Below, in pieces: positions 1 to 64,000 of a stretch of 64,000 bases of DNA. The stretch is from Schizochytrium sp. TIO01 (lineage: Eukaryota; Sar; Bigyra; Thraustochytrida; Thraustochytriidae). The position numbers and the translations under genes are program-made. The DNA is taken from positions 8,762,668-8,826,667 of the forward strand of contig SMSO01000032.1 of the NCBI GenBank assembly GCA_004764695.1, in the 5' to 3' direction. Below the pieces are notes generated by a model. It was not told where the DNA came from. It did no database searches and saw only the letters and a program-made list of their open reading frames with translations. How positions within the stretch are numbered: position 1 is the stretch's first letter; each line of letters begins with the position of its first letter.

Positions 1-169
1 CATCAGACTCAACAATAACATGATCCTCTATCTCAGGCAAGTCGCAAGCTATCTGGCACTTGTATGCATTGTGCGTTCCCAGAACTATGAAAAGCAGGGA
101 CTTATTGATTACAACGTAGAATGCTTTCGCAAGGCACTCGAGGAACTTTTCCGCCCGCCCACGAACTAA
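1..169 (+). CDS. RagC/D-like (Gtr2-type) small GTPase, C-terminal end only
   Basis: An open frame enters from the left edge (first full codon at 2) and stops with TAA at 167-169, giving the last 55 residues of a protein. The text contains LNNNMILYLRQV, LALVCIVR, KQGLIDYN and CFRKALEELF. These match the end of the C-terminal roadblock-like domain of RagC/RagD/Gtr2, where the equivalents are LNN-T-LYL, LALVCI-R, GLIDYN and CFRKA. Rag GTPases form RagA/B-RagC/D heterodimers on the lysosome or vacuole and recruit TORC1 when amino acids are present. The GTPase domain lies outside the window, so GTP-binding motifs cannot be checked. The assignment to RagC/D rather than RagA/B rests on the LALVCI...GLIDYN...CFRKA block, from memory of the family. 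An amino-acid transporter gene follows on the other strand, but I read nothing functional into that. Confidence 0.85.
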   Translation, partial: IRLNNNMILYLRQVASYLALVCIVRSQNYEKQGLIDYNVECFRKALEELFRPPTN

Positions 170-615
170 TCTTGCGCGTGTCGCATGTGCAAACATAAAA
201 TACTTACATAGATACATACACCTACATAACCTAAAGACAAGTAAAAATGTGACGATGATACTCTCTCTACCAAGTCCTGATTGTATACGTGCAACAGCAA
301 TCATTACAGAAGCTTTGGTCGCAAGAAACTTTTTGTTGCATATAGTACGATATTTATTTGCATGTCAAAGTACAAAATAGTTAATGCATATATACTAATG
401 CATATATTTCATCTAATCACAATGTGGTCGGCCCTCCCTGCTGCTAGCCTCTAGCCTATCACTCTTTCGAGCTGGGAATTGAAAATACCAAAGGTATATA
501 AAAAGGTCTTCTTCCTCTTTTCTCCTACTTTTTCAACATTTAAGGCAGTAATGCACAAGGTTCAGTCAAACTCACTCTCGCCTCCAACTCTGCATGACGC
601 GAAAAGTCCTGTTCC
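170..615. other. Intergenic, convergent 3' ends
   Basis: This is AT-rich sequence between the stop codon of the Rag-like gene (+) and the stop codon of the amino-acid transporter (-), so it holds the 3' flanks of both. A TTG-initiated open frame at 479-667 overlaps the transporter and looks spurious. I see no RNA gene or repeat. Confidence 0.6.
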
Positions 616-2139
616 TTACGATGAAGACACATGTTCCTCAGGGTTAATGGCAGAGATGACAGTATAACTCAGCGCAATGCATGCAAATACTAAGCATGTG
701 TAGCAGTAGAATGGGTGGCTAAAGTGCCAGGAATAGAAAGTCACCTTGCATTCCGGGACAAGGCGGCGGGACTGCAACTGCATGGTGGGAGGAATGAAGA
801 AGGCAATCACAAAGGCGGAAACACCCACAAGAGTAAGCATAAACGATACATCAGCCATGAACGCAGCGCAAAAAATCGCTGGCGCTGTGGCTCCCAAGTA
901 GAAAACTCTTTTCGGCATACCAGTACCAGGGCGAGGAGACTCGCCACCAGGACCGCAGTATCTCGCATGGTGCCAACCATTACCGAGGGTGATGGCATAC
1001 AAGGGAAAGGCAGCACCGCAAGTTACGGCAGGGTAGAGACGCACGTAGTAAGAAATGGCTGTTGCGAAGGGACCAGCGCTGAGAGCACCGGCCGTATAAT
1101 CCTGCCAGTTCAAGGTGATGAGCTTGTTAACAGGACGAGGAGTGGGAACATCGTCATGGACGCCGAAGAAAATTGCACACATGACACCGAGCATCAGGTA
1201 AAGGGTTGTGGTGGTGCAAATGACACTAACAAAGACCGGTCGAACAATATCCCGGCGCTGAGGAATAAAAGATAAAAGAGGTACTCCATGGTGGCAAAGC
1301 TGTGCAAATACAAAAGTACCAAAGACAGCACCAAAACTCGAGGCGTTAAAGACTTCAAGGGAGGTATCAATCGATGCCAGACCATCTTCTGGAATGGCAA
1401 CGGCAACGGTGAGCACCATCAGGAAGAGAGCGAAGAGGCCAATGCTGGTGAAGAGGAGCTGAAGCACCTTCATTTTTGCGAGATCTGTCTGCACTAGCAC
1501 AGACATGATGCAGGCAAAAATCCCAAGATAGATGAGGTAGTCCATCCAGCATTCACGGTGCGGGTAGTTCCAAAGGAATCCCTTGGCCGATGAAATGTCG
1601 CAGACCTTGCTGTCAGAGAGAATGGGAACAGTCTTTGCAAGTGAGATGCTAAAGATCGAAGCATACATCCAGGCGCTGCTCAAGACAAAGAGTGTAAGCG
1701 CAACCTCATACAGAGTGCGCGTCTTGCGACCGATAAACAGCTCACACATCGTGCTATATTCAACAATTCCAGAGGTTCCCTTGAAGCAGTTTGCACGTTC
1801 CTGGCATTCGAGTACCCAGACCATGGAGAACAAGCCAAGCACACTGGAAATGACAAGGAGAATTGAAGACGCGATGATTCCACCGTGAGCCACGGCATAT
1901 GGAATACCAAGCACGCCAGCGCCAAAAATGTAATTTACAGTGAACGCAAAGAGCAGTACCGCTTGGTACATTACAGATGTCTTTGGCTGTTGCTGTTCTT
2001 GGTGGTGGTCAATTGCGTCATCCCCGTTGTTAAGATTATCATCATAGCACGCGAGCTCCTCCGAAGTTTGCTCCTGCGAGCCAAGCAGTCTCTCCTCCAG
2101 CCCATTCTGTGCACCGTTTTCCACAGAGTTGCGAGGCAT
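616..2139 (-). CDS. Amino acid transporter, AAAP/SLC36-SLC38 type
   Basis: This is a 507-residue single-exon membrane protein. Residues 1 to about 55 are hydrophilic and acidic, rich in E, Q, N and D, as in the cytosolic tails of the amino acid/auxin permease family. The first membrane segment carries NYIFGAGVLGIPYAV (about 69-83), the AAAP signature in TM1. About ten further hydrophobic segments follow, including LLFTSIGLFALFLMVLTVAVA, FGTFVFAQLCHHGVPLL, VICTTTTLYLMLGVMCAIF and a C-terminal TM ending near EEHVSSS. The open frame extends 11 codons further upstream only to a GTG, so the ATG at 2139 (MPRNSVENG) is the likely start. The family moves neutral or other amino acids with H+ or Na+ across plasma or vacuolar membranes; the substrate cannot be read from sequence. 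Several sizeable open frames on the + strand inside this gene are shadows. Confidence 0.88.
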   Translation of the reverse strand: MPRNSVENGAQNGLEERLLGSQEQTSEELACYDDNLNNGDDAIDHHQEQQQPKTSVMYQAVLLFAFTVNYIFGAGVLGIPYAVAHGGIIASSILLVISSVLGLFSMVWVLECQERANCFKGTSGIVEYSTMCELFIGRKTRTLYEVALTLFVLSSAWMYASIFSISLAKTVPILSDSKVCDISSAKGFLWNYPHRECWMDYLIYLGIFACIMSVLVQTDLAKMKVLQLLFTSIGLFALFLMVLTVAVAIPEDGLASIDTSLEVFNASSFGAVFGTFVFAQLCHHGVPLLSFIPQRRDIVRPVFVSVICTTTTLYLMLGVMCAIFFGVHDDVPTPRPVNKLITLNWQDYTAGALSAGPFATAISYYVRLYPAVTCGAAFPLYAITLGNGWHHARYCGPGGESPRPGTGMPKRVFYLGATAPAIFCAAFMADVSFMLTLVGVSAFVIAFFIPPTMQLQSRRLVPECKVTFYSWHFSHPFYCYTCLVFACIALSYTVISAINPEEHVSSS

Positions 2140-4911
2140 CTTTCCAAGGCTATTTATGAACAAGTCGCGCACGAGTCAAATCACAGCCAAACTCAAGGTC
2201 GCTTCCGAGCTTTTCCGACCGGAACGAGGTCTCTCCAGGTCTCTCCACGGCCCCTGGCCTCTTCAACCTAGGCTCGCAAACGCCCTGTCGCCCCAGCTCC
2301 AGTTTATGGCGACGTGTCAGTGCCAAGCGTACCTCGTGCAATTTGATTCGATGTGTTATGATATGATGTCGCACAATACATAGAGATAACGCGATGCAAA
2401 GCAGACTTTGATTCCTTTCTTTCATTCGCCCCTCATGATTCTCTTCTTCTTCAAAAAAACAAAAAATTAAAAATTAAAAAATTAAAAACTATACATATAT
2501 CTGCACATATAAATACCTAGCTAGTCAGGTAGCTAGCTAGGTAGCTAGTACCTTTTCATCTCATAACTTTCTTTCTTTCTTTCAACCCGATCAAAATATT
2601 TTAGTCAAAATGAAAAGTAAATGAAACACCGAAAGAAAGAAAACTAAAGAAGATATTGGCAAACAAAAAGAAAACAAAGACCAGAAATGAGAGAAGAGAA
2701 GGGCGCTCCAGAGTGCAGGAAATGCCGCCTCCAGGCCAGACGTTCTGGTGCTTGCCTGCTACTTACGCTCAAGACCTCCGGACCTCGAGGCTGCAGAAGC
2801 TAGCTCTGTCAAATATGTAGGAGCGGGTCTCCATTTGCGAAGGATCGAGCGGCGAACCCCGAAAGGCCTCGCGCCAAAGCCTTACGTCGTGGTCTGAAAG
2901 CAATCGAAGAGACGATAGAAGCCGAACAAGAACATATTTAGAACACGAAAGAACACATCTGGGGGTTGCTAGCGTTATTGTTAGGAGTTGGCGCGCGGCG
3001 ATTACTGATTGGATTTAAGTCTTTGGATAGGACCTGGCTAGGGTAGGTAGGAACTAGTAGGCTCAATAGGAGGAGCGTCAGAGCGTTAAAATATAGTTAC
3101 CCAAGCTATAGAACTTGTTTCTGACCCGGTTGACGTTGATGATGGGGACGATAACTATGGCACAAACGTTACGAAGAAAGACATATAGTCGAAGAGTCCG
3201 AGGGGTTCAATTTGGGCGTTGCGGAAAAGAACTCCGTTGTATGAGCTGTCCGTAGTAAATAACTAGATAGCTGATGTACCTTGGTTGTAAGTAGGCGAAA
3301 TGCAGAAACGTAATTTAGGGGCTGATATTTAGGTCATCAGTGACAGCGATTATTCGTCCAAGCAAGCAAATGTATCTATTTCTTCAAGGTTCTTTAAGTT
3401 TATAGTATTTTGAGCAGGAATGGAAAGGGTTCTGGCTTGGTTTTAACGACTATTCTAGATTTAAAACAAAATCAACTTTAAATTGAAAAGTAAAACGAAG
3501 CTTGAAGTAGCAGAAAGTATGTTTGTGTTGCAACCTGTACAACATCTTATTGCAATAAATGTTGTTTGGGAATCTTTGAGTTTAGATGAATCCGCACAAA
3601 TAAGGAGAAAGTCATGTCGCTATCACCAGGATGATATGTGTAGGTTTGTAGAGAATGTGTGGCAGCGTAGTATGGAATGTTCCATACCTAGCACGGTTTT
3701 GCAGCTTAGTAATGCTTCTATGTCTACGACCATAGTAGATTACCCAACATTGCAAAACATGGGTTTCCAAAGCCTACGGTAACTAGCGATGCTTTCATCC
3801 AATCCTTTGTAAGACTTACTATTGGCTAATTGGAAGAAAAACTCCATCATTCCTGCTGATATTAAAACTTGGCTTATGCTGGTGACACGTATTGAATGAC
3901 TTCGTCATACAAGCATATCAGTAACTTCTAATATAATAATTTTACCAGATAGCCAAGCCCTCATATCATCGAGGTCCTGGGAGGCTTTTCGAATGACGCA
4001 TCGGAGTGTAGTAACGTCCAACCTATCCGATAGGCTCATGTCGTTCACCACATTAATTAGGCTGCATTGGTTTGGCTGCTCCGTGCACAAACTAAATACC
4101 AGGTACTATCTATTACTTACTGTACTCAATCCTAATAAATCCCTATACCGGTGTAGAATAGATGTCCGCGGCGGCCTCAAAGAACTCCCTAGATTGAACC
4201 TAGAGTACCCATCCAAAGGGTAAAACAGCAGAAGCACCACTAAGTATCTGGAAAATGATCTCTGCGGCGAACATCAGAACGAGTCAGCCGCGTGGAGAAC
4301 TGAACTTTTAGCGATCTTTGATGTTGGTTGTGGCCTTAGTTCGAGTTGGAGGATTGAAGCACAGTTTGGGACATCATTTTTTAGGTTTTAGGTGTGCACC
4401 TGCTGTGGTCACCGTAGCTGGATGTGTACTATAGTATTCTCTAGCAAGGTATTATGAGCTAGAGCACTGACTGCGCGTGCAGGAGCAGCATAGTACCTGG
4501 TGCTAATAGTAAGTTTGAGGTCCAGTTTGGAGCAAGAGTTAATGACACAACTCACAAGTCAGCGAAGCTTGTAAGCTTTGCGATCACTTTGAGCACGCAA
4601 GTTCAGACACTCTAACCTTGGGCGAAAGTCTTGGCGCAGAAGCGTAGCTCGGCGAAAGCAGAAACAAAGTGGTGCAGCGGTGAGTGCCAGCAAACTCGCA
4701 ACCTCAGACTCTCAGAACAGAAAATAGACGTCGAAGTTACAGGAGCTCCCGTGTTGTGTCGGCCTGTTGTGGTCATCAGACAGCACGGTACTACTTCTGC
4801 CTGGCGAAAGGAAACGCAGTCGCAATTTCGTTCTTTATCAAAAAGAATTTAGGCAGCAGCAGCAGCTGCGAAGACGAGGTGAACGATAGTCGCCAGAGTC
4901 AAAGCGCAAGC
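2140..4911. other. Intergenic region between divergent genes
   Basis: This 2.8 kb separates the transporter (-) from the channel gene (+), so it should hold both promoters. It contains a short CTTT run near 2573, an AAAATT-rich stretch near 2455-2490 and a TAGCTAGG-like run near 2515-2550. A probable RNase H relic lies near 3940-4080 and is listed separately. The open frame 3483-3782 has no recognisable domain. A possible 3' splice site sits in front of the GCAGCAGCAG run near 4852, which leaves room for an upstream exon of the channel gene. Confidence 0.5.
3935..4090 (+). pseudogene. Possible retrotransposon RNase H relic
   Basis: On the + strand the frame around 3940-4090 reads IIILPDSQALISS, then about 30 residues, then LMSFTTLIRLHWFGC. 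The DSQA block followed at this distance by a hydrophobic-L-x-W strand resembles the core of RNase H domains from jockey/R1-type non-LTR retrotransposons, where the usual text is (S/T)DSQAAL and then L-W-VPGH. The VPGH histidine motif is not present and the frame is short. No reverse transcriptase motif (YADD) was found nearby. If real, this is an old, decayed fragment. A chance match remains quite possible. Confidence 0.25.
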
Positions 4912-6213
4912 ATGCCAAACAAGAATCAGATTTCTGTTGAAGTGAATGAACATGGCGATGTGAGCAGGATGATCAACCCATCTCAAAAGTTCATCAAAGA
5001 CTGGGAACAATGCGAGAACAAAGTGCATATGAAGTTGGTGTATGTTCGATACATCGCAGATGTGGATACAGTCGCCCAAACCTTCAGTGTAGCGATTGGC
5101 TTTGACATGAGCTGGAAATCCTCAGCGCAGGATGTAAAGCGTTGGAAGAGTGACCCTCTCAATTTTAAACCAGACTTTATCCCCAACTTTGAATTTCCAA
5201 ACGCAAAGGAAGAAACTATGGAGCGTCGCGAACAAGAGAACGGCAACCCCTTCAAGATTGATATCATTGATGGTGAGCCTTACAATTTTCTCAGAACACT
5301 AGTGTACCTCACGTGCATGGAGCGTTTTGAGCTCTCTAGCTTTCCCTTCGATGTGCAAGAGCTTACGGTGACAATGGACACATCATTTTTCCCTGTCCAA
5401 AAGTCTATGTTTGTTCCACACCTAAACGCTCTTAGTATTGATGAGGATGCTGGTCTACATGGCGGCAACGAACCCATTCAACATGGCCAACCCAACGATG
5501 GAACTCTTCTGATTCTGAATCGGGCCTTTTGTGCTATTCCAGAATTTCGTGCTACTCGTGTTGTCCTGGAATTTGCTTCGCGTTCCAGTCCAGGTGATGA
5601 GGACAAAGAAGATGCATTCAGGTGGTCTCAGGTTGTTATTCGATTTCAGCTTGAGCGTCGCTCAGAAGGGTATCTATGGCGCATTGCTTTCCTAAGCGTC
5701 CTACTTGCTGTTACAGCAATGAGTGCATTTGCTTTGAACGTGGACGACCTATCTGATCGGCAAGGGTTGCTCATTACCCTTATTCTCGCTAGCGTGGCGT
5801 TTCAATACGTTGTTCAAAGCGGCCTTCCTGCAGTGCCTTACATCGTCCTCTTGGAGAAGCTAACAATCGCTACTTTTACATCAAATGTAGTTCTCATGCT
5901 ACTTGTTAGCCTCTTAAGCACGAATTTTATTACAAGCGATGAAGACACCCGTGATAGGATTGATACCTACTTTGCTATTGCGTACATTGTATGGTTGATC
6001 TTCTCTGTGGGCTCTTTCTTCCTCTATGGTATATACTGCCGTAAGGTGGAACGGGAAAAGCTCAGAATGGGAGCCTTGGCTCTTCGTGACCATAACCATG
6101 ATGATAAAGAAGACTCTGCTGTTTTAGTTTCTGGGACTGGCTTTCTTCAGGAATCAGTCACAAGACCGTCAGCTGGAATAGATGGCTTTGTGTCATTTGC
6201 TGGAAAGAAATAG
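4912..6213 (+). CDS. Pentameric ligand-gated ion channel subunit (Cys-less, Pro-loop type)
   Basis: This 433-residue protein has the layout of a Cys-loop/Pro-loop receptor subunit. An extracellular beta-sandwich (residues 40-245) has a first strand VYVRYIADVDTVAQTFSVAI and the loop hallmark FPFD at 144-147 in SSFPFDVQELTV. Four hydrophobic segments follow: M1 about 256-274, M2 about 283-300, M3 about 308-335 and M4 about 350-372, with a short charged C-tail. A cysteine stands upstream (YLTCMERF), but the second Cys of the animal Cys-loop is a Leu or Thr, as in bacterial homologues. Such subunits form five-membered ligand-gated pores; the ligand is unknown. I start at ATG 4912 because the frame upstream contains no other ATG and opens only at a GTG (4684). 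No signal peptide is visible after this start, so an upstream exon carrying one is possible. Confidence 0.85.
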   Translation: MPNKNQISVEVNEHGDVSRMINPSQKFIKDWEQCENKVHMKLVYVRYIADVDTVAQTFSVAIGFDMSWKSSAQDVKRWKSDPLNFKPDFIPNFEFPNAKEETMERREQENGNPFKIDIIDGEPYNFLRTLVYLTCMERFELSSFPFDVQELTVTMDTSFFPVQKSMFVPHLNALSIDEDAGLHGGNEPIQHGQPNDGTLLILNRAFCAIPEFRATRVVLEFASRSSPGDEDKEDAFRWSQVVIRFQLERRSEGYLWRIAFLSVLLAVTAMSAFALNVDDLSDRQGLLITLILASVAFQYVVQSGLPAVPYIVLLEKLTIATFTSNVVLMLLVSLLSTNFITSDEDTRDRIDTYFAIAYIVWLIFSVGSFFLYGIYCRKVEREKLRMGALALRDHNHDDKEDSAVLVSGTGFLQESVTRPSAGIDGFVSFAGKK

Positions 6214-6833
6214 ATTTCCATCCTATTACATCGTCTATATTTGTTTGCTTCCTTCAAATGAAAACACATTTTAGCAGCATCCAAGATCCGACGCTTGATT
6301 TGTAAGTTTGGTCTATCGCTCATTAGCAAGAGTACAACTTTATGTATTAAAGTGAATGCGTGATGAGAGCCCATCTGCAAATAGCTACTGCATTTGTTTG
6401 TGTGCTTCTTGGCCCTAAAAGATCCTCCGTTCAAGTGAGAAGATAGTTGATATCACACAGTAAATGCACGAATTAACGTACTTAATTCACTATTCAATTG
6501 GTTTCTAACTTTTTTTCTTTTTTCTTTTTCCAAATTTGAATGTCGTGCATGCATTGTATTGAACAGCTTTAAATCAATTTGGATGCCTTGTTTTCGCGGT
6601 CCTCTGGGCTTTGTGATGCCAAACATTGTAAATACTACCCTCCAAAAAGTTGATGACATTCAATTTCATCTTTTGTTTTATCCGAGGAGAAAATGATATT
6701 TTATTCATGAACGGATCAATTTTTTTTTTGTAAATGTTTTACACAGTTATAATTCGTAGTTCTTATAATCAAAATACCAATGTCGGTCCCGGAACTCTAG
6801 CGTGGCATGACTTGACGTTGCACGGATGCCACT
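6214..6833. other. Intergenic, tandem genes
   Basis: This 620 bp holds the 3' flank of the channel gene and the promoter of the HECT ligase gene. There is a T tract at about 6720-6729 and AT-rich sequence up to about 6780, a plausible core-promoter environment. I see no RNA gene or repeat. Confidence 0.5.
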
Positions 6834-9713
6834 ATGGGAGCTGCGGCTTCGAGCGCACGCCGATATGCGTTGACATCTCGCGCGGGTAGCTTGCCGACAA
6901 ATGCGACCAAGGACGAGTCTTCCAGTGGGAAGTTAACAGGGAGTTCTGAAGGAGCAGTCCCCGCTGCACCAACATTTAACACAGCGACACGAGATCTCCA
7001 AGCTGTTATTCGTGATCGTGTAGAGGCCATGGCTGAGCGAAATGCACAAGCTCGAAGAGCAGTACACCCCAAACTCAGCATTGATGAACTATTTAAACTC
7101 AAACCAAAAGAGCGTATCCTCGAGGAACTACGAATTAAGCCTGCTGAGGTAGAAGTTACCACGACATTTGCATTCACAATACGTTGGGACTACCTGTATG
7201 TGGCTGGAGAAAAGCAAGCTCAAATGACTGTAGTTGAGGCCCTCTTACTTGCTCCTGAGAGTCAAAGTTGCACTATTTCTTGCTCTTTGGATGCAAGTCC
7301 AGAGAATATTCAAGAGATCTTACTCCCAGGTGCTTCATGGACCTTGTTGCCAGATTCAGTATTAGATAAAAATAAACGGACGGTTTATATCGGTGATGTA
7401 TCATCCACAACTTGTCCTGGCATATGCTTTCGAGTTCGTGCCAGGCATGCAGTTGGGTGGGGTGATTGGAGTGCCCCAAGCCAAGCGTTTGCGCCTCTTG
7501 TTGCAGAACGCCCGCCCCCAACCATTGTATTTCATTCAGATGCCTCAATCTATGAAGCAAAAGTTGATTGGAGTGAACATGCATGCTTACCATCTTTTGG
7601 TCAGCTAATCTTTCATAAGCTCTTTGTTTGTCGACATGGAGACATTCCCCCTGAGGTTTATGATGAAATGCCTCGCCTGCAAGAGATGGGATATATTATG
7701 ACCTCCAACGAGAAGGAGGAAGAGGTCTATGCTGGCCGTGAGTGGACCACAGTTGTTGGATGCAAGATTAACCAAGTCGGCTTACGAGGCTTTCGATCAC
7801 TCTTACCAGGGGTGGAGTATAGCTTTAGGCTTGAGACTCAGATGGGTCTGAGTCGCGGAGACAGGCGCTATAATAGTTTGTTTAAAAGCAGAGAGATAGT
7901 TGTCAAGGTACCATGTGGCAGCCCTATTGCGCCCTCACCTTGTGTGGCTTCACGTGTTTCCACTGCGGGAATCCAACTAGATTGGACGCCACCGATTTGC
8001 AATGGTGGTGCCAAAGTGCTACGTTTTCAAGTATTTTGTGAGGTTTTCGGAGACAACCAGAGCGAAGAACGCGAACAAGATGAAACCCAGCCTAATGATC
8101 ATGAAACTCACTGTTGCTTCGAGGGGAATTTGACCTCCATTTATTATGGCGAGAGCGTGCTTAGACCAGGACAAAGGTACGGTTTTCGTGTGGTTGCCAT
8201 CAATGAATTTGGCAACAGCCCTCCGAGCCAAACCACGTGGGTTCGTGTGCCGACCGTGGAAGAGGAGCGTCAGAATGCCCTAGCTGAGCGAACACGACAG
8301 GAAATAGAAGCCGAGCGGTCGCGCGCACTACAAGTGAGCACAGGAACTGCATCTCAGAGTGTAGAGAGTCATGAAATTATGGCCAGTCCAGATGGAATGG
8401 TAGATTTACCTGAAGGATGGAATGAATACTGGGATCCAGCTTCTGAGGAATTGTTTTATTATAATGTCTATACTGGACAGAACCAATGGGAGAAACCTAG
8501 TTTTGACGATACAGCATTAGTTCTCTCACAATCACAAAACTACTCTCCGGAAGAAAATCCAGAAGAAAGAGATTGGAGGCTTTTTCGCAAGAAAAGATTT
8601 CGTTTCCTTCATCAGCTGCACCGTCTGAGAAAACAAGATTTACTGGATGAAACGTCGACGTTTCGCCTATCTGTGCGTAGGAAACACCTTGTATCGGACT
8701 CTCTTGCGCGTTTGGAAAGATTCGGTATAGAGGCACTTTTAGGCAAACTGCAAATTGTGTTTGAAGGCGAGGCCGGTATTGACTCTGGAGGTTTATCCAA
8801 AGACTGGTTTCTAGCCTTTACACTTGCAATACTTCAGCCCGAATATGGCCTATTTCAAAGAACGCCTAGTGGCACTTATGCACTTGATTCTCGAGCCAAG
8901 CTTATTCCAGAAGCTATGACTTACCTTCGAATTTTCGGAGCGGTTTGTGGTAAAGCATTATACGACCAGCAACTAGTTAATGCACCATTATGTACAGATC
9001 TCTTACGAAGTGTAACCGGAGATATGCCAAATCTCGCAAATCTTCGCGAGCGCGACGAAATATTAGCAAAAAGCCTGCAATGGATACTGGAGAACGATAT
9101 TGAGAATATTATTGAAGAGACGTTTACTGTGGGGATAGAACTCTTTGGAGCTTTTCAAGAAGTTGAACTGATTCCAGGCGGGGCAAATGTACCAGTAACG
9201 AATCAAAACAAAGAAGAGTATGTACAAGAGGTAATCAAATACCACTGTGGGGGTGCAGTTCAGGAGCTCGTGCAGGCGTGGCTAGAAGGAATTTGGACTT
9301 TGGTACCCAAACATTTTTTACATGGTTTCTCAGCAACTGAGTTACGGCTTCTGTTGAATGGGAAAACTGAAATTCGAGTAGAAGACCTTCGTTTCGGCTG
9401 CACACATTACAGCGGTGGATATACTTCAAGTTCAGACACTGTCGAGCTATTCTGGACTGTTATGGAGGGTCTTGAGCAAGCTGACCGCGCTCGCGTTCTT
9501 CGTTTCGCAACAGGATGTGATCGTGTGCCTCTTGATGGATTTTCTCCGCTACTTCCATTCACAATAACAAAGTCTGAATTTGACAAAGATGCTCTTCCAA
9601 CGTCGCATACATGTTTTCATCAATTAGTTTTGCCACCTTACGAGTCCGCTTATGAACTTCGAGAAAAATTACTTTACGCCTGTGATCATGCGATGGGTTT
9701 TGAGATGTCATAA
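6834..9713 (+). CDS. HECT E3 ubiquitin ligase with FN3-like repeats and one WW domain
   Basis: This 959-residue single-exon protein should transfer ubiquitin from E2 to substrates through a thioester. It starts MGAAASS, a consensus N-myristoylation site (Gly2, Ser6). Residues about 100-500 contain fibronectin type III-like modules: one ends CFRVRARHAVGWGDWSAPS, another has GIQLDWTPPICNGGAKV and later YGFRVVAINEFGNSPPS. A coiled, E/R-rich linker follows. A WW domain occupies 525-555, with both tryptophans (W529, W552) and the terminal Pro. The HECT domain runs from about 600 to the end, with FEGEAGIDSGGLSKDWF in the N-lobe and the catalytic cysteine C927 in LPTSHTCFHQLVLPPY, 33 residues from the end as in NEDD4-type ligases. 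There is no C2 domain, and the myristoyl site could replace it for membrane binding (inference). Start ATG 6834 is the first in frame. Confidence 0.92.
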   Translation: MGAAASSARRYALTSRAGSLPTNATKDESSSGKLTGSSEGAVPAAPTFNTATRDLQAVIRDRVEAMAERNAQARRAVHPKLSIDELFKLKPKERILEELRIKPAEVEVTTTFAFTIRWDYLYVAGEKQAQMTVVEALLLAPESQSCTISCSLDASPENIQEILLPGASWTLLPDSVLDKNKRTVYIGDVSSTTCPGICFRVRARHAVGWGDWSAPSQAFAPLVAERPPPTIVFHSDASIYEAKVDWSEHACLPSFGQLIFHKLFVCRHGDIPPEVYDEMPRLQEMGYIMTSNEKEEEVYAGREWTTVVGCKINQVGLRGFRSLLPGVEYSFRLETQMGLSRGDRRYNSLFKSREIVVKVPCGSPIAPSPCVASRVSTAGIQLDWTPPICNGGAKVLRFQVFCEVFGDNQSEEREQDETQPNDHETHCCFEGNLTSIYYGESVLRPGQRYGFRVVAINEFGNSPPSQTTWVRVPTVEEERQNALAERTRQEIEAERSRALQVSTGTASQSVESHEIMASPDGMVDLPEGWNEYWDPASEELFYYNVYTGQNQWEKPSFDDTALVLSQSQNYSPEENPEERDWRLFRKKRFRFLHQLHRLRKQDLLDETSTFRLSVRRKHLVSDSLARLERFGIEALLGKLQIVFEGEAGIDSGGLSKDWFLAFTLAILQPEYGLFQRTPSGTYALDSRAKLIPEAMTYLRIFGAVCGKALYDQQLVNAPLCTDLLRSVTGDMPNLANLRERDEILAKSLQWILENDIENIIEETFTVGIELFGAFQEVELIPGGANVPVTNQNKEEYVQEVIKYHCGGAVQELVQAWLEGIWTLVPKHFLHGFSATELRLLLNGKTEIRVEDLRFGCTHYSGGYTSSSDTVELFWTVMEGLEQADRARVLRFATGCDRVPLDGFSPLLPFTITKSEFDKDALPTSHTCFHQLVLPPYESAYELREKLLYACDHAMGFEMS

Positions 9714-10021
9714 TCATGTTTTCAATATGTTTTGACTGCATTCAAGTAACTCAAAGTATCAAGAAGTACCTTTCGCACATACTTTAGAAATATTCTACTA
9801 TCGCTAGGCAAAACCCACAGGCCCTTCACCAAAACATGTGTGTATGCATATTCAATAGCCATATCTTGAAAAGGTGCCAGGAAGTGTGATCTAGCATTTG
9901 AATTTATCCTCATCTTGTCAAGAGTAGTATTGCTTTCCTGAAAGATGCCAGCAATTTTCGCATAGACAGCTTCCTATGCGCTCAGAAATGATAACTGAAA
10001 ATAAGTGTTTGTGATATGGGT
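9714..10021. other. Intergenic, convergent 3' ends
   Basis: This is a short AT-rich spacer between the stops of the HECT gene (+) and the two-TM protein (-). I see no feature in it. Confidence 0.6.
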
Positions 10022-10669
10022 TCAAACTGCTCGATTTGCGAGATGAAGGTTGTTTGATTTATTTTGAGATTCCAAACCTGGATGTATTTCAAAGCATAGC
10101 TTCCGTAACTCCATTAGAATAAAATAAAGCTCATTGATATCGTCAGGGTGCATTGTAATAGCCTTGCGTCGTCCATTCTCGAGCATTTGTTCAACTCGTA
10201 CTGCTGAATCAAGTTTTGTAACGAGAAATATTTTGTCTAGTGGAATAGTCTGCGTGGTAGATTCTCCATTATAGCGTTCTACAGCAAAAAGGAGGTGCGA
10301 GGATGACATCGCGATGTACTCATTAATAACGATATTTCTATTGATTCTAACCTTATAGCAGTCGTCACTGGATGTTACACAGGGCACTCTACAAATCGCC
10401 ATAAGAACAATAATCATACATGCAGCAAACGCTCCCCATAGTAATCTTAAATCCAAGCCACAAAGGCACACGAATAGAAAACCGAGGCACCCAGTGAGGA
10501 GATACAGGAATGTACCAAACGCTGTGGATTCATCATAGTAAACTTCACGAGCTCGGTTAACCGCGTTTGAACCATAGGAGCTTGGGTAGGTTGTAACAAC
10601 AGTATGCTTGGGTAGCACGCTAGCAAACAGAGCCTTGATAGCGATGGGGTCGCTACCGGGGTGAGTCAT
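10022..10669 (-). CDS. Hypothetical two-TM protein
   Basis: This 215-residue protein starts at ATG 10669 (MTHPGSDP). Residues 1-50 are polar. Two closely spaced hydrophobic segments follow (about 52-71 and 75-95), forming a membrane hairpin with a very short turn. The remaining 120 residues look like a cytosolic mixed alpha/beta domain: strands VRINRNIVINEY, HLLFAVERY and TQTIPLDKIFLVTKLD, then a helix near INELYFILMELRKLCFEI. A TM hairpin followed by a domain with a PH-like strand order and a final helix is reminiscent of bacterial PH/YdbT-like and eukaryotic PIG-H-like proteins. I do not see enough conserved residues to assign it to either. Its tail-to-tail neighbour is the HECT gene, and its promoter is shared divergently with the NAT9/methyltransferase gene. 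Confidence 0.65.
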   Translation of the reverse strand: MTHPGSDPIAIKALFASVLPKHTVVTTYPSSYGSNAVNRAREVYYDESTAFGTFLYLLTGCLGFLFVCLCGLDLRLLWGAFAACMIIVLMAICRVPCVTSSDDCYKVRINRNIVINEYIAMSSSHLLFAVERYNGESTTQTIPLDKIFLVTKLDSAVRVEQMLENGRRKAITMHPDDINELYFILMELRKLCFEIHPGLESQNKSNNLHLANRAV

Positions 10670-11588
10670 GATATTCTGCCTATAGTCACCAGTTGCTATC
10701 CATGTTGTAGATTTGCTTCATAGTCTATTTGATGCTATCGCCCCTGCTGAGCTACCATATTGCATTTATAGAAGCTATTCTAGGTTAAAGGTCTGTCATG
10801 TGTGCATGCTCTAACCGTGCATAAGAAGGTAGCAAAAGAAAAGTTGTACGTCTTAATTATGTCTATTTGCAATCCCTTCTATCTTTTATAGAATCTGAAA
10901 TTTTCATTTCCCTGACTTGAAATTGCAAGTAATGTTCCACATTGCAAGAGAAATACCACTTAAGACGAGGATTTTTCTCGTATCATGAGCCGCGATCTTT
11001 TTCTGTCGTCGATCACCATTGACTGAAAGAGGAGAGTGTGCATTTGCATTGCACACTGTCGACTTTCATCTTATATAAATCGGTAAATTGGGCTTCCATC
11101 ACAATGACTTTAATTTTCGCGATATCGTATTATGTATGTAGGTACTCTAGAGTTATTTGAATTAATTTGCTCGTGAGGGTGTGTTCGACTGTAACTTCAT
11201 GATCTTGAGGTTTTTCGTATTATCGAAATTGTCTTGCAGCTTTTATATCCCTCATTTGACATTCATTCTTCACAAGTATTACCTATTGTAGGGGCGTTTT
11301 TGATTCCACAATTACCCAACCACCTAAGTTTAACATCTTGCAAGTAGTTTAAGTCTCGCGAGGGCTGATCCTGTTATAGACCTATGGCTACCGTTGTCAA
11401 TTTATTAATTAACTAGGAGGTCTTCCGGGACCATTTCCTGCTGGCACGTAGGGTACTACTACTAGTATCTATGGTGATACATTGTCTACTTGGCCACAAA
11501 CCTTGAAGTACAAAGGCACAGCGACAAGTGGAATTCAGGCGCTGCCTGCAACAGAGGTGCCTTTCTGTAGCTGCATTGCGGATTAAAA
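10670..11588. other. Divergent intergenic (bidirectional promoter) region
   Basis: This 919 bp lies between the starts of the two-TM gene (-) and the NAT9/methyltransferase gene (+). It is AT-rich with no repeats of note. Both promoters must lie here. I could not identify specific elements. Confidence 0.5.
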
Positions 11589-12986
11589 ATGCGTACAAAT
11601 TGGGAAACTCGGCTTGTGGGCGAGCGCGTGGTGCTTGTGCCGTACCGGCGAGCGCACGTGGAAAAGTATCATGAGTGGATGCAGAGTCCTGAGTTGCTTG
11701 AGGCCACGGCTTCGGAGCCTCTCTTGCTCGAAGAAGAGTTCGAGATGCAGGCGAGCTGGCGAGACGATGACGGAAAGTGTACATTTATTGTGCTCGATGC
11801 CAGTGACGTGGACCCGGCTTCGCTTGATTCTAGCAGCCTTGACAGGATGATTGGAGATACCAACTTCTTCCTGCAGGATCCCGATGAAGATGACGAAGAT
11901 GCCGTGCCTTCTGCTGAAATCGAGATTATGATTGCAGAGCAATCTGCTCGTAGAAAAGGTCTTGCCAGTGAGGCTTTGCGACTCATGATGCGTTACGGTC
12001 ACGACGTGCTCAAACTGGAGCGTTTCGTTGCAAAAATCGGAGCTGCAAATGCTCCTTCGCTTGCACTCTTTGAGAGCTTGGGATATCAGCGAGTGGCATA
12101 TGTCGAGGCTTTTGAGGAACACGAGCTTCGCTGGAATGCTTCGAATGAAGATGCCTTGACTAAGCTCCCTGCTTTGCAGACGGCAGAAGATAAGGATACC
12201 GAGAAGGACGTTTATGAAAGTGCAGCGTCTGTTGACCAGTATGTGGCGCTTCACTTTGGTGGCGAACAATGTCTTAGATTGCATGATGGTGCTCCCAAAA
12301 GTGCTCTTAACTTCCCTCAGCGCTGTGCACAGATACTCCTGAAATTGGTGGAGGACTCTGCAAGCACCATGGGACCCATCAGCCGTGCAAATGCGCTCGA
12401 TGTTGGATGTGCAGTTGGAGGTTCTACGTTTGAGCTCTCAAAGTCGTTCTCGCTTGCTCTTGGTATTGATAAGTCGTCAAGTTTTGTTGCACAGGCGAAA
12501 TCTCTTCGCGATGCTCCGTCAGACCGTGCAGTAAACGCCAGTGTCCCTGTAGAGGGCAAGAGCAGGCGTACACTCGCAGTCCAGCTCGATGCTAATGTAC
12601 GCCGTGCTCGTGTAGAATTTGCAACAGGTGATGCCTGTGATCTCGGTTCTGTCTCCGCTGTAAAATCTTCAGGCCCGTTCAGTGCAGTTCTGCTAGGCAA
12701 CCTGCTGTGCCGCCTTCCGGACCCCGAAGCGTGCTTGCGCCAGCTGCCAGCACTGACTAAACCACAGAGTGTGGTTCTCATCGTGTCTCCATACACGTGG
12801 ATGGAGGAATTTACACCTCGCAGTAAATGGCTGGAACCTGGTGAGGAGCGTGTGACAGCTATCATGAATGATCTGGGTTTTGATCGTGTTCTTGTTGAAG
12901 ACGTTCCGCTGATCATTCGTGAGCATGAGCGCAAGTACCAGTACATTGTCTCACAGGCTCTTGGTTTCCGTCGTCGCTCCGAGTAG
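11589..12986 (+). CDS. Fusion: NAT9-like GNAT acetyltransferase + OvoA-type (4-mercaptohistidine) methyltransferase
   Basis: This is one uninterrupted 465-codon frame from ATG 11589. Residues 1 to about 185 match eukaryotic N-acetyltransferase 9: LVGERVVLVPYRRAHVEKYH, then ATASEPLLLEEEFEMQASW, KCTFIVLDA, AEIEIMIAEQSARRKGLASEA (acetyl-CoA loop) and FVAKIGAANAPSLALFESLGY. Residues about 211-465 match the C-terminal SAM methyltransferase of OvoA, the ovothiol synthase: VDQYVALHFG, FPQRC, ALDVGCAVGGSTFELS (motif I, 269-284), TGDACDLG, RLPDPEACLRQLP, SPYTWMEEFTP (400-410) and IREHERKYQY (443-452). OvoA's methyltransferase adds the N1-methyl group to 4-mercaptohistidine. The DinB-like and sulfoxide-synthase domains of full OvoA are absent here, so sulfur insertion must come from another protein if ovothiol is the product. 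The linker (185-210) is acidic. Both halves keep their signature motifs and look functional. Confidence 0.9.
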   Translation: MRTNWETRLVGERVVLVPYRRAHVEKYHEWMQSPELLEATASEPLLLEEEFEMQASWRDDDGKCTFIVLDASDVDPASLDSSSLDRMIGDTNFFLQDPDEDDEDAVPSAEIEIMIAEQSARRKGLASEALRLMMRYGHDVLKLERFVAKIGAANAPSLALFESLGYQRVAYVEAFEEHELRWNASNEDALTKLPALQTAEDKDTEKDVYESAASVDQYVALHFGGEQCLRLHDGAPKSALNFPQRCAQILLKLVEDSASTMGPISRANALDVGCAVGGSTFELSKSFSLALGIDKSSSFVAQAKSLRDAPSDRAVNASVPVEGKSRRTLAVQLDANVRRARVEFATGDACDLGSVSAVKSSGPFSAVLLGNLLCRLPDPEACLRQLPALTKPQSVVLIVSPYTWMEEFTPRSKWLEPGEERVTAIMNDLGFDRVLVEDVPLIIREHERKYQYIVSQALGFRRRSE

Positions 12987-14125
12987 AGGTTAAAGTTGAT
13001 CTTTTCAAGAATAAGTTAATACCTCTGGCGTACCCGCGCCCTGACTTGACCACACACTGATAACATAGTCATCACCGCTTTGTTTTTATATGTTCCCTCC
13101 TTCGCTTCCTTCCAATGTCTTGGATCTTTTGATGTTTTTGAGAGCGGTAATATATCGCGCTTAATCAGTAATTGAAACTCCCTTAGCCTATTTCTTTGCA
13201 ACCCGTATGTGTCTCCAGGAGCTAGTTATATGCAGATGAAGCCTTAGGAAGAGACAATTAAGCAGGTCCTTCTTGCAATTTGGTAGCAGGGGCACTACTG
13301 CTAGGTCCCTCCCTATGTGGGTGGCATTCGCCAGCAGATGAGTCTTAGCGAGGTTTCCTCTCTCTATTCACGTCCATTGGCCCCTTGTTGACTTTGAGCT
13401 ACAATGAAGAACTTTTTGATCTCTCGTCGCAGTTTAATCTCTGTGATGCCCAGTACGCATCGATTCCAACTTCTATCGCATTATATTTGGAGTACTTTGC
13501 TCGATTCAGTCTCTGGCGCCCTATACTAGAGTAGTTGCTATTGAGCACATAGTCCTTTTTACTCATATGGCGTCCTTTCTTTCCGTGAGCATTCTTAGTT
13601 CCACTTTCTTTTCTTCATCCGCTCCATCCCGCGCCCCTTTCGCTGCGAATTCGCTGTGAAAGAGCCCTTTGCTCTGTCTTGGCTCTCTTCTCACGTGGGC
13701 CGGGGAACGCACGGAAGAGTTTTTGCGAATGTCCAAGTTGAACTGTATGTAGCTGGTGATGACTTCTTCTCCGCTTCTTCGAAGACGAGATCTTTTTTCC
13801 ATCGTTAATTTAGTTTTGAAAGAAAAAGAAAACAACGATCATGAATTTAAGTAATAAAATGCGATTCTCTAAGCTTCGCGTCTCTCTACTTTCAGTAGGA
13901 CTACAGTAAGTGGAACTACCGCCATCATGGACTGATTTTGTTTGGTATTTTCTTGTTCTTCTGTCGAATCAATTCGGCTAAAGCAAATGCGAAACGAGAG
14001 CGGCGCTTTGACAACGCAGGACTGAATCGATCGCAGAACTTCGGGCTAGCAACACCGCGATCGAACTCGATCGCTGAGTGGTTTGGTTTTACAAGGGCTG
14101 TTTAGTATCTTGGGAAGCTTTCAGG
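12987..14125. other. Intergenic, tandem genes
   Basis: This 1.1 kb separates the NAT9/methyltransferase fusion and the DUF1295 gene. On the - strand an ATG-initiated frame at 13802-13563 would give a 79-residue, strongly charged peptide (MEKRSRLRRSGEEV...). It lacks a recognisable domain and I treat it as unproven. The last 150 bp before 14126 contain several CGATCG/TCGATC boxes and should include the DUF1295 promoter. Confidence 0.5.
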
Positions 14126-15118
14126 ATGGCTTCCAAAGTACTGGCCTTTAGCGACGCCATTGATGCCAAAGTCGATGAGTTCTTTGAGCACTTTGGCGTA
14201 GGTACTGAGGGTGTGGACGGTGGTCTGCGGCTGTGCTGCCTGATCTTTCTTGTAGTCACTGTTGTTTCATTCGTGACCGCCGAGCTCACCAACAATGTGT
14301 CTCAAACCGACAAACTTTGGAGTCTGATGCCTCCGATTTACGCATGGGTTTTGCAGCTCAGCAATGACCACGGCAACGCAAGGCAGCTTATGATGACGTT
14401 TCTGGCATCTCTTTGGGGAATGCGACTCACGCTCAACTTTACCAAGCACGGTGGCTACAACTGGCCTCCATGGAAGGGTGAAGAGGATTACCGCTGGGTG
14501 CACGTGCGTAAGCTACTCAAGGCCAAAGATTACCCCGTTCTTTGGATCCTTTTTGACTTGACCTTCATTGCAGGCTACTGCCATCTAATCCTTCTGGGCC
14601 AAATTCTTCCTATGTACATTGTTGCCAAGAATGGCAATGGCTTGCCTCTCAACAAGTGGGACGCGGCTCTCTTCACGTTGGTGCTGTTCCTGATTGCCAT
14701 TGAGTCCATCGCAGATGAGCAGCACCAGGAATACCAGCAAGTTAAGGACGAGTACAAGCACCACCCAGGCCGCAAGCCTCAAAACATTCGTGATGGTTTC
14801 TTCCACTCTAAGCTCTTCTGGTTCTGCCGCCACCCGAACTATGCTGCTGAGCAGATGATCTGGATCACCATGTACCTCATTTCCGTTAATGTGCGAATGA
14901 CCCACCCGTACAAGCCTTCCTCTGGCCCGGATCTTTGGATTCACTGGTCTATGCTCGGTGCAGTGCTTTTGGTTCTTCTTTTTACTCCGTCTGCAATGTT
15001 CTCCGAAAGCATCAGCAAGGGTAAATACTCCAATTACGCTGAGTACCAGAAGACCACTTGGATGTTCTTTCCTTTTGGCACCTGGGGTACCTGGGCTAAC
15101 AAGACGGAGTTCCCTTAG
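14126..15118 (+). CDS. DUF1295 / steroid 5-alpha-reductase-like membrane protein
   Basis: This is a 330-residue polytopic protein. The C-terminal half carries the hallmarks of the DUF1295 / 3-oxo-5-alpha-steroid 4-dehydrogenase and ICMT superfamily. CRHPNYAAEQMIW contains HPNY at 236-239, the equivalent of the conserved R-HP-Y motif that binds the cofactor. YSNYAEYQKTTWMFFPFG near the end matches the family's terminal Y-Y---T--F-P pattern. At least six hydrophobic segments are visible, including LRLCCLIFLVVTVVSFV, PVLWILFDLTFIAGYCHLIL and AALFTLVLFLIAIESIA. Members sit in the ER or other membranes and reduce or methylate lipids; the substrate here is unknown. ATG 14126 (MASKVLAFSD) is chosen because the frame upstream opens only at a GTG (14078). 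Codon use is like that of the neighbouring genes. Confidence 0.85.
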   Translation: MASKVLAFSDAIDAKVDEFFEHFGVGTEGVDGGLRLCCLIFLVVTVVSFVTAELTNNVSQTDKLWSLMPPIYAWVLQLSNDHGNARQLMMTFLASLWGMRLTLNFTKHGGYNWPPWKGEEDYRWVHVRKLLKAKDYPVLWILFDLTFIAGYCHLILLGQILPMYIVAKNGNGLPLNKWDAALFTLVLFLIAIESIADEQHQEYQQVKDEYKHHPGRKPQNIRDGFFHSKLFWFCRHPNYAAEQMIWITMYLISVNVRMTHPYKPSSGPDLWIHWSMLGAVLLVLLFTPSAMFSESISKGKYSNYAEYQKTTWMFFPFGTWGTWANKTEFP

Positions 15119-16524
15119 TTGGAGAAGTTGAGATTTGAGAAGTAGTAGTACGATCACAGCTTGCAATGTCGGGCGGTCTCTATGGGTTATGTGGGGCCCC
15201 TAATATTTGTCGAAGCGTGACACGCATTGCGATAGGATAGACTGTTGCCGGTATATTCTGGTATCGCAATCTTGACTAAAATGAAGCAAGCGTGGCTTAG
15301 ACCTTAATTCCGAGAAATGCTACACTGACAGCCGGCCTGGGAGGCTTCTTTAGGCACCTAAACCATCCATTTTCCATGCAACAACACAAGGCATGCATGA
15401 TAAAATTTTAAATATAGATTTATACTCCCGTAACTTCCTTCACTCGTGCTTTTCTGGTGGAACAAAATTCTATTTTTGTCGGATGGCCCACTCTAATGTT
15501 CAACGGAAGGTATCATTGGGTATTTCTAAAGACTAGTTGAAGATATCGCTGGGCAACTATTCTTTCTTCTGTGATACAGAGATGTGAAAGAGTATGTATT
15601 TAGATTAAGATACAGCATTATTTCATCCTTCTCTTTATGCAGCCAACAGGTAAATTTCATAAATCTTTAAAGATTTAACCACGAGCATGAGAAAGAGGGT
15701 ACTACTGTTCGTTCACGAGATAAATATCTTAACTGGCGTCAACATATAAATATAAATCTACTCGCGCGTTAAGACGTGCTATTTAAGAGATAGCTATTTG
15801 TGGGAAACCAGCATAAAATAAAAGTTTGGGTATAGTGATTTGCATGGTCTTGAGCTATATTAAGAAGAAGATTGAATTACGATTATTATGTCTCTCAGTG
15901 GTTATCAAAGAAGCAAAATCAACAGGACTTATCCAAGGCATGAGTTCGCATGCATCTGTGCTCTCATGCACGTCGACAGCGCCCACTCACCCAGTATGAG
16001 GACGATCTGAGTAAACAAGAGAAGACGGTAGTGGTTTCAAGTTATATGTATGTAGATCGCTGATCAATCCTCGCAGTGCACCTCAATACCCGCACCCACA
16101 CAGATACACTTGCTGACCGTCTATTAAAACGACCGTCGTCCCCCGTGGATGCATGCCTCGTAGGCGCGTGTTATTGAGCTATTACTGCGAAAGACTGATC
16201 GAGTGATCATCGATTGAATGGTTGTTTTTTGGTTGGTTGGTTCGTTGAACGAATGAATGGTTTAAAAGATCCCAAAGTTGCTTTTGCATATCCACGCCGA
16301 CTTAGAGCACAGCTTCGTGCTAAGCGACGCAAGAAATACTCGGAAAGCCGCATTTCTCAAGATCCAGAATCATAGCATCTCCAAAGTTTCCTTCATGTGT
16401 GCGAGGCTTCTTTCCTAAAAATGCAAGATTTTCGGAACCTCCATGAAGCTCAGAAATAGCTGAAGACCCAAGATTTGGAGACCCGACTTTTCATATTTGG
16501 AGACCAAACATCTTCGTATCTAAC
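15119..16524. other. Intergenic, convergent 3' ends
   Basis: This 1.4 kb lies between the stops of the DUF1295 gene (+) and the four-TM gene (-). The sequence is AT-rich with no long frame. There is a GGTTGGTTGGTTCG run near 16230-16245 and a GAATGAATGG run near 16250. I see nothing else. Confidence 0.5.
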
Positions 16525-17211
16525 TCAGCTAAAGTAGCAGGCCCAGAGGGACATACCAAGGAAGATGAGGCTGACAGCTACGAGCATCTGCGCCTCTTTT
16601 TTAACGCTGGCGTCAAGGACCTTCTCGTCGAAGTTAAGGAAAACCGCTGCGACGGCCGCGAGGCCAAGCCAGACAAACATTCCGTACTGAAGCGAGTGCT
16701 TCTGGTCGATGGCCACGCCCTGAGCAGCAGCGATGAATTGGCAGGCAAGTCCGAAGGTCACAAGACCGAGCGTACGCGTGAGGCTCGTGTGGAAGGCCTC
16801 AGGGCTTGCCTGGTAGCTCTTGAGGTGAGCGATGTGGTCCGGGAAGAACATGAGCACGAGACCAAGGACAAGGACGAAGCTGTAAGTCACACGGAGCACA
16901 AGCTTTGTGGCAGTGTCGTCGCCAGCGGACGGGACAGAGGCAGCAGCAACAGCGGCCTTGTCGGCAACGCTCTTGGCAGCAACCTTGGCAGCGTCTTCAA
17001 AGTCCGTGACCTCATCCTCGGTGCCAGGCTCTTCGCCCTGCTTCGGCTTCTTCGTAGTCGTGCGGGGAGTGCGAGGAGTAGCGGACTTCGAGCGAGACGA
17101 CTTTCCGGGAGTCTTAGTCGTCTTGCGACCGCGCGAAGTGGCGGCTGAGGTCGAAGTCTTCGAAGTCTTCGACGAAGGAGAGCTCACGGCGGTAGATTCC
17201 TTCGTGGACAT
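16525..17211 (-). CDS. Hypothetical four-TM protein with S/T/K-rich N-terminal tail
   Basis: This 228-residue protein starts at ATG 17211 (MSTKESTAV); the frame extends 14 codons upstream only to a non-ATG codon. Residues 1-60 are almost entirely Ser, Thr, Lys, Arg and Pro, with repeated TP/SP sites (SATPRTPRTTTKK). This suggests a disordered, phosphorylatable cytosolic tail. Residues 65-95 are an Ala-rich acidic segment. Four hydrophobic segments follow at about 104-123, 145-165, 176-193 and 207-226, and the protein ends right after the last (LWACYFS). The loop after TM1 has FFPDHIAHLKSY. I do not recognise the family; small four-TM proteins of this shape occur in plastid, mitochondrial and Golgi membranes. 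Immediately upstream is an unusual 9-bp GATC-rich repeat. Confidence 0.75.
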   Translation of the reverse strand: MSTKESTAVSSPSSKTSKTSTSAATSRGRKTTKTPGKSSRSKSATPRTPRTTTKKPKQGEEPGTEDEVTDFEDAAKVAAKSVADKAAVAAASVPSAGDDTATKLVLRVTYSFVLVLGLVLMFFPDHIAHLKSYQASPEAFHTSLTRTLGLVTFGLACQFIAAAQGVAIDQKHSLQYGMFVWLGLAAVAAVFLNFDEKVLDASVKKEAQMLVAVSLIFLGMSLWACYFS

Positions 17212-17318
17212 TTTGCTCGCACGCAGATCAAGGCAAGGAGGACTGACAGGCACGCAGACGGAAGACGCGAGAGGACGAGAGAGATGTTGCCTTCGACGCC
17301 TGCTTTGCGAGATCGCTT

Positions 17319-17372
17319 TGATCTGATTTGATCTGATTGATCTGATTGATCTGATTGATCTGATTGATCTGC
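17319..17372 (-). repeat. Promoter-proximal 9-bp tandem repeat (TGATCTGAT)
   Basis: TGATCT begins at 17319, 17329, 17338, 17347, 17356 and 17365, spaced 10, 9, 9, 9 and 9 bp. The array lies 108-161 bp upstream of the ATG of the four-TM gene (start 17211, - strand). It is therefore in its 5' UTR or core promoter. Each unit contains a GATC palindrome. It may be a simple minisatellite or a cluster of binding sites. Confidence 0.85.
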
Positions 17373-17778
17373 TGCTGATGTTTCCGCCTTTCCTCCTATT
17401 ATTCCTCTTCCTTACAAGGTACTTAGTTAGTTAGCTATACCCTTAACTAAGCAATAAATAGCCTCTCCAAAGCTCGTTTGTTTCTTTGCCTCCTAATGAT
17501 GTCTGTTGTTAACCAACTAAGTGATTCTCGTTTCTCGCAAGTTTTCCGTCGCTGCGAGCTTAACACTCATTCCCAGCCTCCGGCTCCTCCGCTGGGCTCC
17601 AGTCTGCGCCAGCCCGGCAGCTCCTGCGCGGCAGCCGACTCGAGTCTCCTGCTCTGCTCTCGCGCTGCTCGTTGGTTATCCTTCGATCATCAGTCTAAGC
17701 AAATGCCAAATCAAATGATTTCTTCTTCTTCTTCTTATTCTCCTATTTACTACAAATACATTAAAAAACATAAATCTA

Positions 17779-17858
17779 AGAAACAAAGAAAGAAAGAAAG
17801 AAAGAAAGAACTTTGAAAGAAAGAACTTTGAAAGAAAGAAAGAAAGAAAGAAACAAAG
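17779..17858. repeat. AAAG/AAAC microsatellite
   Basis: Imperfect AAAG repeats are interrupted twice by an ACTTTG insertion, so the tract looks like two merged runs. It lies in non-coding DNA. Confidence 0.9.
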
Positions 17859-18469
17859 TGAAGGGCCATAAATAGACCACTCCCTCCTCATGTCGCACAG
17901 GAAGACCTCGAAGTGGAGGCCGCCGAGGCTCCGGCCCGCTGCCACTGAGCTTCCCCTCGTCCTTCTTCTGACGCCCACTCGCCTCGAACGCAGGCAGAGC
18001 GCTAGCTGAGAGCCCTGCGCCTCAGCACTCCGGTTCTAACGACTGACCCTCTTATTTACTTGCTACTAAGCCGTTACCGCACGGCCTTAGCAGTGGCGCT
18101 ACCACCAGATAGGGGAAACAGCGCCGTTAAAAGAATAAAAGAAACCACTCGATGAGTGAGCAGATTTCCGGCCTTCGATGATGACACGGATCTCGAGCGG
18201 AGTGGGTTGCAAGGGCCCGCTCGTGGCTCTCCACTCCTCACGCACGCACTCATTGACGAGCAGCAGGCAGCTTCCCGCCTACCCATGCCTCCCGATGCGG
18301 CCGGAGTGAAAGCGCCTCGATCGAAGATGGGTTTTTAGCTTTGGACATATAACTAACAGTATTGGCCCTACCTGTGTCTCGTAGAACCTGGGCCTAGCGA
18401 CTACTACTGCTACCTAAGAAAAGAAAGGAAAAGCAGAATCCTCTAAGTTGCCATCGAATCAATGGTGTC

Positions 18470-18605
18470 TTTATGAATGTGTTTATGAATGTGTTTATGA
18501 ATGTGTTTATGAATGTGTTTATGAATGCATTTATGAATGCATTTATGAATGTATTTATGTATTTGTGAATGTATTTATGAATGTGTTTATGTGTATTTGT
18601 ATGTA
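18470..18605. repeat. 12-bp minisatellite (GAATGTGTTTAT)
   Basis: About ten units of a 12-bp motif, GAATGTGTTTAT with variants GAATGCATTTAT and GAATGTATTTAT, run across this stretch. Because 12 is divisible by three, both strands stay open: YECV repeats on + and NTFI repeats on -. The open frames here are by-products of the repeat and not genes. Confidence 0.9.
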
Positions 18606-19345
18606 TATGCATGGGATAGTAAAGAAAGAAGAAAAGGAAAACTCCTTCGTTTTCCATTTCCTTTTTCCATTTCCCATTTCTTCAAGTTCGTGGACATAGC
18701 AGTCCACCGAACTTCCTGCCTGCGATCCGTGAGAGTCATACTTCGGCGACAGGCGTCGATGCCGAGACGAAGACCACCTCTCAATGCGATGCGAAGAGCT
18801 GCTTCTGAATTCCAGACACCATATTGACGGTGAATTTTGCCTCTTTCCTGAGCGCTTCGGTCCATGGTCCTTTACTTTGTCAGAGTAGAAGAAGATTGGC
18901 AAAGCAGCAGAACGTGTGGAATATGTGGAACATATGGAACATAGGCGTTCTTGCCGTTTTTGGATAACGCCCGGGATAGAGGGGGGAGGGGAGGGGACAG
19001 AAGAGAGAAATCTCACTGGGAAAGGTCCCAGTGGAGGTATGAGCTTCAATGTGAGGAACAGGGAAAATTACTCTAATCTTGTCCGTTTACAATTCTGCCG
19101 TTCGTTTGCTTCTTTGTTTATTTGGGACTTACTTGAGAGGTTTCGCTTTGGGAATAAAAGGACCTTTTCGCTAGATTCGTTGCCGACCTTGCCCTCACCA
19201 GGCTGCCTGGAGATGCCTTAAGCTAGAGAATTTCGAAGGCAGTAGGTCGAGACGAAGATTTATTTATTTGTAAGAACAAATTTTGCTTATAGGGTCAAGT
19301 AAATTTGCAACCTAGGAGATAACCGCAAGGACGAAAATAGAATAT

Positions 19346-19702
19346 CAACTCCATGGGTTTTAGAATCATTGGGTTTTATAAGAATCGGGGTTCTTGCACC
19401 AAGTTCTGACTTTTAGAGTGCCAAGAATTATGATCCTCGGCTTGACGCTGTACCGCTATGCTCATCGTTTTTGACACTTTGAACTGCTTCACAAGCTCTA
19501 GTCTAAGTGCAAGAATTTAGAGCAACTCCATGGTTTTTAGAATCATTGGGTTTTATAAGAATCGGGGTTCTTGCACCAAGTTCTGACTTTTAGAGTGCCA
19601 AGAATTATGATCCTCGGCTTGACGCTGTACCGCTATGCTCATCGTTTTTGACACTTTGAACTGCTTCACAAGCTCTAGTCTAAGTGCAAGAATTTAGAGC
19701 AA
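19346..19702. repeat. 177-bp tandem duplication
   Basis: The segment 19346-19522 is repeated immediately at 19523-19699, and the match extends 3 bases further to 19702. I find one mismatch (ATGGGTTT versus ATGGTTTT near the start). The unit holds no ORF. Both copies carry TTGGGTTTTATAAGAATCGG and end in AAGAATTTAGAGCAA. Near-identity implies a recent event, or conversion between the copies. It lies at the left edge of the 19.3-25.4 kb repeat-structured region. Confidence 0.95.
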
Positions 19703-21300
19703 ATGGTTAGCTGGTAAGAATGATGTTTAACCTCTAGAGTGTGAGCAAGATTACAGAGCAGTATTATCATTTGTGGTCATTGAGAACTGAAGCTATCCAG
19801 AATGGGGGTTGTAAGAAAGCCAAAGTATCCATATATCGTTGATATCAAAGCAAGGTTACAGCACTTCACCATTGAGGTGCCTTAGTTGACCTAGAAGCCT
19901 GCTGGTCTATCAGCTACGCTTGTACTCTCACCTTGCTGATATGGGTTTAACTAGGATCCCCACTGGTAGAATACTGACCTACTAGTTTGGTGTAAAGCAC
20001 CATATCCAATCTCTCTAGTAGGGGGATAAAGTGAATATTCGTGGTGAAAGAAGGGTTCTAAAATTGTTTGGGAGTACTATGTAGAAAATCCGCAATGAAA
20101 AGAACCAGGTAATTTGTCATGGACTCCATCAGAGATACGTCGTCCTTGATCTTCTTGCAATAGATACATAACTAGTTAATTTATTGGTCATAACTTTTGT
20201 AAAGTGAAATCGAGCAACATGGGCTCAATGAGAGACGGCATACCAGCAAAGGAAGCGTTCCTGGTGTATCTTTTGGTTGGCTCGTCGCCGCCCACTTGGG
20301 TACTACTTGACAGATGGAGCGATCCGCCAGAATAAGCTCATCTTACTTGATGTGAAACCAGCTCCTTGGATGGTTTGTAGGTTGGTAGTGTAGAACAGCG
20401 CTCTCACATTTGGCTGCAACTAATATGCTAGGTTGCTATGCTGTGATTGTTTCCATGAGATAACAGAGGGCATTTGCTGGCGCTAGCAACAACATTACAA
20501 AGCTTCAATAAAGCAATACAACCAACTCAAACGCTTCGAAACCAGTCACTCAAATAGAGCATTAACCTAACAATCTACTGTGTACACGTTGTTTTAATAA
20601 CTATTACTTCATTCATCTCCTCATGAAGTCAGGTAAGCGAGGCAGTAATCTTCGCTGCAGCACTTAGTATTCTATCCTTATCTTTGTCATTACCCCTATC
20701 TCTCCTCTTTTTTTTTTTTTCTCTCTTTTTTTTTTTTTTTTTCAACTTGAAGATGCTTTGGGTGATTATGGTTCGCAAATCTCAGCTTAGTTAACTTCAG
20801 GAATGACTTCCGAAGCAAACGTGGAGCCTGCATGAGCCCAGTGCACCGTGTGCATGAGAAAAAAATCCATCTTTACGGTCGTTTTCTTCTGTGGCATGCC
20901 CCTTTGTTCGGAAACGTCCGGTCAGGACCTCCAAAAGTAGCCCATTTGGGTGTAACGGCATGAAAGTGGATTCACATAGCAGCGAGTCGCTAGTATTAAG
21001 AAGCGAACAAAATCGCGTGCAGACCCTCCAAAGCCCGTGTCAAAGAGTACGGTCTGGAAGGCCCGTGCGAGCTTGGATCTTTGCACACATTGAGGACCGA
21101 TGCCTGTTGTTTCCTTCTTATCTTTGAAAAGAAAACAGAACGTCTGAGTATGATCGGTTCTGATATATGTGGTATCTAGCACCGTTCTACGGAGAACACC
21201 TTGCAGAGGTAGATAATATGACCACGATGGTGCTAATTAAACCTGAGGCCTGCTTTCTGCAAAGAGGTTCGCGTGGCAAGAAGCCATTGGCAAGATATAA
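19703..21300. other. Gene-free region
   Basis: No long frame or recognisable gene. Two adjacent T tracts (about 12 and 16 T) occur at 20709-20742 within a CT-rich stretch. On the + strand they form a polypyrimidine tract, and on the - strand an oligo-A. The rest is AT-rich unique sequence. Confidence 0.5.
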
Positions 21301-21303
21301 TGC

Positions 21304-22430
21304 TGCACGGTTTTCGAACCTCAAGTAATGCGAGTTTGCATTGGTGCGAAGAATATGCATGCGAAGAAGCATAGAAGCAAACGCTGACTTTCCCTGCCTT
21401 GGACTTTTCATACTAGTAGGACGTGCGAATTCGCATGCACAGCACAGAGGTCTCCATGAGATTTTGCGCTTGAAGCAAGAGTATAGGACAATCTCAGGAA
21501 CAGGACCTTGTGCGAATTCTGTGGTGCGCTGAGCAAATCGTTTCGTGCAGCAAAGTCTCATGATTATCAATGGTCATTCTCATGACATTATGGCTGAAGT
21601 AAGCAACAGATGATGAATCTGCACGGTTACGTCCAGTTTTCGTGAGTTGTGCTTTTTCACACGACTGCAACATAATGAGCAACACTAGAAGGCTATGCGA
21701 ATTTGATGGCCACAATGAGAGAATAAGCATGCGAAGAAGCTGCACGGTTATATCCAATTTCGTAAGTTAAATTGACTACAACTTATAAAGGTTGTGCGAA
21801 TTTGAGCAAACAAGGAAGGACTAGCATGCGAAGAAGGTGCACAGTTACCTTTAGTCTCCATGCATATATTTGACTGCAACTTACAAGGGTATGCGAATTA
21901 AAATAAGAAAATATTACAGTATGCGAAGAAATTGCACGGTTACATTCTGTTTACGTGAGATAGTACTTCCCGTAATTGAGACTCATTGACGCCTACTCAG
22001 TGCAAATAGTGAGCTGTGCGAATTTGACAAGAATTGCTGTGTGAATTCGAGCACGAAACTAGGAAGATTCATCCATAGTTCGAAAACTTTCCTGAGCAAA
22101 ATGGATGAAAAGTCAGCTAGGCCTGCATAGCATGCGAGTTTATGATTACTAGTATTGTCTGGAAAAGCATAGAAAGTCGTGCGAGTTTGCGAGGTTTGCT
22201 CAGCGTTCTCTTGCTTCAGTTATCTAGGAATGCGAGTTTTCTACTTCTAGAGAATACTTGGGAAGGCTTAGGTGGCGATGCGAATTTGCTGTTCTCATGA
22301 CTTCCGCACGAGCTTGGCTTATGCGAGTTTACTGCTCTCATGACTTCCGCACGAGCTCAACTTATGCGAGTTTACTGCTCTCATGACTTCCGCACGGGCC
22401 TGGGTCGTGCGAGTTTACTGCTCTCACTTC
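21304..22430 (+). repeat. Diverged tandem array built on TGCGA(A/G)TTT
   Basis: TGCGAATT/TGCGAGTT occurs at 21329, 21424, 21511, 21695, 21794, 21892, 22017, 22133, 22180, 22231, 22279, 22322, 22365 and 22408. Between 21600 and 21960 a composite unit of about 95-120 bp recurs. It comprises TGCGAATTTG, then GCATGCGAAGAAG, then TGCACGGTTA (at 21620, 21741, 21838 as TGCACAGTTA, and 21933), then GACTGCAAC or GACTACAAC. Several copies can fold with the motif in the loop: AATGC/GCATT around GAGTTT at 21327-21342, ATGC/GCAT around GAAGAA at 21359-21372, and GTGC/GCAT around GAATTC at 21423. Pairing is less regular than in the AAGGGA array downstream. I see no coding potential. Confidence 0.8.
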
Positions 22431-22434
22431 TTCA
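22276..22434 (+). repeat. 43-bp tandem repeat, about 3.5-4 copies
   Basis: TGCGA starts at 22279, 22322, 22365 and 22408, exactly 43 bp apart. Each unit reads TGCGAGTTTACTGCTCTCAT, then GACTTCCGCACGAGC, then a variable 6-8 bases. It is the homogenised right end of the TGCGA array. The CGCA before the variable bases can pair with TGCG of the next unit. In the last unit the pairing is extended to CGCACG/CGTGCG by changes on both sides. Confidence 0.9.
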
Positions 22435-23222
22435 GCATAGTGGAAAACTCAAGTTACCATGTTAACATAAAAGGGGCCGCCATATCAATGTGGGGGTCCA
22501 TCGACAAGCTGGTGTCCGCAGAGCAACAGCAAACCCCAAACAGCTCAACCACAAGCAACCAAACACGCAACTAAACAAGCAACCAAACAAGTAAACAAAC
22601 AAGTAAACAAACAAACAATGACACCAGACCTACAAAAGTAGCGATTGCGTATCACGAAACTGCGGATCGGCATTGTACGAGATGCTTAAAACTTTAGTTT
22701 CAATACCAACGCAACAACTGCGATGACGATATCCAAGTCCTTCGCGAGTCTCACCCAGATGGGTTGAGCAAACTAAGCAACGCTCGTGTACCTGGTGTAA
22801 AACATACCAGGGGCACTCACTCGAACTCTACAACAAACGGTTGTTCGAGTCCTTACAATCTCTTGATGTATTGTCACAATTGTTGACCTCGGCCTACTAC
22901 AATGCTGCAACAACGGTGCATTGCGATTGGTGCGCTTCACAACACTGGTGGTGCGACTTAATCAGCCTTCTAAGCATTTCCAGAAAGCTCGTTTATTCTT
23001 GGACAAGGCCATGCGAGGCCCTCCAATGCTTAGACGTGGCTTTCAGAAAGGGCTTACAGCCAAGGATCTGAGCCTTCTCATGTATAAAGGTAGTAGTTAT
23101 CCAGCGATGGTCCTGGCTGGATGTTTGCTGTAAACTGACTTCTTATCGAGGTTTAATCAAGGTCACGTCTCCTTTGACGATGTCATCTGGCTGACTTACT
23201 TTACAAGAGAATCTCCGGGATT
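22435..23222. other. Gene-free spacer between the two arrays
   Basis: No gene recognised. It includes an (A)ACAA/AAGC-rich run at about 22555-22615 and a possible hairpin at about 22790-22815 (CTGGT/ACCAG). TGCGATTGGTGCGC near 22922 weakly recalls the TGCGA motif. Short frames at 22841-23133 have no recognisable domain. Confidence 0.5.
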
Positions 23223-25370
23223 GACCACGCGAGGTCTTTCCCTTACTATGGGCTCTATTACGTTACGGAGGTCGTCTCCGCGGATTTGCATGTGAACATG
23301 TCTGTTAGATAGACCAAGCATAGTCTTTCTTTTCTAATACAAGATCTGTAGATATGAAAGAATGATGTACTGTTCGGAGCCGAGCCAAGGGAGGCCTTTT
23401 CTGAACTTTGAAATTCTAGAGTGACCAAGGGAGGTCTTTCTAATCGAAAACTTGTATACATCTTTCAATATTCGGCATTAAATCATGCGAAGTTTTCTCA
23501 CGAAGCGTTATCTGGATGCATTTATCTTCAAATTGATCAAGGGAGATCAACTTTGAAGTATTGAGGTTAGAAAAGCTATTTTACACCCCAAATGGTAACT
23601 GTAGCTGATTTTGCTACTATCAATGGAGGCTCTGAAGCGTGTTTGCAAATTGGTCAAGGGAGACCTTTGTGTGTAACATCTGGGCACATCATCGACAAGC
23701 ATATGAAAAGCACAAGTTCAAGCTGACAATGGATTATGGCCAAGGGAGGTCCCATATTCGCAAAAACTTTGTGTAGGTCAAAATAACTCATGCTACACTT
23801 GCCATTAGGGTTACTTTTTGTCTGATGAAGCTATGTGGATAATGACCAAGGGAGGTCCCACAAACAGCATCAGATATTGTGGCTGCAAAAGCGATAGGAT
23901 ACAACTGAAATTTAGATGCGAAATCGTGACCAAGGGAGGTTCTTTTTCAGCTGATGAACTTATTAGTGTCTCTGTCCTTTTACAGTTTGGAGTTGAGATA
24001 AATGAGAAGAAAATGAGGGGAAAGTTGCCGAAAGTACTGTGCAGATCAAGGGAGATCTTCATGGCGCCACCGGCTCAAACCCTCTCTTTCTGATCGTCAA
24101 CGTTTTGGGGGAACGGAGACTTGGGGCTCAACAAAAGGAGGTTTGATACATGCCCATTTCAGGTACACCAACATGATCAAGGGAGATCTGGTTAGCCTAA
24201 ATTTGGTCCTGACATATTTTCTTTTTGTGGCACCACTTTGGAGACACATGCACAATCATAACCATCACTGTGCTTCGAATGTGATCAAGGGAGATCCTCG
24301 AGCATACATATGATTATGACTTCATTGCATTATTGTTGGTATATTTGTAGCTTGAAGATGACCAAGGGAGGTTCCTTCATTCAACAAATAAAGACTACAA
24401 ATTTTCGATGCCACGCTCACGCTCAGTAAACCTGATGAGACCAAGGGAGGTCCTTCAAGTTACTGTGCAGAACTATACTGTGTGCTTGGGCTCTGTATGT
24501 AGGACAAAAACCAAGGGAGGTTTCCTACGCGTGGATCCAAGACACTTTAAATTCTCCTCTCAGTCAAGCCTCCTCCTCAACTTTTCTTCATTGAGTGAAA
24601 ACACAAGATACAAGTGTCCTAGCATGAAAACAAATGACCAAGGGAGGTCTTTTATGTCTTCGACACACAAACCCGTGTTTGCTCTCCTTAAGGCAATGGT
24701 GAATGACCTTATGCATGTCAGTTTTTCGACAAACCCTATTCACAAGACTAAGGGAAGTCCTTTGTGATGATGGCCACGTCTATGCGCTGTATGCATGTTT
24801 ATTTATTGTGTGAAGAATTTGAGCCAAGGGAGGTTCTTTCTGCGTGCAATAAAGCAACTCCTTCAGTCTTCGCCCGAACCAATATAAACGTCCTCAATTC
24901 ACAGCTATCACCTATCTGTGCACTTTTCCATCACATCCAACTCCGATCATCCCTATCTCAACTTTACAATCAGTAAGATGACTACAAACTAAGTGACCCA
25001 TAGTCTTCTGCCCACTACCAATCTCCAGTAAATCGCTGCACCTAGCATCTTGTGAACGACACGTAAGTATTGTCCAAGGGAGGACTTTCCAAACTCGTGG
25101 CTTTCACAATATGCTATAGATTTTGAAGGATATGCTGCAACGTCGAGCACCATCTCTGCCCAAGGGAGGACTTTGATGCATTTGCCAACACATTGTTGCC
25201 TTATCCTGATTGCACATTTTTCATACGCCAAGGAAGGCCTGATATACTGTGAGATGAGTAATAGGTCAAGACTTTAAAGTTCCACTTTATTATTCCCAGG
25301 GATCTGACAGAGTAAACCATACTGCCATCGTTGAACAAAGTTCATGCATGACCAAGGGAGGTTTCATACT
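23217..25370 (+). repeat. Array of ~22 stem-loops with conserved AAGGGA hexaloop and covarying stems
   Basis: Loop starts on the + strand: 23227 (variant ACGCGA), 23315 (degenerate), 23387, 23427, 23539, 23656, 23742, 23848, 23932, 24048, 24179, 24287, 24364, 24443, 24513, 24640, 24750, 24826, 25076, 25162, 25230 (AAGGAA) and 25354. Most spacings are 70-130 bp. The closing stem changes while staying paired: GACC/GGTC (23423, 23844, 24439, 24636), GATC/GATC (23535, 24044, 24175, 24283), GGTC/GACC (23652), GACT/AGTC (24746), GTCC/GGAC (25072), GCC/GGC (23384, 25227) and AACC/GGTT (24509). Outside a small bulge or internal loop many copies pair again: GGGA/TCCC, TAGA/TCTA, TGTGG/CCACA, CTGAAA/TTTCAG, TGAAG/CTTCA, GTAGG/CCTAC and CACAA/TTGTG. 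Sequence between hairpins is not conserved and frames are broken, so this is not coding. It is probably part of a structured RNA. Confidence 0.85.
23526..23558 (+). repeat. Longest hairpin of the AAGGGA array (13 bp stem)
   Basis: CTTCAAA plus TTGATC (23526-23538), loop AAGGGA (23539-23544), then GATCAA, one bulged C (23551) and TTTGAAG (to 23558). All 13 pairs are Watson-Crick, with one bulge separating a 6-bp inner helix and a 7-bp outer helix. It shows the general plan of the array in its clearest form. Confidence 0.9.
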
Positions 25371-26955
25371 ATGAGCTTTCACAACGTGCAGCGTCCTCAC
25401 CTGGACATGTCTTCTACACTCTTCTGTCTCTGAGTTACCCGTGGCACGGTCTATTTTATTGACCTATCTATTTTTTTTTTCTAACCCTTGCTTTCAGCAT
25501 GTTCAAAGGCCAAGGGTCGAGTGCGGCCTTGGTTAGGTAGGGCCTTTGGGATGCGGCCACGAACGCTAGAAAATTTTCGCCAAATACCTTATTTGTAGCA
25601 AGGTACGCGCAACTTACGATAACCAAGTAAATTGTGTGAATTGCTTCTATAGTGGCACCCAAACTTTAAGTACTTAAAACACAGAACACATTTTGCTTAT
25701 ATATTTTCATTTCCACTTCGTTTCAGTTCTTACTTTTAATACAACTCTGAAGGCTTCCGAACATTGCAGTATCAGCACTGGCAGCTTTCCAAGTGCTTGC
25801 TTCCCTCCTTTTGGTTATCATTATTATGATTGCATAATTATCATTATCATTCTTGCTATTATACTTATTAAAATTGTCCCGACTCGGCAACACCAAGAAA
25901 GAACTCTAAATCGAAGACTCTCGGGGACCTTCTTAACGTCTACCTTTGACAATGTGTAGGTCCCGTGAAGCAGCGTGTAGATCGTTTTGGTTCTTCTTCA
26001 ACATGGTTACTTTCAATTTAAGTCTGATAGCTTGGAGTCGTACAATCCTCAGTCGGATAAAACTCTCGTAAGAGTCTCTGAAAGACGTTGAGAGGTAGCT
26101 CGGAGCAATGTTCAGCAATAGAGAGGTTGTTCAAATCGTCATACGTTTACGATAGCGTGGTGGTTTGGAACGCCACAGTGAGAGCTTCGTTTCAGACTAG
26201 TGTTACGATGTGTGAGAGTGACTTCGTTTATGATATGTGAACTGATTGCGAGCTTGCAAAATCTGAGAATGTGTATTGTCAAAAGGAAAGCAAGAGACAA
26301 CATGGAGAGGAAAATACAATCGTTGGCAAGAAGATAGGGACAATAACAATTAAATATTGAGAGAAGCAAATGAAATGTCGCATGAAAAGTGGGGCTGATG
26401 ATATTAACAGAGAAACAGTTTCAGGATTTTTTTATTTTTTTTTAATTTGAAGCTACAAAGGAAGATTTTAGTCACAAGATCATCAGACAGGGAACAGATG
26501 TCAGAGTGGTGGAAACCTCTACATAGATCTTAGTGAATGCAGTTGAAGAGCTCTGCTAGTACTTCGTCGAGGGTAACCCAATAATCTTTTAGTGGCGGCA
26601 GCAAAAACAAGAGCAGCGGCTGGAACGTTTCCCTTGGTGAAAGAATCCAATATAATGCTATGCTGCAAAAAGAAATCACTTTAAAGTGTATGAGTTCTGT
26701 GATGGGCTCGTTCTTTTCTTTTTCTTTTTTTTTTGCGTGATGCGCACATTTGATTTCCACATGCTGGGGTACACAGGGCAAAAGCGTCGTAGACAGGTTG
26801 TACAGGGCTACTCAAGTTTCTTGCTAGTGATGTGTGTGTGTTGGGGTGGGGGTATGAAGTGGGTTTGTTTGAATGTATGGTCGGGTTGCAGTCCTATTGT
26901 TTTGATTCCATGAGGGCGTTGATATGTTTGGCTCGCGTGCCTGCGAAAGAGGTGT
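25371..26955. other. Gene-free region
   Basis: No gene recognised. An inverted repeat AAAGGCC (25505) / GGCCTTT (25541) lies just beyond the hairpin array and may be its last, larger helix. There are T-rich tracts near 25472, 26428 and 26722. From about 26700 the sequence is the 3' flank of the Cys-rich membrane protein gene (-). Confidence 0.5.
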
Positions 26956-27474
26956 TTAGACCTTCTCTACAAGGGACGTCTCAAGATCTAATGCGGGGTT
27001 TTCTGCACCCCCATCCAAGTCTATTGAGTTGGCCTTGTTGTTGGTATTAATGCGGCTGTTGAGCACGAACAGACCAATGATGAAGCCAAAGATGCCCAAA
27101 AATCCCGATACGAGAGCAAAGATTGCAATCGTGCGGGGTTGCATAACGCGCTTTTCCTCAGGCAGGTGGGCCTCGCGCGATCTGAGGCAATAGGTGCTCA
27201 CAGCCATGAAGATCAGCGAGACGGTTACTGCAACGAGCATGCAGTGGTAAGGATAATTTTGTGTGCAGCGGATTGAAAATCTTTGGACCTTGTTGATCAT
27301 GTCCTCGAGCTCGTCATACTCATGGAGATTGTCCAGCACAGATGCCTTGTTTATCCATGGGCGGCTCACGCACTGAATTACAGTGGAGAAAATGTAGCAT
27401 CCCCCGCTCTCGCATAGATTCTCGCAGCAGCTGTCCTCTGCGCTGTAAAACTCAAGTGATTTGCAAAGAGGCAT
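26956..27474 (-). CDS. Cys-rich two-TM membrane protein, paralogue A
   Basis: This 172-residue protein starts at ATG 27474 (MPLCKSLEF); the five codons upstream begin with a non-ATG codon. The N-terminal 75 residues contain a cysteine cluster CCENLCESGGC (C16, C17, C21, C26) and further Cys at 35, 70 and 78. TM1 is about 78-96. The short loop REAHLPEEKRV (100-110) precedes TM2 (about 116-138), and an acidic C-tail ends LETSLVEKV. A second gene at 37266-37742 has the same plan and the same loop (READLPPESRV), so the two are paralogues. With no signal peptide, a likely topology puts both termini on one side of the membrane. Whether the Cys cluster is luminal (disulphides) or cytosolic (metal, acylation) cannot be decided. 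No known family is recognised. Confidence 0.8.
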   Translation of the reverse strand: MPLCKSLEFYSAEDSCCENLCESGGCYIFSTVIQCVSRPWINKASVLDNLHEYDELEDMINKVQRFSIRCTQNYPYHCMLVAVTVSLIFMAVSTYCLRSREAHLPEEKRVMQPRTIAIFALVSGFLGIFGFIIGLFVLNSRINTNNKANSIDLDGGAENPALDLETSLVEKV

Positions 27475-28138
27475 TTTTCTGTTCGTCACCTCGACTCACG
27501 GAAGCAACAGCAGCAGCCGAATCTACAACGCTAATAATCCTCCACTCTAATGGTCCTGTTTGTCTCCGCTACAGGTGGAATGTCTGTTAGCGAGCTGATC
27601 CGTCGGCCCGAGCTTGTCCAGATAGCGCAGCAATCGAACGAGTGATGATAACGGGAGTGAATAAATTGGTACAAAAGTCACCCCTCCCAAAAGCAGAAGA
27701 CCTTCTCCACAAAGGCAGACTTGCTAAGCTAAACACGGCCAGAATTAATTCTTGAGACTTGAACAAGCCTCGAAGCGTCCCTCTCGCGGTAGGCGGGGCG
27801 CGTGGTTCTGCTCCACTATACTCCTCAGAGAGCGGAGACGAGCAAGAGAACCCTGGCTACGGTACGAGCAGCAGCGACAACGCTTTACAGCTACTGTAAT
27901 AGTACAAGACTCTCAGGCAGCCGCACGCTTTGCGGTCTAACACTCTAACTCCGTCGCTCGCCGCGTACTCCAGGCAGGCAGCCAGGGGTACCGGCTTGTC
28001 CACCGCGGGCGTGCTTCTCTGTCGCGGCAGGCACGCAGGCAGGCACGCAGGCAACCAGCAAGCGTGAGCACCACGCTATCAGCGGGCGGAGCGACTTTGG
28101 AGGACCGAGCGGAAGTAGTTCTCAGTTTGCTTTCTCTC

Positions 28139-28193
<55 letters not shown>

Positions 28194-29279
28194 TTTCTTT
28201 TCTTTTAAACATTATTTTAAATTTAAAGATGCTTGTTTGTTTGTTTGTCTGTTTATTTGTTTGTCTGTTTATTTGTTTATTTGTTTATTTGTTTATTTGT
28301 TTATTTGCTTTCCATTATTTCATTTCATCCTCCCTTCCACTTCCTTTCGACACTTTCTGTGCTTTAAAAACGATTGTTCCATACCCAAAAAGGAAAGAAG
28401 AAGAAAAACAAAAACAGAAGAAACAACAACAACAACCCTTTCTTTCCTTGCAGCGAGCAGGCAGCCTTCGCTCTTCAGCCATGCGTATGATCTTCTTGCT
28501 AGGCCCACGCTCCCTCTCACTTCAGGCCGTGCCTTCTTCCCTTCCTTCCTGCCTGCCTGCCTGCCTGCCTGCCTGCACCTCACGCCCCTGCGCATCCCCT
28601 TCGCGACTCCTGACTTTGACTTTCAAGATGGGTGCTTCTGCTCTTTCTTTTCTCTTTCTTTTCTCTTTCTTTTCTCTCTCTTTTCTCTTTTCTTTTATTG
28701 CTTTTCTCTTTCTTTTCTCTTTTCTCTTTCTTTTCTTTCGTGCAGTTGGAAAGCCCTACCGCCCCCTAGCAACTCCTACCGCCCCCTCTCTCGACATCAG
28801 CGTCGAGGTTCTCCACGGCCTCTCAGGCTTGCATTCCTTCGAAGGCCCTCTGCACCGCCTGCGGCTGCCAGACCGTCTGGCCAGCTGGCCATCCAGGCAC
28901 ACCACACCAGCCAGGCACTGCCTCGCTTGCCTTCGGCCGCCAGCAGGCAGGGCTGATCTCGCCTGCCTGGGTCTGCTTTGATGCTGCGACGATTTTGATT
29001 CCCTCCGTCTCGCCACCTCCATATCAAACTCGTATGAGACCTTCCGGCGCACACTGGAGTTCTTCGAGTTTGCGGCTGTTCTTTTCGCGCTTCGCATCTT
29101 CCCTTATCGACGCATCTGTAAGAAAGAACAGGCAGAGGTCGTTTGGAACAGAACAGACAGAACCCACTCCCTCCAAAGGCGGTGCTACAAAACTGTCTGT
29201 TCTTTCTAGACTTGCGTTCTTTCTTTTCTTTGCGTTCTTTTCTTTGTGTTCTTTCATGAATGAATGATTGATTGATTGA

Positions 29280-29310
<31 letters not shown>

Positions 29311-31250
29311 CAATCAAAGTCACGAATCCAGAATCAGGAAAGCAGCGATCGACCCATTGGCTGCCTGGGCGATAGAAACCTCTGTGCAGAGATATACATT
29401 AGTTTAGGATATGGTGGGTACGTCTGTAGTCTGTACGGGTTGATTTCAAGACTCTGGGTTGGTTCCTGGCGCACAGAGGAGTTATTGACGACGATGGTTC
29501 GCCTCGAAGAACCCCAGCGCTTCCGCCTGCCTCTTCATGAATCTCGCTCGCTTCGTGCGCTGCCGAATGGCAAAAGCCAAGACGTTGACAATCGCTGACA
29601 ATCGCTGTCAATTGCTGTGCAGTGCAGTCCCTCGCAGAAAGCTTCCCAGCAATGCATGAATGAACGAATGAACGAGAGAGTGAATGAGTGAATGAATGAA
29701 TGGTGATACATACTACGGTTTTCCTTTGTGCATCCAATATCAACCACCGCAGTTTTATCAGCATCCGTTTCTTTCGAAGCGCCATCGACCGGCCGGAGAA
29801 TGTGCAATTTATCTATCTACGCATCGGTCTTCAGGCTCGAGTTGACTTGAGAGCTTGGCGAACAATCGACTAAATTGAATAATACTCCACGAACGGAATC
29901 CAAGAGCGCTCTGCTATTTCACTAACGTACATCCATCATTGTCGCACACTCTTTCTGATCTGAGGCGATAGATAATATAGATCCATATGACCGACCTTAG
30001 TTACCACGGAGACCTGCACTTATCTGTTTAGTTCTACGCAACTGTCCCCTCGAAGTTCTCCGCCTTTGGCTTCGACTTGGTGGATTGAGGTCGGTTCTCC
30101 GTGTGGTTCTAACGCCCAAACGCCAAAACTTCTGAGTTGGTTGGTTAGTTGGTTGGTTGGTTGTTCGTTCTTCGTGATTTCTGCTGTCCTTTCAGGTTTT
30201 CGTTAATCAATCGAGAGCCACGCCGCCGGTGTTCTTTTCTTTCCTTCACGAAGCGTTCCTCTCTCCGGGGCCTCCTATACAGGTGCCGTAGATACCGGTA
30301 GGCAGCTCGTTCTCTTCGCCGCTGAGAGACCGCCGCTGACTTTGCGCTCCGCTTCTTCTTCTTCTTCTTCTTCTTCTTCTTCTTCTTCTCTTTTTATTAC
30401 TTTCTCTTTTACCTTTTTCTTTCGAGGCGCCCTATGATCCCAGCTACCCGTTAAGCTAGCCTCGCGCCCTTGGTGGGGGAAAGAGTTCTTTCTCTTTCAC
30501 TTCTTCCACTGATCCTCTTGAATAGTTAGTTTTCGCTAGCTAGAGCTCTTTTAATTATTGTTATTACTATTATTATGTTAAAAAAATAATAATAATTAAA
30601 TTACAAAAATAAAACAAATACCAAATCACTGTTATTCCATCATACTTTCAATTCACTTTAAAATTAAGTCACGAAATTTTAATTTTTAAAGCAAACAAGG
30701 AGAGAAAGAAAGGGAGAAAGAAAGAAAGCTGAAGCATGGAAGCCCAAAGCAGAGAGAAGAAAGATCTCCGCGGGCTCTCTTGCTCAGCCTCGCTCTGAAG
30801 ACAGACAGACAGGTAGATATTCATTCAGATAGACAGAGAAAGGCAGAGAGCCAAGGCACAGCCAATACCAACCAGCCAGAAGCCGAGCAGCCCAGGGGCA
30901 CTGGCGCCGCAAAGGATCTCTCTCTCTCTCCTCGTCTCTTTGATTGATTATTTATTCATTCATTCTTCGCTTTGCCTCTTTGTCTCTTTGTCAGTCTGCC
31001 TTTCTGGTTGGTGGTTGGCGGTCTCTTAATGCTTAGCTGGCTCGCTGGCTGAAAAGAGACGCCTCCTTGAACTTGTATTGAAGTGTGAATCGCAGATGCT
31101 TCCAGCTTGAGAGACACTTTCCATTTGAAAGTGGAGACGCACTGCCCACCGTGCCCCACGTGCGGCGCAGACACAACGGCTTCGCATACGAGTACACTTG
31201 AAGATGCGGGTATTTCGTACGGAGTGGGGTGTATTAAGGGAGTTATGATA
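27475..31250. other. Gene-free region dense in microsatellites
   Basis: Runs seen: CTTT at 28140-28205, TTTG/TTTA at 28232-28308, CTGC at 28541-28576, TTTCTC/TTTCTTT at 28645-28740, GATT at 29255-29315, GAAT/GAAC at 29653-29702, GGTT at about 30139-30163, and CTT at 30351-30389. Open frames as long as 305 codons here (28064-28981) consist of SFFLSFFL and CLFVCLF repeats and are artefacts of the repeats. The first 150 bp upstream of 27474 should include the promoter of the Cys-rich gene. I see no RNA gene. Confidence 0.7.
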
Positions 31251-34200
31251 TAATGGGTTAACTGGCGCTATTGGCATACTAGCATATAGAAGGTGTGAAG
31301 TGTGAGATTGGAAGGGATTGAAAGAAAGAGTGCGGAAAGGCGAAGGGAGAAGAAGGGGCGAGATAAGGGCGGAGGAGGGCGATTATTGGCTTAATACAAG
31401 TTCATCACACGATGGGCATGTGAGGGTATCCGTTCATCGCTTGAGCTTTGAATCACCTGTCTGAATGGATGAAATAATGGAGGGAGAAGTAGGTGCAACA
31501 GCTTCAAGAGTTACTATCGCAACTCGAGGAGAAAACTCGAACGGGGATGATCGTTGGTCATCATTTCTCTGCGCAAAAAAAGCCTCAAATCCGTTCTCTC
31601 CGGACAGCCCAACATCGAACTAGAACAAGACCGGTAGGGTAGGTAGGTAGGTTCATGTGAGTATGCGCAGGGAATCGATTTCTTGGAGTTCTCGCGACGC
31701 CCTGTTATATTACTAGCAGGGGAAGGAGGAAGGGTGCTAGCTAAACTGGTAGCTACGCCATAACTAAGAAACAGTGAGTCTCATCATGATGGTTTCCCTT
31801 TTTCTGCGACGATGTATAGAATGATTGGTTTATTGAGTCGCAAGCTTCGAGCTGGCCTGAGGCGAGCAAACACAAGCAACCGCAGGTGAGGCTGGAGCTT
31901 TCCGTTTGAACTGACTTGCGTTGGTCTTTTGTTTGATTTTGCTTGATTGCTTTCTGCGTGGCGGAAACATATTGTCTATTTATGGCTTGGGCAGGGGTGA
32001 CGAAGTCTGGGGCGAGAAACGACTTTTATGGTTGTTATGGCGTTATGTTATCTTATTGTTGATGCGTCGCACTTTTTTTTCTTCTTCTTTTTTCCTTCTT
32101 TTTTTCCCTTCTTTCCCTCTCTTTGCCATGTTTATTTTGAAGTTCTCCTCTTCACGTTCTTTAATACTTCTCCTAGAGGACGCAAGTTGAGTAAAAATTA
32201 ATCAAAGGTTGAGGTTGATTGTCTTGCGGAGAACCTGGAGATCCTGCCGGATCTGGATCAAGTACGTATACAGGATGATGGATGACTATGGTCCTATAGT
32301 GCTCAGTTCGAATTACTTTTCTTTTACATTTACACTGCTTCGATAGATTCTTTTCTTTTCCCTCCTTTTTCTTGTGAAACATTTCTGCGTATAATATATA
32401 TCATATCATATTTATTTATTTTTTCAATTAAAAGATAAATTGAAAAATCAAAGTTTACAAAATTGATGATATTGGTGAAAAATGAAACTTTTAAAACTTA
32501 CTATTTTGGAATCAGACGCCTTGTGAATGAGTGAAGAAGAGGCTAGGAGCTTGTCTTGTGTATCATGATAATCTCCTGATTCGTATGGGGCACTCTGCTC
32601 TTCAAAAGTAGTATCTTTCAAGGTTTCGGTGAGGAGCACCTTCGAGAAAAACCTTCATACAAATGGTTAGTTCGCTAGGTCATATAATTTGACGCATGGC
32701 CTAGGCGCAATTAATACGACACTTGCAACTTTGAGTTCCCACTTTGCACAACTGGACATACTTTTAAAAGTTGCACACATAAAATAAACCCTAGCACAGC
32801 AGCTTTCACAGCATTAACAAAGAAGGCTCATCATCGTAACCTGGACCTGTGGCTGGAGCGAGTCATCATCAATAAAAAATGTGCATTGTGTGATGGTTAC
32901 TGTTAAGGATAGAATAATTTACAAATTGTTTTCTGATGGAGCTTAATTCTGCCAGGCGCAGGTAGGTATCTACGTGCGAAGAGTTGATGGATGAACTTGA
33001 ATGGGGGTGAAAACAAACGAGTGAGCGAGTAAGCAACTTCAAGGCTACTACTGCTAGAGCTAACAGTGTCATGCGCTACTAGGTTGTTTTTTAATTTTAC
33101 CAGTTGCTGTCGTTCGTTAGATAGTTGGGAAGAGTTTCTGCACACGACTGCCACTGCTTGCTGTTTCAATCGGTCCCAACCTCCATGCAGCAGCTATCTA
33201 GGTTCTAATCAGTAATGTATGTACAGACTGCATCTGGACTCAGAAAACCATACATACTGCTTGCACCTGGAGACCATACGATTCTATCAGCGTCAGTTTG
33301 CACGTGCCTTTTACCTTTTTTTTTTTTTTTTTTCATTTTCATATTACAAAAAACGTTTTTAGGCGGTGCACGTGCCGAGTCTGCAGTTTTAGCATAGTCC
33401 ATATTAGGCTAACTAGTCCTTCAGACCGCCCGGGCCAAGCAAGGGCTCTTGGGTAGGTAGCACTTGCACCCAGTTCCGAGTTGATCTTTAGACCTAGGAT
33501 CACCACTATTGTGTGAAGAGTGCAAAACTACCGAGGCAGGCGATCATGGTAATGGTGGATTTTGCGACGACAGCAATACAAGTACGAAAAATTGAGGGCT
33601 TGTGGCAGATTTGTTTATCGGCAAGCCCGATCACTTCTGTGAGGCGCTAATAAGAAGATTTATGAAACTTCACTTCACCTCAAGAGCTCTTAATCACAAT
33701 GCAGCTCACTAGAGGCCGTTGTGCCTTCGCCACGTGATGAAATCTGTTCAGCTTGAGCACCGCTGTCCTTATGTTGACCTTGAATCAATGGTACAAATGC
33801 CACATGATTGATGATCTGTGGATGGTAATTTATAATGATGATCAGTATCAACGAGGGCTGAATAAGCGGTGTGTACCTTACCTACGCAGCCTTCTTGAAT
33901 GTAAAGCCAGGATAGACTGTTTGATATCTCTTTCATGCGTAAAGACTAAGTTGCGAGTTTTATGGCGTGCAATCGCGGTGGTGAAGAGGCCATTTCATAT
34001 GTTGCACAGCAGCGAAGAGACGTGCCCACATTTGCGTTGTTCGATCTGGTAGTGCTTACTTTTCCAAAGTCATACTTGTCAAAGTCCTTTTTTTTTTTTT
34101 TTTTTTTTTTTTTTCTTGTTTTAAATAAATCAATTTAAAGAAAATAGTAAAAAGAAGTTTTCATTTTTCTCAAATTAAAATGTTATCAGGATGAAAAAAT

Positions 34201-37200
34201 ATTCTCCCATAGCGTTGTCTACCTATGCCTTACGACTCATCATTGTACTAAATACTTTTTCTCCTCTTTGAAAAATGTAAGTTAGTACTCCAAAAATGTT
34301 TTTCCTCACCCTTCACTTTTCGCCTTGGTGCTTGGGATAGGTAGCAGCTATGATTGATACCAACTCATCGTGGCCAAATGCAACGGAGGACATAGCACTC
34401 ACTCACACTTCTCTGGCGTGCCTTGTGTACGCATGATACCCGACTCGTCTGTGTCGACGCGAAGAACGTTCAATTTCAATGACCCTCAAATCGACGCTTC
34501 AAATAATATGATTTTTATCAATTCATCCTACTTCCTGCTCAGAGTTATCAACCAATCTTGAATGATGACACGACACGACTATTTTAAGGAAACAGGCAGT
34601 AGGAGGCCCTAAGTGCACACCTTGATGCGACGAATTGGAGGTGGAAGTGCTTCATGTTTTCTCTGGAGTCAGCGAAGCGATAGATGCTAGCGCCGAAAAT
34701 GAGGCCATAAAGTTTGCGGAGGATCTTTGGACGCCTGGGCCGTCAATTTTTTGAAGTTAGCACAGGGTTGGACGATCAGGTGGGGCCAACTTGAACTTTG
34801 AGAGATTCAATGAAAGTCAAGATTGGGCACATGATGGTAATGGTGGAGAATTCAGATCAAGGTAGTGCACTTTCATGGCACGATCATCATTTGGATGAGA
34901 GTGAGAAGGTGAAAGAAATTCTTATAGGTTCTCTCTAGCTAGTATTCTTATTAGACTGGATCGTCGTATTTATGATAATGATATGACGAGATAAGAGCTT
35001 TAGAAAATGGTTGTATTTGAAGTCTTTCGATGTCGATAATGATGGTGGAGATCTGATAGGGTGTTCTTCTTTTCGACACCTTCAGTAAGGCTATAGGTAG
35101 ATAAGTATTAGTCGAACCTCAAATGAGATGTGTTTGAAATGAAGAGATTGGGGGTTATATATTCCTTTTGTCAAAGAAACTCCCTACTAAAGAGAACTTG
35201 TTGATATGAAACTGGCTCAATGATATACGATTGAATCCCTCGACAAGCTCTCGCTTGAAGACAAATTATGCAAGTAAGATTTTAAAATGGAGACTTAAAG
35301 TAATTCAAGAAAGGCACTAAAGAACGAGGTAATGCCGAGAAGAGGAACAAAGTGAAAACATGAATATATTGCTCATCTTGGTAGTCTTACTCAGCACAAG
35401 CTAGTTTCGATTTGATGAAACTTAAGCTTTATTCTGTACAATAGAAATAATTGATAGAAGAAACCAATTATGCGCTATCTCTTTACGAGATATCATGCCC
35501 CAAACTTAAACTAATTCTGAGTTATTTTAGAATAGTTTTGAGATTGCCAAATATTACAGCATCGAGTTGGTTACAAGCTTTGTTATTGCGTTAATTATCA
35601 TGCAAGCAACAAAACCCCCTGTTTTTGAACTCTGCATTACAACTTTGCATTTTTTCTTTGGTAACCTCGATTTCGTAAAAAGTATTCCATCGAATAAAAT
35701 AATGTAAAACATGTCTTTAATATATATATTTACAGTCGGCCATTTGAAATCATCTCTAGAGAGAAAATAAGAGTGAGGTCAATAACGATTTTCTTCTATG
35801 TAGACATTTGATTGACTACATGAATTCGAAACCTGCTTCAAAGATTGGAGATCTGCTGAATGCTAATCCATTATTACCCAGAGGTCGATTGAGAAAATGA
35901 AGGCAAGGCGCTTGGAATGCATGAAAATACTGAGAAGGGGGTGTATACTGCGGCTTACAGAATTGACGATGTTCAAATCTTGAAGATGAACAGCATAGTG
36001 GACTGGTTCATGTCCTAATTAGAAGACTAAAACAGAGTATATCTGTGTTACACAAAACTCTGGGACTTGGCCAACTTTCTCCCGCAACCACCGACTCAGG
36101 TTTTGCTCTTCCTATATTCATTTGATATTATAGTGTACTTTAACGTTTTTAGCGATTTTTCAATTCAAACTCCACCACATTTTAGTGAGTGCGTATCTAC
36201 ACTGTTGCTTTTCGTCTATCTTGAGTTCACGTCCATGCATCTGGTCGTCTGGTTGTCTGATTGTCTTGTTCTATTCTTATATTAATCATAAATCCTTGAG
36301 GATCTACAATGGAAAGCATAGAACTCTGGCAATACATTGTTTTATAAGCTTCTTCGATAGGAGATTTCATCAGTATTGTACAGACAAATCGTTGACAAAG
36401 TCCCCAGTAATCAAATGTAAAGTTGAAGGAACTAGAGTATATTTGGTTATAGATTCTGGTAATTAAAAAATCGTTTCATGATGGATTGTTCCGTATATAT
36501 TTGATGGACTAAGGGAAACATAATCTACCGTTGAAAGACTGCGTTGTTTGATGCCCCAGCCAACAATTTGAGTTTTAGTTGTTAGCATTGTATTGAATTT
36601 ACAATTGTATCTATATTTGACACATTGTTAAGCCTCACGAGGTATTCTCCAAACCTTCGAACATCCTGCCAATACATATCTTTACCGCTGACCTCTGGTT
36701 GGTAAACATGCAACTCGAAGTAGGAGCAGGAACAGCAGTAGTAGCAGCAGCAGAGAAAAAGACATTCTATGTATATTGCTATTTATTGTGGAATTAGCCT
36801 CAGGGCTAACTAATGTCCTCGAAAATTGATACAGGGTAAAGTGAGCAAATAAAGAAATCCACTACCTATTTAAAGTAAATAACATACGATTTAGTCCACA
36901 AAAATACGATAGTGATCTGTTGTTGGTATTTACTTTAATTAAGGATGTTGGGAATACACATGACTTGCCACTGCAACAAAAAGAGCAAATAGAGAGAATA
37001 CCTGGCCATAAAGATCAACAGTGCATAACCCAGAACAGCCATGCTGGTATAAAGAGAGCAGCATTACAGGTCGAGGCACATTTGATAGCGCTTTAAGTAC
37101 CATCCAAAAGGTTCACCCCTTTGGACTAACGCTGCTGTATGTGTCGCAGAAGATTGAACTTGCCTAAGCCACATTTATACACAATCACAAAGCTGCTTGC

Positions 37201-37265
37201 TAAGCGACGCATGCCCCAGCACTGACATTTCTAAAGCTTGCACTCTGTGAAGAGGGTAGCATATT
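31251..37265. other. Long AT-rich gene-free region
   Basis: No frame here shows a recognisable domain. The 99-codon frame 33753-34052 opens at a non-ATG codon and is rich in Cys and Trp without any motif. T tracts occur at about 33319-33333 and 34087-34114. The phrase GGTAATGGTGGA occurs twice (about 33549 and 34839), which may be chance. I could not find a tRNA or snRNA. Confidence 0.5.
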
Positions 37266-37742
37266 TTATACGCTGGCTGCATCAAAATCTTGCGGTGGTT
37301 TTGACGTAGAGGCCGGATCATCAGGCTTTACTTGATTTGAGTTATTTCCCCAAACAGTAGTTGCAGCAGAGACATATTTGTGGTTCTGATTTACAGTCAT
37401 CTTGACATAGAAATACATGGCGATGAAACCACAAGCGCCAAAAACAAGCGTAGCAGCGAACCAGCCAAGGGCGAGCTTTGCCGTAAGCACTCGAGATTCA
37501 GGAGGGAGGTCTGCTTCACGCTTTTTCATGAAATGCAAAGCAAAGAAAAAGACTATTAAGAAAACACCATAGTAAGCGGCAATGAAATAATACAAAGTCT
37601 TGCGCACTTGAAGCTCGTAGCTACTTCCACCGTAGTTCTGGCACTCCACGAACCATATATTAGGCAAGCACATGTCATGCCCCGTGCAGTACCCACTGCA
37701 GCACGCATCATCTGTGTTGTGGATACTGAACAAGCACACCAT
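37266..37742 (-). CDS. Cys-rich two-TM membrane protein, paralogue B
   Basis: This 158-residue protein starts at ATG 37742 (MVCLFSIHN). It has the same plan as the gene at 26956-27474. An N-terminal cysteine cluster CCSGYCTGHDMC (C14, C15, C19, C25) is followed by C34 after a similar gap. TM1 is about 51-72, then the loop KKREADLPPESRV (73-85), TM2 about 90-113, and a polar C-tail rich in N, D, P and S. The shared CC-x3-C-x4/5-C spacing and the nearly identical REA-LP-E-RV loop make homology convincing, although the TM sequences have diverged. The cluster after CC also resembles extracellular disulphide-rich modules, but I cannot assign one. Both copies are single-exon and face the same way, 9.8 kb apart, so they may come from an old tandem duplication later separated by repeats. 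Confidence 0.8.
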   Translation of the reverse strand: MVCLFSIHNTDDACCSGYCTGHDMCLPNIWFVECQNYGGSSYELQVRKTLYYFIAAYYGVFLIVFFFALHFMKKREADLPPESRVLTAKLALGWFAATLVFGACGFIAMYFYVKMTVNQNHKYVSAATTVWGNNSNQVKPDDPASTSKPPQDFDAASV

Positions 37743-40700
37743 CCTGCTTGTGCTGTGACGTTGCGAGGTCAACTTGGTCGCCCAAACTAGCCAACATTGC
37801 GAAATTGCTTTCTTGAACTCATGAGTACTTTTACGCTATAGACGGCGACATCACTAGGTACTCTATTTTACTAAATACTTTATAACCATCCCTTTATTGT
37901 GCACGTGAAGTGCGTTCTATTCACTAAAGTGGCTTGTGCCTCTTCTATTTCTTCCTAGCCCCTACTACTCTTGGGTAGCCACGTGCTACTTGATTTGAGC
38001 GCACGCCAAGTCGATCTGGTACCCATTTTGGTACAACAAGGATTAGTAAAATATGTTAGCTGGCTTAGCCGAGAGTTCTGAGACTCCATTAATTAGGCTG
38101 TCAAACGAGCGACCAAAAGGTAGCGCGTCGCACGCGAGTTACAACGCTGGTCGTTCAGGCTTACCTTTGGTGAGGTTTTGCTGATGTCTTATGTACAAAC
38201 TCTCGGCTTGTTTACCTAGAGGTAGTTTGTTGCCTTCTTCGTCTATTGCCCAATAAAGGATTTAAGGAACACGCAGCCTGTGTCAATAGCTTGTTCCATG
38301 AAATTTTGATCAGCTAAAGAGGAGCCAGCAATGCACACAAATTGTGATTAAAATGCTGAAGGAGGGACTCCCTCGTTCGCAACCGAAGTCCCTTTGTACA
38401 ATCCGAACTAAGATTTCACATAGATTAATTCATGCCTGTCTTGCCTCCGAGGGAGTGAACATAGGTATATCCATTGAGATTGAGTCAAGAACATGATTTC
38501 CTTATTCCGCTCGGCCTATGGCAGAGACGACTTGCAGAGACAACATGAAGTTCACTTCTTGGAATCGCGAGATTTTTAATTGGTCCGGGACCACAGCTCC
38601 ATAATGTGAGCGCACACACCAAAACCAAGGAGAACAGAACACAAAAACGCAAAGGTGAGGAAAACTTACTGCTACTAGGCTTAGTGAACGAAGCCTCCAA
38701 AAACTTGAACGAACTAGGCTACCTACGGCGGTGTTGAATCCCCAGTGCAGTTAAACATAAGAGTGGTGAAAAAATTGTAAAGTGAAAAGACTAGGGTACA
38801 CCTTTATTCTTTTGGCTGTTCTGACCGCTCGGATTTTCTGACATGATCCGAAAGTTTATTGTACACGCGTTTGTAAAGTTCAAGATTGACTAGATTAGAT
38901 TGTGTTTATTAATTTTAGGTTCTTGCAAAGTCTAAGTTGATCCTTGGGATTCAGTAATATACTACTCTACTTGAAGTGTGCTTACACGTGCCAGAGTATT
39001 ACGAACCTCTGCGATGTGAATTGACATGTTTTTCCGATGAGTGATTTCTGCGTTTATTCATATTTCATCCATATATTTATGAACCATTTAAGCTCATGCT
39101 TTACTTCACTACTTGGAGCATCACACTATGGCTTATAGGAGAAATGATCTATTAATAGAATATACTAATAAAATACATTTTCGATGGAAGTATCAACACA
39201 AAATTTAAACATTACTACGAAAAGGCAATATGCCCATTTCCTACAACAATATTATATGCATCAACATGCGCCCAGAATTAAAGCTTAATAAACGCGTAGA
39301 GTAATTGATTGAACTCTCAACAACACATTTTAATAAAAATCGCATCTTTGATTACGATAAGGAAGCTGAGAATGATTTCCTTCCTATTCCATATCATGAA
39401 TGGTGCATTCGTTATGTGTTAAAGCATACAATGACAAGGTGTTCCCCAACAAAGAGGCAATTCGTTGCTACAAACTCATTATCTAAACGCCGACAACCCA
39501 GATCCCTTGGAACCCTAAAAGATATTCGCACTTCAGACTAAGATGTGCAAGTCAGATTGAGTTTTCACGAAAAGATTTGGTTGTATTAGAAGTTGAATGT
39601 TGCAAGAGTATGTTGTTATATGCTGTATTGCAAAGCTATCATTGTCAGAATTGTTATGCTGTGCCATTGCCCCGCGAGAACCGATTAAGATCTAGTTGAA
39701 TTGCTGAAATATAAATCTGGCCAGCTAGTGATTGACTGGGAAGATGAGGCCAACAACCTTAATGTATACTGAAGAGGGCTTGTTACGCTCTGGATCCTAT
39801 TAGGGTCAGAGATCTGCCGTCTTTGAAATTGAATTTCAAGGTAGTCTGATTCATATTCTAATTAGGAGATTATTTCACTTTATTTCACTTTATTTCACTG
39901 TGTAGAGACATATAGATAATTGCAGGAGCCGGGTCAACTCGTAAGTTCAACCATCGATCTAGATCCTAACATACTTGTTATATCAAACGGTGGGTATACA
40001 ATATTGCCTCATGAACAACCACGGACGTGGTAACCCTTTGTGATACTTTATTCTTCTTAGACTGAAAATAGCACAATAAGAACTCTAGCAAAGCAACACC
40101 TTGTTTGTCTCTATGTTTCTTTGTTTAGATATCTCACTTCAAGTAGTAACGTCAGCTCTATATGTATGTAGCTCTGTGATTAGATCTGGTAAGATAAATA
40201 GTCCAGGGATCGTGAAGACAGGACATCACCAGAGTCCTTTGTAACCGTTCAAATTTCTTGATAGGAAGACTACTTAAATAAAAGGACACATATAGACAAA
40301 TAGTGAGATCCACACATGAATACACAATTGGTAGAATGTGAATTCGGATATTTTGCGATTATGACAGTGATTGATCTCTACTCTTCGACTTAACCGGACC
40401 AAAATGTGTCTGGTTATCACACTCTTAAAAGTTTCGGCAAACTACCTTTTTCCCTCTAGAGAAGTTTGGCTAATTATTCCTTCATAAGTAACATTTTGCG
40501 TCTAATCATCAAGGTGTAACTAGCTACATGCTGTCTCAGGAAAATCAACACGTCTGTAGGTCGTGGGATTCCAGAAGAAGACCCGTCGAAGAATTATAGA
40601 GGAAGCACTTCAGACCAAAGACATGCTGGGATAAAGATTGGATGCCAACGTAGACATATTCAAACATAATTCGGGGATATTTTCTCAATCTGTACATCAT

Positions 40701-41862
40701 TGCAAAGACCAATTACTCTTGGTTACTTCAATCATCGGTTGACGTTTTATTATCTATTAGCATTGTGTATTTAACGATAAAGATGTAATTCCTTATGGTG
40801 GGTTCTTAGTTTCAGATCTGCTAATTCTCTTCTTGAGATATCACTGTTGTCTTACTCTGGCAGTGTCTTCTACACGATGTTTCAAGTTCGTGATCGCCGC
40901 ATGTGAATGTTACGATCTATTCAGCAGCTTCCTATCATGTGCGCTAGATAGTATCATAACATCTTTGTCCTACCACAAAAGAAAGTCATACCCTACTAAG
41001 TCAAGATGACTAATACTTGTTAGTATTGAATTCTGTTGCAATGTATAGGGCTCATCGTAAATCTGATGGGTAGCCTTCACAGAAATATGGAGCTGAGCTA
41101 GTAGCAGGAGGTATTGGCGAAAGGGCTTGACTGTTGACTCATTCGTAATCACCAAGGTGATTTAGCGGTCATTTTTAATCTGTGGAGGGATTGGTAGTAG
41201 CTTTTTATTGTGGGGTCCGACTAGTCGCCGATGCAGGATGGCGCGTAACGTCACGAAGGACCATTTACATATATACAAGGCGATTCGCTTTTAAAAGGGT
41301 CAGTAAAACGAAGAGATAGATAGACAAGCAAGCCAACAAAATGTTCTTCTTTGAAACTACAACCATGGTCTCACAAGAGATAAAGGAGACAGCTTGTATA
41401 AGAGCAACACGTACTCTGAAGAAGGAATTATCATCAGGAAAGAGAAAATTTTGAAACAAAAGAGAAACTTGCGCACGGAGCATATTCATGATTAGGGGGG
41501 GAAACAGAGTTATTAAAGTCAGAAAATCACGAAGGAAGACTCTGACGTGCGGGGTTGCAATGATTTCAATGTACAGCGATTTTTTTTTCTTTTTTCGAAA
41601 GAATGAAAGCAGGCAAATCTAAGCCGATAGACGAAGAGCTCGGGCACCCGAACAGGAAGCCGTTGCCTTGGAGTGTCATGCGCACGCAATAGCACATATG
41701 AGGTCTATCTCTAAAGAGAGGTCTCATGCCAAAGCGAGGAAAGGAGCGCATAGACAAGTGGATAATCTATGAATGTTTTGGGTTTTTGGGCATATGCGAA
41801 TTGAATTTGATGTGGGCAGTGCAAGCACCACGAGCGTAGAAGCTTTCGTAATTCCAAGGCAC
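37743..41862. other. AT-rich gene-free region
   Basis: No gene recognised. TTTCACTTTA is tandemly repeated about three times at 39874-39900. Short frames at 39305-39541 and 41265-41489 carry no motif. The last ~100 bp is the 3' flank of the citrate carrier gene (-). Confidence 0.5.
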
Positions 41863-42816
41863 TTACTCATCAAGCAAGACGCCGCGGAGAGAGGTGCTAA
41901 TCATCTCGTAAGAGCAGAAGATGATACCCTGGCCAGGGAGGGTGCGTGCGAGACGCGGGATCAAACCCTTGTAGAGACTGAGGGGGCCCTCCTCCTTGAC
42001 CATGGTGTAACCGCAGTGGAACATGTTCTTGTAGCGGTGGCCGTCAAGACCCTGGGTGCGGGACTTGATGGTGTCAATGGGTGTGTTGCCGAGGGCTCCA
42101 AGAGCACCAGCAAGCATACCGCCAAAGAGAGCCTGGCCAGCGGTGAGCTTCTGCTCGGTGGGGTTCTCAAGCATGTAGTTCTTGTAGGTATTGAAGATCA
42201 CAAAGCGAAGAGCCTGGTTACTTGCGGACTTGGCGATGGTGGCGCCGCAGCCCTTGTACATACCGGAGATGCCCTGGGTCTGAATGATGAACTTGGTGCC
42301 CTCAACAAGGCCCTTGTTTGCGTGGATGAGCTGGGTCTTGACAGTCTCCATAGGAGTAACAACAAGAAGAGACTCGAGGATTCCGGCACCAATACCTGCG
42401 CAGAGTCCAGATGCGACGGAGAGGCGACCAGTGGTGGGGTCTGCGAGAGTACGGTTAAAGTAGTCGAGGGTGGAGAAGCGGAGGAGACCCTGGAGGGGTG
42501 CTCCGATCAACAGCGGCGCCAAGCCACGGTAGATACCGAAGCCACGCTCCTTCATGTGGCTCATGATGCGGAAGTCTTTGTTGTCCTTGTTAAGTTGAAG
42601 GGCAGTTTTGGCGTACTCTGCAGGCCAGAGCGTGGAGATCTCGATGGCAGCAGATGCGAAGCCAGAGATGGGAGCAATCATGCGCTCACGGGTTGAGTTG
42701 GGGACGCGGCCGACTGCAGAGACGCCACGGCGAACCTCATTTTGCACGGCACGAGCTGCCACAGCGGAGTTGCTTGCGTTGCGCTTAAGCACGGCATTAA
42801 GCTCCGTAGAGACCAT
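41863..42816 (-). CDS. Mitochondrial tricarboxylate (citrate) carrier, SLC25A1/CTP-like
   Basis: This 317-residue protein has three tandem mitochondrial-carrier repeats. The signature P-x-[DE]-x-x-[KR] is present in each: PAEYAK (65-70), PMETVK (155-160) and PIDTIK (246-251). Family-specific text follows the citrate-carrier pattern: SGFASAAIEISTLWPAEYAKT, GAGILESLLVVTPMETVK, KSASNQALRFVIFNTYKN, GNTPIDTIKSRTQGLDGHRYKN and SLYKGLIPRLARTLPGQGIIF. The protein should exchange citrate for malate across the inner mitochondrial membrane and so export acetyl units for lipid synthesis. The first 45 residues form a basic, Ser/Arg-rich extension that is longer than in animal CTP and could be a presequence. 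ATG 42816 is the start. The 307-codon frame on the opposite strand is a shadow of this GC-richer gene. Confidence 0.92.
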   Translation of the reverse strand: MVSTELNAVLKRNASNSAVAARAVQNEVRRGVSAVGRVPNSTRERMIAPISGFASAAIEISTLWPAEYAKTALQLNKDNKDFRIMSHMKERGFGIYRGLAPLLIGAPLQGLLRFSTLDYFNRTLADPTTGRLSVASGLCAGIGAGILESLLVVTPMETVKTQLIHANKGLVEGTKFIIQTQGISGMYKGCGATIAKSASNQALRFVIFNTYKNYMLENPTEQKLTAGQALFGGMLAGALGALGNTPIDTIKSRTQGLDGHRYKNMFHCGYTMVKEEGPLSLYKGLIPRLARTLPGQGIIFCSYEMISTSLRGVLLDE

Positions 42817-45207
42817 CTTTCCTGCAGCTGATTCTGCTATTTTCGCAGTTGAATAAGCGGCTGGTGCTCAAAGAGACCTGCCTCACACTGCCAGCGGCCT
42901 GCTTGCTGCTTGCTTGCTTAAGCTAGCTGCTTTGAGGTCCGTGAGGTTGATTAGAAACTTGCGAATTACGGGTTTGCTGAGGCTCCAATCGGCTTTGGCT
43001 TTGGCGCTTTGATTCCCAATTCATTTATTATAAAGTAATGTTACCATAAATTACATACAGAACAGACATACACTTACCACTTTTTTTCTTTTCTTTTCTT
43101 TTCTTTTCTTTTCATTCTTTCTGTTTTCCTCTGCTTCCTCCATAGTAACTAACTCTCAAGAAAGAGAAAGCACGCGAGAAAAGGCAAAAAGAAAAGAAAA
43201 GAAGAGGACTCCTTTTCACTTGTTTCTCTGATACTCTCAACTTTGGTGGGACGCGTGTGCATATATTAACTAGCGCACTTCCCATTCATTCATTCCTTCA
43301 TTCCTTCATTCACTATTTCTTCTGCATTAATCGATTGACTGATTGACTGATTCATTCATCGTTCTTTCACCAGACCAAGTCATCGATTCATTTCTTTGCG
43401 AAGGCACGAAGAAGCAGCAGCGACGTGCGTGATGTAAAGCACCTGAGTCCTTGGACGCTGTGCTTCTTTCCAAGAAGAAGAAGAAGAAGAAGCAGAAGAA
43501 GAGGAGCGATTTCCACTCTGAAGGTGCTGCTTTCGCCTTTCTGTTCCTGTTTCTGTGTCTTTTCTTTTCTTTCTTTTCTTTTCCTGCTGCTTCCCTTTTG
43601 GAAGCAGCGTTTCTCTGTCCGCTTTTTTATTTTAAACATATATTATTCATTCTTCGACAATTCTTTTCTTTTTTCAGTTTAACAACAGCGCTTCACTCGC
43701 TCACTCACTCACTCACTCTTTCATTCTCTCTCTCTTTGTCTAAATCTGACAGAGAAACAAAAATCGGTTCTTAGGTACAGCTCGGGTTTCAAGCTTTAGC
43801 TGACTGTCGATTGGTTCATGAGCGATTGGTTCATTCTTTCTTTCGTTTATTATTCACAATACTCTGTGAATCAATCAATGCGAAGAAAGTAATAAATAAA
43901 GAAAGTGATAAATAAAGTAATAAACAAAGAAAGTGGTAAATAAAGTAATAAATAATAAAGAAAGAAGGAAACGTGCGTTTTCTTCGTCGGCAGCGTTCTC
44001 CATTGCCGCAATGGCTGTGAACAGCTTCAATCTTCTCCAGCAGCCCGTAACCAAGCACGACATGTGGGTGGGTCCACGTACGTTCTCACGCATAAGCTCG
44101 TAGGCACCACCTCTCAATCACTCATCTTCTCCGTAAGGTCTCTGCTCTATTATCCACCCCTCGCGAATGAATGAATGAATGAATGAATGAATACGCACGC
44201 ATCAACTCTTTCATCCACTGTCATATATGATGCCATAATGGCGATCGCTCAATGATAACCATTTCTCTTTTCTTTTCGCCCCTTTACAATAACAATTCTA
44301 AACTCAACAAACCTTCTCAATCATTCTTTCTTTCTCTAAGTAGTTCGACTGACTGACTACTTTCCCTCACTGCACGCCCTTAACATCTGACCACCCCATG
44401 GCCGTTGCATTAAAACGGGTCCTCCAGCGTGCCACTATTACCGCCTCGACTCACGAGCGATCACAGGTGTTTCTTTGTTTCTTTGTTTCTTTATTTCTTT
44501 GTTTCTTTATTTCTTTATTTCTTTGATTAGAGAGGTCCAAAAAGGAAAGAAAGGAAAGAAGACATGAGTGGGTCTGCATCGATCGATCGATCGATCGATC
44601 GCTCAGAATGGCGCTTCAGAGCAGAGCTCCTCCTTCGATCGTGAGTGGCTAGCTAGCCAGCCAGCCAGCCTGCCTGCCTGCCTGCCATCCAGCCAGCCAG
44701 CGAGCTTGCTGCCTCATTCATCGCACAGAATGGACTAGACTTCCGGCGCGAGGCGAAGCCAGCGAGCTCCTGGCTCCCGGCAATGTTGATGTTGTTGTTG
44801 TTGTTGTTGTTTTCGAGGAATAAGCACTCTTTTTCTTTTTGATTGGTTTGTTTGTTTGTTTGTTTGTTTGTTTGTTTGATTGTTTGTTTAATTGATTGAT
44901 TGATAATGGAACAAAAGCAGCTCTATCGAAACTGATTGATTGAGCAATTGATTGATGGGTCTGTTTGGTTGGCTGGTCAGTTATTGGCACGGCGAAGAAC
45001 AGAAAAGATCGACTCTGATCACGGTCTGTCTGTCTGCACGTACGTATCTATGCATGCTTGCATGCATGCATGAGTGAATGCATATATGTGTATCCACGCA
45101 CGAGAGGCTTTAGTGCGAAAGAAAAGCATCAAAGGAAGCGCAGCAGTGTGAAGAAGAAGAAGAAAGAGGCCGTTTATTCGCTCATTCATTGACTCTCTTT
45201 CTTCCCT

Positions 45208-45243
<36 letters not shown>

Positions 45244-45863
45244 TGTTTAGGCATAAACAAAGCTCAGCACGCAGCGGGCGTAGCAGGCGGTAGGGACTCC
45301 TATGCCGTTCTCGCGGCAGGAGTGCGAAGGGAAAAAAGCCATACTGGAGATGAAAGGGAAGAAAGGCGGAGACCGGGAATAAGAAGAGAGGCCAAGAAAG
45401 AGAAAGAAAGAGAAGCACCAGGATGGGTAATCTTCTGCCAGCGCAGTGACATGGACAAGATCGCTCAAGTCAAGTCAAGTTAACTCAATTCAAGTCACTC
45501 GACAGGTCGATCGAAGACCACTCCACTCACCATCGCGATGTGTAGCCACGTATGCCACGAAGCAGCAGTCAATGTACCTCTGCGAAAGAGCTGCGAGATT
45601 GGGCAGAGTGCCAGTGGCATACATGATCTCAATTCGTCATATAAACATACATTCATCTCATTCTTTTATTCTTTCATTCATGCACACACACATTTACTAA
45701 CCTGCCTTTGGTAGGTAAGACATACATATCTACATGGATAGTGTAGCACTCTGCTGCTTCGAGCAATGTCGCCGTTGATAACTAAGCAGAAAAGAGCGTA
45801 GTTCGCGATAGCAGTGCTGGCGACACTCAAAGTATGGTATTCTTTTGGGACTGACTGACTGAC

Positions 45864-45894
<31 letters not shown>

Positions 45895-48000
45895 CTGATA
45901 GATACATTCACTCATATATTCATTAACTGATCGTGGCCCACTCAATGAAGTACCTAAGGGATACAGAATCGAGGAATTGTCTTGCGTCGTCAGGTTTTCG
46001 TGGGTTTAATGAGGGATTAGAGAGGAGAGCGATGCAGTTACGTTTCTTATTATGATGATACCACTGCTGCTTTTATACATATATATATATATATTTTTAA
46101 ATAAATTATATACACATCTCTTTTTTAAAAAAAGGAAAAAAAGAGAAGGGCAATGGAGTTTGTTACTTCAAGAGAAGAAGAGTATCCATCATATCATGGC
46201 CACCACATCACACCACATCGCATCGCACGTTCTTTCATCTGGCAAGGCTGGAAAACCAGTGAAAAGAGGCACATTTCCCCTGTCCAGCTTGGGCGTAGTG
46301 CACGTTGAAGAGTCTGCTGAAGGCCCCGATCGATGGCAATGTGGACTGACTGATTCATGCCAAACTTGGCGATCTCACCTTCGAAATTCCCATTTCGCCA
46401 TTTATCTCATCACAACATTTCCTTTTTTCTTTTTCTTTTCTCTTTTCCTGTCTGTTTTCTCTGCTAAACAGCACATTTAAGAAGTAAGTTCTATAGGTAC
46501 GATGGTTATGCAGTGGTGCAATGATAGGCCCTGCAAACAACAAACCAACCGCCCGAGTCCCAATCCAGCCGGCCCAGGCCTGCGAAGGAGGTCGCGGGGA
46601 GGCGGCAGGCGGCTTGAATCGCAGTTTGCAGCAGCCTCCGGCCGGCCTCGGCGGCTTGAAGCGCGCGCCTCCAAGCTTTCCAGGGCGCGGGTTTCAAGGT
46701 TTCTCTTCTCTGCCTTCTTCAACGTACCAGCAACAACCGCCCTTCCAAGAAGACCGACCGTCCACCCACTTAAAAAAAACAAACAAAAAAAGTATTAAAA
46801 AAACTTTTATTCCTTTTCTCCCTCTTCTAAAGGTAAAGCAAAGCAGCGCAAATGCTGTTCGTTTCCTCCTACTCTGCTCTTGTTAACCTTTAAAAAATGA
46901 GTTAATTAAATTAATTACAGAAAAAGAAAAGGAAAGGAAAGGAAAGGAAAGGAAAGAAAGCAGCCGGTAATATGCACTTATTTATACATACTTACTTACT
47001 TACTTACTTACTTGCTTACTTTGGGGATAGAGAGAGAAGAAGGAAGGAAGGAAGAACTTAAGACCCAAGTTTCCCTGTGAGATTTGCGCCATCGCCATTG
47101 CAGACTGTTTCGAACTGCTCGAAACCAGCATTCTCGAGACCGGAGAAAAGGGCGGCCGCAGAAGCCGCGACTTTGAGCTCGAGCAAGCAGCAATCAATCC
47201 AGCAAGCAGGCCTCTACCCGAGATGAACTGAGTGAGCTCGAGCTCGAGCTTGAGCTTGAGCTTGAGCTTTTCCGGTTGGCTTTGCTATCTATCTATGGAG
47301 GGAGGGCATTAGTTAGGAAGGTATGGAGGAGACGAGCAAATCTTTCATTCATTGCGCTGTTTATGCTGCATCAAATAGATGGACAAATGGATAAACAAAA
47401 GGGAAGTTGTAAACTGAAGGAATGAGAGAATTGAATTGGCTTCTGCAAGTTTATTTTTATTTGAAAATATTATTTATATGTGTGTATATAAATATACGTT
47501 TTTATTGATAAAGTATATTAAATAAGGAATAAGAGATAAAAGGGTTTCACAGAAGCCGGAATTCTCTTTTGGGATGAAAATCGTATCTGACATGACGTCG
47601 CGATGACGTACCCGAATTGAAGAATCGCTTTCTTCTTTCTTCTTCTTCTTCTAAAGCTCTGAGCGTCGCGTTGTAAAGATTCATCTGCAGCTCAGGGCTC
47701 TCTGCGCTTCGTCCGCGAGTCACCTTTCTTCTCTGGCCAAAGAGCTGTTCTCGCACTTGCTCCAGGCAGAAACGCCCATTAGGCACGTTAGTCTCTTGAT
47801 CTCTTGATCTATTCATTCATTCATTCATTCATTCATACGTTTATTTCTTTGCCATTGTCTCTTATTTCAAGCTACTATTTCTTGGCAGGCTGAGCTACTT
47901 GCGCCTAGGAGACTCCTACCACCAGCCAACTCGCGAATCAGCTGGCTACCCGGATCCGGTGCCTGCTAGAGTAATCGCTAGGCGGCGTGGGCACGAGTGA
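42817..48000. other. Gene-free region dense in microsatellites (left part)
   Basis: Starts with the citrate carrier promoter, then repeats: TTTTC at 43081-43114, ATTC/CTTC at 43281-43316, GAAG near 43482, CTCA at about 43697-43716, GAAT at 44165-44191, TTTCTTTG at 44470-44525, ATCG at 44578-44602, CCAG/CTGC at 44651-44700, GTT at 44787-44810, GTTT at 44847-44880, CTTT at 45206-45246, TGAC then GATT at 45850-45902, GGAAA at about 46921-46958, TTAC at 46985-47020, GAGCTC/GAGCTT at 47228-47270 and ATTC at 47808-47836. An ATG-initiated - strand frame at 47547-47816 (89 codons) begins inside the ATTC run. Its sequence (LEQVREQLFGQRRKVTRG) looks more protein-like than its surroundings, but has no domain. 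Confidence 0.65.
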
Positions 48001-51000
48001 CCACAAACGGATCGCGTTCTTCCTGTTCTTTTACCTGAGGACTATGGAACTAACCCCAGCAGTAGCAGAGACTCGAGTAAGTGAGGGACAGGGGGACAGA
48101 GGCCGAGAGTCGCGGTGGAGGACACCCTGGGCGATGGAGCGAAGAAAAGTGGTGAGAGAGCAAATCGATGCGGAGACGATCGATCATCTGCTCTGATGGA
48201 TGGATGAGCTTTGGGCTCTTCTTTGTCTGCAGGGTTGGTCGGCAGCTCTGCAAAGTCTGTCGCTACCTGCAGCGGCGTGCGAGAGAGAGAGAGCGTTCCA
48301 GGGAGGGTCTTAGGGAGGAGCAGAGAAGATGAGATGAGATGAGCGTTTCCTGCAGGGTTCTTTGGGTTGTGGGGCGAACTGGACTAGAGCATCGCGCATG
48401 TTGGCTTTCGTGAGATGCGCTTCAGGGCTAGGGAAAGCAAACATCACAGGAGTTCGAGGAGCGCAGTCCATTGCCGATTTCAACAACAACAACAACCGCC
48501 AACTCATCAATGAGGACATCGTCCACAACGTCAACGAACATCGGCGATAACTGAGAGAGGTCACTCGAGGATGCTGTGGATCGTGCTTGCTTGCTTGCTT
48601 TTGGGTGTGTGCTCCGTGGATGATATCGATTGAATTGCGAATGCTGCGAAGCACGGAGTCCCACCCACAGAGTAGCCAATGCAGGTGGCTGTATCGATCG
48701 ATCACTCGTCCACCTGCGAGTTTGCACCTGCCTGCAAGTTTGCTTGTTCAGAGGTGCATAGCCCTTGAGACGAACTGATGGATTGTCCAATGAGTTAGTT
48801 TAGTTTAGCTGACTTTGACTCCTTTGACCGCACGCACCCTTCAAATGGAGAGGTACGAGGCGATAGATACACACATGATATCACAGCGGACTGATCATGA
48901 TGACGGATGGTCCTACCAAGCGTGCAAATCTATGAAGCATCCCTCGACATTTCAGACTCCCGACTTGCGAGCACATTGAAAGAAGAATAAAGTCAAAGAT
49001 GCAAAGGTACCGCCACCAGGAGAGAACCTCGTTAAGACGAAGTCTGATGATACACGCCAGCACTGCGCAACTCGCAATTCAAGAAGTAGTCATAAAATTG
49101 ACACCAGGACTCGTTGATCGATCTGTTATAATTAATTGTCAAGTCTTGTAGGTAGTACGTACCTTACCTACAAGTTTAGGTGTCATTCATTCAATTATAT
49201 TCATTCATTCATTTAGTCATTGAATTGTATTTATCCATTGAATTGTATTCATTCATTCAAGTATATTCATTTATTCCAGTTGGATTCACTCATTCAACTA
49301 TATTCATTCATTCAATCGTGTAGTCTGAAAGAAAACCGAGTGAGCCAAGCTATAAATAAATTACATAGCAGGCCAGAGTAAGAAAAGTAAGTAAGCTAGT
49401 AAGTGAGTAAGTAAGTAAAGCAGAAATTCTCGGCTTGGGCGAGGGCGTCCACGGAGAGTAAGTACATATACATACATACAGTCATTCCTACGATGCAGCT
49501 AACGAAGCACCTAAATGACTTTTAAAAGAAGTAGAAAAGTAAAAAAGTAAGTAAGTTTTATTTAAAATTGTAAACCACTAAGTAAAATAAAAGTGGGCAC
49601 AAAGCTCATTCGTCCCATCAATCAAACCTCGAGACCAGCACCAAACCAGCAAGAACCGTGCGTGAAGTCGTCGCGCAGGCCGGCGCCAAGGAAGGCAGCG
49701 AGGCGGCAGGACAGCAGGCGGCAGGACAGCGCCCGAGCTCCCTGGACCGCCGCGGTGGTCTCTGCCGCACAGTGGTGGCGCAGAGATTGGCGGAATTCAT
49801 AGATCTGATCACATGTGATTATTATTTAACCTTGGCTGTACAGCAAAAGCTCAAGAAAAGCAGAAGAAAAGAGAAGCGAAGCAAACTAAAGCAGAGCAAA
49901 CGAAGCACAGTGAGGCAAACATACAAATAAACAAATGAATAAACAAACACAATCAAACACACAAACAAACAAATGAATGAATGCATAAACAAACAAATGA
50001 ATGGATAAATAAATGAAGGAAGTAAAGCAGAAGTAAAGCAATAAGCAGAGCGATCACGGTCTGTTGTGAACAGTCGATGGACGGAGATTTAGGCAGGCCT
50101 TTAAAGTGACTTCGAAGCGACTTCTTCGCATCGAGTAACCCGCAAACGACAGCTGCATACACGCCCTTAATTTCACTGTCCCAGTGATATTTCCATGCAA
50201 ACAAACGCAACTTATCTTCTACAAATGATCGACGCAATGGAATGGAATGAAATGGAATTGTATGGAATTATCTTTTCAGTCGCAGCCAAGCATGAAGTGG
50301 GAGGTGGTGCTTCTATTACCTGATACGCAGGAGGAGGCTTGCCATGATCAGAGGGCCTACGAGTAAACGCTAGCCACGTATTAGCATTGGTGCCACTTTA
50401 TGGCGTAGCAGTCGGCTAGGCATGGCTAAGAGACCCCTTGAGGACGGCTGTAAGCCCAAGAGAGAGAACGGTGGCCAAGAAAGCAATCGACGGAGAGCGA
50501 CGTACGAACGGGATATCCAAAAGAGGCCGCAAGGACGCAAGGGGTGGAGAGGAAAGGCGCGAGGAGCACGGCTTAATTACAGGGCGTCCGTGAATATGGC
50601 GCAGCTTTCTGCAAGTATACAGCGGCAGAATGGAGATCGATAATCCCAAGAATTGCTCAAGTTTAGGGATTCTTTGGTTTTCTTTCATTCTGTAAAGAAA
50701 GCTTCTTCAGTGCTTTTTTACTTATTTACTTACTTACTTACTTACTTAGTTGCTTGCTTGCTTGCTTACTTACTTGCTTACCAAGAATAAATAAACAGCA
50801 TTGTGCTACATAGTGTGGTAAGCACGGAAACTTAGGCTTTCGCTGGTTTATTGAAAAAGAATGGGACTGAAAGAAAGCGGAAACCAAGAATCTGAAAGAT
50901 GGTCATAAAGGAAAATAAAATAAAGAAGGCTGTACTTTAGAATAGTAGGAGGTGATTGTAGTTGGCAATGGGAAAGAGTGAAGATTATCTATTTGTTTAT

Positions 51001-53200
51001 TTGTTTATTTGTTTATTTGTTTGTTTGTTTGTTTATTTGTTTATTTATTTGTTTATTGGCTGCTGCAATTGTGATCCTTCCACAGGCAAATCAACAAGCA
51101 CGCTCTGGCTGCAGGAATGCAATGAAAGTCATTGGTACCAGAAGGAAATCCAATCCCAACCATAGCTTGAAGCCCTGAAGTCCTGATTGATTGATTGATT
51201 GATTGATCGGTCGCTTGTGGCCATGAATACCATGAAAATACACGAAGTGGGCCTTCCATTGTTTCTTAACCTATAATTCAGCTTCGTCTTTATTTTTTAA
51301 CAAAATCATTCTAAGTTTATTTATCAACTTAGAAAAAGCAATATTCATAAAATTAAATTATAAAATTAAAATTAAAATTGGAAGACAGCACTGAAGCAAA
51401 CCCCCAAAAAGTGGGGACATAGGAAGCTTCTCTGCGAAAAGCTGCTATTACAAGACTGGTCTGATTGACTAGATGAAAAACTTAAATACACGGTGTCCGG
51501 TTCTACACAAGTTGCAGCTTTGATAGATCATCGAACCCGGTAGAACAGAACGAGGATGGAACCGGTGAAGAACCACATCTGTGCTGTCAAGACAACCCTA
51601 GTTGAAGACGATGACTCAAATACTTTTGCTGCTGTTGCGGAGTTTGAAGCCCAAAATAATCGATCTCCGCGCTGAAGCCGACCGAGCAGGTCTTGAAGCA
51701 GACGTAAATCAGCTCACGCTGATGGATTTGATTGCGGTGGTGCTGGAGTGTAGCATGAAATTGCACTAGTCGGAACTTCACCATGTATGTGCTGCGCTAG
51801 AAAGTATTAGGCGCGAGTAGTGGAACTGGTTCCTACACAGATTGTGGTGCAGTTGCAGAGCTCAAGGTCGCAGGATCTCCTTCAAGATCTCCTTCAAGAT
51901 CTCCTTCAAGGTCGAGGCAAGCTTGAGGCAAGTTCGCAGGCAGCGAGGATAGACCATCGCGATTGGTTTGGTGGTGGTGGTGGTGGTGGCATACCTATGG
52001 ACTGCCAGAGTGACGAGGTGTCCAAGGCAAACACGGACGCAATGAGTGGGTGGGCCTGCGCAGCAGTCAGTCAATCAGTCAGTCAGTCAGTCAGTCAGTC
52101 AGGTTGGTAGGTAGGTGCCTTGTACAGAATCTGCACTAGCTGCAGTTGCAAAGTGTTCACGAAATCACTCAACCCGCTGGAGCGTCTAGTTTAGTTTTAC
52201 TGCTACGACGAAGTTGAAGGCGCCGCAGGAACTTTAAGTTGCACGAGGGCCGCCAACACCATCTTCACTGCAGGCTGTTTGGTTCTCTGAGGTCCCCACT
52301 GCAAGCGAGCGAGCAAGCAAGCAAGCAAGGAAGCTCGCGTTGTGGCCTTTGCGACCAGGTTCTTGGTCAGGTCTCGCTGCTCTACGCTTGCCGCTGCTCA
52401 CAGAAACACGCCAGAGCCGTGCCTCAGGTCACACAAGCTCCGGCATCGCTGCTGACAGTGACTTGTGTCTCCACAGTTGCTTCGTCTCGTTTATCTCGAG
52501 CAGCAGCGATCTCTGGAAGGCACCAGGCAAGGTTGCAGCTCCTGCCTTAAGGCCTCGATTTCGCCAGCGCGCAGTACTAACCTGGGCACCACCACCATCA
52601 CCATGAGACCTACGGACTAGCCTGGGCCGTGGCATAGGTCTCGCTGTGCCGTTCTCGAGCCATTTGTGCGCACCGAATAACTTCTTGGTTGGCGCAACAA
52701 ATGTAGCAGAAACTAAAGGAAGAGAACGTCGGTGCTGACAGGACAAGCTTTCGCAGCCGAGTCGGATCCTGGGCTCGGAGGTTACCACTCAGGCAGGATC
52801 AACGGTAGGATGACAGTTTCCCTCACCGGCGGCAAACTTCATGATTTCCTTCCTCCCGCATGCTGGGTTCCTACTAGCAGGTTCGAAGAATGCGCTCCCC
52901 GCTCGCTCAAGAAACTAACACCCGTGAGGCTGCGGTGCCGTTCCTCATCGAGACTCGCAAGATGTTTGAGAGGAACAGGTAACCTAGCTAGACTTTCGAA
53001 GGCGGGCAAGAGCTGGCTGGGGTGCGCACCTCGATGAGTGAGTGGGTGGTTGGCGGGGCATGGCCTATGAATATGCTAGCTAGAGTGATGTGATAATCTT
53101 ACCATTGCGCATACGCCGTGTATGCCACGAGTTGGGAGGAGAGGTGCAAATGTTGCTATGCAGTAGTAAATCAGCAGGAGGGCATAGATAAAGGGTACCT
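48001..53200. other. Gene-free region dense in microsatellites (right part)
   Basis: Repeats: ATTC-derived runs at 49187-49316, GTAA near 49385-49420, AAAC/AATG near 49925-50010, TTAC/TTGC at 50706-50781, TTTG/TTTA at 50988-51058, GATT at 51183-51207, a 12-bp GATCTCCTTCAA triplicate at 51875-51910, GGT at 51965-51989, CAGT at 52068-52103 and AAGC near 52305-52328. Frames around 49593-49930, 52239-52606 and 52429-52788 are moderately long, but none carries a domain I recognise. Confidence 0.6.
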
Positions 53201-55471
53201 AGCGAGGCCTTTGGATTTAATCGATCGTTGGGCAGCAGCTCGTGCTGCGTAGGGGTAGGTGTAATATTGCAGAGTAAAGATCATCAACTATCAGGTACTA
53301 CCTATTCTGATCATGGCAAAAGAGCCTGTAGCATTCATCATCAGGTAGTCATCGAGCTAGCCGCGCGCCTCACAAGAGCCGCACGTTCCAGAGGTGGAGA
53401 TAGGAAGAAGAGAGGGTAGAAAATAGGAGCTTGGTATTTGTACTTGAGAGGGTTGAAATTGTATGGTTGAAGGAAACATTATGATAGCCAGCTGTCCTCA
53501 ACCTGGTTAGGAGTAAATCTCCAAAGTTTCTTGAGTTGAAACTAGTAGCACTTCCATTTCTTCATCGGATCCATAGATAACTAAGTACATACATATCTAC
53601 CTAGTACCGAAAGAAAGGTATGCAGACATGAAAGGCAACCAAGTAAGAAGAAACATAAACAGTTGTGTTTTCATTGCCATGTTGATGTCACTAGGTAGGT
53701 AGGCAGGTACCTACCTAATATATATTTTGTTCAATCAATCAAGAGTCGTCTTTTTCTTTCTAGGAGATATTCGATGAGTAAGTCAATGATTGAACGAAGA
53801 CTCCCATTTTGGTTCAATCGTCTCACTAAAACCGTATAAATTTGAACGTCGAAGTAAAGATTCTCCTTATTTATTCTAAATAAATAAATAAATATTATGA
53901 TGTAAAATGCAGAGACTATCACAGTACTTGTGGTTGTTTTTATTCTTCTCAATTTTATGAGAAGATTATGTGTTGAGGTGTTCCTGACGCCTGGAGATGA
54001 ACTCTTCGAAGAAAATATCTAGATAATTTTTAGCACCATTGGTAACCTTCGCTTTCTCATAAACTTCTTTGATCAAAGCGGTACTGATTCCCTTATCAGC
54101 AAAACACCACATTCTTAGGTTTTCTTTAATTCTTACGCTAGCAAAAGATTAGACAGTAATGACATCTCATAAGTAAAGGTCATATCAATGTTTGTTTCGA
54201 ATGCCTACTTAAGTGGGTAAAAGTTCTTCCGTAGCGCTTTCCATAAATTGTTTGTACAAGTGTACAAGAAGGAAAGAAGATTCATCTACTACCTAAGAGA
54301 CAATAAACAAAGATTGACTGATGTGGTCACTATGAGAGCTCCAGCTGCAATTTCCAACGAGGCAAAACGAAGCATTACGCACTGAATAATGCTTCTCTAG
54401 ATGATGATGTTGACTGAAGCAAGCCTTTTGTTTGTTTCGATTGATAGCCCCAAAAGATTTATTTGATCTCGTAACGTACAGTAGATGCGTCAAGTCGCCA
54501 AAGTTTCGAAGTGAAGCAGCAAGAGAACATGCTGCGTCAGGCCCGATTGAGTTGTTCTGGAGACTGTGTTAATGTCAATACAAGTTAGTTCTCAATAATT
54601 TAAGAAGCGTGCGCTATACGCCAACGTAGGATACATAAGTTGAGACAAGAACATGGCAGAGAGAACTGCTTGTGACCCTCCGGTCCTAATCAAATTGCAA
54701 TTAAAGTCTATGCCATATTTACTTTATCAAATCTCTGTATCTAGCAATGACTTACCTTCTCATCAGCAAGAAATTCGAAAAGAAACATATAAGCACAAGA
54801 CAAACTGAGCAAACTCAATACAAAGGATGTGCCGTGTATTCATCTATATCTAGATTTTCCTGGCACAGGCTAGAGTGAAACATATATATTTTACGATGCA
54901 CTTCTAAGTACTCTCATGAAGCACCTGCTAAGGAGCTTGCACGCTTTACGTTGCGTTGAATCTAATAATGTAAAGCAGAAAATTTGTTGATGCTTTTCCT
55001 CTTTATTTCAAAAGTTATTTTGAAAGCAAACAAGTAAGAACAAGCAAAACATGTAGGTTTTCTCTCTTTTGCAAATGAGTAGTTTTATTTTGACAAGTAA
55101 GAATAGACAATTAGCTGGAGAAGTACGTGTTAAAAATAACAACGTCGATCGATTGACTATGATACGGACTGCTAACTACGAAACTCTTATTGATCCTGTA
55201 AATTCTTATATGATTCTTTTAGAAAGGACAAGCAAGCAGATGATCATACGACGTACGCTGATGCGCAATATTTTACACCAAACACCTACTGTCTTATTGC
55301 TTGTCTACTTGTACCTGAGCTCTAGCAACTTTCGTGCAAGGAGCAAATGCACAGAATGAGGAGGCAGCAACTGAACAAAATCGCTATTGAAAGAAATCGA
55401 AGTGATGTTCCCGAGAGAATGTGCAAAAAGATTCTCAAATCTACCAGTACTCCAATTTTATAGTGACATCA
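53201..55471. other. AT-rich gene-free region
   Basis: Microsatellites become rare again. AAAT runs occur near 53877-53893 and GTAGGTAGGCAGGTACCTACC near 53695-53716, the latter a perfect inverted repeat around GGTACC. The frame 55069-55359 opens at a non-ATG codon and has no recognisable domain. The right end is the 3' flank of the sulfotransferase gene. Confidence 0.5.
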
Positions 55472-56821
55472 TTAACAATAGAAACTGTTCTTTCCTGCCG
55501 GGATCCATCGGTCCTTATTCTCACCTTTCGCTTCATCAATCTTAGAGTGATAATTATTCAAACCACGTTTGAAATTTTCAAGAAGACGAGCGAAACCAGG
55601 GCCCAGACGGCCCAAGTAAGCTTTGAACTTTGCCTCAAATGGGTTGTAAACAGCACTTTCGCGTGTGGTGATATTTTCGAGCTTAGCGTACATATCTGGG
55701 TATTTCTTTACATCACGTAGACTAATGCCTGCTTTGCCTTGTTGCTTGCATTTCTCGTAGAGAATAGACTCGAGAGACCACCCAAAACGAAGAGCAAGGA
55801 GAAGAAGAAAGTCGTCAAGGTTGGATGTAATTCCAACCATAGAATACACTTGCTCGGCACGAGCCACTTCTTCAGCAGGGTTGCCTGGATGAGCAACCTC
55901 GTTACTAGGGTTGAGCCAGTTGCATGACTCGCAAGGACGAGATGCGGGGTTTGTTAGCTCTAGTTTCTTCAAATAACGCCTAAGTGTCATCTTCTTTCGC
56001 GCAGCATCATCGCGACATTGGAAAGGCTTACGAAGTGGTGCTACGTCAGGATTCGCCCCTTCATAATTGCACTGGCGGGAAGGAAGATTGATGAAATAGT
56101 TCCGGTTCAAGCGCCACGTGTTCCATGAAACATGCCGGCTCATCGGCTCACGAAGTACCGTGACATAGACAGGATTTTGAATGCATTGATTCATCCATTC
56201 TGAGCGCGGTGCATGCATAAAATACATTTCATAGTCCTTGCTGTCAGAGCATGAATGGGAAGTGAGTACTTTTTTTTTGTACTCGGTCGCAACGCGAAGG
56301 AGCGACGCTGCTACTGATGTACTACCAGTTTTGTGAAGTTTGATGAAGATCAAATTACGATTTCCCGTCGTCTTAAAAAGATCAAATTCTGCGTCTTCTG
56401 CAGCTAATGCGACGAGCTCCTGTTCAGCTAATGCTCTATTTCTTTTCACCTCATCCTCGTCAAAAAATGTGCCCAGCTCTGCGAGTCCAAACGAAGAAAG
56501 TTTGCTAGTCAGCATTTCTGCCTCAGCTTTATCAGTAGTCGTGTCTTCAGGCTGCTCATTAGAATCTGAGCTCGTCCCATAGGAATTATCGTCACCTCTG
56601 TCGAGATCTGAAGTTTGACTGTTGTTAGTAAAGCCGGAGTCCCGGAGCAGCACGGGAAGACCGCCAACACCTTCGGTGATGCTGTCGGCATATGTACTTG
56701 TGTAAATAATAAGAAACAAAATAAAAAACCCAAAGAATACCGTGCATTGGCGAAGACGTTGTCGTTGTTCAAGCGACTTGGCTTCCGCTTCATCACGAAG
56801 TCGCCGCTCGACGACTGACAT
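55472..56821 (-). CDS. Type II membrane carbohydrate sulfotransferase-like protein
   Basis: This 449-residue protein starts at ATG 56821. A basic cytosolic N-terminus (1-26) and one TM (about 27-46, CTVFFGFFILFLIIYTSTYA) give the type II topology of Golgi enzymes. A Ser/Asp/Glu-rich stem (60-130) follows, then the catalytic domain. The PAPS 5'-phosphosulphate loop is FIKLHKTGSTSV (159-170). The 3'-phosphate site is VTVLREPMSRHVSWNTW (220-236) with R224 and S228. Both fit the galactose-3-O-sulfotransferase/heparan 2-O-type group (FxKxHKTGSTT, LRxPxxRxxS). The likely role is sulfation of glycans during secretion, using PAPS. Several Cys pairs in the catalytic part fit a luminal fold. The acceptor cannot be inferred. 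It is a single exon. Confidence 0.85.
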   Translation of the reverse strand: MSVVERRLRDEAEAKSLEQRQRLRQCTVFFGFFILFLIIYTSTYADSITEGVGGLPVLLRDSGFTNNSQTSDLDRGDDNSYGTSSDSNEQPEDTTTDKAEAEMLTSKLSSFGLAELGTFFDEDEVKRNRALAEQELVALAAEDAEFDLFKTTGNRNLIFIKLHKTGSTSVAASLLRVATEYKKKVLTSHSCSDSKDYEMYFMHAPRSEWMNQCIQNPVYVTVLREPMSRHVSWNTWRLNRNYFINLPSRQCNYEGANPDVAPLRKPFQCRDDAARKKMTLRRYLKKLELTNPASRPCESCNWLNPSNEVAHPGNPAEEVARAEQVYSMVGITSNLDDFLLLLALRFGWSLESILYEKCKQQGKAGISLRDVKKYPDMYAKLENITTRESAVYNPFEAKFKAYLGRLGPGFARLLENFKRGLNNYHSKIDEAKGENKDRWIPAGKNSFYC

Positions 56822-59365
56822 CTCACCAGAGCGGTTCCCAGATTAAACTGCTCCTAGCTATTCCACAAGGACCTCTCACAAGTCCAGCGAAACGCACACA
56901 GTACACAGCACGCGCGCACTTCTGCGAGTGCCAGTGGCCCCTGAGTTGCGGTTTTGCCGGCTCCCGTTCTTCTCGTGCTGTTGTGCAAGTGGCTCCAAGA
57001 GAGCGTGGGGCGTGGCAGGCTAAAAAGAATCAAAATCAAAAATTAAAAAACAGGTGCAATGTCTTGCTAATACTAATCCGTAACAAGGTATAGTAACCTC
57101 TCTACTATCATCTTTTTGGCATAATTGATTCTTTTACCCAAAACCAAAGATGGATAAAAACAGCATAACAGAAGACTGTCTCAGCACTACTCGCATTGGT
57201 TTACGAAACAAGATCCCGACTGCAACAAACAACCTAACCTCTGTCCAGTGCAACGTATTGCAAACTGGCCCCTCAATCGTCAACTGCCGAGGAGCGGTCT
57301 GCGATCGAAGAGGCACTAATGTCGTCGATGTAAAACATGTCATCATTTCTTTTAACCGAAAATGTCGATTGTTGATGTTGAAGACAAGTGCGACTGACGG
57401 GGATCATTTTCGGCAATCGCGAAAGGGTGAAGTTTTTCGTCCAATTGGGTCTGATGGGTACACGAAACCCCTCCAGGCGTGACGAAATAAGAACATCTCG
57501 TGCTTAGGCAATACATGTCTTCTTGACGGAGAGCAGCAGCGTACCCATTGGCAATTTGCATTTTATGGTTTGGCAAGCAGAGTCTTGAAGCGTCATCATC
57601 TTCAACGTCTCGGTTATCAGAAGCTCCAATGACAAGTGGACTCCGATTGGAGAAAGAAAGAAATCGAGAGTTTACGGGCGCGATGCGATTCCTAGTGTGG
57701 CTCATCCTTTGCTATATTAGGTTCCCCAGAAGCAAAGTCGATCCGGCCCAAGTGGATAATCCATCACCTCAAGAATCCGTCGCAATGCCTCAAATCATGG
57801 GCTCAGATAGTCCAGTCGGTCAAACCTTGAGTTAAATTCAGCCAGTAAAAGGGCTATTTATTATGTTGTTGCGTTGGCAGCAGTTTAACTACATCCAGAA
57901 GAAGGCCGATGGAACTACTGAGTAATTAATCTTTGCACGCTCGAGTACCCGAAACCAAAATGTCTCCTCGTTCCAGTGCCGGAAACCCGAGAATCCTTCG
58001 AAGTTTCCTTTCGCGCTAAAACTACCTTGCGATGTCCCTCTCTCAGTGTCTGGTGGAAATAAATTAAATTAACCTCGATATGCAAATGCCAATGGCAATT
58101 GCTAGATGCGTACCCATACATCCCCTCAAGTCGAACAAGCTCTGAGTTCCAGCACGTACGACCTCCAGTTTGGGCAAGGAATTCATTCCGTTGAGCCCTA
58201 ATTCGAGACAAGCGAACAGAGAGAATAGATTTAATTCATCGTCGTGGTCGGAAATGGACCTAGGAATCGCTACCAGGTAGTTAGAGCTATCCTAAGTGTC
58301 AAAAAGGTGAATGGATTCTGCAGAAAAGACGTTCGGTCTATAGCTGCTGAAGTGCAAGAAAAGATAGCCACGTCGGAACTGGCGGTGATAAGCCACGGTA
58401 GCGAATCAATTGATTGCATCATTTGTGGTGGCGGACAACTTCAAGGGTACAGGTGACAAGAGAGGTACTCGCGTACTCAACCCATTCTTACATGTATTTG
58501 TATATATCGTGACGAATTAATTGGAACCCTTGCCGGATAGGGGTACTCGAGCCAAGATCGGTACTTGCAACTTGTATGTATGACGACATTATAGATGAAT
58601 AATCAGAACGTCGAAGATCATTTCAGATGGAAGTATGCTAGCGAAGTCTATGAAGGTTTATCCTGCGATTGAGTATCTGGTTTCCCTTTGTATACTTACG
58701 AGGCAAAAAAGACGACTAGCAATAGTTGTATTGGTGGGAAAGGCTGAAGTCATATCAAAACAACCATGATGACATCACCGTTGATCTAACGCAGGAAGAT
58801 TCGACTCTCGAGAATTTAGAAGAAAGCTTGATGGACGAATGATTCTATGTTCTTAACGAGTTGTGAATCCCAGAGGAAAATCATATCGAGACAACTATAT
58901 AGGTACTAGATATAGTACATGTTGAGCAGGATGATTGGTGTATCAGCGGAATAGAAATATAAGAGTACATAGAAGGAAACTGCGACGAAATTGCAATGAC
59001 GATAGATGAGAATTATGAATTGCAATTCATAGCATGTTTCCTCGTTTTGTAGCAGAAATTCGGGATTCTTTGAAAGTACCAAGTTAAGTTGGACACCCCT
59101 TCAGATGACTCTGTTTCATTAATGTATTGCAACCGTATATTCATACATTTAAGAAATAGCACGTGTACAGAAAATTTCGCACTGTATCGTTATACCGTTA
59201 CTGCATTGAAGTTTTGAAAAAAAAAAAAAAAAAAAGAAACGCAGCGCAGTTCTGCAGAAGAACGTATGAATACAAACAAACAAACAAACAAACAAACAAG
59301 TAGTCGCGCACAAAAATATTTTAATAGATGCTTAAAATGCGGATGAACTTTAACGCAGCATATTT
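56822..59365. other. Gene-free region
   Basis: The first ~200 bp is the sulfotransferase promoter. Open frames at 57150-57482, 57352-57705 and 57548-57835 overlap on both strands, and those at 57915-58211 and 58244-58456 are short. None shows a domain, but 58244-58456 (VGNGPRNRYQVVRAILS) could be a decayed gene or element. An A run lies at about 59218-59235 and AAAC repeats at 59272-59300, just beyond the 3' end of the CinA-like gene. Confidence 0.45.
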
Positions 59366-60036
59366 CTACAGAGAACTTGTGGCATGAAAGTCTTCAAGGG
59401 TGTCAGCCAAAAGATCAAGGGCTGCTGCAGTAAATGAGGTCATATTTGCAACCCGATCGCTTGAGTTAGTTTCAATTAAACGAACTGCCATAACAGGCTT
59501 TCCGGTGCGGGGATGAGGCGGTCCCGCAACTCCCACCGCAGTAAACCCAGATTGAACTCCAGGGATGTAAAACTTGGGACCAGAAGTTCCGGACTCTACT
59601 ACACACCAGTCAGTGCGGTAGTAGTCCCGCATAAGAGGAGCAACGGTCTCCGCAAATAACTTCTTGCTCTCAACGTAGTTCTCACGGTTCTTGTAGTTAT
59701 TCTCACGATCGAACACTGACGCTGCTTCAAGGACATTCTGTGGTAAGAACTTCTTATATCCTCGTCCAGAATAAACCACACACGAGGAAACAAAAAAGGC
59801 ACTTGCACCGGCACACCCAAGCAAACTCGCACTACAACACTCCAACATTGGATCAATCATCGCCCAGAATGCCATCATTTCCAGTTAGTCCTTACGTCAG
59901 TCCGTCTGAGACCCAAACCAAGCAATGAGCCCAATACTTACCCGATCAGGCCTCCCGAGGTGGCCTCCACCACCGAAACCCGCTGTTTATGCTTAGCCAG
60001 CAGCTTTGCGGCTCTCGTGGCGCGCTCCACGTCCAT
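59366..60036 (-). CDS. CinA C-terminal-like protein (PncC family), two exons
   Basis: Exon 1 is 60036-59942 and exon 2 is 59831-59366, giving 186 residues. The intron of 110 bp begins GTAAGT (59941) and ends TGTAG (59832), with ACTAAC near 59885 as a branch box. It splits a Gly codon after two bases. Splicing joins RVSVVEATSGGLIG to ASLLGCAGASAFFVSSCVVYS. This restores the family core AESxxGG-LI-xxL---GAS-xF-----VY at residues 22-52, followed by AVGVAGPPHPRTGKPV, the V-GxAGP...KPVG-V motif. An unspliced reading starting at 59878 would lose the first half of the core. Bacterial members (PncC, CinA C-domain) deamidate nicotinamide mononucleotide. Here the usual AESCTGG is VEATSGG, so activity is uncertain. 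MDVERATRAAKLLAKHKQ at the start resembles the first helix of the family. Confidence 0.82.
59832..59941 (-). other. Intron of the CinA-like gene
   Basis: A 110-bp intron with a GTAAGTATT donor, an ACTAAC branch-like box about 50 bases before the 3' end, and a TAG acceptor. It is the only intron I can support strongly in the window, because joining the flanks restores a conserved protein motif in frame. Confidence 0.8.
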
Positions 60037-61037
60037 CGTTTTGATGTCTTGTACTCGGATAATCGCCGACCACTTCTCGCGCGCTGATCCCGTTCTGCAG
60101 AGACCTGTCTAGAATCTGCACAACCCATTTTCATCTGACTCTTAAAGTAGAACAGAACATGTTTAGAACGTGAAGGCCTTGACATTGTGTGTTTTGCACA
60201 GGAACATCGAGAACATGAATTTCACAAGTGCTTACCTCTAGAGGTATACCTACTTTTGAAGATCATTTATGATGATGACCCTTTGAAGTTATACTGGGAA
60301 ACGACTTGTGCTTAGCCTAGCGGTCATGAAAGTGCTCATCAGTACAAAATGAAGTATCGACTTGTTATCCACATACTATACAGTGCACAGGGCATCCAAG
60401 TGCTAAATGTATTACAACAAGCTATTTTGTTTTAACTTTAAAAAAAGATTAAAACCATCTGTTTTCTGATGAATTTATTTAAAATAGTAAATGTTTGAAA
60501 GATGTTAAATTAGAAAAAAAAAAAAAAAAAAAAAATTTAAAAAGTGACTCCGAAGAATGATTCTAAATATAAATGAGCACCTAAGTAATCAAAGTTTTGC
60601 TCTAGGGACACATAATTGCTCACATTTAGTATTCTTGCCCATATTCACTGATATAAACAAACAGCCACACGTCATGAACCACGCATGATGCAGGTTTCGT
60701 GTGCAGAATTAATTTACAAGTAATTTAAAAAAAGAAAAAGTGAAAAGACATAAATATATTTTTAAGATTCAAAAGGTGCGTGCTCACGTGACACAAAAAA
60801 GGAGTCCCCATTCCTTGATAGCTATAATAGATACCTAAGAGCGAGAAGTCAAGATTTGCCGAGAGGGTGATAAGGTGTGCACTAATCATTATTCAAAGAT
60901 TGAAGCGGGTATCTGAAGAGCCGAAGGAAGAGAATGAAATCTTTATCGCAAGATCAGTCGGAGAGGAGTCTGATTGAAACGGTGTTGGTCTGAGGTATAA
61001 ATCACAATTCATGAGTTACAGTTTAATACATTTGTAT
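60037..61037. other. Intergenic region
   Basis: Upstream flank (promoter) of the CinA-like gene, then AT-rich sequence with an A run of about 22 at 60514-60535. No gene recognised. Confidence 0.5.
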
Positions 61038-61960
61038 TTATTTAACAGACCGAGGCCACGAAACCATGGAAAAGCTTTGGGCCACAGAGTAATCGATTCC
61101 ATTATATGGCTTACAAAAGGGAATAACTGACTCAGCACCACAGTCAGTATACATGGTAGAAACACTGCGAATTGCTCCCACTGCAGTCATGGTAGGGATA
61201 TACCACGCCTTGTACCCTCGGGTAGAAACTCGAGCTGAAAAGTAATCACCCATATACTTCTTCAAGTTGCCTATGATCCCTCGAAGAAATGTTGAGCAAT
61301 ACTACTACATCATGAATGTTTTAATTTCATATACCTATGTTTTGTTTCCCCAAATGACAAGGGAGGCGTTTGAGAAAAACTTCAAACAATGATTTGGTGT
61401 GTGCATCACGGTAGTACGTAATCTAAAATTCCGTTGCTGGTTCAACTTTAGAGAAGCCAAAGCTCCCACTTTAATAAATCATGAGTAGAGTTCGGCGGTG
61501 ATATCTCTAGTACTGTGTAAAATTTTGCATGATATTGTACAAGAGATGCGAGATGATTTAGATTTGGGTGAATAAATTGATGATTGGTTTTTGTTTTACA
61601 GTTCATGTCCTGCCTATGATGACGCTCTTGAATTTGCACAAAACGAAGCAGGGTTCGATGACATGAGTTGAAGTTTTAAACTTTGACGGCTATGCTTAAC
61701 AAGGGGCAGCATTGGCGGTTGTGTTTCGTGGATCAAAAATGTGCCCCGAACGAATTGCATTGTAGGCTTGCGAAGCGTACTTGAAGTGGGACATTGAGCG
61801 CTATATTTCCCTTACCCGTGCAAGTTTGTAACATCGCCAATCTAGTATAAACTCCAACGATATAACCCCAAGAGGTCGTTGCAGTTGGCATCTTTGCATG
61901 CATAGCAATAGAAACGGCCGTGATTACTAAGAACTGCACAATCAGGCTTACAGCTAAGCC
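61038..61960 (-). CDS. Possible spliced gene, two exons, unknown product
   Basis: Two - strand segments look coding. The upstream one (about 61950-61818) reads LIVQFLVITAVSIAMHAKMPTATTS (hydrophobic, then polar), then VGVYTRLAMLQTCTG, and runs into a GTAAGG donor at 61817. The downstream one (about 61279-61038) reads IIGNLKKYMGDYFSARV, then STRGYKAWYIPTMTAVGAIR and a Cys-containing tail ending SMVSWPRSVK before a stop. Acceptors CGAG|G and ATAG|G at about 61270-61280 share the donor's codon phase, so the frames would join. The implied intron of about 540 bp is longer than the 110 bp seen in the CinA-like gene. ATG at 61900 (MHAKMPTATTS) could be the start. I do not recognise the product, and the model needs RNA evidence. 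Confidence 0.3.
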
Positions 61961-64000
61961 AAAGTTTCAAAGTACCTAGCACTTCAAGAGTCGTGCCATA
62001 TTGTCTGCTCGCTGGTCCCCAAATGGACTCCGCATTAAAATCCGACGCGAGATGGTAGTTGAACGAGCCGTGTTCTTCAACCCGAAGTGCGTGTGCGCAG
62101 CGAGCTGCGCGGAGGTGGGTGTGCTGGATTAAGCAAGAGAAAGAGACAGCAAAAGGCCAACTAAATATGCCGCCTATAGTCTACTTGTGACCTCCTATAG
62201 CTTACTTTTGCAACTCTAAACCTCATTATATGGTATGATCCTCGTACTCAACTTGCACGCACAGGAAAGAAAGAATGATAAAAGGGCTCCTTAGCCTGAG
62301 TTGAGCTCTGATTCAAGATTTGTGTTTAATTTCAAAGAAGATAAGAACCAGAGATGAAGAGAGCAATGCTCGTAGCCACTCTACGTATTATTTACTGATA
62401 AACCCTCTACCTGGGTATGTATGTCCCTGTGTATATTCACTTATGCAGCTTGCCTTGCTCTTGTAAACCCACGATCCCTTTGTCCAACACAGCTTGCTCT
62501 GAAGCTGCCTTTCATCGCTGTCCATTGTCCACACGTGCCGCTGTCCCTCTCCAAACAACCTACTTTACCTCATTCATTCAATTCATGCATTATCTCTGAC
62601 CTTTGTGTGTATGAGAGTGTGTGCGAGAGTGAGAGAGAGTGTGTGTTTATTCACATACGTACTAAGAGGTACTTAGGTAGATCACCAACTTTAGCTCTCT
62701 TAGTTCTTTCTTCCCAGCTCCTAGTGTAGTCTTAGCTGAAAGCCTGAGAGGCTCGAGCCAGCTTGGCGCGGCTTTCTATGTGCCGCTCGGGCTCATGAGT
62801 TGCTTGCTCTAGAAAGCGTGGCAACAGTGGCAGCGATGGAAAGTTTGGCAAAGAGGTGCCTTTCATCGGCGCGGGCTCCGGCTTCTGCCTCTGCAATGGG
62901 GCCTAGCGATGCCCAGCCAAAGGGCTACACGTGAAGGAGCAGCTCTGGTTTGTTTCTTCGTCGTTTATTTGCCTCTTTCTTTGCATATTTCTTTCTTTCT
63001 TTCTTTCTTTCTTTTTGTATAGTTCTTTCTTTCTCTGCCAGCTCACGACGTGTGTATTCTGGGACTAGGACTGCACTATGCACAGTTATGGATAACTGGA
63101 GACTCGCTGAGAGATGGTGTGAAAAAGGTCTCTCCGCTTAAGAGCTAGGAACTGAAGACCAAAGGAGCGAAGGATTGGGGAGGAGGTGGAGGGAGGAGGC
63201 TGAGAAGCCACGCTTAAGAGAGGCCGCAAAAGCCACGGTTTGCAGGCGACCGTGCAGACGCAAGGTCGTCGCTCAATGAATGTTTTTGGCTTTGGGGATA
63301 GCGGGCTTTTGATAACTAACTGCTTGTGGAAAGTACTTTTGTTTCTTTTACTCCTCTATCCTGGAAGTGAGGTTTCTCCGAGAGGAGACTCGTGCTGGGT
63401 AGGAAGGCTCTTTAAAAGTTATTTTGCTCAGTCTTGTGTTGCACACACATGTTTTCTTTATCTTTTATTTACGCCTCCCATTCTAATTCCAGTCTCTCTC
63501 TGTTTCTAATGATAGTCTTACTCTTTCTTTCCTGTTTTAACATGTCTGTTTTTCATTCGCTGACATAGACATAGACCGTCCTAATGTGCCCTAACACTGC
63601 ACACTACGGTAGTGGCTAAGTGTCCTGCTAGCCCATAGGTTTCTCCTGCCCTTGAATAGCGCTCTTCTAGATAATAAAGTAGTAGTGAAGCTCCAGAGGA
63701 GAGAATCAGAGTTCTCTTTACCGGGTGGTGCTAGATAGAAACCTAACGACTACAGTAAGCAGCACTCACTGTGTGAGAAGCTGTTCCTGTTCAAAAAGCA
63801 TTCTCTCTTCTGAAAAGAATTCCTCCTCACTCTTTAGCAGTACATGATAAATAACACTCATCAATAGGAATATGTTAACCGTGAAAAGGAAAAGAAAGGC
63901 CCCATTGGTAGGGCCAGATAGGGACAACCGCTAAGCGTGGAGCGGTCGAAGAGGATCTGAGATGAGCTGAGATAAAAGGGCCGGCCCCAAAGCGGATAAT
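61961..64000. other. Gene-free right end
   Basis: No gene recognised. It includes a GTGTGTGAGAGAG run near 62605-62645 and a CTTT run at 62994-63014. Frames at 62417-62729, 62950-63141 and 63240-63509 have no domain. Locally GC-richer sequence lies at 62750-62940. Confidence 0.45.

Follow-up and report, generated by a model that had tools for sequence, protein, structure and literature searches.

A tandem array of covarying AAGGGA hairpins in Schizochytrium sp. TIO01, a candidate multivalent non-coding RNA

The locus and its hairpins

The window analysed here is a 64,000-nucleotide stretch of Schizochytrium sp. TIO01 DNA (G000:C31:8762668-8826667; positions below count from its first letter) within a 64.06-Mb genome of 37 contigs. 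Its content is eukaryotic: Pfam matches were obtained for 6 of the 10 open reading frames (ORFs) scanned, including a 959-aa single-frame protein with HECT, WW, and fibronectin domains, an amino-acid transporter, a DUF1295 protein, and a sulfotransferase-like protein, and eukaryotic rDNA is present in the same genome, with the 18S sequence at positions 577 to 2364 of locus L053. Between ORFs at 16525-17253 and 26956-27489, both on the minus strand, lies a gene-poor stretch that holds an array of 21 hairpins (23217..25379, likely on the plus strand). Six stop-to-stop frames from this inter-ORF gap were scanned, to the exclusion of those at 17451, 17676, and 18889 and of further frames 70 aa or longer, and gave no Pfam match; nor was a match found for the stop-to-stop frame that encloses the longest ATG frame within the array (119 aa), and frame 26959-27495 returned one subthreshold hit. 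A simple pattern search from 17.5 to 27.5 kb detected no pyrimidine-rich 3' splice site, and Rfam yielded no match at gathering score across the 64-kb window or at E values up to 10 in 22500-26200. Together with the lack of a second copy in the searches described below, the results for the scanned frames and Rfam are consistent with a non-coding locus and fit the proposal of the first-pass annotation that the array belongs to a non-coding RNA, an interpretation that is partly supported overall.

The sites lie on the plus strand at intervals of 40 to 250 bp (mean, 106 bp over 21 sites, in agreement with the spacing of about 100 bp given earlier). An array of covarying hairpins had been recognized correctly, with a count of about 22 that we revise to 21; at least 20 copies of AAGGGA had been claimed, and we find 19 exact copies (23387 to 25354) together with both of the reported variants, AAGGAA at 25230 and ACGCGA at 23227. 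A lone minus-strand AAGGGA inside the region, at 23239, has a 1-bp stem and was excluded from the counts, and candidate degenerate units at 23011 (GGCC-ATGCGA-GGCC), near 23312, and near 24995 were left uncounted.

Read in order, hairpin 1 (23217..23242) carries the ACGCGA loop on a 4-bp upper stem with the lower helix GGGA/TCCC; AAGGGA is the loop of every later site except site 20. Hairpins 2 (23372..23406), 3 (23417..23442), and 4 (23526..23558) have upper stems of 3, 4, and 6 bp above lower helices of 8, 5, and 7 bp, respectively. The stem GACC/GGTC recurs in hairpins 7 (23834..23862; lower helix TGTGG/CCACA), 13 (24433..24462; a weak lower helix of 4 bp), and 15 (24622..24657; lower helix of 8 bp), and GACC/GGTT recurs in hairpins 8 (23920..23948; 4 bp), 12 (24353..24379; TGAAG/CTTCA), and 21 (25337..25379; 10 bp). 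GATC/GATC closes hairpins 10 (24167..24192; lower helix ACCA/TGGT) and 11 (24274..24302; 5 bp), and the longer AGATC/GATCT closes hairpin 9 (24037..24064; 5 bp). Other stems are GGTC/GACC in hairpin 5 (23644..23671; lower helix of 6 bp), GGCC/GGTC in hairpin 6 (23730..23760; 5 bp), AAACC/GGTTT in hairpin 14 (24498..24529; 7 bp, the first pair of which competes with the fifth stem pair), GACT/AGTC in hairpin 16 (24740..24767; TCACAA/TTGTGA), GAGCC/GGTTC in hairpin 17 (24814..24841; 4 bp), and GTCC/GGAC in hairpin 18 (25072..25085), which is without a lower helix within 6 nt and for which a more distant helix is predicted. Site 19 (25151..25178) has 2 bp beside its loop and a possible lower helix, CATC/GATG; site 20 (25227..25238) has the loop AAGGAA and the stem GCC/GGC, and a lower helix was not found there. 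All of the stem types listed in the first-pass annotation are present.

Loop conservation and the pairing of two helices

A closing stem of at least 3 bp is present at 18 of the 19 exact AAGGGA copies in the region and at 3 of the 36 outside it, both strands included (Fisher P = 1.6e-10). Stem length is 2 bp at one copy (25162), 3 bp at one, 4 bp at 13, 5 bp at three, and 6 bp at one, and the range of 3 to 6 bp first reported holds for all but 25162. Any other plus-strand hexamer of the region forms at most three such hairpins. ACGCGA, AAGGAA, and the possible loop ATGCGA at 23011 all match A-N-G-N-R-A, and the plus strand of the region has 19 hairpins with a loop of this form and 4 bp or more, versus 23 for the two strands of the remaining 61 kb together. 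Positions 3 to 6 of the consensus constitute a GNRA word, and the loop may fold in a GNRA-like manner; GGA is present in 20 of the 21 loops and is missing from ACGCGA. A near-invariant loop on a free stem would also be expected of a kissing partner, that is, of AAGGGA loops that act as an antisense seed for UCCCUU in another RNA and make the array a multisite RNA sponge, but the variant loops ACGCGA, AAGGAA, and possibly ATGCGA break a single complement, and the one rRNA unit searched contains TCCCTT a single time and lacks CTCCCTTG; we regard this explanation as improbable.

The upper stem covaries, and the earlier statement that the stems vary by paired changes is borne out. Across 21 sites and four upper-stem pairs, 96.4% of cells are paired; double changes occur in all four pairs, a result matched by 7 of 500 shuffles, and 12 cells are doubly changed versus 2.7 in shuffles. 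The covariation score of 0.548, against 0.279 in shuffles, was reached by 0 of 500, and the number of further pair types was unremarkable (7 versus 6.0; 141 of 500 shuffles). All 190 column pairs were compared in an APC-corrected G-test, which took its null from 300 column permutations and is not R-scape. The two middle stem pairs ranked first and second with E values below 0.01 (no null value was as high for the first; E = 0.003 for the second), the nearly invariant innermost pair had an E value of 0.6, and the outermost pair, with its G-U changes, did not reach the top twelve. Third and fourth place went to two pairs of adjacent columns that lie outside the stem (E = 0.02 and 0.08), a sign of some background of relatedness among the units; the stem changes come in several combinations, so that a single inherited swap is insufficient as an explanation. 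This background, and the similarity that some units retain in this single genome (23730 and 23836 are 92% alike over 25 nt), would be expected of a relic of old tandem duplication in which hairpins persist by descent without current function; that origin is very hard to credit, given flanks that are unrelated in sequence yet paired, since drift from one ancestor would destroy the pairing.

The strongest addition to the structural evidence for the array is the lower helix, which corresponds to the outer helix beyond an internal loop described in the first-pass annotation. When up to 6 unpaired bases were allowed on either side beneath the 4-bp core, 19 of the 21 sites could form a lower helix of 4 bp or more and 13 could form one of 5 bp or more, with a sequence that differs at each site. 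The summed score was 209, compared with 96.9 ± 18.8 after the flanks had been re-paired between sites, and the 13 sites with at least 5 bp compare with a mean of 5.0; 0 of 2,000 re-pairings reached either value. With Watson-Crick pairs only, a lower helix was present at 15 of the 21 sites and the score was 147.5 versus 40.7 ± 17.3 (0 of 5,000). Shuffling of the flanks 0 to 30 nt outside the core raised the folding energy (mean z, -1.33; Fisher P = 2.4e-6), as did shuffling at 12 to 30 nt (P = 1.1e-4), and shuffling at 30 to 60 nt had no effect (P = 0.79). In 63 control hairpins from the 788 random 4-bp/6-nt hairpins of the window, the effect was weak at most (mean z, -0.28; P = 0.15, 0.33, and 0.086 per set of 21 and 0.057 for all 63). 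Single units of 90 to 120 nt outperformed shuffles by a modest margin only (z, -0.48 to -2.49; 7 of the 21 units folded), and in minimum-energy folds with 30 nt on either side the AAGGGA-type hairpin is present at every site but 25162 and 25230 (sites 19 and 20), with two pairs only at 25354, so that support for the outer helix is collective. Beyond the core, position -5 is T in 14 of the 21 sites, and positions +10 and +11 are pyrimidines in 20 and 18 sites, respectively; A at -35 (14 of 21) and at +30 (12 of 21) also passes the preference threshold, and these two preferences are probably noise.

The plus strand is the likely strand of the putative RNA. Among upper-stem cells there are five G-U versus two A-C combinations, which mildly favours this strand; the lower-helix score of 209 obtained with Watson-Crick and G-U pairs (z, 5.6) compares with 193.5 for Watson-Crick and A-C pairs (z, 5.3), and the mean folding energy is -18.10 on the plus strand versus -17.94 on the minus strand, the plus strand being lower in 12 of the 21 units (P = 0.78). 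Folding that is equally good on both strands would suit an element that operates as DNA, in the form of inverted-repeat binding sites or of single-strand hairpins at replication or chromatin. We hold this to be decidedly improbable: a dimeric DNA-binding protein would not need matched half-site changes at all four positions, and there would be no need for a lower helix of arbitrary sequence at a variable offset.

Excess pairing extends about 30 nt on each side and no further, linkers of tens of bases separate most units, and the outer sequence differs in every unit, all of which would be compatible with a polycistronic precursor that releases about 21 small RNAs, each structured and 60 to 75 nt long; their apical hairpin would be a family core or processing signal, and their variable helices and linkers would serve individual functions. 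Polycistronic snoRNA and miRNA clusters are similar in that structured units of unrelated sequence share one presumed transcript; they differ from the array, in which C/D boxes are not in register and rRNA complementarity is not in excess. Over 2.2 kb, TGATGA occurs 4 times (expected, 1.3), CTGATGA 3 times (0.2), and CTGA 13 times (8.7), and the first two counts favour such a precursor, but the TGATGA words fall in at most 4 of the 21 units at no fixed place, the full C box RTGATGA occurs once (0.8 expected), and no box or end motif is shared beyond the core. The plus strand of the array has no exact 12-nt complement to rRNA (SSU, L053 from 2450, and L054) and has fewer 10- to 11-mer complements than the mean of other window segments, and the minus strand has two 12-nt complements, to L054, where other window segments have 6.5 on average. 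A C/D snoRNA cluster was rejected on account of the boxes being out of register and the rRNA complementarity not exceeding window background. A miRNA cluster was likewise rejected: the profiles for Piwi (PF02171) and RNase III (PF00636) each gave no match and no first-look candidate in the genome, in a search that found the positive control, fibrillarin, at 1.5e-103 and could miss diverged or intron-split copies. We judge the small-RNA precursor unlikely on balance.

Searches for further copies

Further arrays in the genome, which the first-pass annotation had anticipated as support, were not found by DNA search or by paired-site patterns. The whole-array search of the 64-Mb genome with 23000-25500 returned the self-match only, and all four copies of GATCAAGGGAGATC in 64 Mb are inside the array. 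The word CCAAGGGAGG occurs 117 times genome-wide, 13 of them in the array, and the other 104 compare with 102 for the reversed control. Of six copies of GACCAAGGGAGGTC, four are in the array and two elsewhere, where chance would give about 0.5 if base frequencies were equal; one of the outside copies (L001) overlaps an opposite-strand open frame of 341 aa and the other (L002) is isolated, and with these two copies alone the idea of dispersed copies of the array unit was rejected. Paired-site patterns gave 4 of 10 hits (control, 1) and 3 of 9 hits (control, 0) outside the array in its own genome, three of those of the first pattern being one tandem repeat on contig C33; they revealed no second comparable array, and would miss arrays with another loop. 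A genome sample of 20 stretches, all from contig C13 (200 kb, including 20 kb of N), was examined for hairpins that share a loop within 2.5 kb. Its biggest clusters, with 6 to 53 copies, consist of TGAT-, ATGAAT-, or TA-type repeats, and the one that follows in size has 4 copies; AAGGGA had a stem of at least 4 bp in 3 of 84 instances versus a background of 2.25%.

Beyond this genome, the patterns hit 2 and 15 viral loci and 22 prokaryotic loci. Among those with at least three AAGGGA copies per strand, copies with at least 4 bp number three in L012, two in L025, two in L031, and five in L036 (the four shown being identical), with zero in the remaining loci, and by these patterns the viral and prokaryotic contigs hold no similar array and no long series of differing stems. 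The literature search found AAGGGA together with hexaloop in no paper, and the abstract openings among the matches listed describe no such array in a thraustochytrid.

Candidate function and relation to known RNAs

With a probability of roughly one-half, we suggest that the locus encodes a non-coding RNA specific to its lineage, 2.2 kb or more in length and probably from the plus strand, that would present about 21 copies of one recognition hairpin, in which an AAGGGA hexaloop (relaxed to A-N-G-N-R-A) sits on a stem of mostly 4 bp, followed by an internal loop and by a lower helix that is unconstrained in sequence. Constraint falls on the loop and, in both helices, on pairing and not on sequence, the pattern to be expected from recognition of a shaped loop by one protein; we infer that a single RNA-binding protein or complex would read loop and shape together. 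The presence of about 21 copies at one locus, and of no excess that could be detected in other places, suggests a single, multivalent RNA. Many copies per transcript may titrate the protein, as a decoy in the manner of CsrB for CsrA, or, alternatively, may concentrate it at the RNA, as a scaffold in the manner of roX. The presentation of binding sites for one protein or antisense partner, as proposed in the first-pass annotation, would be the most economical reading of function. Several observations count against this explanation: CCAAGGGAGG is no commoner outside the array than its reversed control, and stems of at least 4 bp close 3 of the 84 AAGGGA copies in the contig C13 sample against a background of 2.25%, though a decoy should have targets elsewhere; 25162 and 25230 lack the hairpin in their minimum-energy folds; the single units that were folded differ only modestly from shuffles; the ACGCGA loop is without GGA; and the strand energies do not differ. 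The first of these, the lack of an excess of target-like hairpins, tips the balance slightly from the decoy to the scaffold form.

The resemblance to iron-responsive elements pointed out in the first-pass annotation holds for the layout, in which a hexaloop, a short upper helix, unpaired bases, and a lower helix follow one another; as that annotation allowed, the loop is different. Iron-responsive elements have a CAGUGN loop and an unpaired C beneath a 5-bp upper helix and occur singly or in small numbers per mRNA. Neither that loop nor the fixed bulge is like the array's, and identity was rejected given AAGGGA at 19 of the 21 sites, the usual upper helix of four pairs (13 of the 19 exact copies), and no Rfam match at E values up to 10.

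By analogy, CsrB is the closest design (hexaloop, GGA, and short stem), though the ACGCGA site is without GGA. CsrB and CsrC and RsmX, RsmY, and RsmZ, the bacterial CsrA sponges, are much shorter than the array. They share with it many GGA-bearing hairpin loops, and the CsrB/RsmZ-type feature of multiple GGA motifs in short-stem hairpin loops is seen here at 18 of the 19 AAGGGA copies, with at least 3 bp, on what is presumed to be a single RNA; the differences are that the known RNAs are bacterial and that the array has a spacing of about 106 bp and a lower helix. In the portion consulted of a report on CsrA SELEX ligands (PMC7652899), GGA lies in a hairpin loop in 51 of 55 ligands, loops are of six nucleotides in 44, most stems have four or fewer contiguous pairs, and the consensus is RUACARGGAUGU. 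CsrA itself was rejected as the partner, the CsrA domain PF02599 having no match in the genome in a search that was positive for 3 of 14 control genomes and whose 53-position profile could miss a diverged protein.

The closest eukaryotic design found, again by analogy, is that of Drosophila roX1 and roX2, chromatin-bound RNAs that bind dosage-compensation proteins, in which a short motif is repeated in the stem-loops of a long RNA; roX RNAs have fewer elements than 21. From the part of PMC4719309 consulted, the repeated stem-loop motif is often the sole recognisable feature linking roX orthologues, and repeat number correlates with X-chromosome occupancy; in contrast to the array, the roXbox is an 8-nt motif and the role is dosage compensation (PMC4719309). 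The array may thus be likened to CsrB or roX in design, with membership established in neither family. More tentatively, it could be a decoy or scaffold RNA for a protein that arose in eukaryotes and reached the CsrB design by independent evolution, one long RNA carrying about 21 hexaloop hairpins of the GGA type whose A-N-G-N-R-A loop would be read by a putative protein, in a lineage in which no RNAi domain was found here.

The conserved loop with its matched stems points to a previously undescribed non-coding RNA with many copies of one binding site. It is rare for a structured long RNA of a eukaryote to have statistical support from covariation, and beyond animals, fungi, and plants not many such RNAs are known; here, about 21 copies in one locus give covariation that would normally need many genomes. 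If transcribed, the array would offer a ready system in which to study multivalent regulation by RNA and protein in a protist, and its hairpin could serve directly as bait for the partner.

Possible degenerate units and intron-like sequence at the array

The hairpin GGCC-ATGCGA-GGCC (window 23005-23024) and two GAC...GTC remnants, GACCAAGCATAGTC and GACCCATAGTC, which lie near window positions 23312 and 24995, respectively, within the two widest gaps of the AAGGGA hairpin array, may be further degenerate units of that array. Shortly past the array, a T-run is followed by CTAAC and TTTCAG (window 25471-25497), and this stretch looks, by eye, like the 3' end of an intron; a simple pyrimidine-rich 3' splice-site pattern run over 17.5-27.5 kb did not flag it. 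GTAAGT is found at window position 25063.

Repeats elsewhere in the genome

The tandem repeat at G000:C33:290217-290491, with a unit of about 91 bp and with CAAGGGAGCC present in the units among the matches listed, looks unrelated to the hairpin array. In L068, a sampled stretch (G000:C13:4910000-4919999), 53 same-loop hairpins were scored within a 2.3-kb stretch of TGAT-type repeats (positions 1364-3685), which is probably simple-repeat sequence.

Ribosomal DNA copy and CinA-like frame

An rDNA copy occupies positions 577-4329 of locus L053, inside the long contig C13 of the same genome, whose end lies some 295 kb away. Its LSU profile match ends at profile position 1453, its 98% identity to the complete rDNA unit of locus L054 extends to L053 position 4329, and no similarity to that unit was found past this position; judged from its sequence, the copy is truncated.

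CinA is a mostly bacterial family, and a 170-amino-acid frame with a CinA match (E value, 3.3e-11) lies on the minus strand at window 59369-59878, within this eukaryotic genome.
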